A program made the translations under genes and the position numbers. 64,000 bases of DNA from positions 372,001 through 436,000 of the forward strand of contig NZ_QAYX01000025.1 in the NCBI RefSeq assembly GCF_003054705.1, written 5' to 3'. This stretch comes from Opitutus sp. ER46. GTDB lineage: Bacteria; Verrucomicrobiota; Verrucomicrobiia; Opitutales; Opitutaceae. Position 1 is the stretch's first letter. Every line of letters begins with the position of its first letter. Below, in pieces: positions 1 to 64,000 of the stretch. The notes below the pieces were generated by a model. That model saw only the letters and a program-made list of their open reading frames with translations. It was not told the origin of the DNA and searched no databases.

Positions 1-615
1 ACCCGCGGGTTGATCTACGACCCGCTCTTCACGGCTCCGGTTGAGGCGGCCTATCTCGGCGAGTTCCTCAATCGCGCCACCGTGCTGTTCCTCACCCGGT
101 TGCTCCTCGCCCTGGGCGTCGTCGCCGCGATCAGCTACGCGTACGAAAAGTTCAAGACGCACCGCGACATGATGATGACGCGGGAAGAGGTGAAGGAGGA
201 GCACAAGCAGTCTGAAGGCGACGGCCGCGTCAAAGGCGCCATGCGCCGCATGGCCCGCCGGCTGATGCAGAAGCAGATGCTCGCGGACGTCGCGACTGCC
301 GACGTGGTGGTCACGAATCCGACCCACTTTGCCGTCGCGCTGAAGTACGAGCGCGGCAAGGACAAGGCCCCCGTCATCCTCGCCAAGGGCGAGAACGGTT
401 TTGCCAAACGCATCAAGGCGATCGCCGCCGAAAACGGCGTGCCCATGGTCGAGAACAAGCCGGTTGCCCGGCTGCTGTTCGCGATGGGCACCGTGGGCGA
501 GGCGATCCCCTCCGAGCTCTACCAGGCCGTGGCCGAGATCCTGGCCGTCGTCTACCGGACGCACCGGTACTACTTCCATCGCCTGAAGGCGCGTCGGATG
601 GAGGCGGGAGCCTAA
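1..615 (+). CDS. flhB: Flagellar export switch protein FlhB, C-terminal part (5' end outside window)
   Basis: C-terminal 204 codons of FlhB, the inner-membrane protein of the flagellar type III export gate that switches substrate class from rod/hook to filament. The frame is open from base 1, so the gene begins upstream. A last membrane segment (about nt 85-145) is followed by the charged linker and the autocleavage motif NPTH at nt 316-327, then a typical FlhB-C domain ending in a basic tail. It lies 3 nt upstream of flhA, so the two are co-transcribed. The family call is secure; the TTG at nt 10 is not a real start. Confidence 0.95.
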   Translation, partial: TRGLIYDPLFTAPVEAAYLGEFLNRATVLFLTRLLLALGVVAAISYAYEKFKTHRDMMMTREEVKEEHKQSEGDGRVKGAMRRMARRLMQKQMLADVATADVVVTNPTHFAVALKYERGKDKAPVILAKGENGFAKRIKAIAAENGVPMVENKPVARLLFAMGTVGEAIPSELYQAVAEILAVVYRTHRYYFHRLKARRMEAGA

Positions 616-618
616 CCC

Positions 619-2784
619 ATGGCGACCGACAACAGCACCTTTTCCGCGCTGATGAAGCGCGCCGACCTGGTCTTTACGGGGGGCCTGTTCCTCACCGTCC
701 TCCTGCTGATCATCCCGGTGCCGCCGGCGATCCTGGACGTCTTCCTGGCGCTGAACATCGGCCTGTCGCTGTTGGTGCTGCTCGCGATCATCTACATCAA
801 GGATCCGCCGGAGTTCTCCAGCTTCCCGACGTTACTCCTGGCCCTGACGCTCTTCCGGCTGGCCCTGAACATCAGTTCCACCCGTCAGATCCTGGTGAGC
901 GGCTACGCCGGTCACATCATCGACTCGTTCGGCCACTTCGTCATCCAGGGCAACTTCGTGGTCGGCGCGGTGGTGTTCCTGATCCTGGTGGTCATCAACT
1001 TCGTGGTCATCACCAAGGGCGCCGGTCGTATCGCCGAGGTGAGCGCCCGGTTCACCCTCGATGCGTTGCCCGGCAAGCAGATGGCCATCGATGCCGAGCT
1101 GAACGCCGGCATCATCGACGAGGCCGCCGCCACCGCCCGCCGCATCAAGGTCCAGAAGGAAGCCGACTTCTACGGCGCGATGGACGGTGCCTCGAAGTTC
1201 GTCCGCGGCGACGCGATCGCGGGCATCATGATCACCCTCATCAATGTCGTTGGCGGCTTCGCCATCGGCGTGATGCAGATGGGCCTCTCGCTGGTGGAGT
1301 CGCTGCAGAAGTTCACCCTGCTGTCGATCGGTGACGGCCTCGTCTCGCAGATTCCCTCCCTGATCCTCTCGGTCGGCGCCGGCATCCTCGTCACTCGCGC
1401 CTCCGAGAATTCCAATCTCGGCGTCCAGCTCGCCGGCCAGCTCTTCCGCTATCCGCGGGCGATGAAGATCGCCGCCGGCATGATGGCCTGCTTCGGCCTG
1501 ATGCCCGGCATGCCGCTCATCCCGTTCTTCGGCCTCTCCGGTCTCGCGTACTACATCGCCCGCGTGCTCGAGAACCAGGAACTGCAGCGCGGTCCCGAAG
1601 TGGCCGCCGGCAAGACCGCCCCGGGCGCCAAGGGCGCCAAGCCCGGCACGCCCGGCGCCGCGGGTGCCCCCGCCCCGGCGGCGGGTGGCTCGGGTGGACC
1701 GGAAGACGTCCGGAAGCTCATCGAGGTCGACGTTTTTGCCATCGAGATCGGTTACGGCCTGCTTTCCCTCGCGGAGGTCCGCACCGGTGGCGAACTGCTC
1801 GCCCGCGTCACCGGCGTCCGCAAGGCGCTCGCCCGCGAGAAGGGCATCGTCGTTCCGCCCATCTCGGTCCGCGACAATCTCGAGCTCGCGCCCAACGACT
1901 ACCGCTTCCTCCTCCGCGGCAAGCCTGTCGCCCGTGGCCAGCTCATGTCCGACCGCTGGCTCGCCATGAACGTTTCCGGTTCGAAGGTTCGCCTCAAGGG
2001 CGTGCCGACGCGCGAGCCGGTGTTCAATCTCGACGCCACCTGGATCGACGAGTCGGAGAAGAAGACCGCCGAGCTCAACGGCTTCACCGTGGTCGATCCG
2101 GCCTCGGTGCTGATCACGCACCTTTCCGAGACGCTCAAGGTCAACGCCCACCATCTCGTCGGCCGCCAGGAGGTCCAGCAGATGGTCGACCATCTCAAGC
2201 AGGCGCAGCCGGCGCTCATCGCCGAGCTCCTGCCCGACCTGGTCACGCTCGGCATCATCCAGCGCGTCCTGCAGAACCTGCTCCGCGAGAACATCTCGAT
2301 CGTCAACCAGCCGCTTATCCTCGAGGGCATTGCCGACTTCGCCCCGCTCTCGAAGAACCCCGACGATCTCAGCGAGCTCGTCCGCCGCCGCCTTGGGCTC
2401 TATTTCGTGCCGGAGTACGAGACCCGCCCGGGCGTCATCCGCGCCGCGACCCTCGATCCGCGCCTCGAGCAACTGCTCGCCCAGAAGGTTCACCGGAGCC
2501 CGACCGAGGTCGGCCTCGCCCTCGATCCCGCCACGGGCCGCCACCTCCTCGAGGAACTCAACAAGCGCACGACCGAGCTCGTGCAGGGTGGCCATCAGCC
2601 GGTCCTCATCGTGTCGACCGAGATCCGCCTGCCAATCAAGCGCTTCTTCGAGTCCTCCTTCCCGCGCCTCACCGTCCTCGCGTACCAGGAGCTGCCCGCC
2701 AGCACCGAGATCGAGAACGCCGGCATCGTCACTCTCCCGGCGCACCTCGCGCGCGCCGAAGTCCCGCTCAAAGCCGCCGCCTAA
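619..2784 (+). CDS. flhA: Flagellar export gate protein FlhA
   Basis: FlhA, 721 aa, the major export-gate subunit that uses the proton motive force and docks substrate-chaperone complexes. The N-terminal half has the expected multiple membrane helices and the highly conserved cytoplasmic loop between helices 4 and 5 (residues about 130-200, including GRIAEVSARFTLDALPGKQM). The C-terminal half (from about residue 365) is the soluble docking domain. The linker at about 328-362 is unusually rich in Ala, Gly and Pro. The ATG follows the flhB stop by 3 nt. Length and domain order are normal for the family. Confidence 0.97.
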   Translation: MATDNSTFSALMKRADLVFTGGLFLTVLLLIIPVPPAILDVFLALNIGLSLLVLLAIIYIKDPPEFSSFPTLLLALTLFRLALNISSTRQILVSGYAGHIIDSFGHFVIQGNFVVGAVVFLILVVINFVVITKGAGRIAEVSARFTLDALPGKQMAIDAELNAGIIDEAAATARRIKVQKEADFYGAMDGASKFVRGDAIAGIMITLINVVGGFAIGVMQMGLSLVESLQKFTLLSIGDGLVSQIPSLILSVGAGILVTRASENSNLGVQLAGQLFRYPRAMKIAAGMMACFGLMPGMPLIPFFGLSGLAYYIARVLENQELQRGPEVAAGKTAPGAKGAKPGTPGAAGAPAPAAGGSGGPEDVRKLIEVDVFAIEIGYGLLSLAEVRTGGELLARVTGVRKALAREKGIVVPPISVRDNLELAPNDYRFLLRGKPVARGQLMSDRWLAMNVSGSKVRLKGVPTREPVFNLDATWIDESEKKTAELNGFTVVDPASVLITHLSETLKVNAHHLVGRQEVQQMVDHLKQAQPALIAELLPDLVTLGIIQRVLQNLLRENISIVNQPLILEGIADFAPLSKNPDDLSELVRRRLGLYFVPEYETRPGVIRAATLDPRLEQLLAQKVHRSPTEVGLALDPATGRHLLEELNKRTTELVQGGHQPVLIVSTEIRLPIKRFFESSFPRLTVLAYQELPASTEIENAGIVTLPAHLARAEVPLKAAA

Positions 2785-2785
2785 C

Positions 2786-3034
2786 ATGATCCTCAATCAA
2801 GAAACTGTTTCCCAGGTGATGACTGACTCCGGCCGCGTGCACACGATCACGCGCGTCACCCCGCTCTTCATCCTCTGTGGCCCGCGCACGCGCGGCGCGT
2901 TTGCCACCCAGCGGCAGAACCGCGCCCGGCGTTCCGACGCCCGGCCGTCCCGCCGTCCGGCGACCGCCGAGCTCGTGATCGAGCCGGTCACGGTGGAGCG
3001 GTCCGTCGTCCTCCCGTCTTTCCGCCGCTGCTGA
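2786..3034 (+). CDS. Small unrecognised protein between flhA and flhF
   Basis: An 82-aa reading frame that starts 1 nt after the flhA stop and ends 2 nt before flhF, so it fills the gap exactly as a translated operon member would. The sequence is basic (many Arg), has no signal peptide and no clear membrane helix, and ends RRC. I do not recognise a family. The tight spacing argues for a gene; the Arg-rich, low-complexity middle part argues for caution. Confidence 0.5.
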   Translation: MILNQETVSQVMTDSGRVHTITRVTPLFILCGPRTRGAFATQRQNRARRSDARPSRRPATAELVIEPVTVERSVVLPSFRRC

Positions 3035-3036
3035 AC

Positions 3037-4179
3037 ATGGCCGACCCCCGCCCAACGCTCGCGCCTGGCGCCTACAAGTTCACGGTGAAAACCGCGGACG
3101 AGGCCGTCGCGCTCATTCGCGAGAAGCTCGGCCCGAACGCCCGGGTGCTGTCGGTCCGTTCCATCGAAGCGTCGGGCATCAAGCGGCTGTTCTCGTCACC
3201 GCGCCTCGAGGTCGTGGCGCAGGTTGATGCGGCTCCCGCGACCCCGGCCACGCCGTCGCGGCTGCACGGGCTTTCGGATGAAGCGGCGCTGCCGCCGGAT
3301 TCCATCGAGGATTTCATTCCGCCCGCCCGTCGGCTGCCCACGCCCCCGCCCGCCGCGGCCGCGCCCGAGGACGACACTGATTCCACGTCGCCGCGCCGCG
3401 CCCCGGCGCGCGACGACAGCCGGATCTCCCCTCCGCTGGGATTGAGCGGCCTGCTGCGGCGCTCCGGACTGACCGAGACTGCGCTGAACCGGCTCCAGGC
3501 CCGCGCCAACTGGGCGGAGCTCAACACGCTGCCGCTCCATCGCGCGCTCGCCGAGACGTCCCGGCTGCTCCGTGAACAGGCCGACACGCGGCCGCAGCGT
3601 CCGCCGCTCTCCCGCGCCGCGTTCCTTGGCACCTCGGGCGTCGGTCGCACCACCGCGCTCTGCAAGTGGATCGCGCAGGAAGTCTTTCGCCGGGGCCGGC
3701 TCGGTCACGTGGTCAGCGTCGAGTTCGATCGCCCGAATCCGCTCGGCCCGCTGCCGGTGTTCGCCGAGGCCCTCGGCGTGCCGCTGGCGCACTTCCCCTG
3801 CGAAACGCACGCGGCTGTCCCGGGCGGTTTCGTTTACTTCGACCTGCCCGGCCTCTCGGTGCAGCGCCCGGCTGACAACGCCCCGATCGGCGCGTTTCTC
3901 GATCGCGAGCAGATCACCGAGCGCGTCCTCGTGCTCAACGCCGCCTACGACCGCGCCTCGATGCGCGATGCGTACGCCGCCGGCCGTGACCTGGGCGCGA
4001 CCCACGTGGTCTTCACCCACCTCGATGAGGTGCCCCAGTGGGGGAAACTCTGGGACTACCTCTTCGATACCGAGGTGGAACCGCTCTTCCTCGCCACCGG
4101 CCCGTCGCTCACCGGCGACTGCGAAGAGGACGTCCCTGGCGCGATCGTCCGCCGCACGCTCCCGCAGGAGGAATCCTGA
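3037..4179 (+). CDS. flhF: FlhF-like SRP-type GTPase homologue with degenerate nucleotide motifs
   Basis: A 380-aa protein in the position of FlhF, the SRP-type GTPase that places flagella at the cell pole. The N-terminal segment (YKFTVKTADEAVALIREKLG, then ARVLSVR) matches the FlhF N-domain; a Pro/Ala-rich linker (about 65-130) leads to a helical N-domain and a Ras-like G-domain. The motifs are altered. The P-loop at about 198-206 reads GTSGVGRTT (Arg where GKT has Lys), the G3 region reads FDLPG, and the G4 motif reads THLDE instead of TKLDE. The fold is probably kept but GTP hydrolysis is doubtful. Confidence 0.85.
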   Translation: MADPRPTLAPGAYKFTVKTADEAVALIREKLGPNARVLSVRSIEASGIKRLFSSPRLEVVAQVDAAPATPATPSRLHGLSDEAALPPDSIEDFIPPARRLPTPPPAAAAPEDDTDSTSPRRAPARDDSRISPPLGLSGLLRRSGLTETALNRLQARANWAELNTLPLHRALAETSRLLREQADTRPQRPPLSRAAFLGTSGVGRTTALCKWIAQEVFRRGRLGHVVSVEFDRPNPLGPLPVFAEALGVPLAHFPCETHAAVPGGFVYFDLPGLSVQRPADNAPIGAFLDREQITERVLVLNAAYDRASMRDAYAAGRDLGATHVVFTHLDEVPQWGKLWDYLFDTEVEPLFLATGPSLTGDCEEDVPGAIVRRTLPQEES

Positions 4180-4210
4180 CCCCCTCGCTTAACCCCTTTC
4201 CAGCTCGTCC

Positions 4211-4453
4211 ATGAAATTCGTGTTCCTTGCCGGCGGATTCGCCGGGTTCCTCGTCACCGGGTGTGCCAGCTACTGGGCTGGCCATCAGCCGGACCGCATC
4301 TTCTTCGATGGCGCGGTCGGATGCCTCGTGGGCGCCATGCTCTTCCGCTGGTTCTGGACCATCCTCGTGCGCGGTATCCGCGAAACGATCATCGCCCGCA
4401 ATGCCGCCACCGCGGCCTCTGCCGCCGCCAACGCGGCCGCCAAGCAGAAGTAA
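4211..4453 (+). CDS. Small two-helix membrane protein of the flagellar operon
   Basis: An 80-aa protein, not recognised as a family. It has two hydrophobic segments (about residues 4-20 and 33-53), a short polar turn between them (GHQPDRIFFDG), and an alanine-rich, Lys-ending cytoplasmic tail. It sits 31 nt after flhF and 34 nt before fliA, on the same strand, so it is likely part of the operon. A Cys at residue 18 lies inside the first helix and is probably not a lipobox, because the following sequence does not look mature. Confidence 0.65.
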   Translation: MKFVFLAGGFAGFLVTGCASYWAGHQPDRIFFDGAVGCLVGAMLFRWFWTILVRGIRETIIARNAATAASAAANAAAKQK

Positions 4454-4487
4454 ACCCCACTGTTCGCTTACCTCTCCCTAGATTCCT

Positions 4488-5282
4488 ATGAGCTCCACCG
4501 CTTCAAACCCACAAGGCACGGATGCAAATGCCGCCGCGGCTTGGAGGGCTTACCAAGGTGTTTCGCCGAGCGCCGTGGATGAGAAAGACCTCATCTCCCG
4601 GTACCTGCCGCTGGTCCGCAACGTTGTTGACCGCATCAAGCTGAATGTTCCCGCCCACGTGGACGCCGACGATCTCTACAGCGTCGGAGTCACCGGCCTG
4701 ATCGCCGCGGTGCGCAAGTTCGACCCCGAGCAGGGTAGTACCTTCGCCAGCTACGCCGCGATGCGCATCCGGGGCGCGATCCTGGACGAACTGCGCCGTA
4801 TGGACTGGTGCCCGCGCCGGGCCCGGGCCCGTTCCCGGAAGCTCAAGCTCGCCATCAACGAGGTGGAGCAGCGCGTCGGCCGTGCCGCCACCGACGCCGA
4901 AGTCTGCGCGTCCCTCGGCCTCACGGAGAAGGAATACCAGAAGTGGGTCGACGAGGCGAAGCCGGTGACCTTCATCGCCATCGACCAGAACACCGAGGGC
5001 GAGGAAGGGGAGGGCGCCTCCTTGCACGAGCTGCTGGCTGACGAGGCCGACAAGACCGGCCGGGATACGCTCGAGAAAACCGAGCTGCTGCAACTTCTCA
5101 CTCAAAGGATTAGCGAGCTGCCCGATATACCGAGAAAGATCCTCGCGATGTACTATTACGAAAACATGCGCCTGGCCGAAATTGCTGCGGTGTTCGGCCT
5201 GACGGAGTCGCGCATTTGCCAGATTCACGCCCAGACCATCCTCGGTCTGCGCGGCTGGTTGCAGCGCGCGCGCAATCGCTGA
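4488..5282 (+). CDS. fliA: Flagellar sigma factor FliA (sigma-28)
   Basis: Sigma-70 family factor of the FliA/WhiG group, 264 aa, which directs RNA polymerase to late flagellar and chemotaxis promoters. Region 2 is clear (RYLPLVRNVVDRIK, then the DDLYSVGVTGLIAAVRKFDP and FASYAAMRIRGAILDELRRMDW blocks), region 3 follows, and region 4 ends with a typical helix-turn-helix (LAEIAAVFGLTESRICQIHA). It lies between flhF and motA, a common arrangement. I could not find convincing sigma-28 boxes upstream of the late genes in this window, so the local target sequence remains open. Confidence 0.95.
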   Translation: MSSTASNPQGTDANAAAAWRAYQGVSPSAVDEKDLISRYLPLVRNVVDRIKLNVPAHVDADDLYSVGVTGLIAAVRKFDPEQGSTFASYAAMRIRGAILDELRRMDWCPRRARARSRKLKLAINEVEQRVGRAATDAEVCASLGLTEKEYQKWVDEAKPVTFIAIDQNTEGEEGEGASLHELLADEADKTGRDTLEKTELLQLLTQRISELPDIPRKILAMYYYENMRLAEIAAVFGLTESRICQIHAQTILGLRGWLQRARNR

Positions 5283-5363
5283 CGCGAAAGCTCCCATGCG
5301 GATCCCTGCGGCTGAACTCTCCGTGGCGCGTCATCGGCGCTCCGCCACGCCCCTTCGTTTCCC

Positions 5364-6224
5364 ATGCTCGTAATCCTGGGTGGTATCATCGTCTTGGGCG
5401 CCATGCTCGGCGGCTTCGTGCTGGCCGGTGGCAACCCGGTCTTGCTGCTGCATGTATCCGAGTTTGTGGTCATTCTCGGCATCGCCGCGGGCGTGCTCGT
5501 CATCGCGAGCCCGGGACACGTGCTCAAGGAGTTGGCCCACAAGGTTATCGGCTCCATTACGGCGAAAGCCACCAGCCAGGCCGAATTCGTCGAGATTCTG
5601 AAGCTGCTGTACGAGATCTTCATGGTCGGCCGGCGCAACGGCCTGATCGCCCTCGAAGAGCACGTCATGGACCCCGAGAAGAGCTCCATCTTCAAGCGGT
5701 ACCCGGCCATCCTGGATCACCCCGAGCGCCTCGAGTTTCTGTGCAACGGCCTCAAGCCCGTCATCGACGGCAAGATCAAGCCCGACCAGCTCGAGAATCT
5801 GATGCAGGCCGAACTCGACTCCAAGTCGTCGGAGGCGGATCACCCGGTCCACGTCTTGAACCTGGTGGGCGACTCGTTGCCTGGCATTGGCATCGTCGCG
5901 GCGGTGCTGGGCATCATCAACACGATGGCCTCCATCGCCGAGGGCCCGGCGGCCGTCGGTGAGAAGGTGGCCGCGGCGCTCACCGGTACCCTGCTCGGCG
6001 TGTTCTTCGCATACGGCTTCGTCAACCCGCTCGCGAATCGCATCAAGTTCAACAATGCCGCCGACGAGCAGATCCTCCGCTGCATCATGCAGGCGGTCGC
6101 CGGCTTCGCCAAGGGCCTCGCTCCCATGACCGCAGTCGAGGTCGCGCGGCGCTCGCTCGACAGCAACGTCCAGCCCAACGCAGGCGAACTCGAGGTGACG
6201 CTCAAGTCCCTCTCTGCGAAATAG
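5364..6224 (+). CDS. motA: Flagellar motor stator protein MotA
   Basis: MotA/PomA-type stator subunit, 286 aa, which with MotB forms the ion channel that drives flagellar rotation. It starts with a membrane helix (MLVILGGIIVLGAMLGGFVLA), has a second helix at about 33-50, the large cytoplasmic loop with many charged residues (about 55-160), and the two C-terminal helices (DSLPGIGIVAAVLGIINTM and LTGTLLGVFFAYGFVNPLA). It is 3 nt upstream of motB, as expected for translationally linked partners. Confidence 0.96.
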   Translation: MLVILGGIIVLGAMLGGFVLAGGNPVLLLHVSEFVVILGIAAGVLVIASPGHVLKELAHKVIGSITAKATSQAEFVEILKLLYEIFMVGRRNGLIALEEHVMDPEKSSIFKRYPAILDHPERLEFLCNGLKPVIDGKIKPDQLENLMQAELDSKSSEADHPVHVLNLVGDSLPGIGIVAAVLGIINTMASIAEGPAAVGEKVAAALTGTLLGVFFAYGFVNPLANRIKFNNAADEQILRCIMQAVAGFAKGLAPMTAVEVARRSLDSNVQPNAGELEVTLKSLSAK

Positions 6225-6227
6225 GCG

Positions 6228-7046
6228 ATGGCCAAGAAGAAGGATGCTCATCACGGCGGCGCCTGGAAGGTCGCCTACGCGGACTTCGTCACCGCGATGA
6301 TGGCGCTTTTCCTCGTGCTATGGATCTGCGCGCAGGAACCCAATATCGTCCTGGCCACCTCGCAGTACTTCAAGAACCCGTTCCTCGCGACCGCTGCCGA
6401 TGCGACGTCGGGCGTCCTGCCTTTTAACAACAAGCGCTCCACGCCGAACACCAGCAGCGGCGAGGAGTCCGGCACCCAGAAGGAGAAGGAAAACCAGCAG
6501 AACGTGAAGCTGACCCTTCTCAATAGCGTGGCGGCAGACTTCTACCGCCTGCTGCACCTCGAGGAGAATATGGCCGAGGCCCCGATCGACGTGGAAATCA
6601 CCGCCGACGGCCTGCGGGTCACGGTGTTCGATCGCGGGCGGAAGCCGCTCTTCGTCTCCGACACCGCCGAGCTCACCGAGTGGGGCCGGTTCGTCATGCA
6701 GAATCTCGCCTGGGTCATCGACCGGCACCGGTTCCGCGTTGTGATCGACGGTCATACGCGGTCGGGCATCGTCGCCACGAAACCCGACTACAGCGCGTGG
6801 GAACTCTCGTCGGATCGCGCCTTGGCCGCCCGACGTGCCCTCGTGCACTACGCCGTCGACGACGACCTCATCGAGCGCGTCACCGGCTACGGCGACACAC
6901 ACCCGGTGCCAGGCGTCGCGCGCGACGCCGAAGCCAATCAGCGCATCACTGTCAGTCTCAGCCTGTCCACCCGGTCGCTCCGAGACACCAAGCTCGTCGA
7001 GCAGCCTGTCCGGAAGCTGGAATACGGGACGAAGTCGAAGCCATGA
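6228..7046 (+). CDS. motB: Flagellar motor stator protein MotB
   Basis: MotB, 272 aa. The start MAKKKDAHHGGAWKVAYADF is typical: a short basic cytoplasmic tail, then the single membrane helix carrying the ion-binding Asp (in YADFVTAMMALF). The C-terminal OmpA/MotB peptidoglycan-binding domain covers about residues 120-255, with the conserved DGHT and the SSDRALAARRALV helix. Its stop codon overlaps the next ATG (ATGA at 7043-7046). Whether the stator uses protons or sodium cannot be decided from this sequence. Confidence 0.96.
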   Translation: MAKKKDAHHGGAWKVAYADFVTAMMALFLVLWICAQEPNIVLATSQYFKNPFLATAADATSGVLPFNNKRSTPNTSSGEESGTQKEKENQQNVKLTLLNSVAADFYRLLHLEENMAEAPIDVEITADGLRVTVFDRGRKPLFVSDTAELTEWGRFVMQNLAWVIDRHRFRVVIDGHTRSGIVATKPDYSAWELSSDRALAARRALVHYAVDDDLIERVTGYGDTHPVPGVARDAEANQRITVSLSLSTRSLRDTKLVEQPVRKLEYGTKSKP

Positions 7047-7282
7047 AACCCTTTCTCCAAGGCAAAAAGGAACTGAATATGAAGTCTTTGCGTGCGGGCG
7101 CGCAGGAAGCGTCGGCGCACCACGGACCTCACGCGTTGTCGCCGTTGGCGGCCAGCGCGCCGGGAGCATCGCACGCCCAGGTCGAGGTGGTGAAGGAAGG
7201 CGACAAGATCGTCCGCCTGATCATTACCTGCGTCTGCGGCGAGCGCACCGAGATCGAGTGCCTGTACCCGCCGGGCCGCTGA
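7043..7282 (+). CDS. Small Cys-motif protein overlapping motB
   Basis: A 79-aa protein, not assigned to a family. Its ATG overlaps the motB stop (ATGA), so translational coupling is likely. The first half is polar and of low complexity; the last 33 residues look like a small folded beta unit with a CxC and a third Cys (ITCVCGERTEIECLYPPGR), which could bind metal or form a disulfide. An internal ATG at 7079 is an alternative start. The function is unknown; the context points to the motor or the basal body. Confidence 0.65.
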   Translation: MKPFLQGKKELNMKSLRAGAQEASAHHGPHALSPLAASAPGASHAQVEVVKEGDKIVRLIITCVCGERTEIECLYPPGR

Positions 7283-7597
7283 GCGGCCGTGGTGCGGAAT
7301 CCGCCGGCAGGGATCGCCGGCAACCTGGTCTGCCTTGGCGCCAGCCATTGGCAGGGCAGGGCAACCTTGCTGTGCCCGGCTACCCCTGCGGGCTCGCTTC
7401 CTTCCGGCTGTCCCATGCCTCCGGTCAGGGGCGGCATGTCGGCTGGGCAATTCCTGCCGCCGCACCCGGAGCGCGGGAGTGCAGGGGTGGGGCAGGAAAT
7501 GCCACGAAAAAATCTGAAAAGTTTAATTCTCGGATTATAGGTAAGTTGCGCGCGTTGGAACGGCCGCGGCACACGGATGGCTTAAGCCTCCGCGTCC
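7283..7597. other. Noncoding gap between the motor genes and flgF
   Basis: 315 bp without a supportable gene. The first 220 bp are GC-rich with several short imperfect inverted repeats (for example around the GGCAGGG...CCCTGCG blocks). The end is strikingly AT-rich for this genome. No tRNA or other RNA gene is recognisable. Confidence 0.6.
7506..7548 (+). promoter_or_regulatory. AT-rich promoter-like segment upstream of flgF
   Basis: A 40-bp AT-rich island in an otherwise GC-rich gap, containing AAAAGTTTAATT and GGATTATAGG about 50-80 bp before the flgF ATG. AAAAGTTT resembles the -35 of sigma-28 promoters, but no GCCGATAA-like -10 stands at the right distance; GATTAT could be a housekeeping -10. 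This is a weak call made mainly on composition and position at the start of the rod-gene block. Confidence 0.3.
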
Positions 7598-8347
7598 ATG
7601 AACATCGGCCTCTATCAAAGTGCATCTGCTCTCAGCGCCCTTGAGCGCTGGCAGGAGGCCGTCGCGCAAAACATCACCTCGAGCGAGACGAACGGTTACC
7701 GGAAGCGGACGATCAACATCAGCACCACGACGGCCGGAGAGATCCAGGCTGACCCGCGGGCGAAGATCGGCAGCGACTCCACGTTCCAGACGCTGTTCCC
7801 GAAGGTGAACACCGGCGTGAACTATGGCGGTGGACAGACCCAGCCCACGAAGCGCGACCTCGACGTTGCGATCCAGGGCGATGGCTTTTTCGAAGTGCAG
7901 ATGCCGGACGGCTCCCGGGCTTACACCCGCAACGGCGAGTTTCACCTCCGGCAGGATCGCACGCTCGTCGGCGCCGGCGGGGCGGAAGTCCTGACGGACA
8001 GCGGCGCCCCGATCACGCTGCTCCAGAATGGCAAGAGCCTGGTTGTGAATCGCGACGGCACGCTGTTCCAGGGCGACGTCGCCCTCGGCCGGCTCTCGAT
8101 CCAGCGGTTCGCCAATAATGCCGCCCTCGTCCCGACTTCCGGTGGATTCTTTATCCCCGGCGCCGGCGGCCAGCCCGAACCCGTGGCCGAGCCGGACCTC
8201 CTGCAGGGCTATCTTGAGAGCAGCAACGTCACCCCGCTCCGCGAGATGGTCGACCTCGTCCTCATTTCCCGGGCCTACGAAGCCAACCAGAAGATCATCA
8301 CCACGATTGATCAGCAGATGGAGAAGACGCTCCAGGCCCTCGGCTGA
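7598..8347 (+). CDS. flgF: Flagellar proximal rod protein FlgF
   Basis: FlgF-type rod protein, 249 aa. The N-terminal helix (MNIGLYQSASALSALERWQEAVAQNI) and the C-terminal helix (YLESSNVTPLREMVDLVLISRAYEANQKII) are the conserved ends that form the D0 domain of axial proteins. The core carries the DLDVAIQGDGFFEVQMPDG signature of FlgE/F/G proteins. It precedes flgG with a 159-bp gap. FlgF rather than FlgG is chosen because the following gene is the better FlgG; the two families are closely related. Confidence 0.92.
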   Translation: MNIGLYQSASALSALERWQEAVAQNITSSETNGYRKRTINISTTTAGEIQADPRAKIGSDSTFQTLFPKVNTGVNYGGGQTQPTKRDLDVAIQGDGFFEVQMPDGSRAYTRNGEFHLRQDRTLVGAGGAEVLTDSGAPITLLQNGKSLVVNRDGTLFQGDVALGRLSIQRFANNAALVPTSGGFFIPGAGGQPEPVAEPDLLQGYLESSNVTPLREMVDLVLISRAYEANQKIITTIDQQMEKTLQALG

Positions 8348-8506
8348 ACCTGAAACCGCCAGCCGCATGACTTCCCCAGACAGACAACCGCAATCACGAC
8401 TGCATGGCCGAGCCCGCAATGGGGGCGGGCCGGCCCCAATTTCCACCGCGTTGACCGCCGGCGAGTCCGGCGCGCCGCGCGCCACCCTCAACCTGATTTC
8501 CTGCGC

Positions 8507-9289
8507 ATGAACCTCTCGCTCTATTCCGCCGCCACGGGCATGGAGGCGCAGCAGATGAACCTGAACACGATCGCCAACAACCTGGCGAACGTGAACACCC
8601 CGGGTTTCAAGCGCAGCAAGATCGAGTTCCAGGATCTGCTCTATCAGGCTCCGCGCGCGTCCGGTTCCGAATCCGGCGGCGGCAACCTGGTTCCGACCGG
8701 CGTCGAGGTGGGCAACGGCTCCCGCGTCGCGGCCACGTCCAAGGTCTTCACGCAGGGCCAGCTCACCGCCACCGGTGAGAAGCTCGACATCGCCATCCAG
8801 GGCGAGGGCTTCTTCGAGATTCAGCGGCCCGACGGCACCTTCGCCTACACCCGCGACGGCTCCTTCAAGCTCAATGCCCAGGGCCAGGTCGTCACCGCCG
8901 ACGGCCTCCCAGTCGGCAGCGGCTTCCAGACGATCCCGAGCGGCGCGACGTCCGTCTCCGTTTCCGAAGACGGCCAGGTCACGGTCCAGACGGCCACCGG
9001 GACCAGCACCTTCGCCCTCACGCTCACGCGTTTCCCGAACCCCTCCGGCCTCCGCAGCCTCGGTGGCAATCTCTACGAAGAGACGGCTGCCAGCGGCACG
9101 CCCGAAGCGGGCAAACCCTCCGAGGACGGCTTCGGCCGCACCATCCAGGGCTACGTCGAGAACTCCAACGTGAACATCGTGGAGGAGATGGTGGCGCTCA
9201 TCATCGCCCAGCGCGCCTACGAGATTAACTCCAAGTCGATCCAGGCCTCGGACGAGATGCTCCAGAGCGCGGCCAACATGAAGCGATGA
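8507..9289 (+). CDS. flgG: Flagellar distal rod protein FlgG
   Basis: FlgG, 260 aa, the distal rod subunit that spans peptidoglycan and the outer-membrane rings. It shows the classical N-terminus (LYSAATGMEAQQMNLNTIANNLANVNTPGFKRS), the KLDIAIQGEGFFEIQRPDG core, and the C-terminal VENSNVNIVEEMVALIIAQRAYEINSKSIQ block. Its end overlaps the flgA start by 4 nt, so the genes are coupled. Length is exactly in the family range. Confidence 0.96.
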   Translation: MNLSLYSAATGMEAQQMNLNTIANNLANVNTPGFKRSKIEFQDLLYQAPRASGSESGGGNLVPTGVEVGNGSRVAATSKVFTQGQLTATGEKLDIAIQGEGFFEIQRPDGTFAYTRDGSFKLNAQGQVVTADGLPVGSGFQTIPSGATSVSVSEDGQVTVQTATGTSTFALTLTRFPNPSGLRSLGGNLYEETAASGTPEAGKPSEDGFGRTIQGYVENSNVNIVEEMVALIIAQRAYEINSKSIQASDEMLQSAANMKR

Positions 9290-10002
9290 AGACCCGCTGG
9301 TCCATTTTCCTGTCGGTTCTCGCCGTGTTTGCCTTCGGCCCGCTCACCGCGGCGCCGGCAAACGCCGAGGCCGTCACCCTCAGCCGCGAGCAACTGCTCG
9401 CCTCGCTGAGCCGCGATGTCGCCGGTCACTTCAATCTCGAAGGCAGCCTCGAACTCGACCTGATCCGCGCCTGGGCCGCCCCGACGCGCACCGCCCGCCA
9501 GTGGGATGTTGTCGTCACCGATTATCCGAACACCGCCACCTCCGCGATGCTGCTGCGTTGCCGGCTCGTCGCCGATGGCGAGGCGCTGCCCGACATCACC
9601 CTGATGCTGCGTGCTTCCCTCTGGCGCGATGTCTGGTCCACCCGTGAGCCGCTCACGATCGGCGCTACCTTCGACCCGGCCCTGCTCGAGACCCGCCGCG
9701 TCGACCTCTTCCGCGAGCGCGAGGCGCTCCCGACCGCCGTGGGCGATCGCTCGTACATCTTTTCCCGCGGCGTGGCCGCCGGTCATATCCTGACCTGGCG
9801 CGACATCAGCCGCCGCCCCCTGGTCCGCAAGGGCCAGGTCGTGGATGTCTCCGCGACCGAGGGCATGCTGGTCGTGACGATGAAAGCCGTCGCGATGGAG
9901 AACGGCGCGCAGGGTGACACCGTCACCGTGCGCAACCCGGATTCGCGCAAGGACTTTGCCGCCCTCGTGGTCGATGAAAACCGTGTCCAAGTCCGCTTCT
10001 AG
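9286..10002 (+). CDS. flgA: Flagellar P-ring assembly chaperone FlgA
   Basis: FlgA, 238 aa, the periplasmic chaperone for P-ring (FlgI) assembly. A signal peptide is visible at residues 1-28 (SIFLSVLAVFAFGPLTAAPANAEA). The C-terminal two thirds contain the SAF-type domain with the typical RGVAAGHILTWRDISRRPLVRKGQVV stretch and a final beta segment (GDTVTVRNPDSRKDFAALVVDENRVQV). The start overlaps flgG; the end overlaps flgH by 29 nt in another frame. Confidence 0.93.
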   Translation: MKTRWSIFLSVLAVFAFGPLTAAPANAEAVTLSREQLLASLSRDVAGHFNLEGSLELDLIRAWAAPTRTARQWDVVVTDYPNTATSAMLLRCRLVADGEALPDITLMLRASLWRDVWSTREPLTIGATFDPALLETRRVDLFREREALPTAVGDRSYIFSRGVAAGHILTWRDISRRPLVRKGQVVDVSATEGMLVVTMKAVAMENGAQGDTVTVRNPDSRKDFAALVVDENRVQVRF

Positions 10003-10606
10003 TCTCCGCCGCTCGAGCGCCGTGCTCGCCCTGCTCGCGACCGCCGTCGCGGTCCAGGCCGACTCCATCTGGCCGGCCAGCGGACGGGTGCCGGCGGCGA
10101 TGTTCGCCGACCGCAAGGCGAGCGCACCGGGCGACATCCTCACGATCATCGTCGCCGAGTCGGTCGCCGCGCAGAACAGCCAGTCGAAGAAGTCGGAGCG
10201 CAAGTCCTCCCTCGAGGACGCAGTCTCGAAGTTCATCTTCAGCGGGGTCGGCTCGCACGCCAGCGAGATGCCCGGCCTCAGCGTCGGCGGCTCCTCGTCG
10301 TATTCGGGCGGTGGCGACGTCAGCAACACCCAGAGTCTTTCCTCCCGCGCCGCCGTCCTCGTGACCGACGTGCTGCCCAACGGCAACCTCGTCATCGAGG
10401 GCGTACGCGTCGTCCGGTCTTCCGGCGAAACCCAGTATGTGGTCCTCCACGGTCTGGTGCGGCCCGAGGATATCTCGCGCACGAACACGCTCGTGTCGTC
10501 GAACATCGCGGATGCCCGCGTCGAGTTCTACTCGGAGGGCGCCCTCACCGAGGCCCAGAAGCGGGGTTGGCTGACCAAGATCTACGAGAAGCTCCGGCCG
10601 TTCTGA
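9974..10606 (+). CDS. flgH: Flagellar L-ring protein FlgH, without a lipobox cysteine
   Basis: FlgH, 210 aa, forms the outer-membrane L-ring. The start is placed at the ATG at 9974 inside the end of flgA because it gives a good signal peptide (RRSSAVLALLATAVAVQADS). Family signatures are PGDILTIIVAE, the Ser/Gly-rich middle, and ANGNL-like PNGNLVIEG followed by GLVRPEDIS and the C-terminal GWLTKIYEKLRPF. Most FlgH proteins are lipoproteins; this one contains no cysteine at all, so signal peptidase I processing is expected. Confidence 0.93.
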   Translation: MKTVSKSASSLRRSSAVLALLATAVAVQADSIWPASGRVPAAMFADRKASAPGDILTIIVAESVAAQNSQSKKSERKSSLEDAVSKFIFSGVGSHASEMPGLSVGGSSSYSGGGDVSNTQSLSSRAAVLVTDVLPNGNLVIEGVRVVRSSGETQYVVLHGLVRPEDISRTNTLVSSNIADARVEFYSEGALTEAQKRGWLTKIYEKLRPF

Positions 10607-10632
10607 TCCCGATCACCTTTTTCGTTCCCAGG

Positions 10633-11778
10633 ATGTCTACAGCAGGACGCACCTCTTTTGCCCGGTACTTCGGAAGTCGGACCTTCCGGGCCTGCTTCCT
10701 TGTGGCGGCGGCCCTCGGGCTGAGCGCCACGCTCCACGCCTCGCGCGTCAAGGACCTCACGCTGGTCGAAGGTGGCCGGGACAACCAGTTGGTCGGTTAC
10801 GGCCTGGTCGTCGGCCTGGCGGGTGACGGTGACAGCAACGCCATCGCGACCCTCCGCGCCGTCGCCAACGTGCTCCAGCGCCACGGCCTCGACGTCAGCG
10901 CCAGCGACCTCAAGGCGAAGAACACCGCGGCGGTCATGGTCACCGCCGACATCGGCGCCTTCCTCAAGTCTGGGAGCCGGATCGATGTGAATGTGGCCTC
11001 CCTCGGTGACGCCAAGACGCTGCAGGGCGGGGTGCTCCTCCAGACGCCGCTAATCGGTGGCGACGGTCGCGTTTACGCCGTGGCTCAGGGCCCGGTCGCG
11101 ATCGGCGGCTTCCTCGGCGGCTCCGGCGGTGCCGGCGGCGCCACGGTGCAGAAGAATCATCCCACCACCGGCGTCATCAGCAACGGCGCCATCGTGGAGC
11201 GCGAGATTCGCGCGACCCTCGTCCAGGACAACGTCCTCCGCCTTCTCCTGCACAATCCCGATTTTACCACCGCCGCCCGCATGGCCGACGCGATCAACGC
11301 CCAGTGGCCGGCCGCCGCCAATCCGGTCGACGCCGCCACGATCGCCGTGACCATGCCCGCCAACTACCGCGGCCGCGACGTGGCCTTCATCGCCGACCTG
11401 GGGCAGGTTGAGGCTTCGGCCGACACCCTTGCCCGCGTCGTGATCAACGAGCGCACCGGCACCATCGTGGCCACCTCCACGGTCCGGCTTTCCCAGGTCG
11501 CGATCGCGCATGGCGCGCTGACCATCACGGTGACGTCCAATCTCGGCGTCAGCCAGCCGGGCGCTTTCGCCACGGGCGGGCAGACCACCACCGTCGCCTC
11601 CACCCAGACGAACGTGAACGAGGTCAAGGGTGGCTTCACGGTGGTGAACGAGCCACCGACCATCGAGCGGCTGGCCGCCGCCCTCAACGCCCTCGGCGTC
11701 TCGACGCGCGAGATGATGGCCATCTTCCAAAGTCTCAAGCGTGCCGGCGCCCTCCAGGCCGAACTCGTGATCAACTGA
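10633..11778 (+). CDS. flgI: Flagellar P-ring protein FlgI
   Basis: FlgI, 381 aa, the periplasmic P-ring subunit. The ATG at 10633 is preferred over an upstream TTG at 10567 because it lies 26 nt after flgH and leads into a signal peptide (about residues 1-38, ending TLHASRVKDL). Typical motifs are RVKDLTLVEGGRDNQLVGYGLVVGLAGDGD, the SRIDVNVASLGDAKTLQGG stretch, and the C-terminal LAAALNALGVSTREMMAIFQSLKRAGALQAEL. It is followed by flgJ after 5 nt. Confidence 0.96.
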   Translation: MSTAGRTSFARYFGSRTFRACFLVAAALGLSATLHASRVKDLTLVEGGRDNQLVGYGLVVGLAGDGDSNAIATLRAVANVLQRHGLDVSASDLKAKNTAAVMVTADIGAFLKSGSRIDVNVASLGDAKTLQGGVLLQTPLIGGDGRVYAVAQGPVAIGGFLGGSGGAGGATVQKNHPTTGVISNGAIVEREIRATLVQDNVLRLLLHNPDFTTAARMADAINAQWPAAANPVDAATIAVTMPANYRGRDVAFIADLGQVEASADTLARVVINERTGTIVATSTVRLSQVAIAHGALTITVTSNLGVSQPGAFATGGQTTTVASTQTNVNEVKGGFTVVNEPPTIERLAAALNALGVSTREMMAIFQSLKRAGALQAELVIN

Positions 11779-11783
11779 GCCGC

Positions 11784-12155
11784 ATGAACGTCTCCGGCAT
11801 CACTTCCTCCACCTCTCCGCGGCCCGCCGACGAAACCGGCGAGTTGACCGCGACCGAGCGCGTCCGGGCCAAGCAGCTCCGCGGCAGTGCGCTGCGCAAT
11901 GCCGCCCCCGCCGAGCAGCGCGCCGCCGTGGCCGCCCAGTTCGAGGCCGTGCTTGTCCGCCAGATGCTGGGCAAGACCATGACGTCGATGCTCGGCAACG
12001 CCGGCGGTTCCGCCAGCAGCGTCTACGGCGACCTCCTGACCGACACGATGGCCCAGAAGCTCACCTCCGGCGCCGGCATGGGCCTCGCGGCCGTGATCGA
12101 GAAACAACTGACTCCCCGAATCTCCAACCCGGCGGCAACGCCGTCAGCCACATGA
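11784..12155 (+). CDS. flgJ: Short rod-binding protein FlgJ (N-terminal domain only)
   Basis: A 123-aa protein that corresponds only to the rod-binding N-terminal domain of FlgJ. The signature AAVAAQFEAVLVRQMLGKTM and the YGDLLTDTMAQKLTSGAGMGLA helix are present. The C-terminal peptidoglycan-hydrolase domain of enterobacterial FlgJ is missing, as in many other phyla, so a separate muramidase must open the wall. It overlaps flgN by 4 nt. Confidence 0.9.
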   Translation: MNVSGITSSTSPRPADETGELTATERVRAKQLRGSALRNAAPAEQRAAVAAQFEAVLVRQMLGKTMTSMLGNAGGSASSVYGDLLTDTMAQKLTSGAGMGLAAVIEKQLTPRISNPAATPSAT

Positions 12156-12673
12156 CTGGTCTCGCGACATTTCCCACGACAACGTCCTGGCAGGGTATCG
12201 TCGAATGCCTGCGCGCCGAGCTGCAGGATTACGGTGAGCTCCTCCGCCTTTTTGAGGCCCAGCAGCGCAGCCTCTTTAACCGTGAAGCCGATCAGGTTCT
12301 CCTGCTCGCCAACGAGATCGAAGCCCAGGCCCAGCGGCTCTCCGACTGCCGCGGCCAGCGCGAGAGCGCGGTCGCCGAGTTTGCCGACAGCCTCGGCCAG
12401 CCGCGCAACACCTCGCTGCGGGCCATGCTCCCGCTCATCGAGGCCGATGCCCGTCCGCTGCTCGAAGCGCTGATCAACGAGGTCAACGCCCTCCTGCACC
12501 GCGTGCGCCGCACCAGCCGCCACAACCACTCGCTCCTCGCCCGCACCGTCGAACTCCACCAGGAGACGCTCCAGATGCTGCGGCCGCAGAGCTACACCAA
12601 GACGTATTCGCCGGCCGGCCGCGTGTCGGTCGCGACCACGCACGCGCCTTCGACGCTGCGCGCCACCGGTTGA
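12152..12673 (+). CDS. flgN: Flagellar chaperone FlgN
   Basis: A 173-aa, mostly helical cytosolic protein matching FlgN, the export chaperone of the hook-filament junction proteins FlgK and FlgL. The helix LRLFEAQQRSLFNREADQVLLLANEIEAQAQRL is the usual family signature, followed by two more long helices and a Ser/Thr/Pro tail. It directly precedes flgK and flgL, its expected clients, and its ATG overlaps the flgJ stop. Confidence 0.85.
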   Translation: MTGLATFPTTTSWQGIVECLRAELQDYGELLRLFEAQQRSLFNREADQVLLLANEIEAQAQRLSDCRGQRESAVAEFADSLGQPRNTSLRAMLPLIEADARPLLEALINEVNALLHRVRRTSRHNHSLLARTVELHQETLQMLRPQSYTKTYSPAGRVSVATTHAPSTLRATG

Positions 12674-12713
12674 ACCACCGCTCCCCGGTTCACCCCCCCA
12701 ACCTTCCGCTCCC

Positions 12714-14108
12714 ATGGCCGGCCTCTTCGCCACCCTCAATTCCACCGTCAAGGCGATCACCGCACACAGCGCGGCGCTCGAGACGACGGGCAAGAACCTG
12801 GCGAACGTGAACAACACGTCGTACGCCCGGCAACGGGTGATCTACGGCGACCGCGGCACGATCGCGACCCCGACCGGCGCGGAGAGCCTCGGCCTTGAGG
12901 CCCTGGGCGTGCAGCAGCTGCGCGACCAGCTCCTCGATCTCCAGGTGGCCCGCGAGATCTCGATCACCTCCGGCTACGAGGCCGAACAGAAGGGGTATCA
13001 GCGCGCGCAGGCCGCCCTCGGCCAGAGCATCGAGAGCACCACCACCGGCACGAGCGACAGCGGCATCGGCGCCGCCCTCGATAACTTCTTCAACAGCTTC
13101 CAGAGCCTCGCCGGCAGCCCGACCAGTGATGGCGTCCGTGAGACCCTGCTCCAGAACGCCACGATCCTCACCGATCGTCTCCAGCTTGCCGACCAGCGCC
13201 TGCAGCAGGTCCAGGACGACCTCGACACCCAGATCACGACGGACGTCAGCACGGTGAACGACCTGCTGAACACGATCGCCGAGCTGAACGAGCAGATTTC
13301 CCGCTTCGAGGTCAACGCCGCCGGCACCGCCGTTGACCTGCGCGACCAGCGCCAGGCCCGCCTCGAGGAACTCGCCGCCAAGCTTCCCGTCACCGTGAAG
13401 GACCTCGGCGATGGCACCCTCCAGCTCTCCGCGAAGGACACGAGCGGCGTCAGCGTCATGCTCGTCAATGGTGCCACGGTTGACAACACGGTGTCCTTTG
13501 ACGGCACCCAGATCACCGCCGGTACGCCCGCCGCCACGCTCAATCTCGCGAGCGGATCCATCCAGGGCTCGCTCAAGGCCAAGACCGGTGCGGTCCAGAC
13601 GCTGCGCGACAACCTCGATGCGCTCGCCGGCCAGCTGATCACGTCCGTCAACGCCGCCTACAACCCGTCCAGTGTCGCCGGCGGCAACTTCTTCAACGGC
13701 ACCGAAGCCGGTTCGATCGCCGTCGTCGGCACCATCACCTCCGCCTCGCTGAAAGCCGGTGACGGGAGCGCTTCGGGCAACAACAGCATCGCGCTGGCGA
13801 TTGCCGGCCTGGCGAGCAAGACGTTCTCGATCAGCGGTGGCGCGGCGATCGACGGCACGTTCGTCGGGTTCTACAGCAAGTCGGTCGCCAGCATCGGCCA
13901 GTCCCTGTCCGCCGCCAATTCCCGCGTCGAGGACCAGAACAACATCGAGGAGCTCGTGCGGAAACAGCGCGATGGCGTGAGCGGCGTTTCCATGGACGAG
14001 GAACTCGCGGACCTGCTCAAGTTCCAGCGCGCGTTCCAGGCCTCCTCCCGCGTCTTCAACGTCGTCGACGAACTCCTCGACACCGTCGTCAACCGCCTCG
14101 GCGCCTGA
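12714..14108 (+). CDS. flgK: Hook-associated protein 1, FlgK
   Basis: FlgK, 464 aa, the first hook-filament junction protein. The N-terminal helix (FATLNSTVKAITAHSAALETTGKNLANVNNTSYARQR) and the LDNFFNSFQSLAGSPTSDGVRETLLQNA block are diagnostic, as is the C-terminal GVSMDEELADLLKFQRAFQASSRVFNVVDELLDTVVNRLG. The central variable domain is compact compared with enterobacterial FlgK (about 550 aa). It is followed by flgL after 24 nt. Confidence 0.95.
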   Translation: MAGLFATLNSTVKAITAHSAALETTGKNLANVNNTSYARQRVIYGDRGTIATPTGAESLGLEALGVQQLRDQLLDLQVAREISITSGYEAEQKGYQRAQAALGQSIESTTTGTSDSGIGAALDNFFNSFQSLAGSPTSDGVRETLLQNATILTDRLQLADQRLQQVQDDLDTQITTDVSTVNDLLNTIAELNEQISRFEVNAAGTAVDLRDQRQARLEELAAKLPVTVKDLGDGTLQLSAKDTSGVSVMLVNGATVDNTVSFDGTQITAGTPAATLNLASGSIQGSLKAKTGAVQTLRDNLDALAGQLITSVNAAYNPSSVAGGNFFNGTEAGSIAVVGTITSASLKAGDGSASGNNSIALAIAGLASKTFSISGGAAIDGTFVGFYSKSVASIGQSLSAANSRVEDQNNIEELVRKQRDGVSGVSMDEELADLLKFQRAFQASSRVFNVVDELLDTVVNRLGA

Positions 14109-14132
14109 CCCCGGACCTAAGCAAGGCATCCC

Positions 14133-15026
14133 ATGCGCATCACGACCAACACCGTCCAGGACAACATCGTCTCCCAGATTCAGAATCTCAGCACGAAGCA
14201 GGCGAAGCTGCAGACGCAGGTGTCCACCGGGCAGCGCATCTTCCAGCCCGAGGACGATCCGGCGTCGGTTGGCCGCACCCTCAACCTGCAGAGCGAGCAG
14301 CGCAAAATCACGCAGTACGCCAGCAACGCGACCCGCGCGCTCGAGCTGAGCCAGGCCACCTTCTCGGGACTCAACGCCATCAAGACCGTGTCCGACCGCG
14401 CCTCCGAGATCGCCACCCTCGGCAGCGGCGCGCTGAGCTCCTCGCAGAGCCAGGCGTATGCCACCGAAGTCAACCAGCTGATCGAGCAGACGCTCGAACT
14501 CGCCAATTCCCGCTTCGGCACCGACTACCTGTTTGGCGGCACCAAGCTCGATACCGCTCCCTTCGCGGCGACGCGGACCGACGGCAAGATCACGGCGGTC
14601 TCCTACGAGGGGAACAGCGAGCAGGTTTCCCTCCCGCTCTCCGAGTCCGCCACCGTCTCGCCGACCACCGACGAGGCGACGAATCTCAGCCTGCGGGACT
14701 TCCTCAAGAACCTGATCGACCTCCGGGACTCGCTGGACACCAACAATTCGAGCGGGCTCGCCACCGCCCAGGCCGCCCTCATCGACTCGGAAGACGTGCT
14801 GGTGGCTTCGCTCGCCCGCAACGGCGGCATCCAGACCCGCATCGAGGCGCATCAGGACCAGCTGAAGGATCGTTCGACCGAACTTGAGAAGCTCGTCTCC
14901 GGCGAGGTCGATGTCGACCTGCCTGAAACCATCGTTAAGCTCACCCAAACCCAGACGGCATACGAAGCCGCGCTCCAGTCGTCGGTGAAGATCATGCAGA
15001 TCTCCCTCCTCGACTATATCAACTGA
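14133..15026 (+). CDS. flgL: Hook-associated protein 3, FlgL
   Basis: FlgL, 297 aa, the second hook-filament junction protein, related to flagellin. It starts MRITTNTVQDNIVSQIQNL and carries the STGQRIFQPEDDPASVGRTL signature, a long coiled-coil D1 segment, the NSRFGTDYLFGGTKLDTAPF motif, and a C-terminal helix ending SVKIMQISLLDYIN. The position between flgK and fliW is common in bacteria that use FliW-CsrA control. Confidence 0.94.
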   Translation: MRITTNTVQDNIVSQIQNLSTKQAKLQTQVSTGQRIFQPEDDPASVGRTLNLQSEQRKITQYASNATRALELSQATFSGLNAIKTVSDRASEIATLGSGALSSSQSQAYATEVNQLIEQTLELANSRFGTDYLFGGTKLDTAPFAATRTDGKITAVSYEGNSEQVSLPLSESATVSPTTDEATNLSLRDFLKNLIDLRDSLDTNNSSGLATAQAALIDSEDVLVASLARNGGIQTRIEAHQDQLKDRSTELEKLVSGEVDVDLPETIVKLTQTQTAYEAALQSSVKIMQISLLDYIN

Positions 15027-15082
15027 CTCTTCCCCGACCTTCGTTCCAATCCGCCCTTCACCCTCGCGACCTCTTTACCGAC

Positions 15083-15550
15083 ATGAAAGTCCTGCCCGAA
15101 GTCTTCCCGACCGACATCGATGTCCCGCCCTCCAACGAACTCCAGTTGCCGCAGGGAATCGTCGGGTTTGGCACCTACAAGCGCGCCGAACTCCTCTACC
15201 TCCCGAATCACCTCCCGTTCCTGTGGATGAAGCTCCACAGCCCGACGGACCACCTGTTCTTCATCGTGATCGAGCCGGGTGGCATCGTGCCGGGATACGA
15301 GCCGGAGATCTTCGATGAGGACGCCGAGCAGCTCGGCATCGTCGATCCCTCGCAGGCGATGATCCTGAACATCGTCACCCTCCGGAAGCAGAACCCGGTC
15401 GAGGCGACGGTGAACCTGATCGGGCCCATCGTCGTGAATCGCCGGACGCGCATCGGCCGGCAGCTCGTCATCTCGAACTACTCTCGCTACAGCGCCCACC
15501 ACGCGCTGGTCGAAAACCCGCAGGCGTCGACCGTCGCCCGCTCCCTGTGA
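15083..15550 (+). CDS. fliW: Flagellar assembly factor FliW
   Basis: FliW, 155 aa, which binds free flagellin and, when released, binds CsrA and relieves its translational repression. The conserved stretch [21 protein letters not shown] and the later [33 protein letters not shown] are clear family marks. It lies 7 nt upstream of csrA, itself followed by the flagellin gene, which gives the full FliW-CsrA-flagellin feedback module in one place. Confidence 0.95.
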
Positions 15551-15557
15551 GGCCGCC

Positions 15558-15866
15558 ATGCTTGTCCTATCACGCAAAGTAAATGAGGCGATCGTCATCG
15601 GTGACTCGGTCGAGATCCGAATCACCCGCATCGAAGGTGACGTCGTCAAAATCGGCATTTCGGCTCCGCGCGACATCGCCATCTTCCGCAAGGAAGTCCT
15701 GACCGACATCGCCGCGAGCAATCAGGCCGCGGCGGTCCGTCACAACAAGCCGGGTGGCCCGCTGCCGGTGCTGCCGACGAAGCCCGCGGTCGGGCAGCCG
15801 CTCGCCGCCCGCCCCGTTCCCGCCAACCCCGTCGACCAAGCTCCGGTCGCGGCGCCCAAAGCCTGA
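15558..15866 (+). CDS. csrA: Translational regulator CsrA with a C-terminal extension
   Basis: CsrA, 102 aa, an RNA-binding dimer that blocks ribosome access at GGA motifs. The core [20 protein letters not shown]...[20 protein letters not shown] is canonical, including the Arg of the RNA-binding surface. The usual length is 60-75 aa; here a Pro/Ala-rich tail of about 40 residues follows (from about residue 60). It is placed between fliW and flagellin. Confidence 0.96.
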
Positions 15867-15927
15867 GGCCACGCCTCCCGGCCTCCCTCCGTTTTCAAAA
15901 CAAACCCAGCCTTAACTCAGACCCGTC

Positions 15928-16800
15928 ATGAGCGTTATCAACACCAACATCGAAGCCATCTCCGCCGCCCGTAACCTGAATCGCAGCCAGGAAATGCTGG
16001 GCCGCTCGCTGAACCGGCTTTCCTCCGGTTCGAAGATTGTCAACCCGTCCGATGACGCCGCAGGTCTGGCCGTTTCGGAGAAGCTCGACGCGCAGAACAT
16101 GCGCGTGAAGGCCGCCACCACGAACGTGCAGAACGCGATTTCCTACACGCAGACCGCGGATGGCTTCATGAGCGGCATGACCAAGATCCTCGCCCGCATG
16201 AGCGAGCTCGGGATGCTCGCGCAGGACGTGACGAAGAACTCGACCGACGTCGCCCTCTACCAGAAGGAGTTCTCCGCCCTCCAGGATCAGCTGAAGCAGA
16301 CCATCGGTGACGGCACCGCGGGCAGCACTCCCCTGGGGCAGTTCAACGGCATCACCCTTTTCGGCTCCGACAGCACCAACAACAGCGGTGCCGGTCTCAC
16401 GGTCACCGTCGGCCAGGCGGTCGGCCAGACCATGAACATCCCGCAGATCAACCTGCGCGACGGTGACATGGGCGCGATCATCGCCACCGACAGTGCCGGC
16501 AACTACACCCTGAGCCTCGCGTCGACCGATGCGATCGCCTCGATCACGGCCGGCATTCAGGACGTGGCCGGCGAACGCGCGTCACTCGGCGCCAGCCAGT
16601 CCCGCCTCGAGCTCGCGTCGTCGACGCTCCAGGTCGAATACGAGAATCTCTCGTCCGCCATCTCGCGGATCCGCGATGTCGATGTCGCCGAGGAGTCCAC
16701 GCAGTTCGCACGGTACAACATCCTGGTGCAGTCCGGTACGGCCATGCTGGCGCAAGCCAACAAGACGCCCCAGTCGGTTCTGCAGCTCCTCAACTCGTAA
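15928..16800 (+). CDS. fliC: Flagellin
   Basis: Flagellin, 290 aa, the filament subunit. Both terminal D0/D1 regions are well conserved (MSVINTNIEAISAARNLNRSQ, LSSGSKIVNPSDDAAGLAVSEKL; C-terminal AISRIRDVDVAEESTQFARYNILVQSGTAMLAQANKTPQSVLQLL). The central exposed domain is small, so the filament is of the short type. It starts 61 nt after csrA; the leader contains no GGA trinucleotide and no clear Shine-Dalgarno sequence. It is the last gene of the + strand cluster. Confidence 0.97.
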   Translation: MSVINTNIEAISAARNLNRSQEMLGRSLNRLSSGSKIVNPSDDAAGLAVSEKLDAQNMRVKAATTNVQNAISYTQTADGFMSGMTKILARMSELGMLAQDVTKNSTDVALYQKEFSALQDQLKQTIGDGTAGSTPLGQFNGITLFGSDSTNNSGAGLTVTVGQAVGQTMNIPQINLRDGDMGAIIATDSAGNYTLSLASTDAIASITAGIQDVAGERASLGASQSRLELASSTLQVEYENLSSAISRIRDVDVAEESTQFARYNILVQSGTAMLAQANKTPQSVLQLLNS

Positions 16801-16857
16801 GCCCGCCCGCGCCGGGTTCCTCCCGCCGCGCGTTCCCTTTCCCTCAGTGCAGCCCCT

Positions 16858-16882
16858 GGGCCGGTCTTCGGACCGGCCCTTT
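16858..16882. terminator. Hairpin terminator after flagellin, shared with the convergent kinase gene
   Basis: A perfect 9-bp stem GGGCCGGTC / GACCGGCCC with a stable TTCG loop, followed by TTTGCTTT on the + strand. It starts 57 nt after the flagellin stop and ends 8 nt before the stop of the convergent kinase gene, so it can end transcription from both sides. Confidence 0.9.
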
Positions 16883-16890
16883 GCTTTGGC

Positions 16891-18270
16891 CTAGTCTTTC
16901 GGCAGCGGCACCTGCAGCCGGAAGGCCGTGCCGGAGGAACTCGTCGCCAGCAACTCGAGCGTCGCGCCAATCTGGCGGGCGAGGAGCTGGCTGATCGCGA
17001 GTCCGAGCCCGGTTCCGCCTACGCGGCCCGTGCGGCCGGGTTCAAAGAGATGCGCGCGAATCGCGTCGGGGATGCCGCGGCCTTCGTCCTGCACGACCAG
17101 CGTCAGCATCGCCGCGCCGCGCGTGAGGTTCACGTCCACGTGCCGGCCGGGGTCCGTCGCTTCGATCGCGTTCTGCACGAGGTTGGTAGCTAGGAGGCAC
17201 ACCAGGCTGCCGCGGTGGCTGTCGATCGTGCCCGCGAAATTCCCGGTTACGGAGAGCGCAACGCCCTTGGCGGTGGCTGCGGCCTGGTTGCGATCCCGGA
17301 TCGTCGCCGCGAGCTCCGAGCCGGAAAGCTCATAGCTGGTCGCCGTACTCGTCTCTCCCAGCAGGGCCACGGTCTCGTGGATCATGCTCTGCATCCGTTC
17401 CGCATAGTTCGCGGCCGACTGCCACTCGGGCTCCTGGGCCGCGGGGTCGTTGGCGCGATCGGCCACCATGGCGCGCAGGCCGGCGACCGGGCCCTGGAGA
17501 CCATGGATCAGGTGCGAGGTGATGACGCCGAGCGCCGAGGTCTTGGCCGCCAGCGTCAGCTCGAAGTTCGCGCGGGTGAGGCGTTCGTTGCGCTCCGCGA
17601 TGATGCGCTGCGCCCGCTGGATGATCAGGTACGCGCCCGCCAGGACGATGATGATGAGCCCGCTGCCGATCGACAGCGTCTGGGTCGTGCGGCGGTTCAC
17701 GCCGGCGTCGATGCTGGCCAGCTCCCGCTGCAGTCGCTGGGCGTCGACGAGGCACTTCACGAAGCCCACCGCGTGCCCCGTGCCGGCCGCCTGCAGCGGC
17801 AGCAGCACCTCGAGCATCGGTTCGACCCGCGGCCGGCCGTCCCCGCGCTCGTCCATGAAGTAGCGATCGACTCGAAACTCGGGCATGAAGCGGCTGACGC
17901 GATCGCCGGCCAGCAGGCGGGCGTAGTCGTCCGGGGCGAGCTCGGTCGGCACCAGGGTGGTCGGCGAGACCTGGAGGAGATTGCCGTCGGCGTCGTAGAT
18001 CGAGACGCCGCGCATGCCCTGCACGACCTTGAGGACCGAGGGCAGCAGCATTTCGGAGACGAACGCATGATTGCTGGGGTCCGCCTCCGCCTCCCGCAGC
18101 TGGGCCTCCGCGATCAGGTACAGTACCGAGGCGTCGCGATCGATGATGGCGTCACGGACGTCCCGCCGCAGTTCGGTGCGGATCAGGAAGGTCGTCGCCG
18201 CGAAGATCGCGATCACGAGCACGCCCGTGATGAACGTGGCGACGGCGGGGCGCGAGGGCAGGTGTTTCAT
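16891..18270 (-). CDS. Membrane-bound sensor histidine kinase
   Basis: A 459-aa sensor kinase, partner of the NtrC-type regulator just upstream (4-nt ATGA overlap). It has a membrane helix at about 10-31, a periplasmic sensor region of about 170 residues, and a second helix at about 203-222. The dimerisation helix carries the probable phospho-acceptor His in ITSHLIHGLQGPVAGL, and an ATPase domain has the N-box (NLVQNAIEA), DEGRGIPD and GTGLGLAI. The residue after the His is Gly, where most kinases have Glu or Asp. Convergence with the flagellar cluster suggests, but does not prove, flagellar regulation. The start at 18270 is preferred over upstream codons because of the signal-anchor. Confidence 0.9.
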   Translation of the reverse strand: MKHLPSRPAVATFITGVLVIAIFAATTFLIRTELRRDVRDAIIDRDASVLYLIAEAQLREAEADPSNHAFVSEMLLPSVLKVVQGMRGVSIYDADGNLLQVSPTTLVPTELAPDDYARLLAGDRVSRFMPEFRVDRYFMDERGDGRPRVEPMLEVLLPLQAAGTGHAVGFVKCLVDAQRLQRELASIDAGVNRRTTQTLSIGSGLIIIVLAGAYLIIQRAQRIIAERNERLTRANFELTLAAKTSALGVITSHLIHGLQGPVAGLRAMVADRANDPAAQEPEWQSAANYAERMQSMIHETVALLGETSTATSYELSGSELAATIRDRNQAAATAKGVALSVTGNFAGTIDSHRGSLVCLLATNLVQNAIEATDPGRHVDVNLTRGAAMLTLVVQDEGRGIPDAIRAHLFEPGRTGRVGGTGLGLAISQLLARQIGATLELLATSSSGTAFRLQVPLPKD

Positions 18271-19670
18271 GCCGGGGTGGAGGCGCGCTTCTCGGCGCTG
18301 AGCCGATAGCGCAGGAACTCGCGGGTGACGCCGAGGCGGCGCGCCGCGGCCGAGACGTTGCCGTCGGTCACGCGCAGCGCTTCCTGCACCAGATCGTCGA
18401 TCACGGTGTCGACCGAGAAGCCCTCTTCCGGCAACGCCCAGGCCGGATTGCGCCACGCGGGTGCGCCGGCGGGGGACGGGGTTCCGAGATGGGCCAGGTC
18501 AAGCGCGTCGCCAGAACCGAAAATCAGCGCGCGCTCCAGCTCGTGTGCGAGTTCGCGGACGTTGCCGCGCCACGGTTGGGCGAGCAGCCGCGCCTCGCCG
18601 TCGGGGGTGAGGTGCAGCCCGGGAAGCCGGTGGCGGGCGGCGAGCCGCACCAGCAGGTGGCGGGCGAGCGGCAGGACGTCGCTCCCGCGTTCACGCAGCG
18701 GCGGGAGCGTCAGGTGCAGGAGATTGAGGCGGTGGTAGAGATCGGCGCGGAAGTGGCCTTCGTCGACCAGCTGCGCCAGCGGGCGGTTCGACGCGGCGAT
18801 CAGCCTCACGTCCACATGCACCTCATGGGTGCTGCCGACGCGGCGCAGCGTGCCATCCTCCACGGCGGTGAGCACCTTCGCTTGGGCCGCGGCGGAGAGG
18901 GAGCCGATCTCATCGAGGAAGAGCGTCCCGCCGTCGGCCGCTTCGAACAGCCCGGTCCGGGCCTGGCGGGCATCGGTGAACGCGCCGCGCTCGTGGCCGA
19001 ACAGCTCCGACTCGGCCAGGGCATCGGGCAGCGTGGCGCAGTTGACGCTGAGGAAGGTGCGGCGCGAGCGCGGGCCCTGCCGGTGGAGCCAGCGGGCGAG
19101 GGCGGTCTTGCCCGTGCCGGTCTCGCCTTCGATCAGCACCGGCGGGAGCGAGCGCTCGAGCCGCCGTTCGGCGGTGAGGATCGATTCGAGCTTGGCGCGC
19201 ACGCCGGCGAGGGCGGGCGTGAAGTGGAAGAGGTCGGCCTCCTGCGTGAGCTCCTCGGTCCGGTACTCGTCGCGCCGCGTCGCGATCCGGTTCTCCCGGC
19301 AGCGCCGGAAGGCGAGGGGGAGCTCCTCGAGCTCGAACGGTTTCGCGAGGTAGTCGCCGGCGCCGAGCCGCATGGCATCGACCGCGCGTTTCACCCCGCC
19401 AAACGCCGTCATCACGACCACCCCGGTGTTCTCGGAGAACGCGCCCTCGCGCAGGAGTTCGAGCGCCTCGCCGTCGGGCAGGTGCAGGTCGACCAGCGCA
19501 AAATCGAAATGGGCCTCGCGCAGGATCCGGCGCGCCTGTTCCAAGTTGCCGACCTCGGTCACGTCTGCGCGTTGCGCCGTGAGATAGGCCACGCAGCGCT
19601 TGCGGAGACCGGGGTCGTCTTCGAGCACGAGGATTTCGCTGCCCGCCGGGAGTACGGATTGGTCAGCCAT
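18267..19670 (-). CDS. NtrC-family sigma-54-dependent response regulator (GAFTDA variant)
   Basis: A 467-aa regulator with receiver domain (phospho-Asp D61 in ALVDLHLPDG; Lys in LAKPF), AAA+ domain (Walker A GETGTGK at 182-188; Walker B TLFLDEIG; Arg finger region FRADLYHRLN) and a C-terminal Fis-type helix-turn-helix (VSAAARRLGVTREFLRYRL). The sigma-54 contact loop reads GAFTDA at 229-234 instead of GAFTGA. The start at the ATG at 19670 matches the beginning of the receiver domain. By context it is a candidate FleR/FlgR-like activator of the flagellar genes. Confidence 0.92.
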   Translation of the reverse strand: MADQSVLPAGSEILVLEDDPGLRKRCVAYLTAQRADVTEVGNLEQARRILREAHFDFALVDLHLPDGEALELLREGAFSENTGVVVMTAFGGVKRAVDAMRLGAGDYLAKPFELEELPLAFRRCRENRIATRRDEYRTEELTQEADLFHFTPALAGVRAKLESILTAERRLERSLPPVLIEGETGTGKTALARWLHRQGPRSRRTFLSVNCATLPDALAESELFGHERGAFTDARQARTGLFEAADGGTLFLDEIGSLSAAAQAKVLTAVEDGTLRRVGSTHEVHVDVRLIAASNRPLAQLVDEGHFRADLYHRLNLLHLTLPPLRERGSDVLPLARHLLVRLAARHRLPGLHLTPDGEARLLAQPWRGNVRELAHELERALIFGSGDALDLAHLGTPSPAGAPAWRNPAWALPEEGFSVDTVIDDLVQEALRVTDGNVSAAARRLGVTREFLRYRLSAEKRASTPA

Positions 19671-19798
19671 CGGCCGGCTAATGCGCGGGAAATTACCTTT
19701 CGGGGCAACGCAAAAGGTGTTCAGCGGGGGCCCGTTGCGGCGCGGCGACCGCCATGCGGTCGGTTGACACCACCAAGGCGGCGGGCTGAGTGGGACGG

Positions 19799-21460
19799 AT
19801 GCGAACGTTCCTGCTGCTGGCCGCCTTATCCACCATGTTGTCATCCGCCTCCCTTTCCGCCGCCAACTCCGGCGTGCCTGATCTCGCCGCCCTCGAACGG
19901 ATGCACGCCCGGTTCGTCCCGGTGGAGCTGGGCGTGGATGTCTCCCGGTTGCCGGCAAACGAGCGGGTGGCGCTGCAGAAGATGATCGCGGCGGCCAAGG
20001 TCTTCGACGCCTTGTTCCTGCGTCAGGCCGATCCCCTCAACGAGACCCGGCTGGTCGGGCTGCTGCGCGATGAATCGCCGCTCGGGCGGGCCCGCCTGCA
20101 GTACTTCCGGCTGAATGCCGGCCCATGGTCTGCCCTCGACGAACACGCTCCATTCCTGCCGGGCGTCGGCCCGAAATCCACCGCCGGCAACTTCTATCCG
20201 GCGGGTGCCACGCGCGAGGAGATCGACCACTGGATCCGGCAGTTGCCCGAGACGGAGCGCGCCGCCGCGACCGGCTTCTTCACGACGATCCGCCGCGACC
20301 CGGCCGGGCGCTTCGTGATCGTGCCGTACAGCCTCGAGTATCAGGGCGAGCTTGCCGAGGCGGCCCGGCTTCTCCGCGAGGCTGCCGCCGCCACGAGCCA
20401 ACCGACGCTGAAGGCGTACCTCGAGAAGCGGGCCGAGGCCTTCATCACCAATGACTATTACGCGAGCGATGTCGCCTGGATGGAACTCGACGCCTCGATC
20501 GAGCCCACGATCGGGCCGTACGAGACCTACGGTGACGGCTGGTTCAACTACAAGGCGGCCTTCGAGGCCTTCATCGCGCTGACCGACGACGCCGAGACCG
20601 CGAAGCTCACCCGCTTCAGCGGCCAGCTTCAGGATGTCGAGGATCACCTGCCGATCGACCCGCAGTACCGCCGCGCGAAACTCGGCGGCTACGCCCCGAT
20701 CCGCGTCGTGAACCTCGCGTTTGCCTCCGGCGACGCCAACCACGGCGTCCAGACCGCCGCCTTCAACTTGCCGAACGACGAGCGCGTCGTCGCCGAGAAG
20801 GGCTCGAAGCGCGTGCTGCTCCGCAACGTCCAGCAGGCGAAATTCGACCGCGTGCTGCGGCCGATCGCGGCCCGGGTGCTGGCGCCCGGCGACCAGCCTC
20901 ACGTCGCGTTCGACCCGTTCTTCACCCACATCCTCATGCACGAGCTGATGCATGGACTCGGGCCTCAGGCGCTGCGCGTCGACGGACGCGAGACGACGGT
21001 CCGCCACCAACTGCGCGAACTCTACGGCACGATCGAGGAGGCCAAGGCCGACATCTCCGGGCTCTGGGCGCTGCAGTACTTGATGGACAAGGGCGAACTC
21101 GACCCGGCCGGCGAGCGTGCGCTGTACACGACCTTCCTCGCGTCAACGTTCCGCACGCTTCGCTTCGGACTGACCGAGGCGCATGCGAAGGGCATGGCGC
21201 TCCAGGTGAACTGGCTGCTCGACGCTGGCGCGATCACGGTCGCGGCCGACGGCACCTTCGCGCTGGATGCCGCCCGGATGAAGGCCGCCGTGACCGGCCT
21301 GACCCGCGAGATCATGATGATTCAGGCGACGGGCGATTATGCCCGCGCGCAGGCCCTCCTGCAGCGGATGGTCGTGCTGCGGCCGGAGGTCGCCCGCGCG
21401 CTCGAACGGCTGCGCGACCTGCCGGTCGACATCGAGCCGCGCTACGTTTCCGCCGACTGA
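19799..21460 (+). CDS. Secreted M49-like (dipeptidyl peptidase III-like) zinc metallopeptidase
   Basis: A 553-aa protein with a signal peptide (about 1-23, ending LSAANS). The zinc site reads HELMHGLGP at 381-389, and the third ligand region is IEEAKADISGLWALQYL from about 412. These are the two signatures of peptidase family M49. Classical DPP III has HELLGH (HExxxH); here the spacing is the five-residue HExxH, as in the DPP III-like domain fused to Nudix in plants. It is predicted to act in the periplasm or outside on short peptides. ATG at 19799 is used; GTG at 19790 is the alternative. Confidence 0.85.
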   Translation: MRTFLLLAALSTMLSSASLSAANSGVPDLAALERMHARFVPVELGVDVSRLPANERVALQKMIAAAKVFDALFLRQADPLNETRLVGLLRDESPLGRARLQYFRLNAGPWSALDEHAPFLPGVGPKSTAGNFYPAGATREEIDHWIRQLPETERAAATGFFTTIRRDPAGRFVIVPYSLEYQGELAEAARLLREAAAATSQPTLKAYLEKRAEAFITNDYYASDVAWMELDASIEPTIGPYETYGDGWFNYKAAFEAFIALTDDAETAKLTRFSGQLQDVEDHLPIDPQYRRAKLGGYAPIRVVNLAFASGDANHGVQTAAFNLPNDERVVAEKGSKRVLLRNVQQAKFDRVLRPIAARVLAPGDQPHVAFDPFFTHILMHELMHGLGPQALRVDGRETTVRHQLRELYGTIEEAKADISGLWALQYLMDKGELDPAGERALYTTFLASTFRTLRFGLTEAHAKGMALQVNWLLDAGAITVAADGTFALDAARMKAAVTGLTREIMMIQATGDYARAQALLQRMVVLRPEVARALERLRDLPVDIEPRYVSAD

Positions 21461-21464
21461 CGAC

Positions 21465-22553
21465 TCAGGCGACGGCCGGCACGATCCGATCGGTCGTGCC
21501 GGGCGGGCGCGCCGACGCGCGGACCACCACCTCGACGGGAAAGACAATGGGCGGCGCGTCCGCGGCAACCTGCCGCTCGATGCGCCCCAGCAGCAGTTCG
21601 ACGGCGCGGGCGCCCATCGTGCGGAGCGGTTGGTGCACCGACGTGAGTTGGGGGACGCTGATGCGGGCGGCCAGGGTGTCGTCGAAACCGGCAACCGAAA
21701 CGTCGTCGGGCACGCGCAGGCCCGCTTCCGCCAGGGCTTCCATCACGCCCACGGCGATGCTGTCGCTGGCGCCGAAAATGGCCTGGGGCAGTCGCGCACC
21801 GGGATGCTGCCGCAGCCACTGGCGCAAGGCGTCCCGTCCGCCTTCGACCGAGTAACTGCCGGCTGAGATCAGGAGATCGGCGCGCACCGGAATGTGTTCG
21901 GTGGCGAGCGCGCGCCGATAGCCACGCACGCGGCGTTGCGCGCCGGTCATGCCCTCCGGGCCGACGACGTGCATGATGCGCTGGTGCCCCTGGGAGACCA
22001 GCATCCGCACCATCTCGTAGGCGCCGCGCTCCTCGTCGCTCTCGATGTTGATCACGTCCTCGAGCTGCGAATTGGCGTGGATGGAGACGAACGGCGTGTG
22101 CGTCGGCAGGACGTTCTCCTTCGGCGAAAACGTCGGGGCGACCAGGATCAGGCCGTCGATCCTCCCGTCGCACATCGTCCGTAGCCGGCTCGCGTCCGGG
22201 CCCCAGTTGTGGAGCGAAAACACCGTCGTGTTCTGGTCCCGGGCGGCGGCGGCGGCCATGATGCCGTTGAAGAGCTCGAGGAAGTAATGGTTGATCTCGC
22301 CGCCGGAGAAAACGGCCGCCACGCCGATCGTCTGCATGCGGCGGTTGGCGAGCGCCCGGGCGGCCGCGTTGGGGCGGTAATCCAGTTGCGCTGCGGCCTT
22401 CAGGATGCGCCGTCGCGTCTCGTCGGAAATGCGCGACGACGTGCGCGCGCCGTTGAGGACCGCGGAGGCCGCCATGGCCGACACGCCCGCCATGCGACCG
22501 ACATCAGCGAGCGTGGCGGCGCGGAGCGGACGGGAGCTTTTCGATTTCGGCAT
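21465..22553 (-). CDS. LacI-family transcriptional regulator
   Basis: LacI/GalR-type repressor, 362 aa. The N-terminal helix-turn-helix and hinge are clear (TLADVGRMAGVSAMAASAVLNG, then the hinge helix RPNAAARALANRR), followed by a periplasmic-binding-protein-like effector domain (AAVFSGGEINHYFLELF; FGASDSIAVGVMEALAEAGLRVPDDVSVAGFDDT). It is convergent with the M49 gene and lies beside the lipoprotein and GH74 genes, which makes it a candidate sugar-responsive regulator of the latter. The effector is unknown. Confidence 0.93.
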   Translation of the reverse strand: MPKSKSSRPLRAATLADVGRMAGVSAMAASAVLNGARTSSRISDETRRRILKAAAQLDYRPNAAARALANRRMQTIGVAAVFSGGEINHYFLELFNGIMAAAAARDQNTTVFSLHNWGPDASRLRTMCDGRIDGLILVAPTFSPKENVLPTHTPFVSIHANSQLEDVINIESDEERGAYEMVRMLVSQGHQRIMHVVGPEGMTGAQRRVRGYRRALATEHIPVRADLLISAGSYSVEGGRDALRQWLRQHPGARLPQAIFGASDSIAVGVMEALAEAGLRVPDDVSVAGFDDTLAARISVPQLTSVHQPLRTMGARAVELLLGRIERQVAADAPPIVFPVEVVVRASARPPGTTDRIVPAVA

Positions 22554-22617
22554 GGCGGAGGTTGACTGCGGGGACCGCGGCGGGGGCGGCCCGCGCGTGG
22601 CCGCGGCCGGCCGGGGC

Positions 22618-23151
22618 TCAGTACTTTTCGCCCCACTTCGCCCGCATGGATTCCTTGATCATCGGCGGGTAGATGGAGACGTGGTTGAAGGTGATCGTCT
22701 CGCCGGCGGTGGTGGTGAGCGTGAAACGGTAGACGCGCATCGAGGACGTGATCTGGAACAGCCAGGCCATGCGCCGATCCTCGGCGGCGATGATATCGGT
22801 CTTCCCCATCCAGCTGTTCTTTTCGAATTTGGGGTTGGCCTCGTCGAGGAGCAGGGCGGGTTTCTCGTCGGAGATGTCCTCGATTCGCAACCGCTGCAGC
22901 GCGGGGGCCTTGGCGGTCGCACTCATGCCGAACTGGTAATACGCCTGGCGGTTTTCCTTGCCGGGAAAGACCATCGCGAGCTCGACACGGTAGCCACCGC
23001 CCTCGCCCTGCGGCGGACCCTTGGACGTGAGCGGCACGTTGATCTTGCCGCCGTCAGAGATGGGCACGACCGCGAGAATTTCTCCGGTCTGGCAGCCACT
23101 CAGAAACGCGGCGAGGCTCAGGAGGAATGCAAGCAGGCAGGGGAGACGCAT
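22618..23151 (-). CDS. Unrecognised lipoprotein
   Basis: A 177-aa exported protein with an n-region, hydrophobic core and lipobox LSGC (Cys20), so it is likely anchored to a membrane. The mature part is mainly beta by appearance, with alternating hydrophobic residues and no motif I recognise. It is 64 nt upstream, in map order, of the LacI stop-to-start region and divergent from GH74 with 120 bp between the two starts. It could be an accessory to xyloglucan processing, but nothing in the sequence shows this. Confidence 0.75.
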   Translation of the reverse strand: MRLPCLLAFLLSLAAFLSGCQTGEILAVVPISDGGKINVPLTSKGPPQGEGGGYRVELAMVFPGKENRQAYYQFGMSATAKAPALQRLRIEDISDEKPALLLDEANPKFEKNSWMGKTDIIAAEDRRMAWLFQITSSMRVYRFTLTTTAGETITFNHVSIYPPMIKESMRAKWGEKY

Positions 23152-23271
23152 GCCGCCAGCACGAACAGAAACCGGGCGCGGTGCAATCCTCGGAAAGCCC
23201 CTGTGGGGGCGCGGCGAAAAAACGGTGGCGGCGCGCCGGCGCGGCTCGTTACCGTGCCCGGCGTGACCCCA

Positions 23272-25434
23272 ATGATTCGGCTTACCCCCCGGAAGCTCAC
23301 GTGCTGGGCCGCGTGCAGCCTCTTCCTGCTTGGTTGCGCGGTCCTGCCGGCCGCCAGTCCCGATGCCGTCCTGCCGTACGTGTGGCGCGATGTCGCCATC
23401 CACGGCGGCGGTTACGTCACCGGACTCGTCTATCACCCGGCCCAGCCGGACCTCCTGTACGCGCGCACCGACGTGGGCGGGGTCTTCCGGTGGAACGCGC
23501 GGGCGGAGCGTTGGACCGCGCTCAACGACGCGCTGGGGCAGGACGAGGCCGAGTGGCTGGGGGTGTTGAGCCTGGCCGTCGATCCGCAGGATCCCAACCA
23601 GCTCTACCTCGCCTGCGGTTCGTACACCCAACCTTGGGCGAAGCCGGCCGCCCTGCTGCGGTCCTCCGACCAGGGACGCTCCTGGACCGCGACGCCGCTG
23701 CCCTTCAGGCTCGGGGCCAACGAAGACGGCCGCTCGATGGGCGAACGCCTGCAGGTGGATCCGCGGCAGGGTGGGGTCCTCTGGCTCGGCACCACGCGCG
23801 ACGGGCTGTGGCGCAGTGCGGACCATGGGCGCACCTGGGCGCGCGTGGCGCGGTTCCCCGCGACGGCCGTCGCGCTGGTTTGTCTCGCGCCGCAGGCGAC
23901 CGGAGACCTGACGCGCACCGTGTACGTCGCCACGGCCGATGCCGCCGCACCGGTCCTTTACCGGACCGAGGACGCCGGCGAAACCTGGGCGCCAGTTCCC
24001 GGCCAGCCGGCGAAGTTCGTGGTGCACCACGCTGCGTTCGCCGCCGACGGCGCCCTGTACCTGGCGGCGGGCAATGGGATCGGACCCAACGATGTGACGG
24101 ACGGTGCGGTTTGGAAGTACGTGCCGGCCGACGCGCGCTGGACCGACGTCACGCCGCTGCGACCCGATGCCGGGCGCGGCGATCGTTTTGGCTACGCTGG
24201 TCTCGCCGTCGACCCGGGGGCCGCCGGCACCGTCCTGGTTTCCACCCTCGACCGCTGGAAGTATCGCGATGAAGTCTTCCGCACCACCGATGGCGGCGGC
24301 ACCTGGCGGCCGCTGGTCGCGGGCGCGCAATGGGACGACCGCGCCACGCCCTACATCCACGCGCTCAAGCCGCATTGGTTTGGCGCGGTGGCGCTCGACC
24401 CCGCCGATCGGGCGCGCGCCTGGATCGTGACGGGATATGGCGTGTGGGCGACCCGCGGGCTCGAAGCCGCGGAGCGGGGTGAGGCGCCCACGTGGCGCTT
24501 CGAGAACGAGGGGCTGGAAGAGACGGTCATCGACGAGCTGATCAGCCCGCCGGCCGGCGCACCGCTGCTCAGCGCGATGCCGGATCTCGGCGGCTTTCGG
24601 CATGACGACCTGAGCCGCTCGCCAGCGGCCGGCATGTTCCAACCGTTCCAGCGGGGCAACCCGTCGCTCGCGATGGCGGCGCAGCGCCCCGAGATCTTCG
24701 TGCGCACGCTCGAAGGCGAGGCGCGCGGCGCGATCTCGACCGATGGCGGGACAACCTGGACTCCGTTCAAAGCGCACCCGCCGCTGCCCGCCCGGGTCGG
24801 CGCGATCGCGATCAGCGTGGACGCCGCCACGCTCCTCTGGCTGCCCACCGGATCCGCGCCGTATCGCTCGACCGATCGCGGCGCCACCTGGCAGGCCGCG
24901 CAGGGACCGGTGCAGGCCTCCACGGACTTCTTCATCGACCGGCCCGTGGCCGACGCGGTGAACCCGCAACGCTTCTATATCTACGGACGGAAATCGGGCC
25001 GGGTGTTCGGCAGTACCGATGCCGGTGCGAGCTTCCGCCAACTCGCCCGCGTGCCGCAGGAGGGCGGGCCGTTGCGCGTCGAGCCCGGTCGGGAGGGCCA
25101 CCTCTGGCTGCCGACGCGGCGCGGGCTGTTGGTATCCACGGATGCCGGACGTTCGTTCCAGCCCTGCGCGGGCGTGGAGCGCGCGAGCCAGGTCGGCTTC
25201 GGACGGGCGGCGCCGGGCCGGGCCCGCGCGGCGGTGTTCCTGCTGGGGCAGGTGAGCGGTGTCACCGCGTACTTCCGGTCCGACGACAGCGGCGCCACGT
25301 GGCTCCGCATCTCCGACGCCCAGCATCAGTTTGGCTGGGTGCGGACGCTGACGGGTGATCCGCGGGTCTTCGGTCGCGTGTACGTCGGCACCAGCGGTCG
25401 CGGCATTGTGTACGGCGATCCGGCAGCCAAGTGA
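23272..25434 (+). CDS. GH74-type xyloglucanase, lipoprotein form
   Basis: A 720-aa glycoside hydrolase with a double beta-propeller built from BNR-like repeats (many S/T-D-x-G-x-T-W units). The N-terminal block VAIHGGGYVTGLVYHP...LLYARTDVGGVFRWN is diagnostic for GH74, and the two Asp positions expected to be catalytic are present: D67 in ARTDVGG and D438 in SAMPDLGGF. A lipobox (FLLGC, Cys22) suggests surface anchoring. It is predicted to cut the xyloglucan backbone. ATG at 23272 is used; GTG at 23263 is possible. Confidence 0.9.
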   Translation: MIRLTPRKLTCWAACSLFLLGCAVLPAASPDAVLPYVWRDVAIHGGGYVTGLVYHPAQPDLLYARTDVGGVFRWNARAERWTALNDALGQDEAEWLGVLSLAVDPQDPNQLYLACGSYTQPWAKPAALLRSSDQGRSWTATPLPFRLGANEDGRSMGERLQVDPRQGGVLWLGTTRDGLWRSADHGRTWARVARFPATAVALVCLAPQATGDLTRTVYVATADAAAPVLYRTEDAGETWAPVPGQPAKFVVHHAAFAADGALYLAAGNGIGPNDVTDGAVWKYVPADARWTDVTPLRPDAGRGDRFGYAGLAVDPGAAGTVLVSTLDRWKYRDEVFRTTDGGGTWRPLVAGAQWDDRATPYIHALKPHWFGAVALDPADRARAWIVTGYGVWATRGLEAAERGEAPTWRFENEGLEETVIDELISPPAGAPLLSAMPDLGGFRHDDLSRSPAAGMFQPFQRGNPSLAMAAQRPEIFVRTLEGEARGAISTDGGTTWTPFKAHPPLPARVGAIAISVDAATLLWLPTGSAPYRSTDRGATWQAAQGPVQASTDFFIDRPVADAVNPQRFYIYGRKSGRVFGSTDAGASFRQLARVPQEGGPLRVEPGREGHLWLPTRRGLLVSTDAGRSFQPCAGVERASQVGFGRAAPGRARAAVFLLGQVSGVTAYFRSDDSGATWLRISDAQHQFGWVRTLTGDPRVFGRVYVGTSGRGIVYGDPAAK

Positions 25435-25476
25435 ACCGGCACGAGCGGCCGCCGACGGGACGCGTTGCCCAGCCGA

Positions 25477-25950
25477 TCAGAGCACGGTGCTGATCCGCAG
25501 CGGCGCGGGCCGGCCGGGCAGGCGCACCTCGTCGCCGACTCGCTTGCCCACCAGGTCGCGGCCGAGCGGCGACTGTGGCGTGATCACGAGGACGTCGCGA
25601 CCGTCGACGGAGAGCTCGATCCCGCCGGCGCGGGGGCCGACGAAGTACCACTGCGTGGCGCGGCCGTTGGCGAGGCCGACGACGGCGCCGAGCGCGATGG
25701 CTGCGTCGGGCGCGAAGGCCGGCACGGGCAGGCTCGCGTACTGCGCGATGTTGTCACTGATTTCACGCACGAGTCGCGCCTGCCCCTGGGCGAGGTACGC
25801 CGCCTCCTGGCTGTGCATGTCGTACTTGTTCTCGGGCCGGCTCTCCTCGCTGATCGCCTCGTCGCGCGACGTTTCCGCGGCGGCGCGTTGTTGCGCCAGA
25901 TCGGCCTGCAGACGGTCCAAGATGGCTTGGCGGAGGGCGGTCTTGTTCAC
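25477..25950 (-). CDS. GreA/GreB C-terminal-domain protein
   Basis: A 157-aa protein of the GreA/GreB-like group. An N-terminal coiled coil (ALRQAILDRLQADLAQQRAAAETSRDEA, then ESRPENKYDMHSQEAAYLAQGQ) is followed by the FKBP-like C-terminal domain (about 85-157; TPQSPLGRDLVGKRVGDEVRL is the usual Gre motif). The coiled coil lacks the typical Gre tip sequence, so RNA-cleavage stimulation is uncertain; it may be a secondary-channel regulator of RNA polymerase. The GTG at 25950 fits the family start; a longer frame from 26019 exists. Confidence 0.8.
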   Translation of the reverse strand: MNKTALRQAILDRLQADLAQQRAAAETSRDEAISEESRPENKYDMHSQEAAYLAQGQARLVREISDNIAQYASLPVPAFAPDAAIALGAVVGLANGRATQWYFVGPRAGGIELSVDGRDVLVITPQSPLGRDLVGKRVGDEVRLPGRPAPLRISTVL

Positions 25951-26063
25951 GCGTGAGGGAAATATTTCGTAAAAGCTCCGCGGCGGGTTTTTTACTGGAA
26001 CCGCTGAATGGCGGGCCACATGTTCACCGGCGTTCTGTCCCGCTTGTCAACGGGCTTTCCGGC

Positions 26064-26963
26064 ATGGCGCGTAGAATCAGTTTCCTCAATTACAAGGGCG
26101 GTGTTGGCAAAACGTCGCTGATCGTAAACACCGCCGCGGCCCTCGTGAAACTGGGCCAGCGGGTGCTGTTGTGCGACTTCGACACGCAGTCCAACGCGAG
26201 CATCTGGCTGATGAAGCTCGACCGCTGGAACAAGATCAACGCCCAGGGCGTGGGCGCGGTGTATTCGATCTTCGATCCCGGCACGGCGCGCGTGAAGGAC
26301 CTCGTGCTCAAGGACGTCGTGCAGGGCAAGGCCGGCGAGCTGCTGCTGCCGGGCTTGGACCTCGTCCCGACGACGTTCAACCTCGTGGACTTGGAGAACG
26401 AGTACAACGGCGACCCCAGCCGCCCGCCGTTCCTCGTGTTCTACGACCAGCTCCGGGAGATCGAGGCGAACTACGACTTCATCCTCTTCGACTGCCCGCC
26501 GAACATCCTGCGCGCTTCGCAGTGCGGCGTGTTCGCGAGCAACGAACTCTACGTGCCGGCCAATCCCGACGCGCTCAGCCTGATCGGGTTCACGCTGCTG
26601 GTGGAAAAGCTGCAGAAGTTCCACCAGCTCTCGGCCAGCTTCCGCCAGGCGGCCATGGGGCCGGCGGCGCAGGTGTACGGGATCGTGTTCAACGCGATCA
26701 AGACCGGCGTCGACATCGAGGTGCCGAAGATGCGAATGCAGCTTCGGTTAAACCAGTTTCGTTCGGCCAAGCGCGTCGCGGCGCGGGCAAAGATCTTCGA
26801 CGCCCAGATCCGCGATGCGATGGTCGTGCGCCGGGCAGTGGCACTCGGGCTACCGGTTTCGCTCGTGAGCGCCGACGCCGAAGGCAACGCGAGCGGCGAC
26901 AACGTCGTGAATGACTACCGCAAGTTTGCGACCGAGCTGATCCAGCACGCCCCGACACCCTAG
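26064..26963 (+). CDS. ParA-family ATPase
   Basis: A 299-aa ParA/Soj-type ATPase. The deviant Walker A is YKGGVGKTSLIVN at the N-terminus; Walker A' (LLCDFDTQSNAS) and Walker B (FILFDCPPN) follow. ParA-type proteins move DNA, chemoreceptors or other cargo along the nucleoid. No parB or centromere-like repeat lies nearby; instead two unrecognised genes follow on the same strand, which may encode partner and cargo. The gene is divergent from the Gre-like gene with 113 bp between starts. Confidence 0.93.
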   Translation: MARRISFLNYKGGVGKTSLIVNTAAALVKLGQRVLLCDFDTQSNASIWLMKLDRWNKINAQGVGAVYSIFDPGTARVKDLVLKDVVQGKAGELLLPGLDLVPTTFNLVDLENEYNGDPSRPPFLVFYDQLREIEANYDFILFDCPPNILRASQCGVFASNELYVPANPDALSLIGFTLLVEKLQKFHQLSASFRQAAMGPAAQVYGIVFNAIKTGVDIEVPKMRMQLRLNQFRSAKRVAARAKIFDAQIRDAMVVRRAVALGLPVSLVSADAEGNASGDNVVNDYRKFATELIQHAPTP

Positions 26964-26993
26964 CCGGCGCCGCGGGTGCGGCTCCCTCCCAAG

Positions 26994-27842
26994 ATGAAAT
27001 CCACCGCCAAAGACTGGGACCAGATTCGCCACGCGTTCAGCACGTCGATCATGGTCGACACCTCGCTCGCGAGCCTCGCGCAGAACCTCGACGGCGTGGA
27101 GTGGCCGATCAAGGGGGCCGATGAAACCCCGGCCAAGTACATCGACCTCGCTTTCGAGGAGGTCGTGGAGCTGCTGCAGCTCAAGGGCCAGCCGGAGGAG
27201 CGGATCGACACCCTGATCGAGATCCTGCGCGAGACGCAGGCCTTCGACGATCCGTTTGGCGACATGGTGGAGCAGACTGAGGTCGCGGCGGAGCGGGACA
27301 ACGTGCTCCTGAAGAACCTGGCCAAGCTGGGCATCCCCGAGAACTTCCCGATCGTGCTCACCGGCCTCGAACCGGGAACGCTTGAGTTCTGCCGGCTCGA
27401 GAAACTCGCGACGCTCGGCGAGTTCGCCGTGTTTGCCCAGGGCATGGCGCAGACGGTCATCGTGGGCGGTGATTTCCGAAAGCTGCTCAACGCCCTCTCG
27501 CACGTGGACGAGGCGTCGCTCGCCACCGTCCTGCCCTTCCGTCCCGGCACCAAGGGCCTGCACCTCGTCGAGGCGCTGGCGCAGGTGGCGAACGCCCCGG
27601 ATGCGGCGGCGCGCGTGGAGGTGGCCGTGACGTGGTTCGTCGACGAGCTTGGCGCTATCGAGCGCGACCTGGCGGCGGGCGGCTCGCTGGAGCGGCATTT
27701 CGTGGTGCTCGGCAATCCCGTGCTGGAACAGCGGGCCGCGGCACTGCTGCGACCCCATCTGCGGACCCCGGCGAAGGTACCGGAGTCGGCCGCCGCCCCC
27801 GCCAAAAAATCGGGTTGGTTCGGCTGGCTGTTCGGCCGGTAA
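26994..27842 (+). CDS. Unrecognised protein in the ParA gene cluster
   Basis: A 282-aa soluble, acidic, mostly helical protein, starting 30 nt after parA. It has no signal peptide. The C-terminus is a flexible Ala/Pro/Lys segment ending in an aromatic patch, KKSGWFGWLFGR, which looks like a short membrane- or partner-binding tail. I do not recognise a family. The ATG at 26994 follows a purine-rich stretch. Co-transcription with the ATPase suggests a joint role. Confidence 0.8.
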   Translation: MKSTAKDWDQIRHAFSTSIMVDTSLASLAQNLDGVEWPIKGADETPAKYIDLAFEEVVELLQLKGQPEERIDTLIEILRETQAFDDPFGDMVEQTEVAAERDNVLLKNLAKLGIPENFPIVLTGLEPGTLEFCRLEKLATLGEFAVFAQGMAQTVIVGGDFRKLLNALSHVDEASLATVLPFRPGTKGLHLVEALAQVANAPDAAARVEVAVTWFVDELGAIERDLAAGGSLERHFVVLGNPVLEQRAAALLRPHLRTPAKVPESAAAPAKKSGWFGWLFGR

Positions 27843-27863
27843 GGAACCAGCTTGCCGGGCGCC

Positions 27864-28589
27864 ATGGACGAAACGCCGCGTCAACCCCCGCCGCCGCCGC
27901 CGAGTTTTCCGCCGCCGGCGCCGAGACCGGTCCGCCCCGGGCCCGCGTTGGCGTTGCCGCGTCGCCGGGCGGCGCTGCGGTCTCCCCTTGAGGTTTCGGA
28001 GGCTTCGGCCGTCACCCGCGAATCCATCCGGGCGTTCGTCTCTGCCACCCGGGCGCCGTTTACGGGCCAGCCGGCGCCGGAGGACACCGCCCGCATTGCG
28101 GAACTCGAGCGTTCGCTGCGCCAGCTTGAGCTGCTGCTGGCCGACCGCGAACGGGTGGTCGAGGAATCCGAGGCCCGGCTCAATGAACGCGAACGCGATA
28201 TCGCTGAGATGGAGGCTTTGCTGATCGCGCGCCAGCAGGTGATCGCCTCCACCCGGCAGCCAGCCCCGGCCGGGCAACCGGTTTCGGCCGAGCAGAAAGC
28301 CGCCCTCGAGCGGCTGCGCGCGGAACTCGAGCGCCAGGCGGCGAGTGTCGAGGAAGCGCGACGGGCCTTGCGCGAGCGCGAGGAATTCCTCGAAGCGAGC
28401 GAAACCAAGCTTTTTGAGAAGGTGCAGGCGCAGCAGGAAAAGGAAATCGAACTGGAGCAGCGCGAGGAGGATCTCCGCGCCCGCGAACGGCGGGTGCGGG
28501 AGCGCGAGGCGGCCGTCGATCCGGCGGCTGCCGCGGCGCTGCAGGCCGAGGACCAAGCCGCGAAACAGCGGGACGAGTTCAAGGAGTAG
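27864..28589 (+). CDS. Coiled-coil protein in the ParA gene cluster
   Basis: A 241-aa protein with a proline-rich N-terminus (about 1-35) and a long, strongly charged coiled coil from about residue 70 to the end (repeating LEERE / ARERRVREREA patterns). There is no membrane segment. It starts 21 nt after the preceding gene, so the three genes form an operon. Coiled-coil partners of ParA-like ATPases are known as adaptors in polarity systems; this role is inferred from context only. Confidence 0.75.
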   Translation: MDETPRQPPPPPPSFPPPAPRPVRPGPALALPRRRAALRSPLEVSEASAVTRESIRAFVSATRAPFTGQPAPEDTARIAELERSLRQLELLLADRERVVEESEARLNERERDIAEMEALLIARQQVIASTRQPAPAGQPVSAEQKAALERLRAELERQAASVEEARRALREREEFLEASETKLFEKVQAQQEKEIELEQREEDLRARERRVREREAAVDPAAAAALQAEDQAAKQRDEFKE

Positions 28590-28901
28590 CGCCGCGAAAC
28601 GCGGCCAGATCCCGCCCTCCCCGCCGCCGGCCCCCGCCGGTACCTCTTTCTGGCGGACGGACCGGCCCGTCTGCGCAAGCGAGCTTGCCGCCAATGGGCG
28701 GCAACACGCCTGTGGCGACCGGCACGCGCACCCGCATCGGACGCGGCTTCCCGGTCATTCAAAACTGGCTTCCGGAGCCGCGCCGCCTGGGTGGGGATAA
28801 GCCGGCGGCGGGCCAAACTCTCTCGTTGACGACCGCGGGGGCGCCCACGAACTTTCATGCAACATTCGCTTACCACCGCCGTCCCAGTTGGCGCTTACCG
28901 C
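28590..28901. other. Noncoding gap before the outer-membrane protein gene
   Basis: 312 bp without a supportable gene. It contains one clear hairpin, TTGCCGCC-AATG-GGCGGCAA at 28685-28704, which could end the ParA operon but has no T-run, and a TTGACG hexamer at about 28827 that might be a -35 box, with no good -10 after it. Confidence 0.5.
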
Positions 28902-30152
28902 ATGAAATATCTCCGCTTCGCCCTGCTTGCTGCCGTGTCCGCATTTTCCGTTGCCCGCGCGCAAGAATCGGACGAACAGCGCCAGCGGCCCCCGACCGAG
29001 ATCCCCGATTTCAGCAATCTCGACGAGTACATCTACGAACCCAAGAGCTCCGTCCGGCTCGGCTTCCGATCCCTCGGCGGCGTGACCGCGAGCTTCTCCG
29101 GCACCGGCTCCATCCAGACCCCGGAAGACTTCAACCAGGACCTTACCCGGACCGACATCACCCGCAGCTATCACGACGGCACCGTCTCGCCCGACGCCCG
29201 GACGACTGCGCGGCTCGATGATTACGGCAATCCGATGATCGATCCGCACACCGGCAATACCATCTCCGACCCGATTGCGCCGGATGGGAAGACGAACACC
29301 TGGAACTACTCGGACTCGCGGCAGGTGGACTCCGACCACACGGCCCCCGGCTACATCGCCTTTCACTCGTACTCCGCTGAAGTCACCGACCAGGCGGTGC
29401 GCAGCCAGAAGAGCCGCACCACCAACGGGCTGGACCTCATGGTTGCCCGCGACATGGGCAAGCTGCTCAAAGGACGCGTCTCCTGGAACCTCATCGGTGG
29501 TATTTCGGTGAACGACATCTCGGCCCGGAAGATCGATACGGTCGCCGGCACGATTCAGGAAATCGCCGACCACTACTCACTTTTTGGCCGGAATCCGCCC
29601 GATGCGCCGTACGAAGCGCCGAGTTCGAGCACCACTACGAGCGGTACCTCCGGGACGTCCGTCACGGTCGATAGTTCGGTGCTGATCAGCCAGATCCCGC
29701 TCTTTCGCCAGATTCGGGATGTCGCCGCCGGCTCGGGTGACTCGATGATCATTCGCAATAACTGGAAGGTGAAAGGCGCGTACTACACTTTCCGTGGGGG
29801 CGCCGAAGTCTGGATTCCGATCACTTCGCGTCTGCGGCTGAACCTTACGCTCGCCGCGGCGATCATCTACTCGGGCACCAACTACACGGTCATCCAGTCG
29901 CTCACGCCGGAGATCGGCTCCGACATCATCGAGACCGACACCAGCGACGCCTACAAGCTGCTCCCCGGCTACTACGCCGACGCCAGCCTGCAGTTCGACC
30001 TGACCGAGAAGACGGGTTTCTTCGCCGGCGTGATCTACCAGTCGGCCGGATCGTACACGCAGACGATCGACAGCGATACCGCGCACTATTCGACCAAGGT
30101 TGATTTCAAGAACCTGAACGGCATGCGCGCCGGTATGTCGGTGCGCTTCTGA
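28902..30152 (+). CDS. Exported outer-membrane barrel-like protein
   Basis: A 416-aa protein with a signal peptide (KYLRFALLAAVSAFSVARAQE). The mature part has a polar, low-hydrophobicity N-terminal domain and a C-terminal half with amphipathic beta strands (YYTFRGGAEVWIPITSRLRLNLTLAAAIIYSG...) and a terminal Phe (MSVRF), the usual signal for BAM-dependent insertion. I do not recognise a named family. It stands alone, followed by a hairpin. ATG at 28902 is chosen over 28857 because it starts the signal peptide. Confidence 0.75.
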   Translation: MKYLRFALLAAVSAFSVARAQESDEQRQRPPTEIPDFSNLDEYIYEPKSSVRLGFRSLGGVTASFSGTGSIQTPEDFNQDLTRTDITRSYHDGTVSPDARTTARLDDYGNPMIDPHTGNTISDPIAPDGKTNTWNYSDSRQVDSDHTAPGYIAFHSYSAEVTDQAVRSQKSRTTNGLDLMVARDMGKLLKGRVSWNLIGGISVNDISARKIDTVAGTIQEIADHYSLFGRNPPDAPYEAPSSSTTTSGTSGTSVTVDSSVLISQIPLFRQIRDVAAGSGDSMIIRNNWKVKGAYYTFRGGAEVWIPITSRLRLNLTLAAAIIYSGTNYTVIQSLTPEIGSDIIETDTSDAYKLLPGYYADASLQFDLTEKTGFFAGVIYQSAGSYTQTIDSDTAHYSTKVDFKNLNGMRAGMSVRF

Positions 30153-30175
30153 GGAAATCGCGTTCGCGATTTCCT
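30152..30175 (+). terminator. Hairpin directly at the stop codon
   Basis: A perfect 11-bp stem AGGAAATCGCG / CGCGATTTCCT with a 2-nt loop, beginning at the last base of the stop codon. There is no T-run, so it may act with Rho or as an mRNA 3' stabiliser. A second smaller stem (GCCCGCG / CGCGGGC) lies about 20 nt downstream. Confidence 0.5.
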
Positions 30176-30406
30176 AAAGGGGAGAGCTGAAAGCCCGCGG
30201 CATTGGCGCGGGCCTCCGTAATCTGTGACCACTGTGCCGCGGGCGCTGCACGGTTCTGGCGCTTTGGCCTAACCTCGATGTCACGGTGGCGTCTGCGCGC
30301 ACGCGTAACGGCGGCTCCGAGCGTGCGCGTACGGGCCATCCTCGCGCTCAGCCCATGCCCGCCCGTGACGCTCGATAGTGGGGCCTCTCGTTCGCCACTT
30401 TCACTC
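30176..30406. other. Noncoding gap between convergent genes
   Basis: 231 bp between the barrel-like gene and the end of the subtilisin-like gene. It contains GC-rich inverted repeats, and I see no gene in it. Confidence 0.5.
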
Positions 30407-33400
30407 TCACTCTCCGACCTCGTACACCTCCACCAGCGCGATGCCGGCGGTGTTGTTCACGCCGGAGATCTGGACGGTGTAGGTGCCGGGGGCGAGGGTT
30501 ACGATGAGCGCGGCGTCCTTGCTGCCGGTCTTCAACGGGAAGGCATACGTCTTGGCGAATGCTTCCTGCAGCGCGACGGAGCCGTCCCAGTCGTCGTTGC
30601 TGTACGAGGGCGTGGAGTCGCCAAGGCGGAAGATGTCCAGCTTCGGGTTGGCCAGCGCCTCGGCGGCGGAGAGCGAGCCGTTGACGACGAGTTGGGGACC
30701 GGCGCCGCGGATCAGAAGCTTCTTCGGCATATTGCCGGAGATGGCGAAACCCGCGGTCAGCACGCCGGCGCTGCCTCCCACCTGCGCCCGGGCGGACAGG
30801 TTGTAGAGCCAGGCGGCGGTGCCGACGGTCGCGGACTCCAGGTCGTAGATCTCGGCGAGGGCGGAGCCGTTCGTGCCGCTGGCGCTTGTGACCTGCATCG
30901 TGAACGTGCCGGGCGAGTTGGCGGAGAGGTCGACGAGCGCCGCGCTGTCGAGCGAGTCCGCGGCGAGGCCGAACGCCCCCATCTTTTCGAACGCCGCGCT
31001 TAACGCGGAGCCGCCACCCCAGACTTGGTTGTGTGCGACCGCCACGCCGGCGGGGAAGGTGAGGACGTCCAACACGGGGTCGCCGATCGCGTCGGTGACG
31101 AGGAACGGGTAGGGCCGCACGCTGGGTCCGATGCCGCGGATTAGGAGCGGCTTGCTGCCGGTGCCGGAGATCGTGAAGCCGGCGATGAGCGTCTGGCTGC
31201 CGCGGCCCGTCTTGGTGAGAATGGACAAATTGGTGAGCCGGCCTGGACGCGGGGCTTCGACCGAGATCGAGATCGACGTACTGGTGACGGTCGTCTGGCC
31301 GTTCGCGATGGTCACCTGATAGATCCCGGTGTCGCCGGAAGTCGCGGCGGCGACCGAGTAGGTCGAGCCCGTCGCGCCGGCGATCGCGTTGCCGTTCTTG
31401 TACCACTGGTACGTCAGCGCGGCCTGGCTGACGGCGGTGACGCTGAGCGAGAACGGCTGGCCGAGCACCGCTGTGGGGGCGGTCGGCTGGGCAGTGATTG
31501 CGATGGCCTCGACGAGCGCGCGCCCGGTGCGGCGGGCGTTGTGCCGGTATTGCGGCCAGGGGCCGGCTGCCGGCGAGGCGCCGACGTCGATCACGTAAAA
31601 GCGCTGGTCATTGCTGCCCACGTAGAGCCGGCCGTTGGCGAGCGCGGGCGCGGAGCGCACGGTTCCGCAGGTCGAGTAGGTCCGTTGCAGGGTGCCGTTG
31701 GGGTTCAGGACGTAGAGCTTGTTGTCGTAGGCGCCGATATAGATCCGGCCATCGGCATCCACGGCGGGCGAACTGGCCCGCACTTCGCCCTCCAGGGCGT
31801 AGGTCCAGCGGACCGTCCCGGTGGCGGTGTCGCGCGCGTAGAGGGTCGCGTTGTAGTCGGCGTAATAGAGCGTCCCGCCGTCGGGGCTGAGCGCGACGCT
31901 GGAGCTGATGTTGCCGGGGGAGTCGACGTGCCAGAGCTCGGTGCCGCTGGCGTTCACGCCGTACACCCGCCCGTACAGCGTCGTGAAATAGACGTTGCCG
32001 GCGGCGTCGATGGCCGGCGCACCGTACACGCCGGACGACGTGGCGAATCGCCACTTCAGCGAGCCGGTGGGTTTGAGCGCGTACAGGTACCGGTCGTTAT
32101 CGTCGGAGCCCTGGTAGATGGTCCCGTCGGCGCCGACCACCGGGTTGCCGTAGAAGCCGGAGGCGGTCGCGTTGACGTTGTAGCGCCAGCGCTCGTTGCC
32201 GGTCGCGGGGTCCAGGGCGTACAGGAAACCGTCGGCCACCCGGGTGTAGATCGTGCCGTCGGCGCCGATCGCGGGGCTGCTCGAGGCCGGGCCGGAGTAC
32301 GTGTTGCTCCACTTCAACGAGCCGGTGGCGGTGAAGGCGTAGAATTTCCCGTCGTTCGAGCCGATGTACACGCTGCCGTCGGCGCCGATCGCGGGCGAGC
32401 AGGTGTCGATCAACCCGCCCGTGGCGTACGTCCACTTCAGTGAGCCGTCGGCGTTGTAGGCGTACACGGATTTGTCGGTGCTGCCGAAGTACACGGAGCC
32501 ATCGTCGGCAACCGCGGGCGAACCGGTGATCGCGTCGCCGGCTCCCGCCTGCCACTCCGAGTCGGTGATGTTCAGGGTGAACGTGCCGACGGTCGTGGCA
32601 CTCTTGGAGTCGACCGCGATGAGGTAGGTCGTGCCGGCGGTGGCCGTGAACGTGCACACGGCCGCGGTGCCGAAGCTGCTCAGGTTATCGTTGGTGGCGA
32701 CCGCGGCGAGCGACGCCAGGGTGCTGCCGGTGTACACGCCGAGGATCGGGTCGAACTCGGCGCTCACGGCGCCGATCTGGTAGCGCCGCGACTGCGGGGC
32801 GGTCCAGCGGTACCACAGCGAGGTGCCGCCGGCGTTGCTGACGATGCGCGGCTCGTTCACTTCGCGGCTGCAGTTGGCGTTGGTGGCGGTGACGTGCGTG
32901 CTCGCGCCGGAGAGCGTGACCGGGCTCGCGAAGGCGTCGTTGGCCGGGATGGTGCCGATGCTGAGCAGCGTGAGGCCGGTGGCGCCGCTCTTGCCGCCGA
33001 CCGCGATCTGGTAGGTCGTGCCCGCGGTGGCGGAGAAGGTGATCCGGCTGGTGGTGCCGGAGGAGTCGTTGTCGTTGGAGGCAACCGCCGTCAGCGCGTC
33101 GACGCTGGTGCCCGTGTAGAGGGCGAGGACGGTGTCGTAGGCGCTGCCGCTGGTGCTGACGCTGACCGTGCCGCTCGCCGGGGCCTTCCATTCCCACCAG
33201 AGTGTGGCGCTGGCGGCGAAGCCGGCGTGGGCGGGCTCGTTCGCCTCGGCGGTGGCGCCGGCATTGTTGCTGCGGATGACGAGGTTGGTGTTGGTGAAGC
33301 TCGGACGGCTGGCGAAGGCGTCGTTGAACGGCAGGTTCGAGGTCGTCGTGAGCGCGTTGTACAGGTTGAGCCGGGCGCCGGTCTGGGAGCGGCTGGCGAA

Positions 33401-34681
33401 ACGCGTGCCTCGCTCGGCGCCGCGCAGGAGCCGGTTGATCGACTGGCGGTAGGTATCGGACGGGAACTGCGCCTTCAGCAGCGCGAGCGCGCCGGCGACG
33501 TGCGGCGTGGCCATCGAGGTGCCGCTCTTCGTGGCGGTGCCGCTGTTGTTGGCGTAGTTGAGCGACAGGATTTCCTCGCCGGGCGCATAGAGGTCCACGG
33601 CGGCGCCGTAGTTGGAAAACGTGGAGACCTCGTCGCGCCGGTTGGAGGCGCCGACGGTCACGATGTTGTCGAGCGCGAAACTGGCGGGATAGAAGCGGGC
33701 GACATCCATGTCGGCGCCGGCGTTGCCCGCCGCCGCGACGAAGATGATGCCGGCGTTGCGCGCGGCGGTGATCGAGGCGAGCTCGGTGGCGGAGTACGTG
33801 GTGCTGGCGTCGCCGCCGTAGCTGGCGTTGATGATGTGCGCGCCGTGGCTGATCGCGTAGTTCACGCCGGCGGCGATCTCGGAGATCGAGCCCTTGGCGC
33901 CGGCGGGGAAGACCTTCACGGCCATGAGCTTCACCTTCCACGCGACGCCGGTGACGCCGAACGCGTTGTTGCCGACGGCGCCGATGGTACCGGCCACGTG
34001 GGTGCCATGGCCGTCGTCGTCGGTCGGGTCGCCGCTGACGGCGCGGCCGGCCCCGCCGACGAAGTTGGCGCCGTGCAGGTCGCTGATCGTGGGCGACGGG
34101 TTGGTCCAGAGATTCCCGGCAATGTCCTGGTGCGTGAGGTTCACCCCGGTGTCGACCACGGCGACGATGATGTCGGGGGCGTCGTGCCGGATGTCCCAGG
34201 CGAGTGGGGCGTCGATGTCGGCGCCGGCGACGCCGTTCGAATCGCCATTGTTGTTCATACCCCAGAGCGAGCCGTCGGTGTAGCGCGGGTCGTTGGGCGT
34301 CGTCGCCTGGAGCGAGCGCAGGTAATCGGGCTCGACGAACTCATAGCGGCCGGTGGCCTGGAGCCGCGCAATGGTGACCGTCGGGTCCTCGCCGGCCGTG
34401 ACCTCGATCACGCGCAACTCGCCGAGTCGGTTGAGTTTGGTGCGTACGCGCACGCCTTCGGCGGCCTCCTCGCTGTCGGCGACCGCCAGGTGGGTGGCCT
34501 TGGGACGCGCCAGGATGACGTCGTCGCGGAACCCTTGCTTGAGTTCCTTGGCGGTGAAGCGTGGCGAGGTTCCGGGGGTGGTCGTGGCGCCGTAGCCGAA
34601 CGCGGCGAGGGCGAGCACGAGGAAGCAGGACAGCGTGGCTTTCAAGCGGAGCCGAGGCTTGCGAGGGCTCACGGCGGACAC
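30407..34681 (-). CDS. Very large secreted subtilisin-like (S8) protease with beta-propeller, Ig-like and C-terminal repeats
   Basis: A 1424-aa exoprotein (from GTG at 34681; a longer frame begins with TTG at 34723 and has no ATG). Order: signal peptide (about 13-32); S8 peptidase domain with triad D177 (VVDTGVN), H225 (DGHGTHVAG) and S389 (GTSMATPH); two PPC-like beta domains (about 455-690); a PQQ-type propeller of about eight blades (about 705-1040; repeated YIGSNDGKFYAF-like units); one Ig-like domain (about 1058-1140); and two related C-terminal modules (LLIRGIGPS / LLIRGAGPQ), a type frequent in Opitutaceae exoproteins. It probably degrades extracellular protein or polysaccharide-bound protein. 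Confidence 0.9.
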   Translation of the reverse strand: MSAVSPRKPRLRLKATLSCFLVLALAAFGYGATTTPGTSPRFTAKELKQGFRDDVILARPKATHLAVADSEEAAEGVRVRTKLNRLGELRVIEVTAGEDPTVTIARLQATGRYEFVEPDYLRSLQATTPNDPRYTDGSLWGMNNNGDSNGVAGADIDAPLAWDIRHDAPDIIVAVVDTGVNLTHQDIAGNLWTNPSPTISDLHGANFVGGAGRAVSGDPTDDDGHGTHVAGTIGAVGNNAFGVTGVAWKVKLMAVKVFPAGAKGSISEIAAGVNYAISHGAHIINASYGGDASTTYSATELASITAARNAGIIFVAAAGNAGADMDVARFYPASFALDNIVTVGASNRRDEVSTFSNYGAAVDLYAPGEEILSLNYANNSGTATKSGTSMATPHVAGALALLKAQFPSDTYRQSINRLLRGAERGTRFASRSQTGARLNLYNALTTTSNLPFNDAFASRPSFTNTNLVIRSNNAGATAEANEPAHAGFAASATLWWEWKAPASGTVSVSTSGSAYDTVLALYTGTSVDALTAVASNDNDSSGTTSRITFSATAGTTYQIAVGGKSGATGLTLLSIGTIPANDAFASPVTLSGASTHVTATNANCSREVNEPRIVSNAGGTSLWYRWTAPQSRRYQIGAVSAEFDPILGVYTGSTLASLAAVATNDNLSSFGTAAVCTFTATAGTTYLIAVDSKSATTVGTFTLNITDSEWQAGAGDAITGSPAVADDGSVYFGSTDKSVYAYNADGSLKWTYATGGLIDTCSPAIGADGSVYIGSNDGKFYAFTATGSLKWSNTYSGPASSSPAIGADGTIYTRVADGFLYALDPATGNERWRYNVNATASGFYGNPVVGADGTIYQGSDDNDRYLYALKPTGSLKWRFATSSGVYGAPAIDAAGNVYFTTLYGRVYGVNASGTELWHVDSPGNISSSVALSPDGGTLYYADYNATLYARDTATGTVRWTYALEGEVRASSPAVDADGRIYIGAYDNKLYVLNPNGTLQRTYSTCGTVRSAPALANGRLYVGSNDQRFYVIDVGASPAAGPWPQYRHNARRTGRALVEAIAITAQPTAPTAVLGQPFSLSVTAVSQAALTYQWYKNGNAIAGATGSTYSVAAATSGDTGIYQVTIANGQTTVTSTSISISVEAPRPGRLTNLSILTKTGRGSQTLIAGFTISGTGSKPLLIRGIGPSVRPYPFLVTDAIGDPVLDVLTFPAGVAVAHNQVWGGGSALSAAFEKMGAFGLAADSLDSAALVDLSANSPGTFTMQVTSASGTNGSALAEIYDLESATVGTAAWLYNLSARAQVGGSAGVLTAGFAISGNMPKKLLIRGAGPQLVVNGSLSAAEALANPKLDIFRLGDSTPSYSNDDWDGSVALQEAFAKTYAFPLKTGSKDAALIVTLAPGTYTVQISGVNNTAGIALVEVYEVGE

Positions 34682-34702
34682 AAGTCGGGGGATGGCCGCC
34701 TC

Positions 34703-34718
34703 GCGGACTTCAGTCCGC
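34703..34718. repeat. Short hairpin GCGGAC-TTCA-GTCCGC
   Basis: A perfect 6-bp inverted repeat with a TTCA loop, just upstream of the S8 protease GTG start. It could fold in the mRNA leader; no second copy was noticed in this window. Confidence 0.6.
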
Positions 34719-34724
34719 CCCAAA

Positions 34725-34768
34725 TCTTTCTCTTACTCTTACTCGTACTCTTTCTCCCTCAATCCCTC
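34725..34768. repeat. Polypyrimidine repeat TCTTTCTCTTACTC... (copy 1)
   Basis: A C/T-rich tract built of CTCTTACTC / CGTACTCTTTCTC units. Related tracts occur at about 34951-34972 and 46444-46484, and as reverse complement at 35051-35077 and 46530-46565. Confidence 0.7.
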
Positions 34769-34784
34769 CGGGCAGGACACGGAG

Positions 34785-34875
34785 GTCACAGAGATGGGAG
34801 GAGGGGCACGGAGGGAAGACGCGCATGGGCTGGTTATCCTCCGTGTCCTCCTCCGGCCTCAGCGAGCTCTGTGAC
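34785..34875. repeat. Inverted repeat with GTCACAGAG / CTCTGTGAC ends
   Basis: Left arm 34785-34814 (GTCACAGAG ... GGAGGAGG, CACGGAGG) pairs with right arm 34838-34875 (CCTCCGTG ... CTCTGTGAC), with an indel inside the arms and a 23-nt loop. It resembles the dispersed CTCTGTG-type intergenic repeats known from Verrucomicrobia genomes. Confidence 0.65.
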
Positions 34876-34980
34876 GAGAACGAGAACGGCCTTCGGAGTG
34901 AAGGTGAGAGTGAAAGTGGGGGACGGAGGCCACGGTGTTGGGGGCGTGGGCCATCTTGCTCTTTCTCTTGATCCGAGTGC

Positions 34981-35050
34981 ATCCCTCAATCCCTCAATCC
35001 CTCAATCCCTCAATCCCTCAATCCCTCAATCCCTCAATCCCTCAATCCCT
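34981..35050. repeat. Perfect 8-bp tandem repeat (ATCCCTCA), 8.75 copies
   Basis: Seventy bases made only of the unit ATCCCTCA, with no substitution. Such an array is expected to change copy number by slippage. It lies about 300 bp upstream of the S8 protease start and about 50 bp past the imuB stop. Confidence 0.95.
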
Positions 35051-35098
35051 TGAGAGAAAGAGGAAGAGTAAGAGGGGCGGCGCGCACGGCGGCGCGCC

Positions 35099-36727
35099 TC
35101 AATCGTACTCACCCTCCACTAGCCACTGCTGCTCGGTGAGGACCATCCGGTAGAGGCCGCCGGTGGCGAGGGCGACGTCGTACTCGACCCGGCGCCAGGA
35201 GCGGTCGTTTTGCCACCAGCCGCCGCTGTTCAGCCACGGGCCGCGGAGCTGCGTCACGGCGCCGTTGAAGCGCTCCGTCCACAGGTACGTGGGGCGGCCG
35301 TCGGTCAGTTCCAATTGCGCGCGGAGCGGCGGACGAAAACGGCGCAGCGGCAGGCCGGCGGGCGGGTGCACTGGCGGCGCCGCCAACGGCGGCACGATCG
35401 GCGACGGCGGCTCCAGTTTCACGGCGTCGGGACGGTGGGTGTCCTCCATCACCGGCGTCCCCACGCGGTCGGAGCCGACGATCGCCACGATGCGCGCGAG
35501 CGTTTCGGCGAAGCCGTGCGGGTCACGCAGCCCGGTGTCGAACAACCCCTGCTGGCGCACCAGCGGGCGTGCGGGCGTGGCGTCGAGCCGGAGTCCGATC
35601 ACGGCCGAGTCGGTGTGCAGGGACTCGAGGTGCGTGTGCAGCGTGCGAAACAGGATCTCGAGGTCCGCGGTCGGCTCCGGCAGGCGGAAGGAGCGTTCGT
35701 GGCGCGAGTCGTCGGCGAGGGTGAGCGTGAGCGCGAGCTCGGCGGCCACGAAGCCGTGGGTGCGGAGCTCCAGCGTGATCCGCTCGAGGAAGCGCCGCAG
35801 GATGAACAGCAGCGGCTCGAGTGTCTCGACTTCCTCCTCGAACTCCCGCGCGGCGCCGAATGTTTCCGGCAACGCCACGGGGTGGAGCGGGCGCGCCGCG
35901 CCGCCGCGGGCCCGATCCCACAATGCCAGTCCCGCTGGGCCCAGCCGGCGGCCAATGTCATCCCGGGACAGCGCCGCGAGATCGCCGACCGTGCGCAACC
36001 CCCAGCTGTGGAGGATCGACGCCATTTCCGGCGGCGGATCCGCCGCGGCGAGGGGAAGGGGACCGAGGAACGTTGTCGCATCGGTGACGTGCAGCACGGG
36101 CGCGGCGGCGTCATACGTCCCCGCCGCATCCTCGATCCGGGCGGCGCGCTCGCCCGGTGCCGCGGGCGCTGGCGCGTCGGCTTCGTCCTCCGGCCGGAGC
36201 GAAAGCAGCGTGAGTTGCTCGGGCCCGGCGCTGGCACGCGGCGCCGCGGTTGCGGCGGCGGCCGCGCGATGGCCGGCCGCGCGCGCGGCATAGAGCGCGA
36301 GGAGCGGGGTGGGCGCGATGCCGACGGTCGTGGTGAGGCCAAACTCCGCGAGCTGGGCCACCGCGGCACGGCTGGCCGGGCCGTATTGCGCGGGGACCGA
36401 GCCCTTGAGATCGACGGTGCAGATGCCCGGAGCGGTGTCTTCGACGAGGGGCGAAAGCGTAAAGCCAACGGCCAGGAGGGCGGCGCGGGCGTCGGCCTCG
36501 GCGGTGGGGCTCGGGGTGCGGATGATGAGGTGGGGACTGCGGGCAACGGCCTGCGGGGCGGTCATGCCGGAGATGACGCCGGCGGCCCGGGCGGGGGCGT
36601 TGGCCACGAGCACGAGAGATTTTCGCGTCTGGTCGCTGAACAGCGCCGCGGGTTGGCCCGCGGTGCCGGGCTCGGTGCGGAGCACCGCCTGCAATGCGAA
36701 CTCGGCGAGATGGAGCACCGCGTACAT
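35099..36727 (-). CDS. imuB: ImuB, catalytically inactive Y-family polymerase homologue
   Basis: A 542-aa Y-family polymerase-like protein of the ImuB type. ImuB links ImuA and the error-prone polymerase DnaE2 to the sliding clamp in SOS mutagenesis. The N-terminal palm-like part (AVLHLAEFALQAVLR...) lacks the acidic metal-binding residues of active DinB. Helix-hairpin-helix and little-finger regions follow, with a long C-terminal tail. It is the last gene of the lexA-imuA-imuB operon; no dnaE2 follows, as the next gene is the S8 protease. Confidence 0.88.
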   Translation of the reverse strand: MYAVLHLAEFALQAVLRTEPGTAGQPAALFSDQTRKSLVLVANAPARAAGVISGMTAPQAVARSPHLIIRTPSPTAEADARAALLAVGFTLSPLVEDTAPGICTVDLKGSVPAQYGPASRAAVAQLAEFGLTTTVGIAPTPLLALYAARAAGHRAAAAATAAPRASAGPEQLTLLSLRPEDEADAPAPAAPGERAARIEDAAGTYDAAAPVLHVTDATTFLGPLPLAAADPPPEMASILHSWGLRTVGDLAALSRDDIGRRLGPAGLALWDRARGGAARPLHPVALPETFGAAREFEEEVETLEPLLFILRRFLERITLELRTHGFVAAELALTLTLADDSRHERSFRLPEPTADLEILFRTLHTHLESLHTDSAVIGLRLDATPARPLVRQQGLFDTGLRDPHGFAETLARIVAIVGSDRVGTPVMEDTHRPDAVKLEPPSPIVPPLAAPPVHPPAGLPLRRFRPPLRAQLELTDGRPTYLWTERFNGAVTQLRGPWLNSGGWWQNDRSWRRVEYDVALATGGLYRMVLTEQQWLVEGEYD

Positions 36728-36780
36728 GCGTCAGCCCTCAGCAGCGCGAGTAAATCACCGGCGTGGTCGACCGCGCGCGG

Positions 36781-37449
36781 TCAACCGGTGCCGGTGAGCA
36801 GTTGCCGCCGCTGCCGTTGCCGGGCGGGGGCGAGCTGGCGGGTGAGCGCCGCGCGGTCTTCGTCCCACGCGGCGGTCGGCTGCGAGGTCTCGAGCACGAG
36901 CCGCAGTTGGGCGCTGGGGACCGCCGCGCGCGGGGTGACGACGACGAGGGCGAGATCGGCGGGCTCGACCGCGCGTTGCAGCCGGTACCACTGGGTGGCG
37001 GGCGTACGGCGCAGGTCGGCTTCGGGGGCGAGGCGTAGGTCGAGGACGACGAGCCCGAGGTTGGCATCGCGTGCGAGCAGGTCGACGGCCTGGAGCGCCT
37101 CGGCCGTCTGGCGGCAGCGGACCCACAGCAGGTGCGCAAGGTGGTCGGGCGGGAAGGACTCCGGGTCGAAGGAATCGGCGCTGTCGACCAGGGCGACGCG
37201 CGTGCGGGTGGTGCGCGTGCGGGAGAGCAGTGCGCCGATCAGGAGCTGGCTGCCGCAACTGGGCGCGGCGCAAACCAGCTCGGTGACGGCGCTGAGGGGG
37301 AGTCCGCCCGCCGTGTCGTCAATCGCCGGGATCCCCGTTGGCAGCCCGCGGGCGGGCGGGGCCAGCGGTTCCGCGCCCGTGCCAGGGACGGACGGAAAAC
37401 GGTCGGCGAGGAGACGCCGGAGCGCGCTGAGTTTGGCGGGGGCGGACAT
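36781..37449 (-). CDS. imuA: ImuA, RecA-like SOS mutagenesis protein
   Basis: A 222-aa RecA/SulA-like protein of the ImuA type. The N-terminal part has the family pattern LPTGIPAIDDTAGGLPLSAVTELVCAAPSCGSQLLI, which resembles the RecA core but lacks a standard Walker A (no GKT). A central Walker B-like strand (LGLVVLDLRLAPEADL) follows. It sits between the 64-aa ORF and imuB on the - strand and is expected to be induced by DNA damage through LexA. Confidence 0.85.
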   Translation of the reverse strand: MSAPAKLSALRRLLADRFPSVPGTGAEPLAPPARGLPTGIPAIDDTAGGLPLSAVTELVCAAPSCGSQLLIGALLSRTRTTRTRVALVDSADSFDPESFPPDHLAHLLWVRCRQTAEALQAVDLLARDANLGLVVLDLRLAPEADLRRTPATQWYRLQRAVEPADLALVVVTPRAAVPSAQLRLVLETSQPTAAWDEDRAALTRQLAPARQRQRRQLLTGTG

Positions 37450-37500
37450 GGACGCGGCAGGTCGGGAGCGGCGCGGGCATGGCGGGCGCGGGGCGGCGCG

Positions 37501-37695
37501 CTAGGCGTGGCGGTCGGCGTCGCGGGGAGCGGCGGCCGGGGCGGGCGCAGGGGAGCGTTTCAGCGGCTCGGGCGCGGGTGCGGCGAAGGTGCCAAGCAGC
37601 CGGCGGAGGAAGGAGGGACGGCGGAAGACATCGATCACCTGGGCGGACTTGAGGTCCTGCAGGATGGAGCGGCGGCGGTCGGAGGAAGGTTTCAT
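37501..37695 (-). CDS. Small unrecognised protein between lexA and imuA
   Basis: A 64-aa basic protein (MKPSSDRRRSILQDLKSAQV ... RRPSFLRRLLGTF, then a Pro/Ala tail). It lies 58 nt after lexA and 51 nt before imuA on the same strand, so it should be controlled by the same LexA operator. There is no signal peptide; one amphipathic helix with aromatic and leucine residues (IDVFRRPSFLRRLLGTF) is visible. Small proteins in this position can be division inhibitors, but no SulA-like motif is seen. Confidence 0.6.
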   Translation of the reverse strand: MKPSSDRRRSILQDLKSAQVIDVFRRPSFLRRLLGTFAAPAPEPLKRSPAPAPAAAPRDADRHA

Positions 37696-37753
37696 GGGTC
37701 GGGGAGGGCGGGCGGTGGGGAAACCCGTGGCCCGCGGCGCGCGGGAAGCCGCG

Positions 37754-38374
37754 CTAGTTAACCTGGGTGCGCAGCAGGCCGACCATGACGCCCTGGATCA
37801 CCAACTCGGTGGCGGGCAGGAGGTCGGGGTAGCGCGGGTTTTCGGCGCGCAGGAAGGCGCGGCCGCGTTGGAGGAGAAAACGTTTGAGGGTGGATTCGCC
37901 GTCGATGAGGGCGGCCACGATGTCGCGCGGACGCGGCTCGCGCGGGGTGAGGAAGACGACGTCGCCATCGAGGATGCTGGCGTTGACCATGGAGTCGCCG
38001 CGGACTTTGAGGGCGAAGAGCTTGGCGTTGGGCCGCACCCCGAGGGACACGGTGTCGACGGAGATGTAGCTGTCGGGCTCCTGTTCGGTCGCCGTGGGCA
38101 GGCCGGCGGGGATGGTGCCGAAAAGCGGAATCTCGGCGAGCGCCCCGCGGCGCGGGAGGGAGGTCGGGAGGAGGCCGCGGGCCTTGCCGTCGAGCCGGCG
38201 CAGCGCGCCCTTTTCGGTGAGGGCATCGACGTGGCGCTGGACGGCGAACGGGCTGGCGAAGCCGAAGTGCGCCTGGATCTCGCGCAGGGACGGGGCCATG
38301 CCGTTCTGTCGATGGTGCGCGTTGATGAAATCGAGCACGTCGCGTTGGCGGTCGGTAAGCGGTTCGGGCGGCAT
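37754..38374 (-). CDS. lexA: SOS repressor LexA
   Basis: LexA, 206 aa, repressor of the DNA-damage response. The winged-helix domain (LTDRQRDVLDFINAH ... PSLREIQAHFGFASPFAVQRHVDAL) is followed by the self-cleavage site Ala90-Gly91 (IPAGLP) and the S24 peptidase dyad Ser128 (GDSM) and Lys164 (STLKR). The ATG at 38374 is preferred over a TTG at 38383, which would lie inside the operator. It is the first gene of the SOS operon with the 64-aa ORF, imuA and imuB. Confidence 0.97.
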   Translation of the reverse strand: MPPEPLTDRQRDVLDFINAHHRQNGMAPSLREIQAHFGFASPFAVQRHVDALTEKGALRRLDGKARGLLPTSLPRRGALAEIPLFGTIPAGLPTATEQEPDSYISVDTVSLGVRPNAKLFALKVRGDSMVNASILDGDVVFLTPREPRPRDIVAALIDGESTLKRFLLQRGRAFLRAENPRYPDLLPATELVIQGVMVGLLRTQVN

Positions 38375-38375
38375 A

Positions 38376-38391
38376 GTGTTCAAGTGAACAC
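38376..38391. promoter_or_regulatory. LexA operator (TGTTC-N4-GAACA)
   Basis: GTGTTCAAGTGAACAC: perfect 7-bp arms around AG. It contains TGTTC-N4-GAACA, the LexA motif reported for Verrucomicrobia. It lies only 1 bp upstream of the lexA ATG, so bound LexA would cover the ribosome-binding region and probably the transcription start. Confidence 0.9.
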
Positions 38392-38431
38392 GTTCCCGGC
38401 CGAAGGCAAACCCGGAAACCGCCGCAACCGG

Positions 38432-38475
38432 CTCACATTCTGAAGCCAGCGCAAGCGCCGGCTTCAGAATGTGAG
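38432..38475. repeat. 44-bp near-perfect palindrome upstream of lexA
   Basis: Perfect 16-bp arms CTCACATTCTGAAGCC / GGCTTCAGAATGTGAG around a 12-nt centre that can itself pair (GCGC-AA-GCGC). It lies 41 bp beyond the LexA operator, between the lexA promoter and the 3' end of the alpha-galactosidase gene. It may be a terminator without a T-run or a mobile palindromic repeat. Confidence 0.85.
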
Positions 38476-38561
38476 AACGCGCCTCGGGTTCGAAGGTGGA
38501 AAAGTTGGCAGGTTGCAGGTTGCGGGACCGACTGCGGCGCGGATCGCCGCGCCGCGCCCCC

Positions 38562-40574
38562 TCACTCCCTTACTCCTTCATTCCCTTTTCTGCCCCACAC
38601 CCGCCAGAGCTGGGTGCCGTGGCGGCCGACTTCGACGCTCACGGTGGCACCGGTCACGGGCACGTCCTGCTGGCGCCAGAGGTCGCGGGCCCGGGCGGGG
38701 GGCTGCGTGAAACCGAGCCGCTCCCACGGCACCGAGATCGTCTGCGGGACCTGGGCGAGGTTGAAGAACCCGATCGCATACGAGCCGTCCGCCAGTTCCT
38801 TCACGTACACCTGCTGGCGTCCATCGACGATCTGCTGCTTCGCCGGCCGCCCGAGTTCGTCCTGATCAATCGCCAGGACCTCGTCGTTCGAGAGCAGGCT
38901 GAGCGTGAAGGCGTCGATCTTCTCCACCGGGCAGCCGATGAGCAGCGGCGCGGACAAGAGGCACCACAGGGTGACGTGCGTGTACTGCTCGTTCGGCGTG
39001 AGGCGCGAGGGGCGGATGCTCTTGCCGCTGCCGATGTCAACCGGGCCGACGACCAGCATGTCCGGGTCGTTCCAGTGACCGGGCCGGGCAAACTCGCGCC
39101 ATTTCTCCTGCTGAAACCAGATGTTCCGCAGGTTGCCCCAGATGTCGCGGATGTCGCCGGTGGTGCGCCAGGAGTTGGCGAGGGTTGCGAGTGTGGCCGC
39201 GTGCGCGATCGGCGCGTTGTTGGAGAGGCTGTAAACGATGTCGCGGCCCGAGGCGCGCAGGGCGTCGGCCATGACCTTCGTCTCGGGCGGCTCGTTGGGA
39301 TTCCAGTCGTACTTCAGGTAATCGAAACCCCACTCGGCCCATTGGCGTGCGTCGGCCTCGGCAAAGGAGAACTCGCCCAGGTGCCAGGGCTTGATCTTGC
39401 GGTTGGGCTGCTTGGGCGTCGGCGGCTTCACCCAGTCGCCGGCGGGATTGTCCGCGCTGCCGCCCGGGTGACTGGCGTAGCTCGTGATCCACGGCGTCGA
39501 GTAGATCCCCGCCTTCAGCCCCAGCGCGTGGATCTCCGCGCACAACTGCCCGAGATCGGGAAACTTCTCGTTGGGCTGCAACGCGTGCGTGGGGCTGCGC
39601 CGATGCCCCTGCCACGCGTCGTCGATGTTCACGTAGGTCCAGCCGTGGTTGACGAGCCCGGTGGCCACGAGCGCGCGCGCCGAGGCGAGGACCTTCTCCT
39701 GGCTCACGGACACGCCCCAGCAGTTCCAACTGTTCCAACCCATGGCAGGAGTGAGCGCGATCGTCTCGCCGATCTCGATCCGCAGCGGCTGCGCATCCGT
39801 GCCCCGCGCATTCGTGGCGCGCAACGTGACCCGATACGTGCCGCCCGCGGCGACATGGCCGGTGATGCGCCCGGTGGCCGCGTCGAGCGTCAGCCCCGCG
39901 GGCAGTCCGTCGGCGCTGAACCGCATGGGGCGTTCGCCGGTCGCCGGGATTTGAAACAGGAAAGGATGCCCCGGCCGCGCGCCGAACACCCGCGCGCCGT
40001 TGATCCGCGGCGTGGCGGGCGGCATCGGCGTCAAGATGACCGCGGGTTCGCCGAGCGAGGGCGCGACGGTCGACGCCGGCTTTTCGCCCTCGACGATGAA
40101 CCGCGTCTCACCCCATGCGACGTGTGCCTGCGTGTAGGCGTTGCCAAGATCGTGACAGACGAGGACGAGCGTGTGGCGCCCGCGCACCTCAAGGTCGAGC
40201 GGCACCGCGGCGTCGCCGCGTTTCATCTCCTGCCGCCAAAGCACGCGTCCGTCGGCTTGCACTTCCAGCGCGACCGGCGCCGTCGACTCGGTCGCGTCGT
40301 CCACGCCCGCGAACGCCTGGAAACGCACCGCGCCCTTGAGCTCGATGGCGGTGCGGTTGTCGGTCTGCGTGCCGAGGCCGAAGGCAAACTCCCGCCCCGC
40401 CACGCGCAGCGCGCGGCCTGCGGTGTTCTTGTCCACCGTCGGACGCGCGTGCTCGTAGTCGGAGTCACGCGGGTTGAGCAGCGGCGCGAGCGGCACGGTC
40501 TCGGGCGCGCCCAGGAGCGGCGCCGCCAGCAGGAGGACGGGAATCAGGCGGAGCGGAAGGAGGCGGAGGTTCAC
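38562..40574 (-). CDS. Secreted alpha-galactosidase, GH27, with NPCBM domain
   Basis: A 670-aa exported enzyme. Signal peptide (about 1-22), NPCBM sugar-binding domain (about 30-160, FGLGTQTDNRTAIELKG), an Ig-like putative binding domain (about 190-268, LPAGLTLDAATGRITG), then the GH27 barrel from about 273 (TPAMGWNSWNCWGVSV) with the nucleophile Asp423 in YLKYDW and the conserved WRTTGDIRD and GHWNDPDML motifs. It removes terminal alpha-galactose, for example from galactomannan, xyloglucan or pectin side chains. It is the last gene of the - strand carbohydrate locus. Confidence 0.94.
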   Translation of the reverse strand: MNLRLLPLRLIPVLLLAAPLLGAPETVPLAPLLNPRDSDYEHARPTVDKNTAGRALRVAGREFAFGLGTQTDNRTAIELKGAVRFQAFAGVDDATESTAPVALEVQADGRVLWRQEMKRGDAAVPLDLEVRGRHTLVLVCHDLGNAYTQAHVAWGETRFIVEGEKPASTVAPSLGEPAVILTPMPPATPRINGARVFGARPGHPFLFQIPATGERPMRFSADGLPAGLTLDAATGRITGHVAAGGTYRVTLRATNARGTDAQPLRIEIGETIALTPAMGWNSWNCWGVSVSQEKVLASARALVATGLVNHGWTYVNIDDAWQGHRRSPTHALQPNEKFPDLGQLCAEIHALGLKAGIYSTPWITSYASHPGGSADNPAGDWVKPPTPKQPNRKIKPWHLGEFSFAEADARQWAEWGFDYLKYDWNPNEPPETKVMADALRASGRDIVYSLSNNAPIAHAATLATLANSWRTTGDIRDIWGNLRNIWFQQEKWREFARPGHWNDPDMLVVGPVDIGSGKSIRPSRLTPNEQYTHVTLWCLLSAPLLIGCPVEKIDAFTLSLLSNDEVLAIDQDELGRPAKQQIVDGRQQVYVKELADGSYAIGFFNLAQVPQTISVPWERLGFTQPPARARDLWRQQDVPVTGATVSVEVGRHGTQLWRVWGRKGNEGVRE

Positions 40575-40597
40575 GAGCAGCGGCGGTTTACGGCGGA

Positions 40598-42472
40598 TCA
40601 GTCGAGCGGTTGCAGTTCAATCTGGCGCAGGCGCATCAGGTTGCCGTTGGGGAGGGCGGTCGGGCGCACGATGAGCGTGTGCTCGCCGGCGGGCAACGTG
40701 AGTTCGCCCAGCACGTCGCGCCGAAACACGTCGAGCGCCGGCGTCGGCGACACGGTGCCGGCCAGCGACTGCGACGCCGCCTCGAGCACGAACGTGCCGC
40801 GCGTGGTCTTGGTGAGCGTGTTGTACTCGGCCGTGACGCGGAACCGCCGCGTCTCCGGCGCGCGTACGGTCCACGTGACGGTCGCCTCGGGGCGCGACCA
40901 CTCCTCCGTCACGTCCCGGTTGGTCTTCCCATCACCGTAACGGATGCCTGGGCCGTCGAGGCGGCCGTCCATGACATGCAGCCGCGTGGTCCCGGAGCCG
41001 GCGAGGCGGAGCGCCTTGTTGGCCGCGATCTGCGCGGGAAAATCGAGCACGAGCACGGTGTCGGTCGCGTCGGGCGCCGCGGCCGGCAGCGTGAGTTGGA
41101 GGTCGTCGACGTTGAGCCGCTGCGCGGGCAACTCGCCGCCGTGGAGGAGCCGCGCGCCGAGGGGCGTGCTGCGCAGGCCGGCGACCACGAGCTTGCCATC
41201 GGCGGGCCAGGCGAAAACGTGCAGGTAGAGCCGGTTGCCGCGCCGGGTGACGGCGCCCCAGGGTTGCACCGGCAGCGGCGAACGATCGCAGCCGTACAGG
41301 CTCTCGCCGTTGGCCTTCATCCACGCGCCGATGCCGCGCAGGATCGTCTCGTCCTTCGGGTCGATGACGCCGTCGCCGCGCGGGCCGATGTTCATGAGGA
41401 TGTTGCCGCCCTTGCCGACGGCCTGGGCGAGGAGGTGGATGAAGTGGGCCGGCGGTTTGTGCGAGGTGTCGCTCGGCTTGTAGCCGTACGACTCATTGGT
41501 CGTGGGGATCGCCTCCCACTGGGTGAACACCTCGGGAAAGTACGCGGGCCGGTCCGCGGTCGAGCGGTAGTCGCCGAGCACACCGCCGCCGCCAATGCGG
41601 CTGTTGATGACGATGTCGGGACCGGCGGCGCGCACGGCCGCGAGGATGCGCCGGCAGAGCTCGGGCGGCGTCTTGCTCGATGTATCGAACCACAGGATAT
41701 CCGGGTGATACATCGCGATGAGCTCCCGGATCTGCGGGATGGATTTTCCCTCCACGTAGCGCGTCGCCTTCGCCACGAGTTCGGGGTGCTGCTCCCACCA
41801 GCCCGACTCGCCGCCCGGCCGGCCGTAGTCCCAGAAATTGCCCACCGCATCGGGGTGCTCCCAGTCCCACGCGTGCGAATAGTAGAACCCGAACTTCAGC
41901 CCGTACTTCCTGCAGGCGGCGGAGAGCTCGGCCATGGGGTCGCGCTTGAAGGCGGTCTGCGCGGTGAGGTTGTATGAGGAAACCTTGGACGGATACATCG
42001 CGAAGCCGTCGTGGTGCTTGGCGGTGATGACAAGGTAACGCATGCCGGCGTCGCGCATCAGCCGCACCCAGGCGTCGGCGTCGAAGCCGGTCGGGTTGAA
42101 CGGCTTCACAATCTCCTCGAGGTAAACGGCGCGCGGGATCTCGAGGGAACGCATCAGGTGCTCCGAGTACGTGCCGCCCACGCGGCCCTTCCACACGCCG
42201 GCGGGGCCCGAGTACACGCCCCAGTGCACGAAGCAGCCGAAGCGGGCCTCGCGATGCCAGGCGACGCGAGCGTCGCGCGCCGGATCGGGATCATCGAGCG
42301 TGCGCAAGCCGGGCGGCGGCAGGTCGGCGGCGGCGAGGCCGAGCGGCAGGAGCAGCAGCGGCAGGAGCGTGCGCCGGCAGCCGGTGACGAGGGCGGCAAC
42401 GGCGCGCCGCGACATGGCGGGGCGCGCGGACCGCGTTCGAACCGGAGCGGACGAGAGAGGGAGGGTGATCAT
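40598..42472 (-). CDS. Secreted alpha-L-fucosidase, GH29
   Basis: A 624-aa GH29 enzyme. The barrel starts at about residue 65 (ARFGCFVHWGVYSGPAGVWKG) and shows the family blocks LVITAKHHDGFAMY, FGFYYSHAWDWEHP, and the nucleophile Asp263 in ILWFDTS. GNILMNIGPRGDGVI marks the end of the barrel, and a beta-rich C-terminal region follows. The signal peptide (TLLPLLLLPLGLAAA) lies at about 35-49 when the ATG at 42472 is used; the ATG at 42415 gives a more normal n-region. It removes alpha-L-fucose, as from xyloglucan or pectin side chains. Confidence 0.93.
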   Translation of the reverse strand: MITLPLSSAPVRTRSARPAMSRRAVAALVTGCRRTLLPLLLLPLGLAAADLPPPGLRTLDDPDPARDARVAWHREARFGCFVHWGVYSGPAGVWKGRVGGTYSEHLMRSLEIPRAVYLEEIVKPFNPTGFDADAWVRLMRDAGMRYLVITAKHHDGFAMYPSKVSSYNLTAQTAFKRDPMAELSAACRKYGLKFGFYYSHAWDWEHPDAVGNFWDYGRPGGESGWWEQHPELVAKATRYVEGKSIPQIRELIAMYHPDILWFDTSSKTPPELCRRILAAVRAAGPDIVINSRIGGGGVLGDYRSTADRPAYFPEVFTQWEAIPTTNESYGYKPSDTSHKPPAHFIHLLAQAVGKGGNILMNIGPRGDGVIDPKDETILRGIGAWMKANGESLYGCDRSPLPVQPWGAVTRRGNRLYLHVFAWPADGKLVVAGLRSTPLGARLLHGGELPAQRLNVDDLQLTLPAAAPDATDTVLVLDFPAQIAANKALRLAGSGTTRLHVMDGRLDGPGIRYGDGKTNRDVTEEWSRPEATVTWTVRAPETRRFRVTAEYNTLTKTTRGTFVLEAASQSLAGTVSPTPALDVFRRDVLGELTLPAGEHTLIVRPTALPNGNLMRLRQIELQPLD

Positions 42473-42558
42473 GAAAGGGATGCGGAGGAGCGGCGCACGT
42501 TGGCCGGGGCGTGCCGGGCTGGCGGGTGCGCGTCGGGCGCACGCCGCGCACGGGCAGC

Positions 42559-43740
42559 TCAAGGCTGGCGTATGGCTGGCGCCGGCGGCGCGGCGTCGCG
42601 GAGCAGGGCGGCTGCGCACCACAGGACGGGCGCCTGGCCGTGCATGTCGCCGACCAGCCGCGCGCGAGCTAGGTAGTAGGCGCGGCCGTCGGGGCCGTGC
42701 TTGGCCGGATCGTGGATGTTCGTGCCCTGGCAGACCTCGCGGACGTCGCCGTCGGCGTTGAGGTAGGTGATGAGCCGCAACCACGCCTTGCGGGCGGCGG
42801 GGCCGTACCGGGCGGGCTCGAGCCAGCCCGCCTGCACGCCGGTGATGAAGGCGAAGGTGAACATGCCGGTGCCGGAGGTCTCGGGCCAGGCCGCGGGATC
42901 ATCGACCAGCTGGCGCCACATGCCGTCGCCTGCCTGGTGCCAGAGGAGGGCCTCCATCATCAGCGTATAGCCGCGCAGGATACGGGTCCGGTCGGGATTG
43001 TCCGCCGGCAGTTCGCGCAGGAGCAGGCTCATTCCGGCGGCCATCCAGCCATTCCCGCGGGCCCAGCAGAACGGCGCCTGCGGGGCGTGAAAGAAAAGCC
43101 CGTTGGGCTGCTGCAGGCGGTCGAGGTAGAGCACCATCTCGCGCGCGGCGCGGTCGATGTACGCGCGGTTGCCGGTGGCGCGGTAGGCCTGCGCCTGCAC
43201 CGCGGTGATCATGAACATGTCGTCGATCCAGAGGCGCGTCTGCCAAGTGTAGCCCTGGCGATAATACGCGTGCGACTCGGCCGTCGTGCGCGGGCCAAAA
43301 GGCTCGCTCCACTGCTTGAGTGCCATCCACTCGCCGAGCGCCAGGCAGCGCCGGTCGCCGGTCTGGCGCGCGAGTTCGAGCGGGACCGCGCCAAACACGG
43401 TGTAGTCGACGTGATCCGGGACCGGCACGAGGTGTTTCTCCTCGCGGAAGAGCGGCTCGAACCGGGCGGCGAGCCGGGCCTGGAGCGTCGCATCGTGGCT
43501 CAGGTCGGCAAACACGAGCGCACCGTACCACGCACAAACTTCCGGATACGTGATCACGCGCGGCGGCGTGGGCCGGCCGTGGTTGGGATGCGGGCTGGCC
43601 ACGAACCGATCTGCCACCCGGCGGCCGACTTCCTGGGGCGAGCCGCCGGCGGGCCAGGGGCCGAAGTCGTAGGCGCTGGCGCGGACAACCGCGAGCAGGC
43701 CGAGGGTCAGGACCAGGGTGCGGCGCAGGCGGGCGGACAT
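42559..43740 (-). CDS. Secreted GH105 unsaturated uronyl hydrolase
   Basis: A 393-aa protein with a signal peptide (RLRRTLVLTLGLLAVVRASA) and an (alpha/alpha)6 barrel of the GH88/GH105 type. Conserved blocks are WIDDMFMITAVQAQAY with the catalytic Asp, FCWARGNGWMAAGMSLLL, and SGTGMFTFAFITGVQAGWL. These enzymes remove the 4,5-unsaturated uronic acid left at the non-reducing end by a polysaccharide lyase, which fits the PL6-type lyase gene in the same locus. It lies between the GH29 gene and the TonB receptor gene. Confidence 0.92.
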   Translation of the reverse strand: MSARLRRTLVLTLGLLAVVRASAYDFGPWPAGGSPQEVGRRVADRFVASPHPNHGRPTPPRVITYPEVCAWYGALVFADLSHDATLQARLAARFEPLFREEKHLVPVPDHVDYTVFGAVPLELARQTGDRRCLALGEWMALKQWSEPFGPRTTAESHAYYRQGYTWQTRLWIDDMFMITAVQAQAYRATGNRAYIDRAAREMVLYLDRLQQPNGLFFHAPQAPFCWARGNGWMAAGMSLLLRELPADNPDRTRILRGYTLMMEALLWHQAGDGMWRQLVDDPAAWPETSGTGMFTFAFITGVQAGWLEPARYGPAARKAWLRLITYLNADGDVREVCQGTNIHDPAKHGPDGRAYYLARARLVGDMHGQAPVLWCAAALLRDAAPPAPAIRQP

Positions 43741-43820
43741 GGCAGCGGGCAGCGTCAAAAAGAAGCGGATACGGGTCGCCGCGGCGCCGACATGGCCGGC
43801 GCGCGCGGCGGTCGAGTCGG

Positions 43821-46187
43821 TCAGTGCCGGAGCAGGTTTGAAAACGTGAGCGTGTAGCTGAAGTAGATGCCACGGGGGTCGCCGAGGTTCTTGTTCACCT
43901 TCAGGTACTCGCGGTCGAAGACGTTGTTCACGTTGAGCCGGAACGAGTGCGTCGCGTGCGCGCTCTGTTTCCAGCGGTAGGCGACGCCGGCGTTCCAGAG
44001 CGTGACGGACGGGACGGTGAGCCGCCACTGGTAGGTGCTGCGGGTGACGGTGGGCACACCGGCGACGATCGCCACGGTGTCGCCGGCGGTAGGGCTCTCG
44101 GAGGGCGTCTCGGCCACGTAGGTGACGCCGAGGTTGGCGGAGACGTTTTTGAGCCAGCCCTCGCGGCCGCTGTACTTTACCCATGCGCCGCCGTTTTCCG
44201 GCGAGATGCCCTGGACCTTGCGGCCGACGGCCTGCGGGTTGCGCGTGCCGAAATCGTTATAACGGGCGCGGACGTGGCCGAAGCTCAGGCCGGTGGACCA
44301 CGCGGGCGTGATGACCCAGTTCACGTCGGCCTCCCAGCCGGTGCATTCCTGGTCGCCGTCGGAGCGCACGACGTCGACGAAATTGCCGGAACCGACGGGC
44401 GTCTCGACCGAGTCGGTGACGCGGACGCCGAAGCGGCGGATGTTGTAGAGCCCGATGGTGTAGTTGAGCCGGTCGTTGAAGAGCGCGCCCTTCACGCCGT
44501 AGTCCCAGCCCTTGGCGGTCTCGGACTTGTAGTAGGGGCTGGCGATATCGGCGGGGTTGTCGCTCTGGTTGATGAAGTAGCTCTCGCTGTAGTTGGCGTA
44601 CACGCGGAGGTTTTCGCGGACCTTGAAGAGCGCGCCGACGTTGGGCTTGGTCATGTTCACGTCGCGCTTCACGGGGATGGGGGCGTCGAGCGTCGGGGTG
44701 ACGCCGTTCACGGCGGAGAGGTATTCGAGCTCGGTGAAGTGGACCTTGTCGAAGCGCGCGCCGAAGTAGGTGAGGAGCCGCTCCTGGAACCAGCGTGACT
44801 CCTGGCGGAATTGTCCGCCGGCCACGATGGTGCGGCGGCGGGTGTAGCGCGTGAGCGTGCCGAGCCCATCCTCGGGACGGGCGGTGTAGTACACGAGCGG
44901 CGAGATCGGCGTGAAGTCGGGGTTGAGGGCGACGATGCGGCCGGAGCCGGCGGCCTGCCAGGCGGCGAGCGGGGCGACGGCGCCGGTGCTTCGCGTCGGG
45001 TCGTAGCGGTAGTAGTCGTTGAAATCGACGGTCACGAGGGTCTTGTTCGCGATCCGGCGCTTGGCCAGGTGGTAGCGGGCGACGAGATCGACCTGCACGC
45101 CCCCGCCGTCCTCGTTGATGAGACCGCGGTTGGGCGTGGCGCCGCGGGTGGAGGTGAAGCTGCTGGCCGGGTTGAAGGTGTTGACCGCGACGGTGCCCCA
45201 GCCGGTGTTCTGGTTGTAGTTCTTCAGGCGGGCGGAGAACAGCTGCGCGCCGGCGCGGAAGCTGAAGATGCTGCCGAGCTGCCGGTCGTAGGCGGCGCGG
45301 AGGGTGTCGGCGGAGCGGGAGGCCTCGCTGGCGGGGCCGAATGGATTGTAGTGCGCGAGATTCTTCGCGTAGCCGACCGCCTCGTCGTCGACGTTGGAGG
45401 AGGTGCCCTTCTGGTCGAGGATCATGGGCGCGGCGCCGAGCGGGGAGTGGCGGTACTGGATGAAGTGCTCGCCCGAGACGAGGAGGTGGCCGCCGTTGAG
45501 GAAGTCGTGCTTGATCGCGGCGTAGGCCTGGTTCTCGCGCATGTGGAAGTAGTCCACGTCGGAGCCGCGGTTGAGCTGGCTGAGCACGGCGATGTAGTAC
45601 GTGCGCGGCGAGCGGAACGTGCCGGTGGCCTCGATCGTCCCCTGGAGGGTGTCGAAGCTGCCGCCGCGGACGGTGAGCTTCTGGGTTTCGCTCTTTTGCG
45701 GGGCCTTGGAGATCATGTTCACCATGCCGCCGGGGGAGGTGCGCCCGTAGATGCCGGCGTTGGGGCCCTTGATGACCTCGACGCGGTCGATGTTGGTCTG
45801 GCCGTAGCGGCCCTGGCGGTAGAAGCCATCGCGCAGCTGGGAGGAGGAGGCGAAGCCGCGGAGGTTGAAGCCGCCGCCGACGTCGAGCCCGGTGAGTCCG
45901 CCGACCTGGGTGAGCGAGTCGTCGAGCTGGAACATGGCGAAGTCCTCGAAGAACTCGCTGGTCATCACGTTGACCGTGTAGGGCAGGTCCTTGATCTGCG
46001 TGGCGACGCGGGTGCCGGTGAGGGTTTCGGCGGCGACGTAGCCGCGGTTCTGCTCCGCCTTCACCTCGAAGGGCGAGAGCGTGACGGTTTCGTCGGCGGA
46101 GCTGGGCGTCGCGTTCTGGGCGACGGCGGTAGCGACGCCGAGCGCGAGGCAGGCGGCGAAGGCGGGCAGGCGGGTGTTGGGCAGCAT
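43821..46187 (-). CDS. TonB-dependent outer-membrane receptor
   Basis: A 788-aa TonB-dependent transporter. It has a signal peptide (LPAFAACLALGVATAVAQ), a probable TonB box region (TVTLSPFEVKAE), a plug domain (TRVATQIKDLPYTVNVMTSEFFED ... DRVEVIKGPNAGIYGRTSPGGMVNMISK) and a C-terminal barrel with 22-strand-like periodicity. The genomic context argues for oligosaccharide rather than siderophore uptake. The ATG at 46187 is used because it begins the signal peptide; the frame stays open upstream into the promoter. Its promoter is nearly identical to that of the PL6 gene. Confidence 0.93.
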   Translation of the reverse strand: MLPNTRLPAFAACLALGVATAVAQNATPSSADETVTLSPFEVKAEQNRGYVAAETLTGTRVATQIKDLPYTVNVMTSEFFEDFAMFQLDDSLTQVGGLTGLDVGGGFNLRGFASSSQLRDGFYRQGRYGQTNIDRVEVIKGPNAGIYGRTSPGGMVNMISKAPQKSETQKLTVRGGSFDTLQGTIEATGTFRSPRTYYIAVLSQLNRGSDVDYFHMRENQAYAAIKHDFLNGGHLLVSGEHFIQYRHSPLGAAPMILDQKGTSSNVDDEAVGYAKNLAHYNPFGPASEASRSADTLRAAYDRQLGSIFSFRAGAQLFSARLKNYNQNTGWGTVAVNTFNPASSFTSTRGATPNRGLINEDGGGVQVDLVARYHLAKRRIANKTLVTVDFNDYYRYDPTRSTGAVAPLAAWQAAGSGRIVALNPDFTPISPLVYYTARPEDGLGTLTRYTRRRTIVAGGQFRQESRWFQERLLTYFGARFDKVHFTELEYLSAVNGVTPTLDAPIPVKRDVNMTKPNVGALFKVRENLRVYANYSESYFINQSDNPADIASPYYKSETAKGWDYGVKGALFNDRLNYTIGLYNIRRFGVRVTDSVETPVGSGNFVDVVRSDGDQECTGWEADVNWVITPAWSTGLSFGHVRARYNDFGTRNPQAVGRKVQGISPENGGAWVKYSGREGWLKNVSANLGVTYVAETPSESPTAGDTVAIVAGVPTVTRSTYQWRLTVPSVTLWNAGVAYRWKQSAHATHSFRLNVNNVFDREYLKVNKNLGDPRGIYFSYTLTFSNLLRH

Positions 46188-46236
46188 AGGGTAGAGCTGG
46201 GAAAGGGGGTGAAGCGCCGGGGCGGGACGCTGGGGC

Positions 46237-46302
46237 GCGGGGTTTGCCGGGGCCCATCGTACCCGAGCGCCGAGGATGAAAGGTATCCTTAGTCCTAAGG
46301 AT
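46237..46302 (-). promoter_or_regulatory. Promoter and operator-like palindrome of the TonB receptor gene
   Basis: Read on the - strand: palindrome ATCCTTAG-GA-CTAAGGAT (46285-46302), then ACCTTT (46279-46284), a 17-bp spacer, TACGAT as a -10-like hexamer (46256-46261) and the leader block CCGGCAAACCCCGC (46237-46250). The same elements with the same 17-bp spacing occur upstream of the PL6 gene at 49299-49365, which supports function by duplication or shared control. Confidence 0.75.
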
Positions 46303-46341
46303 TCCGGCGGCGGGGCGTGAGTCGGGGGTGGCGGGGAAAAT

Positions 46342-46375
46342 TGAGATAACACGCCAAATTTGGCGTGTTATCTCA
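46342..46375. repeat. Perfect 34-bp palindrome
   Basis: TGAGATAACACGCCAAA and its exact reverse complement, without spacer. It could be an operator for a dimeric regulator or a mobile palindromic repeat. It is followed by a related palindrome at 46378-46401. Confidence 0.85.
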
Positions 46376-46377
46376 CG

Positions 46378-46401
46378 TAACGCGCCAGATCTGGCGTGTT
46401 A
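46378..46401. repeat. Second palindrome of the same family (24 bp, one mismatch)
   Basis: TAACGCGCCAGA / TCTGGCGTGTTA. The half site TGGCGTGTTATCTCA occurs as a direct repeat at 46361-46375 and 46392-46406, 31 bp apart, close to three helical turns. Confidence 0.75.
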
Positions 46402-46443
46402 TCTCAGCCGGGCGGAGCGTCCCGCTAGACGGGTTCTGGCTCA

Positions 46444-46565
46444 CGGCCCATCTTGCTCGTACTCTTTCTCCTGCTCTTTCTCGCCGCGGGCGCCGCAACC
46501 GCGGCGACCGCGGCGTCACGGATCGAGCGGGAGAGAAAGAGAAAGAGTAGGAGTAAGAGAAAGAG
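46444..46565. repeat. Inverted pair of polypyrimidine tracts (copies 2)
   Basis: GCCCATCTTGCTCGTACTC... on the left and GAGAGAAAGAGAAAGAGTAGG... on the right form long imperfect arms around a GC-rich centre. The left arm shares GCCATCTTGCTC with the spacer at about 34950, where a similar arrangement occurs, so the two are copies of one dispersed element. Confidence 0.6.
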
Positions 46566-46590
46566 GAGCCGCGATCGGCGATCGCGGCTC
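46566..46590 (-). terminator. Hairpin terminator at the end of the PL6 gene
   Basis: A perfect 11-bp stem GAGCCGCGATC / GATCGCGGCTC with a 3-nt loop, overlapping the stop codon of the - strand lyase gene and followed on that strand by a C/T-rich tract (CCTCTTTCTCTT). It is a likely intrinsic terminator. Confidence 0.65.
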
Positions 46591-49255
46591 AGTAGCCCCA
46601 CACTTCCGTTTCGGTGATGCTGTTCCAGGTGTTCACCGAGTTGCCGTGGCCGATGACTCGGACGTAGCGGGCCGCCGCGTTGGGGAAGTTGTAGGTCTCG
46701 AGCGCGGTCGTCGTGCCGCTGCTGCTGCCGGTGTACACCGTGGTCCAGCTCGAGCCGTTGCTGGAGAGCTGTACGTCGAAGGACGACGTGCGGGTGTCGC
46801 CGTTGAGGAAGGCGAGACGGATCCAGGCGGGGGTGCGCACGGCGCCGAGGTCGTACTGGATCCACTGGCCGTCGCCTTGCGCCGACCAACGGGTGGCGAG
46901 GCTGCCGTCGACGGTGTTGGCCGGCACGTTGCCGTCGTTGGCGCTGGCGGAGACGGCGCTCGCGGCGATCGAGAACTTGGCGGCGGAGACGCTGGTGAGC
47001 GTGACGGGCCAGTAGGTGAGGGCGCCGCCGGGAGTCGCGTTCACGTTCCAGGCCACGTGACTGAGCTGGGTGACGGCCGCCTGCTCGGTCCGGAAGGCCA
47101 GATTGGTGCCGATCGTCTGTTCGCTGCCGCCGGGCGCGGTGACGTAGGCGGCGTAGGTGTGGGTCGGTACGTCGACCACGAGGCGGAAGTGATAGACGGT
47201 GTTCGCGGCAAACGGGATGGCGCTCGCGACGAAGCTGCCGCCGTTGCGCGCATCGATCCGGCCGGTCGTGTTGAACCGCACCATGCAGGCGAGGCTCGTG
47301 TAGCCGGTGGCGGCGCCGGACGAGAGGCCGATGACGGCGTTGGCGGGCGAGACGGAGGAGAGGGCGTCAAACTCGACGGTGAACGTGCCGGACGGCGCGG
47401 AGGTGAGCGCGCTGCTGACGAACCCGGCGGCGCTGGTGATGGTCGTGCCGCCCGTGGGAGTGATGGTGTACGCCGCCGTGGATACGGTACTGTCGGCCAG
47501 GCCGGATTTGGTGGCGATTGCCTTGAGCGTGGCGCTGGTGGCCACGCTGACCGGTCCGGCATAGAGCGTGCCGGTGCTTGCGGTGGGCGCGGAGCCGTCG
47601 AGCGTGTAGCGGATCGCGGCGCCGGTCGTCGTGGTGGCGATCGTGACGGACTGGGTGCCGGTGTAGCTTCCGGCGGGCGGGTTGAAGAGAGGCGCGGCCA
47701 CCTGGGCGCCCGGGGGAGTGAACGAGCCGGCCGGGCCGCCGTAGAACTCGGGCCCGACGTCGCTGCGCGTGAGCGGACCACTGCCGATGCCGGTGACCTC
47801 GCGCTCGTAGCAACCGGCGTCCTTGCCGGAGGCCGGGCGGGGCAGCGCGCGCACGTCGAGCGTGGTGGCGGGCGTGGTTTCGGTGGCAAGCCCGAGGACC
47901 GGACTGGTGCTCGAGGGGATCGCGTAGCCGAGCGAGGCGTCGGCCACGAGATCGGGCGAGGGCGGGCCGTACGTCACGCCCGGCAGGCCGGTGACGCCGT
48001 AGTTGCCATCGGGGTGGTAAACGTAGTCGCCGCTGAAGGCGATGGCGGCGCTGTCGTAGCCGAGGTTGAAGACGACGCCGGCGCCGGTGGTGCTTTGGAC
48101 GATGTTGTTTCGCACCTCGACGCCGACCGGATCGAGCGCGCCGGTGCCGCTGCTGTTGCGTCCGAGAAAGAACGGCTGGGCGCAGTTGAGGAACGTGTTG
48201 TGGAAGATGCGCGCGTTGTTCGCGACCTCGTACGTGCTGGCGTCGTCGGTCGCGGGCCAGTTGGGGTCGCCCTTCTGCACGACCAACGCGGCGGTGATGC
48301 CGGTGCCGGCGAGGTCCTGGAAGTAGTTGTTTCGGACGACGTGGTTCTGGCCGATGATGCGGACGCCGCCGGAGTTCGCGAGGTTGGCGCCGAAGAAGAA
48401 GTTGCCCTCGACGACGCAGTTGTCGCCGTGGCGCAGGGCGAGCTGGGCGCGGTTTTCGACGAAGGTGTTGTCGCGGTACGTGTTGTAGGCGGACTTGTTC
48501 GAAACCAATTCCGGCTCCCCGGCGGCGTAGATGGCGCGGTAGAAATAGTTGAATTCGAAGACCGACGCCATGTTCCAGCCCTGGTGCGCGCTGTCGCCAA
48601 CGCGGATCCCCTCGTAGCCATTGCTGCCGATGACGGTACGGGGACCGAAGTAGTTGTGGGCGAAAACGTGGGCGCGCGGGGTGTTGCGGTCGGCCTCGGG
48701 CGTGGCGAAGACGACGGACGCGCCGGCGGTGGTTTTCCCCTCGAAGCTGTTGTGATCGAGGGTGTGCCGGTAGCCCTGCACGACGAACCAGTAGTAGGTG
48801 TTGCCGCTGACAGCGCCGGCGTTGAAGTCGCGGAACATGCAGTTGGTGACGCGGCAATCGCTCGAGCGGGACGCGGTCTGCACGATGCCCCACTTTTCGG
48901 TGCCGGGCATGCCGCCGGCCGCGGTTTGGCCGTCGAAGCGGAAGCCGGCGAACGTCACCCAGGAGCCGGACAGGACGATATGCGTTGAGCCGGCGAAGAC
49001 GGCCGCGCCGGGATTGGCGGCGTAGATCGTGATGGGTGCGCTGGCGGTGCCGGCGCCGCCGAGCGTCAGGCTGCCGACATCGGTGTAGGTGCCGTCGTGG
49101 ACGACGACGGTGTCCCCCGCGGCGAGCGTGGGCAGCGCCAACAGATCGGCGGTCGTGTAAACATCGTGACGGGCGGCGTGGGCGGGGAGGGTCAACGCCG
49201 CGAGTGCGGCGGCGAGCAGGAGCTGACGGTAACGGGCGAAAGCACCGGAGTTCAT
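46589..49255 (-). CDS. Secreted PL6-type polysaccharide lyase with chitobiase-like and F5/8-type C domains
   Basis: An 888-aa exported protein. Signal peptide (about 1-27), then a right-handed beta-helix (about 30-480) of the PL6 / chondroitinase-B type: the catalytic Lys254 (SNKSAYNTYRDN) and Arg275 (LALRHGDN) are 21 residues apart, as in chondroitinase B and the alginate lyase AlyGC, and GGVRIIGQNHVVRNNYF follows. Next come a chitobiase-C-like domain (about 520-600), a beta domain (about 605-765) and a C-terminal discoidin/F5-8C sugar-binding domain (about 770-888). It should leave an unsaturated uronate, the substrate of the neighbouring GH105. The polymer could be alginate, chondroitin-like or another uronate. 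Confidence 0.87.
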   Translation of the reverse strand: MNSGAFARYRQLLLAAALAALTLPAHAARHDVYTTADLLALPTLAAGDTVVVHDGTYTDVGSLTLGGAGTASAPITIYAANPGAAVFAGSTHIVLSGSWVTFAGFRFDGQTAAGGMPGTEKWGIVQTASRSSDCRVTNCMFRDFNAGAVSGNTYYWFVVQGYRHTLDHNSFEGKTTAGASVVFATPEADRNTPRAHVFAHNYFGPRTVIGSNGYEGIRVGDSAHQGWNMASVFEFNYFYRAIYAAGEPELVSNKSAYNTYRDNTFVENRAQLALRHGDNCVVEGNFFFGANLANSGGVRIIGQNHVVRNNYFQDLAGTGITAALVVQKGDPNWPATDDASTYEVANNARIFHNTFLNCAQPFFLGRNSSGTGALDPVGVEVRNNIVQSTTGAGVVFNLGYDSAAIAFSGDYVYHPDGNYGVTGLPGVTYGPPSPDLVADASLGYAIPSSTSPVLGLATETTPATTLDVRALPRPASGKDAGCYEREVTGIGSGPLTRSDVGPEFYGGPAGSFTPPGAQVAAPLFNPPAGSYTGTQSVTIATTTTGAAIRYTLDGSAPTASTGTLYAGPVSVATSATLKAIATKSGLADSTVSTAAYTITPTGGTTITSAAGFVSSALTSAPSGTFTVEFDALSSVSPANAVIGLSSGAATGYTSLACMVRFNTTGRIDARNGGSFVASAIPFAANTVYHFRLVVDVPTHTYAAYVTAPGGSEQTIGTNLAFRTEQAAVTQLSHVAWNVNATPGGALTYWPVTLTSVSAAKFSIAASAVSASANDGNVPANTVDGSLATRWSAQGDGQWIQYDLGAVRTPAWIRLAFLNGDTRTSSFDVQLSSNGSSWTTVYTGSSSGTTTALETYNFPNAAARYVRVIGHGNSVNTWNSITETEVWGY

Positions 49256-49570
49256 GAGGACGGGTGGGGTTGAGCGCCGCGGCAGGGGTGCCGAGGTCGC
49301 GGGGTTTGCCGTGGCCGCATCGTACCCCGCCGCCGCCGGCGAAAGGTATCCTCAGTCCTCAGGATTTCGGTTACTGCCGCGGGCGGCTGGCCTGAACGGA
49401 GCGTTCCGTAGCTTGTAGATAACGCGTCGCTCTCGGTTCGTGGCGCAGACGAATCTTGGACTGTATGGTGTTCAGGACCTCAGGCCGCGTTTCCATTCTG
49501 GAAGCCGCCCGCAGCTAATTGCCCGCCAGTCCGCGAAGGTCGATTTTAGGCCTGATCTTCTGCGACGATC
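49256..49570. other. Gap with the PL6 promoter and the left edge of the cassette region
   Basis: 315 bp without a well-supported gene. The first 110 bp carry the leader and promoter of the PL6 gene; the remainder has lower GC and no motif I recognise. A weak 67-aa frame (49440-49643) starts with GTG and overlaps the next gene; I do not call it. Confidence 0.6.
49299..49365 (-). promoter_or_regulatory. Promoter and operator-like repeat of the PL6 gene
   Basis: On the - strand: ATCCTGAG-GA-CTGAGGAT (49348-49365; also a direct repeat CTGAGGA-CTGAGGA), ACCTTT (49342-49347), a 17-bp spacer, TACGAT (49319-49324) and the leader CGGCAAACCCCGC (49299-49311). It matches the TonB receptor promoter element by element while the spacer bases differ, which points to conserved function. 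Confidence 0.75.
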
Positions 49571-49984
49571 ATGTTCACTGGTGGTCGTGAATTCGTTTAT
49601 ACGGGACAGTTCAGTTCGATTAGTGCCGACGGGGTCGGCCTAGACACACGTTCGGCCATGTACATCGGTACCGTATTCGCTGCTCTAGCGCTTTCATACG
49701 TGCTCGCATGTACTTTTGCCATCTGGTCCTCGTGCACCCTAGCAGCAGCGCGACGCCGACGACTACTGTTCATCTCTTGGAGCATTACCGCGGGCCTGTT
49801 ACTCACCACCGGTTTCCTTTCTTGGATCCTCCGAGATGGGCTCGGACCAGGATCGGTACCTAGCAGCGGCTCCGCAGCACTGAGACGTTTCGTGCACGAG
49901 TGGTGGTTCCCCTGCGTAGTCCTTCTTGCCGTGCCGTCGTTTTGTTCGGTTTTCTCACGCTGCGCCTGTTCGCCCCGGGCCTAA
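49571..49984 (+). CDS. Small membrane protein, first gene of the cassette array
   Basis: A 137-aa protein, not recognised. It has three hydrophobic segments (about 31-52, 66-85 and 112-128) separated by Arg-rich loops. Its stop codon TAA (49982-49984) lies inside GCCTAAC, the R''-type core of the palindrome that follows, as is usual for integron gene cassettes. Base composition is lower in GC than the flanking lyase genes. No promoter is evident. Confidence 0.65.
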   Translation: MFTGGREFVYTGQFSSISADGVGLDTRSAMYIGTVFAALALSYVLACTFAIWSSCTLAAARRRRLLFISWSITAGLLLTTGFLSWILRDGLGPGSVPSSGSAALRRFVHEWWFPCVVLLAVPSFCSVFSRCACSPRA

Positions 49985-50093
49985 CCAGAGCGCCCGAGCG
50001 AATGCTCACCATTCGTCAATTGTCGCACGTCACTTCCGTGCATGAACCTCCGACCCTAAACCCAGTGAGCGTAGCTCATCGCTGACGTTCGGC
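49979..50093 (+). repeat. attC-like recombination site A (115 bp)
   Basis: GCCTAAC at the left (R'' type) and GTTCGGC at the right (R' type). The left arm pairs with the reverse complement of the right arm over GCC-AAC, AGCG, GAGC and GCTCAC, with short unpaired spacers in between; the centre is unrelated. This is the layout of an integron attC hairpin. The next gene starts 7 nt after the right core. Confidence 0.75.
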
Positions 50094-50100
50094 AAAATAC

Positions 50101-50433
50101 ATGGTCGCTTTCCGGGAAGTCAGAATTCGCATCGTAGCAACCCCTCCGGGCGAAGCGCCGCTTGAGGTGCGGGAGCAGTGGGTAGGCCTCGAGCTTCCCC
50201 TCATGGGTGGCGAGGTGTCTGCCGTACAGATCGAGACGTGCGGTGTTGTGACCGGCGAGATCGATCGTGAAGAGACTATCGGCTACGTTATTGATATCGA
50301 GGACGCTATGCTGGCGTTGGCGTCGAAATCTCCCAGTGCTGTGGCTTGGTGGCGGACCAATGCAGCGCACCTGTTTGAAGCAGGGGGGACGTTAGTGTTT
50401 CACGAGTACGTCTGTCGGTTGGTCGAGCTTTGA
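50101..50433 (+). CDS. Unrecognised small soluble protein in the cassette array
   Basis: A 110-aa protein without signal peptide or membrane segment. It is well balanced in composition and looks like a genuine small alpha/beta fold (VREQWVGLELPLMGG; EETIGYVIDIEDAMLAL). The start is 7 nt after the attC-like site A and the TGA stop lies 3 nt before the GCCGAAC core of the next site, so gene and site form a compact cassette. I do not recognise a family. Confidence 0.7.
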   Translation: MVAFREVRIRIVATPPGEAPLEVREQWVGLELPLMGGEVSAVQIETCGVVTGEIDREETIGYVIDIEDAMLALASKSPSAVAWWRTNAAHLFEAGGTLVFHEYVCRLVEL

Positions 50434-50436
50434 ATC

Positions 50437-50559
50437 GCCGAACCAGAGTGCCCGAGCGAGCGCGCACCATCTGTCCTTCTCTGGGCGGCATTGTTGCCGT
50501 GGCGAACCTGGCTCGCCAAGCATCGTATGGCCGCGTGGTGCTGATGTATGACGCTCGTC
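50437..50559 (+). repeat. attC-like site B (degenerate, 123 bp)
   Basis: Begins GCCGAACCAGAGTGCCCGAGCGAG, close to site A, and ends with TGATGTATGACGCTCGTC, which aligns with the right end of site A at 14 of 20 positions. Arm pairing is weaker than in site A, so this copy may be decayed. Confidence 0.55.
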
Positions 50560-50573
50560 CGTAATTCCGCACA

Positions 50574-50707
50574 GGAAGAACCAATTGCCCGAGCTAACGA
50601 GCTTCACGACCAATGATTCGAACACTCCCTCAGCGATCCATCCGGCCCCGTAGCTCGCGATCCACGGCTTGTCCCGTCGCGCTCGTGGCTCATCTTTGAG
50701 GGTAGGC
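50574..50707 (+). repeat. attC-like site C (134 bp)
   Basis: Contains AACCAATTGCCCGAGC, the shared core, followed by ACGAGC; these pair with GCTCGTGGCTC near the right end, which closes with GGTAGGC just before the next ATG. The outer cores are degenerate. Sites B and C are nearly adjacent, so a former gene between them may be lost. Confidence 0.5.
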
Positions 50708-50711
50708 CAAC

Positions 50712-51023
50712 ATGAAGATAGGCAAACTCACGTCATTGGTCGACGGTCCAGAGCGAGATGTCCTGGTCCGAATCTCCTCGCTCGAACTCTTCTCCGGCAT
50801 TTCCGATCCACCTGGCACCATCGACGGCCACGAGGTTGTCGGCTGCGATGTGGTGGGCGAGCGACGCTGGTTCAGATCACCAATCTACCGCTTGTACATT
50901 CGACTGAAAGGGGGACGCCGGGTCCTTTTCTACAGTGCAAAAGAGCAGCTCGACGTGGCGCTGCTTCTGGATGAATTCCAGGCGTCGTTCCGCGATGCCC
51001 AGTGTACGTGGGACAAGGCCTAA
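50712..51023 (+). CDS. Unrecognised small protein in the cassette array
   Basis: A 103-aa soluble protein. It looks beta-rich (RDVLVRISSLELFSGI; WFRSPIYRLYIRLKGGRRVLFYS), with no signal peptide. It starts 4 nt after site C, and its TAA stop (51021-51023) is embedded in GCCTAAC, which here opens the first 209-bp repeat instead of a normal attC. Function unknown. Confidence 0.65.
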   Translation: MKIGKLTSLVDGPERDVLVRISSLELFSGISDPPGTIDGHEVVGCDVVGERRWFRSPIYRLYIRLKGGRRVLFYSAKEQLDVALLLDEFQASFRDAQCTWDKA

Positions 51024-51226
51024 CCCGGAGAGTTCTGTTTCGGCGAAGCCCGAAACAGGACGCTTGTTGAACAAGCCCGGTTCGAAGACCACGCCGCGGT
51101 GAATCGCCCGCTTATGCGGAATGTGTTTGGCCGTTGGAGCCGAGTGAGCGTGCGACGGGAGCCGATACGGTGGTGGGAGTGACGGCGGACGAATGGGCGA
51201 GAGGGGCTTTGAGCGTGCCGATTGCG
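51018..51226 (+). repeat. 209-bp direct repeat, copy 1
   Basis: Begins at GCCTAAC and ends at GCCGATTGCG; matches 54629-54837 with about six substitutions and no indels. It contains the hairpin CTGTTTCGG / CCGAAACAG. The right part does not end in a recognisable attC core. Confidence 0.95.
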
Positions 51227-51765
51227 TCAACGGGCGACAAATCGACCGAAGTCCCGACCGGAGTCCAAAGCGGCGGCTGGCCGCGCAGGGCGGCCAGGGT
51301 CGGATCGGAATGAATCCGGTATGAACTCATGCCGCGGAGGGGAGAGGCGGTCCGGTGGTGCGGTGGCAGAGTCGGACGGAGCCGTCGGGTTGGCAGGGGG
51401 GCGACGGGGTCAGGCCGATATTTGCTAGAGAACGTGCGGTGAGAGCCTGGGTGCATGAAATCTAGCGAATATCGGCCTGACCCCGTGGGCCGTGGGCCGA
51501 TCACAATCACTGCGAGTATTTCCTGACGATGGACAGCAAGCTGATCCGGTCGGTCGCTTCGCGTAAGCGCAAGACCTCGCTCCGACTTGTGACCCCAAGC
51601 CAGTTCCTCGCGGAGTTCGAAAGCTTGCGGCCCGCTGCTGAACTTGAGCGGAGTGCCTGGCTCAAGCTTCGCGAGAAGTGAGACGGTAAGGGCGGTGCCG
51701 CACCAGCCTGCGATCCAGGATTGGACTTCCGGCGCGAGGGCGACCTCGTCAACCTCGACCACCCA
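51227..51765. other. Noncoding stretch with an inverted repeat
   Basis: 539 bp between the first 209-bp repeat and the protease gene. It contains the REPIN-like inverted repeat at 51404-51486; outside this I see no supportable gene. A - strand frame (51112-51762) crosses the repeat and has no protein-like features. Confidence 0.55.
51404..51486. repeat. REPIN/MITE-like inverted repeat
   Basis: Arms of 26 bp (ACGGGGTCAGGCCGATATTT.. / ..AATATCGGCCTGACCCCGT) with one mismatch around a 31-nt centre. The GGGGTCAGGC ends resemble those of palindromes moved by REP-associated tyrosine (Y1) transposases. No transposase is present here. Confidence 0.8.
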
Positions 51766-52776
51766 ATGCCGAATCAGCTACCGCTCATTCCCGTCGCCGG
51801 CTATGGCGAGATCGCAGACGTGAGCGACGTGCCGGAGCTGCGCAGGTCGGTATTCCCCCTGGTTTTCTCGAACCTCGATGGAACGTTTCTCTACCACGGT
51901 AGTTGTTTCTCCGTCTCTTACTCCGGGGGGTTCTGCACGGCGATGCACGTCATCAACGACGGCTTTGGTTCGAGACGTGGCGACGAAATGAAACGGCTGG
52001 GCGCCTATGGCCTGATTTTTGTGCCGGGGGTCTGTTACGGGGCCCCAATATTGCACCCTTTTCGTCAACTGGACGGGAACGTGCTAATGTTTCCGCGTGA
52101 TCCAAATCCCCTGGCGTACCGCACCGAGCGTGATCCGGACGACATCGGTTACGATATTGCTCGCGTGCGATTTGCGTTGCAGGCCGGCGACAGGCCTCGG
52201 CCGCTTTGGGTGCACTGCGGATTGTGGGCATCGCTAAAGGAGGGCGATGACGTAGTTGCAGTCGGCTTCAACGAGGCTCTTGGCACCTCCTCGACCAAAG
52301 AGGATTTAATGCATTACTCCGATCAATTGTCAGCCTGCCGGCTGAAGGTCACTGGCCTCGAAATCCGTGAGCCCGGTGCCCTGGGGGGCGGCCCGATCAT
52401 GACGCTCAACGCGAATATCCCTCCGGGGTTCAGCGGCGGTCCGATCTTCGCAGGAAACGGTGCAGTGGTCGGTTTGGTTTCTACCGGGATCGCGGGCGCA
52501 GCACACGGCACTGGAGTCTGGCTTGAACCTTACGGGATCCAGGACACCCGTCGGCCCGAGTCATCGTGGCTCCCCGATGTCTTCCCTGACCAATGCCATA
52601 ACTCCCAGGATCTCTTCGAGGCGTGGGGGGTAGTTCCTCCCGGGACCACGGATTGGAAAGAAGTTCATTGGGAAAAGGCGAAGGCGGAGAAGATCGCTGC
52701 CGGCCTGTCTGGAAGCATCCGCAGAATGTGGCAGAATAATGATGGGACAGTCTGCGTAACCGCGGATCGATCCTGA
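51766..52776 (+). CDS. Trypsin-like serine protease (cytosolic type)
   Basis: A 336-aa protein with a chymotrypsin-fold triad: His61 in FCTAMHVIND, Asp130 in IGYDIARVRF, Ser223 in PGFSGGPIF. There is no signal peptide or membrane segment, so it probably acts inside the cell, unlike housekeeping S1 proteases of the HtrA type; no PDZ domain is present. A TTG at 51721 could extend the N-terminus by 15 residues. It lies between two 209-bp direct repeats with a nuclease-like gene and a broken second protease gene, a setting that suggests a conflict or defence role. Confidence 0.8.
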   Translation: MPNQLPLIPVAGYGEIADVSDVPELRRSVFPLVFSNLDGTFLYHGSCFSVSYSGGFCTAMHVINDGFGSRRGDEMKRLGAYGLIFVPGVCYGAPILHPFRQLDGNVLMFPRDPNPLAYRTERDPDDIGYDIARVRFALQAGDRPRPLWVHCGLWASLKEGDDVVAVGFNEALGTSSTKEDLMHYSDQLSACRLKVTGLEIREPGALGGGPIMTLNANIPPGFSGGPIFAGNGAVVGLVSTGIAGAAHGTGVWLEPYGIQDTRRPESSWLPDVFPDQCHNSQDLFEAWGVVPPGTTDWKEVHWEKAKAEKIAAGLSGSIRRMWQNNDGTVCVTADRS

Positions 52777-53110
52777 CTAAAGTGAAGGCTCCTCCTGCCC
52801 GCCGCGAAAATTGTGCCTCGGCCGTCAAGGTAATGCTCCTTCGTCGCCTCCACCTTGACTGCCGGAAAAGGCCGCGGCTATTCGGGGCAGGTGGAGCGCT
52901 GGCATTCTTTTCTGTGTTTGCACGACGGCCTGCTCCGATGATTTTGCGCTCCGACCCTGAAACGTTGAAGATGCCATGCCGGATATTAATGTCGCGAGGT
53001 CCTTGACCTATATCGGCCCCCGAAAGGCCCTGCTCCTCTGCATGGTGTGGGACATGGGATTTCAGTTGGGTCAGGCCGGGGGAGCGCCTTCCACTTGGCG
53101 GAGGAGAGGC
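52777..53110. other. Gap before the nuclease-like gene
   Basis: 334 bp. The frame of the following gene is open upstream to an ATG at 52976, but that extension looks noncoding (low-complexity, repeated Met and Gly). Nothing else is recognisable. Confidence 0.5.
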
Positions 53111-53608
53111 ATGCGTCCGCGGCTGTTCATGCGTCAGGCCGGGCTCATGTGCATGGGTCGAAAGGCGCTGCACCCGGAAGATCACTGGGCTTTTGCTCTC
53201 TGGCCGGAGGAAAACAGCCCCGTGGATGCTGTATTTCGTCGGCGATCGCCGGCAGGCAACGAGGAATTCGAGTTCGTCCAGCTGAAAGAATTTGTGCCCG
53301 AGGACCTGAATCCGCGGCAGTCACTCCAGTCATTGCTGGATCGGCTGATGGGGAGGTATCCGGAGGCCGGCGGGTTCACGATCGGAATCAATGTCAATCG
53401 CGACGCGACTACGAATCTCGGGCAGCTCCGCGTGCCTCCACTCCGCAACGGAAGCATCTGGCTATTTGGCGTCGGGGGTGAAGCCCCGTTCGACTGCTTC
53501 CTCCTTGGCGACCTGCTGCGGCCGGCGGAGCTCACAGGCTGCTTCTTCATGCATCCCCGTTTTCAGCCCGGTGAATCCCCGCTTTCCCTAGGGAACATGG
53601 CTGACTGA
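53111..53608 (+). CDS. Possible PD-(D/E)xK nuclease-like protein
   Basis: A 165-aa protein. The ATG at 53111 is chosen because it has a strong Shine-Dalgarno sequence (GGAGGAGAGG) just upstream. The segment SPVDAVFRR ... EFEFVQLKEF has the spacing of a PD-(D/E)xK nuclease core in which the second acidic residue is Gln (D-x(n)-QxK), and a helix SLQSLLDRLMGRYP and strand FTIGINVNRD follow. This reading is motif-based and uncertain; the family is not otherwise recognised. It lies between the two trypsin-like genes. Confidence 0.6.
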   Translation: MRPRLFMRQAGLMCMGRKALHPEDHWAFALWPEENSPVDAVFRRRSPAGNEEFEFVQLKEFVPEDLNPRQSLQSLLDRLMGRYPEAGGFTIGINVNRDATTNLGQLRVPPLRNGSIWLFGVGGEAPFDCFLLGDLLRPAELTGCFFMHPRFQPGESPLSLGNMAD

Positions 53609-53718
53609 GGTGCACGAGCGGGCGAGACTTTCTCGCGCAATCGACGCGCGGAGAGACGGCGTCGCCCGGGAGTGTTTGATCGTTGTAACGGTACGCGCCA
53701 GGGCTCTGCTGCTTCCCT

Positions 53719-54713
53719 ATGCCCGCGCGCCACACGACGACCCTAGTTGCAATCACGCGGCACAGGCGCGGCGAGAAACCCGAGCAGATGGGTTCCGGCG
53801 TGCTGGTCACGCTCTTCGGAAAGTATTTCTTGCTGTCCGCGACCCACGTCCTGGAGGAATCGAGTATAGTGACGGCACCCGCTACGATGATCCGCTGGAT
53901 GTGGGATTTATCCTCTTGAACGATGATGCGGTGCGGAGTCTTGTCCGTGCCGGGCGGACCTTCCTCTCCGCGCATGACGTCCCCATTCAGGTGGAGGGCT
54001 TCCGGGACACGGTGTACGTATTCAGCGGATTTCCCGCGAGTCACTCCACGACCAGAATGCGGCCGACCGTTGTGGAGTCGACGCCGACATTCATCCGCGG
54101 GAAGGGGCTTTCCGCCGAGCGCATGTTCCGGCTCAATCGCGATCCGCTGCTCCACATGGCAGTTGATTATGACCGCGAGCGCCAGCAGGACGAGGACACC
54201 GGCGTCCGCATCAACGGACCACAACCGGACGGAATGTCGGGTGGTCCGGTGTGGCTCATCCTGCCCAACGGCATGCCGGTGCTGATGGCTATCGGAACGT
54301 TTCACGATCCCGTGAACCGCGTTCTCATCGGAACATTCCTTCAGCCGGTCATCAGGCTGCTGAAGCAGACACTCGACCTGACGTCTCGGTCGGGAGACGC
54401 GCGGCGGGACACGCTCATCACAATCCCCGACCGGCTGATCGGCGCGCTGGGCGGGATCAAGATTCGCGTCCAGATGAGCGCCAGCACGCACGGGCCGGCG
54501 ATGATGGCGACGGGTGATCTCGTATTCGAAAACCGCGAACGCGATCGGGCCGTCGCAACGGTCAGGTTCCCGACCGGCGCGCAACGCACTCTGACCCAGC
54601 CGGAGATCGATTCGCTTGAATGGGCGCAGCCTAACCCTGAGAGCTCTGTTTCGGCGAAGCCCGAAACAGGACGCTTGTTGAACAATCCTGGTTCGAAGAC
54701 CACGCCGCGGTGA
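53719..54713 (+). pseudogene. Frameshifted second trypsin-like protease gene
   Basis: A trypsin-like gene split over two frames. Frame 1 (53719-53919) gives the N-terminal part with the catalytic His43 (LLSATHVL). The Asp region (YDDPLDVGFILL) and the Ser region (PDGMSGGPVW) are read in the frame that stays open to 54713. A single indel near 53860-53880 would restore one protein. The end also runs past GCCTAAC into the 209-bp repeat, so the original stop is lost. It is related in design, not closely in sequence, to the protease at 51766. Confidence 0.7.
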
Positions 54714-54837
54714 ACCGCCCGCTTATGCGGAATGTGTTTGGCCGTTGGAGCCGAGTGAGCGTGCGACGGGAGCCGATACGGTGGTGGGAGTGACGGCGGA
54801 CGAATGGGCGAGAGGGGGTTTGAGCGTGCCGATTGCG
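54629..54837 (+). repeat. 209-bp direct repeat, copy 2
   Basis: About 97% identical to 51018-51226, same orientation and same GCCTAAC start. Together the copies bracket a 3.4-kb unit with both trypsin-like genes. Confidence 0.95.
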
Positions 54838-55152
54838 CGCCTTAATGGCTGTGGGTTTATGGTTAGTCATGACCACAACATCCTTGCCGATCCCGGCTCG
54901 CCCTACCACCTTCGCGACGACCGACCTCGCCGTAGATCAACGACCGCCAAGGCAGTACCACCGACTCATCCCATGCTCACCGCACCGCACCGCCGCGCAG
55001 CGGCTTGGTTCAACCAGTCGCCCGAGCCAATGAGCTGCTATCGGCGTGATTCTCGCATTTCATTTCCGCTCCACCCTGTGCGACCAAACGGCTCGCCCGC
55101 TCGGGTGAGGGCGCATCTTTGATATTCGGCAGATCGCAATAGAACGAACCGC
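54838..55152. other. Stretch with attC-like site E and a possible gene remnant
   Basis: 315 bp. A 66-aa frame (54833-55033) starts with a signal-peptide-like segment (LMAVGLWLVMTTTSLPIPA) but runs into the attC-like site and is probably a remnant; I do not call it as a gene. Confidence 0.45.
55008..55130 (+). repeat. attC-like site E (123 bp)
   Basis: Opens with GTTCAAC, which fits the RYYYAAC core, followed by the shared AACCAGTCGCCCGAGC, and closes with ATTCGGC (expected GTTCGGC). Internal GCCC and GAGC blocks have complements near the right end. The next gene starts 22 nt later. Confidence 0.5.
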
Positions 55153-55368
55153 ATGTCATCGATCGCAGCTGCTATATTTCTCCTGGCTGCAGCTGGTTTC
55201 GCGTTCAGTACGGCGACGGTCCAATGGCGCTCCCTCCGTGACCATCCACGCGCTGAGATGGTTCGGAGAGTACTCGGCGATGCCGGCGCCCGATCCTTCT
55301 ATGTCCTGCTGGGTCTCGCTCTTCTGGCCCTCGCCACCGGAACACTATGGTCGCGCTTCGTCCCCTAA
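55153..55368 (+). CDS. Small two-helix membrane protein, resembles immunity-type proteins
   Basis: A 71-aa protein with two membrane helices (about 3-22 and 47-66) and a short cytosolic loop containing RRVLGDAGARSFYVLLGLALLALATG. The GAR-x-FY-x-LLG pattern before the second helix resembles the small Imm17-type immunity proteins, but the match is by eye only. The TAA stop is inside CCCTAAC (55363-55369), followed by another attC-like left arm. Confidence 0.65.
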   Translation: MSSIAAAIFLLAAAGFAFSTATVQWRSLRDHPRAEMVRRVLGDAGARSFYVLLGLALLALATGTLWSRFVP

Positions 55369-55410
55369 CGGACGCTCCAGCCGAACCAGTCGCCCGAGCC
55401 TACGCGCCTA
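55363..55410 (+). repeat. attC-like site F (left arm, incomplete)
   Basis: CCCTAAC overlaps the preceding stop, and GCCGAACCAGTCGCCCGAGC follows at 55380-55399. The stretch ends in GTGATTCGAAC about 35 nt later, like site C (TGATTCGAAC). No right-hand core is seen before the next gene. Confidence 0.45.
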
Positions 55411-55450
55411 CTTTGCCGTGATTCGAACCTTCCAGTCTCCGCTCCAACTG

Positions 55451-56032
55451 ATGCGAAGAGCGCTCCAGCTAGTCTGTCACCGATTCCGGCTGCTTGGCGC
55501 GACTCTGTTTGTCGTCGTCTTTTCGGGGTGTGAAGTCTTGGACCCGCCGCGCGCCACCACTCTCTCGCCGCTGCCCGTGACTGCTGTCCTGACAGGTGCA
55601 GCACCTGGCGATACCTTCGAACTGCTTACATTGCCATATCCCGCTGCAAAGATCGTGGAACGGCATCAGGTTCCCGTTGGCAACTATCTGCGCAACGCCT
55701 TTCAGAGAGGTTTGCCGAATGCCTCTGTGGCCATTCGGGCTTGGGAGCCTTCCGCCGATGTAGAGGGTACATTGGGGCCACACGTAGTGATGAAGCTTGG
55801 ATTTGAGATGGCGATTCGCACCAACGGCACCGAGCGGCGCGTGGCTGATTTTGTCTCAGCCGATGTTGGGGCTTTATATGTCTCACATCTTTCAACCACT
55901 GGGCTTCATTCGGTCGACTCACACGAAATCTCTCGACCAATCCATGACCAGCTCCGCCCCTTTCTGGATATGGTGGTCGAGAAAGTTAAGTGGCGCCTTC
56001 GTGAAACCGAGTCTCCTCCTGCCGAAAATTGA
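55451..56032 (+). CDS. Unrecognised lipoprotein in the cassette array
   Basis: A 193-aa exported protein with a lipobox (VVFSGC, Cys28) and a mature alpha/beta-looking domain (LLTLPYPAAKIVERHQVPVGNYLRNAF; VVMKLGFEMAIRTNG; VEKVKWRL). It probably sits in a membrane facing the periplasm. I do not recognise a family. The start is at the ATG at 55451, which gives a normal signal peptide; the frame remains open far upstream through the attC-like site. Confidence 0.7.
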   Translation: MRRALQLVCHRFRLLGATLFVVVFSGCEVLDPPRATTLSPLPVTAVLTGAAPGDTFELLTLPYPAAKIVERHQVPVGNYLRNAFQRGLPNASVAIRAWEPSADVEGTLGPHVVMKLGFEMAIRTNGTERRVADFVSADVGALYVSHLSTTGLHSVDSHEISRPIHDQLRPFLDMVVEKVKWRLRETESPPAEN

Positions 56033-56038
56033 GCTCCG

Positions 56039-56257
56039 ATGATCTCCAAGACGGATAGCTTCCAAAGAGCCTTTGTCCGCTTTCTCGCGGCCGCATGCCT
56101 GTCTGTCGCCGCCGAGCCAAAGATCTGTCGGATAGAGGGCGCCTTTGGCCTCAAGCTTGGTGACCAGTTCGCCTCGGGAAAAGCGGTCGGCAATGCCGCG
56201 CTCACCCCCGGCATTCCGATGTATCAGTTTGCCCCTCAGGCGCTCAGCGGGGATTGA
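56039..56257 (+). CDS. Truncated small exported protein at the right edge of the array
   Basis: A 72-aa frame that starts 6 nt after the preceding stop. It begins like an exported protein (RFLAAACLSVAAEPKICRIEGAFGLKLGDQF) and then ends after PQALSGD, exactly where it meets the stop codon of the convergent beta-helix gene (56244). The abrupt end suggests that the 3' part of a longer gene was removed at this junction. Confidence 0.45.
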   Translation: MISKTDSFQRAFVRFLAAACLSVAAEPKICRIEGAFGLKLGDQFASGKAVGNAALTPGIPMYQFAPQALSGD

Positions 56258-58517
56258 GGGGGCGGAAGCGGAGGGGGCTGGCGGGCAGCGGGGCGGCGGT
56301 TTTGTCTGCCCGCGTGACCGAGACTTCGCCCGACAGGCCGGCGGCCCAGGTGGTTTGGCCGAGGGACGTCCAGCCGCGCTCGCCCGCGGCGGCGACGGGG
56401 ACTTCCGTGCGCCCGTTCTGAGATTGGAGAACGTAGCGCGCGGCGGGATCGCCGGGTTCGCGCCAGACCGCGACTTCATACCGGCCCGAGCGGGGAATCA
56501 CGGGTAGCCACTGGCCGATCGCATCGACGTCGTTGGCCACGAGTCGGACCGCTCCGCCGCTGGCGGCCATGGGACTCCAGTGCCCGCGGAGCCCGCGGAA
56601 ATCCACGCTGGTGGGATCGACGAACACGTCGTCGGCGCTGAGCGCCGTCTCGCGGACTCCGGCCGCGCGCGGCTCGAGTCCAGCGGCGGCGGCGATCGTG
56701 TTGGCCTCGGCCGGCCACGCGCCGGCGCGCAGCAGGACCGCGGGTTCGACCTGGTTGTCGGTGCCGTCGTTGCGCAGCGCGGAGGTGTCGGCGTAGTTCG
56801 CCGTGACGCGGTTGCCGCGGATGTTCGGGTTCCAGATGTACAACCAGCGCGAGGCGTCGGTGACGACGTTGTCGTGGATGTGAAAGCCCGAGGTGAACTG
56901 GTCCGGATAGAGCGCGCCGCCGGCTTTCGTCCCGGGATCGGGCGTGACCATGCCGGCGATGACGTTGAATGCGATTTCGGATCCGGGCTGGCGGTCGGTG
57001 GTGTAGATGCCGCCGCCGTCGTCGAGCCGGCGCATGAAGTTCTGCACGCGATTGTGGGTGATGCGATTGGCACGCGCGTCGGGCGGCGCCGGCGGCTGGC
57101 CCCAGCCCCAGCCGACGCTGATCGCGGTGTACGGCAGGCCCACGGTCTCGTTGTGGGCGATCTCCAGCGCGTCGGTGTAGTAGCCGAGGATTGCGACCGA
57201 GCCGAAGTAGTCCTGGCCGAGATGGGCGAGGAAGTTGTTGGCGACGCGGTTGCGCCGCGGGAAGAGGCGGGGCGTGTTCGGCCGCGCGGCGTCCTCGCCG
57301 ATCTCGATGCCGCCGGCCGCGAGGTCGACGAACGCGTTTTCCTCGATGGCGTTGTCGTCGCCGCCGCCGGTGAACATCACGCCGGTGCCTCCGAGGTGGA
57401 GAAAGCGGTTGCGGCGCAGGACGACGTGGTCGGCGGTGTGCGCCTGAAACGCCGCGGGGATGCGGTCCTTGCGCTGGTTGTGCCGGTACTGCGGATCGTC
57501 CGCTTGCCCGGGCTGGGCGGGCACGAGCGAGTTTGCCTGCACGTCGACGAAGCCGGCCACGCTGGGGCGCGTCCACCCGGTGTGGGCGAACGTGAAGCCC
57601 TCGAAACGCAGGTGGTGCACGGGCGCGGCGGGCGTCCCGGCCAGGACGATCAGGTTTTCCAATACGGGGCGGATCACGACCGCGGTCGCGAGGTTCTCCC
57701 CGTCGCGCGGGCGGTAGCGGAGCGTGCCCGTCGGCCGGTCGAGGAAGAACTCCCCGGGGGCGTCGAGAAACGCGGCCGCGTTCTCGAGCCAATAGGCGCG
57801 GTGCTCGTAGCGGCGGTCGCCCTGCGGCTGCCGGGTGACGGCGTCCCACTCGAGTGGATTGATCACGGCGCGGACGGTGTCGCCGTCGCCGGTGACCCGG
57901 CTGATGCGGAGTCGCTTGTGCATCCAGGCAATCAGGACGGACATCTCCACCTCGTCCGGCCGCAGCTCGGCGCCCCCGAAGTTGGCCCGCGGCACGTCAA
58001 AACCGTCGGCGGCCTTTTCCGTCGTGAGCGTGAAGGTCTCCCCAACGTTCGGGTGCCGCGCGCGAATCGCGCGACGCTCGCCGATCCAGAGCTGCCGGAA
58101 GTCGGCGTCGTGGCCGACCTCCGCCGCGTACGTGGCCGCATCGACGCGTCGCCAGCTGGTCACGCGCCGCCCACCGCTAAGGATCACGCGGGCGTCGGGC
58201 GCGGCGCGATAGGTGACAACGTGACCGCCGCGCCCCGAGTCGGCGGCGTCGAACCGCACCGGTGCCGCCAGCTCGTAGATCCCGGGCTGGAACGTGACGA
58301 CGATGTCGGCTGGCGCGCGACCGCCGGCCAGCGTCTCGCGGACGGCCTGGCGCGCGCGTTCGAACGTGGCAAACGGGGCGGCGGCGGAGCCGTCGTGCGC
58401 ATCGTCGCCCGCCGGCGCGGGCGCGACGAAATAGTCGGTGGGCCGGCCGGCGGCGACAAGCGCGGGGCCGCAGAGGGCACCGACCCAGAGAACGAGGAGC
58501 AGGAGCGGACGAATCAT
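56244..58517 (-). CDS. Secreted parallel beta-helix glycosidase-like protein (GH141-like)
   Basis: A 757-aa exported protein. Signal peptide (about 1-23), the N-terminal pattern DYFVAPAPAGDDAHDGSAAAPFATFERARQAVRE and ILSGGRRVTSW typical of GH141-like and related beta-helix carbohydrate enzymes, then a right-handed helix (about 250-590) with repeated N-x-F / N-x-V rungs. A C-terminal beta domain (about 650-757, golvesin-like) follows. GH141 members act on fucose- or xylose-containing pectin side chains, but the exact activity cannot be read here. It overlaps the MFS gene by 4 nt. Confidence 0.75.
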   Translation of the reverse strand: MIRPLLLLVLWVGALCGPALVAAGRPTDYFVAPAPAGDDAHDGSAAAPFATFERARQAVRETLAGGRAPADIVVTFQPGIYELAAPVRFDAADSGRGGHVVTYRAAPDARVILSGGRRVTSWRRVDAATYAAEVGHDADFRQLWIGERRAIRARHPNVGETFTLTTEKAADGFDVPRANFGGAELRPDEVEMSVLIAWMHKRLRISRVTGDGDTVRAVINPLEWDAVTRQPQGDRRYEHRAYWLENAAAFLDAPGEFFLDRPTGTLRYRPRDGENLATAVVIRPVLENLIVLAGTPAAPVHHLRFEGFTFAHTGWTRPSVAGFVDVQANSLVPAQPGQADDPQYRHNQRKDRIPAAFQAHTADHVVLRRNRFLHLGGTGVMFTGGGDDNAIEENAFVDLAAGGIEIGEDAARPNTPRLFPRRNRVANNFLAHLGQDYFGSVAILGYYTDALEIAHNETVGLPYTAISVGWGWGQPPAPPDARANRITHNRVQNFMRRLDDGGGIYTTDRQPGSEIAFNVIAGMVTPDPGTKAGGALYPDQFTSGFHIHDNVVTDASRWLYIWNPNIRGNRVTANYADTSALRNDGTDNQVEPAVLLRAGAWPAEANTIAAAAGLEPRAAGVRETALSADDVFVDPTSVDFRGLRGHWSPMAASGGAVRLVANDVDAIGQWLPVIPRSGRYEVAVWREPGDPAARYVLQSQNGRTEVPVAAAGERGWTSLGQTTWAAGLSGEVSVTRADKTAAPLPASPLRFRPLNPR

Positions 58518-59728
58518 GCGGCACGGACGAGTCGCGGCAGCGTGCGCCAGAGCAGCACCGCGGCCAGGGGATGAAGGCAGGCGAGACCGATGAAGACCGG
58601 CACGTAGCCGATGTGCTGGATCAGGGGACCGGCTACGAGATTCATTAAAAGTCCTCCGCTGGCGCCGACGGCCCCGAGGAGGCCGGCAATGGTCGCCGCG
58701 GAGTTGCGCGGGAAGATGTCGGCTACGAGGAGCCCCTGGCCGAAGAACCAGATCTGGCAGATGATCGCCACGGCGGAGATCAGCACCAGGGCCCAGAGGA
58801 GCGAGGGCGCGAAGGTGGTGAATGCGCCGAGCGGGGCAAACGCCGCGGCGAGCGCGAACATCGTGACGCGCACGCGCGCCGGCGGCCGCCCCCGGGCGAC
58901 GAAGAAGTCCGTGATCCGGCCGGTCAGGATCACCGCCAGCGAGGCGACAAACGACGGGATCCAGCCGATCCAGCCGAGTTGGGAGAGCGAAACACCGATC
59001 CGCTCCTGCAGGTAACCCGGCAGCCAGAAGAGGTGAAAGTACCAGACCGGGTCGGTCACGGCGCGCGCCCCGAGGAGGATCCATACCCGCGTGTCGCCCA
59101 GGATCGTCCGCAGCGGCACCGCGGCGGGCTCCGCCTCGGCCGCGCCCGACGCGGCCGGCGGATTCCGGTCGGTCAGCCACCAGCCCGCGGCGAGCACGCA
59201 ACCGACTACGCCGGGCAGGATGAACGCCCAATGCCAGCTCCACGTCGTCGTGAGGAGCGCGACCAGCGGAGGCGCCAGGATCGCGCCGACCGTGGTGCAC
59301 GGGCTCAGGAGGCTCCACGCAAACGCCCGCCGCTCCGGCGGAAACCACGTCATCATCACCCGCTGGATCGCCGGAAACGCGCCGGGCTCGGCCGCTCCCA
59401 AGAGGGCCCGGGCGCCAGCCAGTTGCGCGAGGTTCTGGGCGCAGCCGCAGAGGATGTTCGCTACCGACCAGATCCCGACGAAGGCGGAGAGGCTCCGGCG
59501 CGTGCCGAACCTGTCCACCAGCCGGCCGCTCACGACATAGAACAGGATGTACGGCGCCATGAACGCGGTCACCAGCCACGAGTAGTGGATGTCCGTGAGC
59601 GCCAGCTCGACCTTGAGCGTCGCCTTCAGGATCGAGAGCGTCTGGCGATCGAGGTAGTTGAGCAGCCCGATCCCGAAGAGCAGGAGGAGCAACCACCAGG
59701 CGCGGCGGCTTGGACGAGGGATGGACAT
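58514..59728 (-). CDS. MFS transporter of the anion:cation symporter (hexuronate-like) group
   Basis: A 404-aa major facilitator with about 12 membrane helices. The start (RAWWLLLLLFGIGLLNYLDRQTLSILK) and the motif GRLVDRFGTRRSL between helices 2 and 3 are typical of the ACS family (ExuT, GarP, tartrate and glucarate carriers), as is GAAEPGAFPAIQRVMMTWFP. By context it should import a sugar acid or monosaccharide released by the neighbouring enzymes. It is translationally coupled to the beta-helix gene. Confidence 0.88.
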   Translation of the reverse strand: MSIPRPSRRAWWLLLLLFGIGLLNYLDRQTLSILKATLKVELALTDIHYSWLVTAFMAPYILFYVVSGRLVDRFGTRRSLSAFVGIWSVANILCGCAQNLAQLAGARALLGAAEPGAFPAIQRVMMTWFPPERRAFAWSLLSPCTTVGAILAPPLVALLTTTWSWHWAFILPGVVGCVLAAGWWLTDRNPPAASGAAEAEPAAVPLRTILGDTRVWILLGARAVTDPVWYFHLFWLPGYLQERIGVSLSQLGWIGWIPSFVASLAVILTGRITDFFVARGRPPARVRVTMFALAAAFAPLGAFTTFAPSLLWALVLISAVAIICQIWFFGQGLLVADIFPRNSAATIAGLLGAVGASGGLLMNLVAGPLIQHIGYVPVFIGLACLHPLAAVLLWRTLPRLVRAA

Positions 59729-59811
59729 GGGGAGGGTAACGTCGGACGACCGACGCGGAGAAGAGGAAGGCGGACGGCGCGGCGCGCGAACCGCGGCGTC
59801 ACTGAAACCGT

Positions 59812-60933
59812 TCAGGACCTGGCGGGCGTCGCCGCGGCCGCGGGCACGCCCGGCTGCGGATGCCAGTCGCCGCGGATCTGGACCCACTGGGGATGATCGG
59901 GGAGACCGAAGCTGCGGCTTTGTTCGAGGCCGGTGACGAGATCGACCGCGGCGCGGGCGGCGAGGTCGTAACGCTGCTGGATGCCGGGCAGGCCCAGGGG
60001 ATCGTCGGCCTGCCAGTTGGCGCACCACACGCGCCGGGCCTGGCGCAGCCGCTCGAGGCCCGGGTGGGCGATCTCGGCCCACATTTCCCGGCGCAGGAGG
60101 AGCACGCCGTCGGGATCATGAAGGCGGAGCCAGCGGCCGAACGCGGGCCGCGGCGAGCGGTCGAGCGCGTAGATGAGGCTGCGGGCCTTTGATTCCGAAG
60201 GGTGGTGCGTCATGAACGCGGCGCGCACGGCCTTGTCGGTCCGCAGGTCGATCTCCTCGGTGAGCACGATGGCGGGACGCTGCACGCCGAGCGCGGTCAT
60301 GCGCTGCAGGCATTCGCCGACCGCATGGTAGTGGTCGTGGGCAACGCGGTGCAGTTCCACTGGCCAGCGGGCGTGGCCTAGGACGACGCACGCGAAGTGT
60401 TCCCATGCGAGCTGCAGGTTGGCGGAAACGCCTTCGATGCCCGGAGAGAAGATGACGCTGCTGATGCCGCGGGTGCGGAGGATGCCGGAGAGCCGCGCCC
60501 CGCTGAGCCGGTCCTCGGCGGGCCAAAACTCCTCGAGGTGGTAGCCGCGCAGCCCGGCGCGGGCGGAAGCGCCCTCGCGCATGCCGGCGAAGAACGGTTC
60601 GGCGCGGGTGAGGTCACGTCCGCCATGGACCCAGACGAGTGCGATGCGCCCGGCGGACTGGACCGGCCGGCCGCGGCCGATGTGCGCCATCAGGGCGGAG
60701 ATCTGTGGATCCGGGCGGTAGCCAAGCTCGGCGGCGAGCGCCTGGATCCGCTGACACGTGGCCGGTGGAATGCTCGGGTGGTTGCGCAACGCGTACGAGA
60801 CGGTGGATACGGCGACGCCGGCGCGCGCAGCGATGTGCTTGATGGTGCAGCGGAGTGGGGGCGGCATCGGCGCCGAGAGCTGAGTGAGCCGCTCCGACCG
60901 GCGCAATGCGGCAGTTCGGCTCGCCGTTCTCAT
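59812..60933 (-). CDS. LacI-family transcriptional regulator
   Basis: A 373-aa LacI/GalR-type regulator: helix-turn-helix TIKHIAARAGVAVSTVSYALRNHPS, hinge LAAELGYRPDPQISALMAHI, and a ligand-binding domain. The hinge segment DPQISALMAHIGRGR differs from classical LacI and is the form often found in Opitutaceae. ATG at 60933 (2 nt after the esterase stop) or 60867 (closer to the HTH) are both possible starts. It lies inside the locus and probably controls it. Confidence 0.9.
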   Translation of the reverse strand: MRTASRTAALRRSERLTQLSAPMPPPLRCTIKHIAARAGVAVSTVSYALRNHPSIPPATCQRIQALAAELGYRPDPQISALMAHIGRGRPVQSAGRIALVWVHGGRDLTRAEPFFAGMREGASARAGLRGYHLEEFWPAEDRLSGARLSGILRTRGISSVIFSPGIEGVSANLQLAWEHFACVVLGHARWPVELHRVAHDHYHAVGECLQRMTALGVQRPAIVLTEEIDLRTDKAVRAAFMTHHPSESKARSLIYALDRSPRPAFGRWLRLHDPDGVLLLRREMWAEIAHPGLERLRQARRVWCANWQADDPLGLPGIQQRYDLAARAAVDLVTGLEQSRSFGLPDHPQWVQIRGDWHPQPGVPAAAATPARS

Positions 60934-60935
60934 GC

Positions 60936-62192
60936 TCACTCCTCCACCACGAGCAGCCCGCTCAAGGTGAGGCGATTGGGTCGGTACGGCGCGGGATCGC
61001 TGAGCGGCTGATGGGCGGCGGCCTTGATGCCCAGCTTGTCCGGCCCCGTCGCGAGGAGCTCGATGCGCACGCGATGGGTTCCGCTGGGAAGCGCTTCGGG
61101 ATAGAACCACTCCCGGAGACGGCAGAAGGTCGGACTGGCGTAGCGATCGAAGAACGTCGTGATGACGGCCGGACGATCATCGACGGTGACCTTGAAGTTC
61201 CCGCTGTCGGGTCCGGCGATGCCGAGGACCCCGACGATGGTGCCCGTACATTCAAACTCGACGGCCGCGCCGGGCTGTTCCGTGCGCCACGTCGGCGGGA
61301 GCAGGGACTTCTGCACGCCCCGCAACCCGGCGTCGTCCGACAACACGGGCGCCCACGCGCCGTCGCGCCGGGCCTGTGTCACCGGCCGCAGTCCCGCGTG
61401 CTCCCAGTTGTCAGCGTGCAAGCGAGGCGGGAGTCGGTGCGGCTGCGCCGTACTCGGCTGGAGCAGCTGCGGCAGGACGGCGGCCAGGACATCGGCATAG
61501 ACCCGATGCCCCGCGGCGGTGGGATGAACGCCGTCGTCGGAAAACACGGCGATGCTCTCGGGCGCGCCCGAGGGCGCCGGGCCTTTGAACACGAGCCGCC
61601 CCTGCTCAAGTCGCGCGGCGACCTCGCCGCCGAAATGCACCGACGGAATGCCATAGTGAGCGGCCACGTTTTCCATCGCGCGCGCCGAGGCCTGGTAGCG
61701 GCCCGCCTGGATGTCCGGCAGCGAGGCGGCGGCCACGGTGTACACGAAGCAGATGTCGGTCTGGGGCCGGGCGCGCCAGGTCTGGCGGACGATGCCCTCG
61801 ATCGTCCGCTCGATGCGTTCCGGCGGCACCTGGGCGTCGTTGACGGCGAACTCGACGAACAGCAGGTCGGGCGCGTGGCGGAGCACGTCGCGTTGCAGGC
61901 GGCAGGCGCCAAGGTCGGAGCCGGTGCCGGGGACGCCCGCGGAGATTTCGTCGATGGTCGCGCTGGGCAGGAGCTGCCGGAGGAGGTCGGCGGAGAGCGA
62001 GCGCCAACCGTTGGGGGCGGCGGTGATGCTGCCGCCGAGGTAGGCGACCCGGAGCACGCTCCCGGCGGGAGCCTGCCGCGCCGCGGCAATGTGCGGCAGT
62101 CCCTCGCGCGGATGAAACCACGCGTCGGCGGCGCGCAGCGCGGCGGAGGGTGCCAGCAGGACGACCAGGGTGAGCAGACGGGCAAGCATCAT
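60936..62192 (-). CDS. Secreted SGNH/GDSL hydrolase
   Basis: A 418-aa exported esterase-like protein. Signal peptide (RLLTLVVLLAPSAALRA); block I with the nucleophile Ser in VAYLGGSITA, block III FVEFAVNDAQ and block V DDGVHPTAAGHRVYADV with the Asp-His pair. A C-terminal beta domain (about 285-418) resembles accessory modules. In carbohydrate loci such enzymes remove acetyl groups from pectin or xylan. It overlaps the upstream oxidoreductase gene by 4 nt. Confidence 0.88.
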   Translation of the reverse strand: MMLARLLTLVVLLAPSAALRAADAWFHPREGLPHIAAARQAPAGSVLRVAYLGGSITAAPNGWRSLSADLLRQLLPSATIDEISAGVPGTGSDLGACRLQRDVLRHAPDLLFVEFAVNDAQVPPERIERTIEGIVRQTWRARPQTDICFVYTVAAASLPDIQAGRYQASARAMENVAAHYGIPSVHFGGEVAARLEQGRLVFKGPAPSGAPESIAVFSDDGVHPTAAGHRVYADVLAAVLPQLLQPSTAQPHRLPPRLHADNWEHAGLRPVTQARRDGAWAPVLSDDAGLRGVQKSLLPPTWRTEQPGAAVEFECTGTIVGVLGIAGPDSGNFKVTVDDRPAVITTFFDRYASPTFCRLREWFYPEALPSGTHRVRIELLATGPDKLGIKAAAHQPLSDPAPYRPNRLTLSGLLVVEE

Positions 62193-63991
62193 GACGCGGT
62201 GGAATAGACCCGGATCTCGAAGACCCGCGCGTGATCGATGCCGTGGGTGGCCGAGACGCGCAAGGTGAGTTCACGCGCGTGCTGCGCCTGCGGCAGACGT
62301 TGGACGCGCTTGCGCAGCCGGTTGCCCGCCACCTGGGCGACCACGACACCGTCGAGAAGCAGTTCGAAGTCGCGCACCAGTTCCGGCTGCGGACCGCGGA
62401 TGATCCGGCGGTTCGCCGCCTCGCTGGCGCTCAACGTCAGTTCGCGGGTGAAGCCGGAGTCGAACGTGAGGTGAATCTCCGCGATCTGCACCGGCTCCGT
62501 CCATGTGAGCGTGAGCGTCGCCGGCAATGTTGCGGATTCCCAGCGATGCGTGTTGCCGTCGGCCCACGGTCCAAAATCGGAGCGCAGTTCGCGCGTCCAG
62601 CCGTCGGTGACCTGCGCTGCGGGACCGAGCGCGGTTTCGGACGAGGCGGTGACGCGGGCGCCGCGGGCGAGATCGGCGGAATCCTCGTGGCGGATGCCGG
62701 GCAGGAACGCGTCGTCGCGGAGGAGCCGCTGCTGGAGCTGCTGGAGGGCGGCGCCGGTGAAATGGGCGGCAATCGGGCCGTCGGTGGCGTTGCGCCCCAA
62801 GGCGGCGGCGGTGCCGATGGCCTGGCCCATGACGGCGCACGTGGCCATCACGCGCGTGCTGGCGAACGCCACGTGCGTCGCGCTGATGTTGCGCCCAGCG
62901 AAGAAGAGGTTGCCCACGTTGCGCGAGCACAGCGCGCGCAGGGGGATGCCGTACAAGTGGGGGAGCAGGATGTGCCGGCACGGCGGCTCATTGGGCGCAT
63001 CGATGCCCTCGGGCGGATGCAGGTCGAGCGGCCAGCCGCCGTACGCGACGGTGTCGGGGAACACCGTCCCCGCCTGGAGCTCCTGCTGCGTCAGGACGTG
63101 GGGGCCCAGGAATCGACGCGACTCGCGCTTGCCTGGCAGGGCGCCGATCCAGTCGAGCGCCCAAGGGGCGGACTCCGGGTAGCGGCCGGAGTTCTTCACG
63201 TAGCCCCAGACGCCGAGGGCGATCCGCAGCAACTCGTGGCGGATGGCGGGGTTGTCCTTGAGCGTGTCGTGCTGCCCACCCCATTCGAGCCACCAGTAGC
63301 CGTAGTCGTATCCCTCGATCGGGCGCAGCCGAAACGCCGTGGCATCGAATGGTCGCGCCCAGGCCGGGGTTTCGAACGGCTGCGGCGTGCCGTGGCGGCG
63401 CGCGGTGAACATGATCGAGCTGCCGAGCGTGTGCCGGTCGGCCACGTCGAGCGCGAGGTCCTCGCCAAAGTCGGCCTTTGCCTCCCGGCCCATCGTGAAT
63501 TCGGCGCCGGCCTCGACGCCGAGGCGGCCGTCGCCGGAGCAATCCGCAAACAGCGGCGCATGCAGCGTGAACGTGTCCTCCGTGGACTGCCGGACCGCCG
63601 TGACCGAACGGATGCAGCGCAGCCCGTCGACTGTCTCGATGGCGCAACCGGTGCAGTCGGTGTCGAGCAACAGGGTGACGTTCGGCTCCGCCATGACCTT
63701 CTCGTAAAGGAGCAGGTCCCACTGCGCGTACGAGCGCTGCGGGTTGCGGCAGGCGTCCTCGAGCCGGAACTCCTCGATCAAACCCGACTCGCGGGCGCCC
63801 GGGCGGCGGCCGTGGACGTCGGCGCCGACGACGTGCATCCGGATCTCGCTCGACGCGTTGCCGCCGAGGACGGAGCGGTCCTGTACGAGGATGACCCGGG
63901 CGCCATTGCGGGCGGCGGCGACCGCGGCACAGACGCCGGCCAGGCCGCCGCCTACCACGACGAAGTCGGAGTGGAGATCGTGATGCGTCAT
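62189..63991 (-). CDS. FAD-dependent oxidoreductase with C-terminal binding domain
   Basis: A 600-aa flavoprotein. The N-terminal dinucleotide-binding motif is VVVGGGLAGVCAAVAAARNGARVILVQ, followed by GGNASSEIRMHV, and a FAD_oxidored-type body with NLFFAGRNISATHVAFASTRVMATC near residue 365. The last 150 residues form a beta domain like F5/8-type sugar-binding modules. No signal peptide is seen. The substrate is unknown; such genes are frequent in Verrucomicrobia and Planctomycetes carbohydrate loci. It is the first gene of the - strand operon in this window. Confidence 0.87.
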   Translation of the reverse strand: MTHHDLHSDFVVVGGGLAGVCAAVAAARNGARVILVQDRSVLGGNASSEIRMHVVGADVHGRRPGARESGLIEEFRLEDACRNPQRSYAQWDLLLYEKVMAEPNVTLLLDTDCTGCAIETVDGLRCIRSVTAVRQSTEDTFTLHAPLFADCSGDGRLGVEAGAEFTMGREAKADFGEDLALDVADRHTLGSSIMFTARRHGTPQPFETPAWARPFDATAFRLRPIEGYDYGYWWLEWGGQHDTLKDNPAIRHELLRIALGVWGYVKNSGRYPESAPWALDWIGALPGKRESRRFLGPHVLTQQELQAGTVFPDTVAYGGWPLDLHPPEGIDAPNEPPCRHILLPHLYGIPLRALCSRNVGNLFFAGRNISATHVAFASTRVMATCAVMGQAIGTAAALGRNATDGPIAAHFTGAALQQLQQRLLRDDAFLPGIRHEDSADLARGARVTASSETALGPAAQVTDGWTRELRSDFGPWADGNTHRWESATLPATLTLTWTEPVQIAEIHLTFDSGFTRELTLSASEAANRRIIRGPQPELVRDFELLLDGVVVAQVAGNRLRKRVQRLPQAQHARELTLRVSATHGIDHARVFEIRVYSTAS

Positions 63992-64000
63992 CGGGAAGAA

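Follow-up and report, generated by a model that had tools for sequence, protein, structure and literature searches.

Positions 49,979-55,42x of a 64,000-nt stretch of the Opitutus sp. ER46 genome (the window, which here means the whole stretch) very probably represent a cluster of attC sites lacking an integrase (CALIN), two of whose sites have been invaded by an IS91-like transposon. The initial annotation proposed an integron-type cassette array without an integrase, and our analysis upholds this: a covariance model trained on other genomes (R1) recovers the sites, the related sites in other genomes adjoin integron integrase genes (intI), and no intI was found over the cut-off here. The principal features are as follows.

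49571..49984, + strand: cassette ORF, 137 aa; no Pfam family; stop codon inside the R'' core of site A
49979..50093, + strand: attC site A; cores intact, GCCTAAC / GTTCGGC; R1 32.9 bits, E 3.3e-6
50101..50433, + strand: cassette ORF, 110 aa; 14 further relatives, all without a named function
50437..50475, + strand: site B; attC left arm beginning GCCGAACCAG, right arm decayed; no R1 match
50575..50707, + strand: attC site C; both arms present, cores altered, GAAGAAC / GGTAGGC; R1 28.3 bits, E 4.9e-5
50712..51023, + strand: cassette ORF, 103 aa; no Pfam family; stop codon within the core at 51018
51018..51024, + strand: lone R'' core GCCTAAC; rest of the attC missing (compare the ori flanks in relatives)
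51025..51226, + strand: IS91-like copy 1; ori end only, neither transposase nor ter found with it
51721..52776, + strand: trypsin-like peptidase ORF, 351 aa; PF13365, E 2.7e-8; 5 other relatives
52976..53608, + strand: ORF, 210 aa; no family match
53719..54629, + strand: second peptidase-like stretch, recognised by eye; no family match
54629..54635, + strand: R'' core GCCTAAC; the remainder of its attC is now site D
54636..55011, + strand: IS91-like copy 2; internally deleted, no genes; ori part to 54837, ter end 54990-55011
55008..55130, + strand: attC site D; R'' box GTTCAAC, R' ATTCGGC; R1 20.5 bits, E 0.0051
55153..55368, + strand: cassette ORF, 71 aa; weak family match only
55380..55424, + strand: site E; attC left arm GCCGAACCAGTCGCCCGAGCC, core GCCGAAC at 55380; right half unconvincing
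55451..56032, + strand: ORF, 193 aa; lipoprotein-like start by eye; no family

All five copies of AACCAR-N(2-3)-GCCCGAGC that had been reported from inspection of the sequence are present on the + strand, at 49983, 50441, 50579, 55012 and 55384. Judged by count, only the N2 form of the motif exceeds chance: with up to two mismatches allowed, it has 7 matches in the window where shuffles average 1.63 (none of 100 attains 7), whereas the N3 form occurs 3 times against 1.83, a count reached by 29 of 100 shuffles, both N3 copies being exact matches. A search of the genome for further sites, which had been advised, returned the exact pattern seven times, five of these in the window, and the reversed control not at all. 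When one mismatch is allowed, however, the N2 form matches 19 times genome-wide against 12 for its reversed control; hence, the short motif alone is not specific.

R1 is a family-specific attC model trained on 37 sites from 13 other Opitutaceae-family genomes, initially chosen by means of a pattern derived from the motif in the window. Its paired columns covary in the training set, with 37 cells changed on both sides compared to 15.3 in shuffles, and 16 of the 18 training loci carry an intI match (that at L118 being partial and under the cut-off). Within the window, R1 matches A, C, D and E (E = 3e-6, 5e-5, 5e-3 and 2e-2), the last with 18.0 bits (E 0.022) over 55380-55513; across the 5.7-Mb genome it detects no further attC at E <= 10 among the 150 of 6416 first-look candidates that were scored. 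The base pairing originally suggested for site A is reproduced by the model; minimum-energy folds of A, C and D on either strand are no better than those of shuffles (z -0.9 to +0.6).

The R'' and R' cores are both intact in site A alone; those of C and D are changed, and B and E keep the left core only. Site B is 82% identical to A across 39 nt, and B and E are both little more than attC left halves. The initial annotation missed both this and the restriction of intact cores to A. Because an intact pair of cores survives only in A, the array is probably decaying. The start codons of the following genes lie 7 (A), 4 (C) and 22 nt (D) downstream of the right-hand cores, in agreement with the 4-22 nt predicted. 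The companion claim, that the stop codons at 49982, 51021 and 55366 lie in cores, holds in part: they are indeed located in GCCTAAC, GCCTAAC and CCCTAAC respectively, but a transposon end has split the attC to which the core at 51018 belongs, and no detected attC has the CCCTAAC at 55363 as its R''. The second peptidase-like stretch (53719..54629) is probably a broken gene, since it is spread across two frames. Genes flanking the array, which the initial annotation took for two carbohydrate loci, have weak family matches; the left one has no close relative in 26 other genomes of the genus, three of which contain distant ones (36-38% identity) at E <= 1e-40. The window contains no tRNA gene and no Rfam family at gathering score, and an inverted repeat at 51399-51491 has no other copy in the genome.

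Sites A and C, both with E < 1e-4, are 482 nt apart with no intI near, which places the region among CALINs (at least two close attC without a nearby intI) and not among complete integrons (intI plus attI), as no intI scores over the cut-off anywhere in the genome. The search of the rest of the genome that had been recommended thus returned none, in the window or elsewhere, in an assembly of 25 contigs whose gaps could hide one; the top TIGR02249 score is 77 bits against a cut-off of 265, and the genes concerned are Xer-type. Integrases are common in the Opitutaceae family, exceeding the cut-off in 54 of 150 sampled genomes, and a literature search for an integron integrase in Opitutus found nothing. 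CALINs have been described previously and, in the accessible text of PMC9024848 and PMC8618304, consist likewise of several attC that share a direction, each with a small unrelated ORF close by, without intI; the present cluster differs in that two sites have IS91-like remnants in the R'' core and most cores are altered.

The initial annotation did not recognise that a 209-nt repeat at 51,018 and 54,629, whose copies are 97% identical, is the ori end of an IS91-family transposon set in attC R'' cores. IS91-family elements have ori and ter ends, insert beside GTTC or CTTG and are not known to duplicate their target. The relatives' element encodes an NF033538 transposase (359.8 bits, cut-off 125) with PF04986 and PF14319 (Y2_Tnp and Zn_Tnp_IS91), that is, the HUH Y2 transposase and zinc-binding domain of the IS91 family, while the window copies are gene-less. 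Its second gene is a tyrosine recombinase. A conserved ori-like end lies downstream of the transposase gene and is adjoined by GTTN, although the letters adjoining the two ends differ in some relatives' copies.

In these relatives, an R''-like heptamer adjoins 57 of 69 distinct ori ends, compared to a background of 0.75%; among ends located through an internal motif the proportion is 41 of 52, and among those located through the transposase, 15 of 17. At the other end, of 21 ter ends that could be tested, 17 lead straight into an attC detected by R1. Twelve of the 69 ori ends and four of the 21 ter ends lie outside attC-like sequence. L255, from the same genus, provides an intact example, in the order attC, attC, core, ori (2385), ter (5305) and attC (5302-5400). 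Where at least 3 kb of downstream sequence is available (n = 31 ori ends), a ter follows within 3.2 kb in 8; 22 of the 23 ori ends without ter were searched, and 8 retain pieces of transposase (nine matches, two of them to the same piece), so at least those 8 are truncated copies. In the window, the ter end of copy 2 is identical to that of genome G049 at 22 of 22 nt, the match being just 22 nt long, and the R'' box of site D reads GTTCAAC because the IS91-like ter end supplies its GTTC. No convincing transposase remains were found in 51018-55012, where unmasked tblastn gave weak matches as it did throughout the window, and the genome has no IS91 transposase at E <= 1e-60.

The 209-nt repeat also resembles a second, shorter attC type of 55 nt (R'' GCCTAAC, R' GTTGAAC), having an attC-like core at its start and a stem with compensating changes, and occurring in arrays beside intI. 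We rejected this identification as very improbable: homology runs unbroken beyond the supposed R', R1 does not match the repeat, and in G049 its homologue ends elements of approximately 2.5 kb with an IS91 transposase. If the repeat is a transposon end, the whole of 51,025-55,011, which opens with the copy 1 ori and closes with the copy 2 ter, could be a transposed composite that brought in the peptidase genes by one-ended, ISCR-like transposition, since three ORF stretches, with no R1 attC among them, are enclosed by an ori and a single ter that share one orientation. This seems unlikely, however, as the second core and ori (copy 2) also lie inside the segment, simple truncation of copy 1 would yield an identical picture, and only short pieces of the segment match in the 26 other genomes of the genus.

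As regards the sites themselves, it is scarcely credible that they are ordinary intergenic (REP-like) repeats unlinked to recombination; they are palindromic and lie between genes, but R1 finds them nowhere else in this genome, and elsewhere such sites form arrays beside intI, with cassette-like spacing, attC cores and covariation. More plausible, although still somewhat doubtful, is that the array was never a complete integron, and that the cluster grew from off-target (attG-like) insertion of cassettes by an integrase located elsewhere or since gone. No intI remnant was recognised beside the array, nor an attI (by searches not dedicated to attI), and off-target insertion is one route to CALIN according to the accessible text of PMC8618304. 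Conversely, at least five sites in one direction within 5.5 kb resemble part of an array more than separate insertion events, and the genome itself is without any integrase over the cut-off.

We favour the reading that the region is a remnant of a chromosomal integron cassette array in an Opitutaceae-type genome. An integron integrase would once have joined cassettes at attC sites of the form GCCNAACCAG-NN-GCYNGAGCCAACG ... CGTGGCTCATC-N-AACGTTNGGC; its loss from the genome, which we infer in preference to off-target insertion, would have left the sites to erode and the genes to sit passively. An IS91-family rolling-circle element, perhaps aimed by its HUH transposase, would have invaded two attC at the R'' core, with its ori end abutting GCCNAAC and its ter end, closing in GTTC, placing GTTCAAC before the remaining attC. 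One invader would since have been reduced to a 376-nt gene-less copy and the other to its ori end.

Comparison with known elements places the invader within the IS91 family, including ISCR, with which it shares (in relatives) the NF033538 transposase, the ori-like end downstream of the transposase gene and GTTN by ori; it differs in adding a tyrosine recombinase gene, sitting in attC cores and having a fixed orientation. Sites of the attC type are recombined as folded single strands, and HUH elements likewise act on single strands. Two IS91-like elements, ISShvi3 and ISCR28, are reported beside attC, interpreted by the authors as a new cassette structure (PMC9229058) or as attC at or right after the element end (PMC12772301); the comparison is one of published descriptions. 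In their accessible text, however, PMC9229058 reports finding no attC interrupted by an IS and PMC12772301 gives no junction data, and our search of the literature on IS91 with attC found no description of insertion inside the attC core. IS1111-attC elements (ISKpn4, ISPst6) target one end of attC sites, according to the accessible text of PMC11187229, but use a DEDD transposase and guide RNA, whereas the proteins of the present element are an HUH-type IS91 transposase and a tyrosine recombinase. Group IIC-attC introns, also mobile elements found at attC (PMC7923331 and PMC9229058, in accessible text), are retroelements with a reverse transcriptase, a family absent from the element's two proteins, and the window has no Rfam match at gathering score.

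Viewed as a CALIN, the array adds a further case to a known category; the greater significance lies with the invading element. It is reasonably probable that an Opitutaceae IS91 lineage homes to the attC R'' core, that the GTTC of its ter end rebuilds GTTCAAC so that the attC stays usable and the transposon joins the upstream cassette, and that decay of its copies helps to break arrays. Were this true, the published observations of ISCR28 and ISShvi3 adjacent to attC could be interpreted in concrete terms, and an HUH element with a preference for the attC core would join IS1111-attC elements and group IIC introns as a third attC-homing kind. If the ter end truly rebuilds R'', an integrase could move the transposon as cassette cargo.

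The window lies at 372001-436000 of contig C25 in a genome (G000) of 5.71 Mb and 25 contigs, and all five copies of the motif AACCAR-N(2-3)-GCCCGAGC that the initial annotation had placed there are present at their positions, each belonging, in a repeat search, to a repeat some 40 nt long. With up to two mismatches the N2 form matches seven times in the window, against a shuffle mean of 1.63 and with none of 100 shuffles reaching as many; the N3 form matches three times against a mean of 1.83, a count reached by 29 of 100 shuffles and not above chance, though both N3 copies are exact. Seven exact matches to the motif occur across the genome, five of them in the window, and none in a reversed control; the N2 form with one mismatch yields 19 matches against 12 for that control, hence the motif alone is little proof. 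In three relatives (G133, G052 and G046) copies lie 2-5 kb from matches to the integron integrase gene, intI, in the direction of the cassettes.

A family model of attC was built from a two-arm scan around integrases, using a pattern modelled on the window's motif and the first sites from relatives. Of 40 loci outside the window, 23 gave rows, 90 altogether, and a single shuffled copy of these loci gave one; by eye, most rows were sites in arrays and some were not. Thirty-seven rows, hand-picked from 18 loci in 13 genomes, trained the covariance model R1; intI is matched in 16 of these loci (at L118 partially, below cut-off) and not in L081 or L119. The training consensus is GCCnAACCAGnCGCCAGAGCCAACG...CGTGGCTCATCTTnAACGTTnGGC, and when the left core (R'') is paired to the right (R') and the L boxes to each other, 89.0% of cells are paired, compared with 20-33% for slid versions of the pairing. 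Changes on both sides occur in 7 of 15 pairs, a number reached by 29 of 500 shuffles, and in 37 cells against a shuffle mean of 15.3, attained by 0 of 500. Among 27 genomes of the genus, our own included, R1 has matches at E <= 0.1 in 20; G104 has none, despite an intI over cut-off. Directly before R'' the family's attC sites have an A-rich stretch about 10 nt long (212 attC-like sites in the loci collected), which is absent at site A of the window.

Four sites in the window are matched by R1:
49979-50093, site A, 32.9 bits, E 3.3e-6
50575-50707, site C, 28.3 bits, E 4.9e-5
55008-55130, site D, 20.5 bits, E 0.0051
55380-55513, site E, 18.0 bits, E 0.022

The next-best match in the window has 10.2 bits (E 2.2), and the whole genome holds nothing beyond these four at E <= 10 among the 150 of 6416 first-look candidates that were scored. 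Plain folding of sites A, C and D is no better than that of shuffles. Site A has intact cores (GCCTAAC/GTTCGGC), those of site C are GAAGAAC/GGTAGGC and of site D GTTCAAC/ATTCGGC, and sites B (50437) and E retain GCCGAAC and the left arm; intact cores at one of five sites fit an array abandoned long ago. The integrase model TIGR02249 matches 62 of 150 family genomes at E <= 1e-40 and 54 over its curated cut-off. Our own genome has none over cut-off: the best stretch scores 77 of the 265 bits needed, and the two best regions encode recombinases of Xer type, of which one exceeds the XerD cut-off and the other is closest to XerC, below its cut-off. These are attC sites in a genome with no integrase over cut-off, and the reading as a cassette array without one was right. 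Such an array would once have been built by IntI, after which the integrase may have been lost, unless the cassettes had landed off-target.

The repeat search also found a 209-nt pair at 51018 and 54629, 97% identical, which matches 26 of 150 genomes at E <= 1e-3, many over its first 50-60 nt; many of the records carry the Opitutaceae names Opitutus, Didemnitutus and Oleiharenicola. We considered it as a second attC type and rejected this, as homology runs on past the supposed R' and in G049 the repeat forms one end of elements some 2.5 kb long, with copies about 94-98% identical to one another. On the strand opposite the repeat these carry the gene for a transposase of the IS91 family (NF033538, 359.8 bits, cut-off 125; Y2_Tnp, Zn_Tnp_IS91), and the repeat lies downstream of that gene, as does the ori of IS91 elements. 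The element also encodes a tyrosine recombinase (L086:6997-7962, minus strand), for which the best-matching NCBIfam model is that of the integron integrase, at 162 of 265 bits and below cut-off. At E <= 1e-60 the transposase is found in 12 of 150 genomes and not in our own. Among the 28 and 27 array copies inspected, none has homology ending at the GTTGAAC inside ori, so nothing points to IntI using this motif.

An intact example stands in the same genus, in L255 (G168:C1; the contig is also L204):
601-742 and 1640-1768, attC sites upstream of the element
2385-5305, element, from ori after core GCCCAAC to the end of ter, its other end
5302-5400, attC after ter, R1 61.4 bits
5958, second ori, after core GGCTAAC

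The second copy carries a transposase relative, 65% identical. The window holds two remnants:
51018-51226, copy 1, core followed by the ori end
54629-54837, copy 2, core GCCTAAC and part of ori
54990-55011, copy 2, ter end, 22/22 nt identical to that of the G049 element, followed by site D

Copy 2 has 376 nt and no genes; copy 1 has no transposase, and within 3.2 kb of it there is no ter. The stretch separating the two copies holds a trypsin-like peptidase (PF13365, E 2.7e-8), an ORF of no assigned family and a second peptidase-like stretch, broken by eye. The remaining cassette ORFs that were run match no family at its cut-off, and one of 110 aa has 14 other relatives, unnamed or labelled hypothetical. 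An imperfect palindrome at 51399-51491 (GGGGTCAGGCCGATATT...), whose two arms of 31 nt enclose a further 31 nt, has no second copy in the genome; G054 holds two weak relatives of it and G152 one. The stretch 52789-52903, between ORFs, has matches 77-83% similar in G006, G169 and G168 of the same genus.

In relatives, the element's ends are mostly flanked by attC-like sequence. The heptamer [AG]N[CT]NA[AT]C precedes 57 of 69 distinct ori ends (loci up to L240, copy 1 of the window included) and, as background, 0.75% of positions across the loci concerned. As the query that retrieved some of these loci contained GCCTAAC, two sets were counted separately: an R''-like flank adjoins 41 of 52 ends from loci found by an internal motif (58 loci, 11 without an ori end) and 15 of 17 from those found by the transposase (24 loci, 8 without). 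Before the 69 ends, G stands at -7 in 61, C at -5 in 59 and A at -4 in just 3, with an A-rich stretch from -18 to -8; the 212 attC-like sites not adjoining a ter end resemble this (G 0.89, C 0.92, A 0.02, A-rich). They agree also in A at -3 and A/T at -2, but there the letters were set by the 212's search pattern. Among 22 distinct ter ends (CGCRGCGGCTTSGTTC, up to one mismatch), an R1 match starts exactly at the end's own GTTC in 17, three of which were in R1 training (one in L067, two in L086) and one of which is the window's own; another of the 17, in L080, is weak (16.7 bits, E 0.1). Four have no such match (L067 at 12051, L149, L158, L219), and one, in L081, stops at the contig end and is perhaps the same junction as in L029. 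These loci are not a random draw, L172 and L173 having come from an attC search. In L158 the ori flank (GGAAAAC) is not R''-like either, and the element is thus able to insert at other sites. In some copies the A(A/T)C letters next to one end are not those next to the other, and recombination between copies could also have mixed the flanks.

Nested ori ends occur in L256 (3700-3725) and L221, one ori starting directly after a GTTC inside another, which looks as though the element could use its own GTTCAAC as a target. An ori-like end follows an array's last attC in L034 (1500-1660) and L037 (936-1100), then intrinsic-terminator-like sequence (by eye) and no ter. Locus L075 of G104, a genome of the same genus, has at 514-1600 a pair of ori-like ends enclosing about 1 kb that by eye resembles a toxin-antitoxin pair; the locus has no R1 attC, and G104 has intI.

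CALINs, clusters of attC sites lacking integron-integrase, and routes to their formation are described in PMC9024848 and PMC8618304, the latter also recording integrons from Verrucomicrobiota; attC is a target of IS1111 members and group IIC introns in PMC11187229, PMC7923331 and PMC9229058. In a literature mostly of non-subscription papers we found no description of an IS91 lineage inside attC cores. The transposase would insert at GTTN in the R'' core; ter, with its GTTC, would then create GTTCAAC, again of the form RYYYAAC, and the attC so rebuilt may remain usable. CALINs being known already, the new aspect of this array is the IS91-like element, which probably homes to attC.
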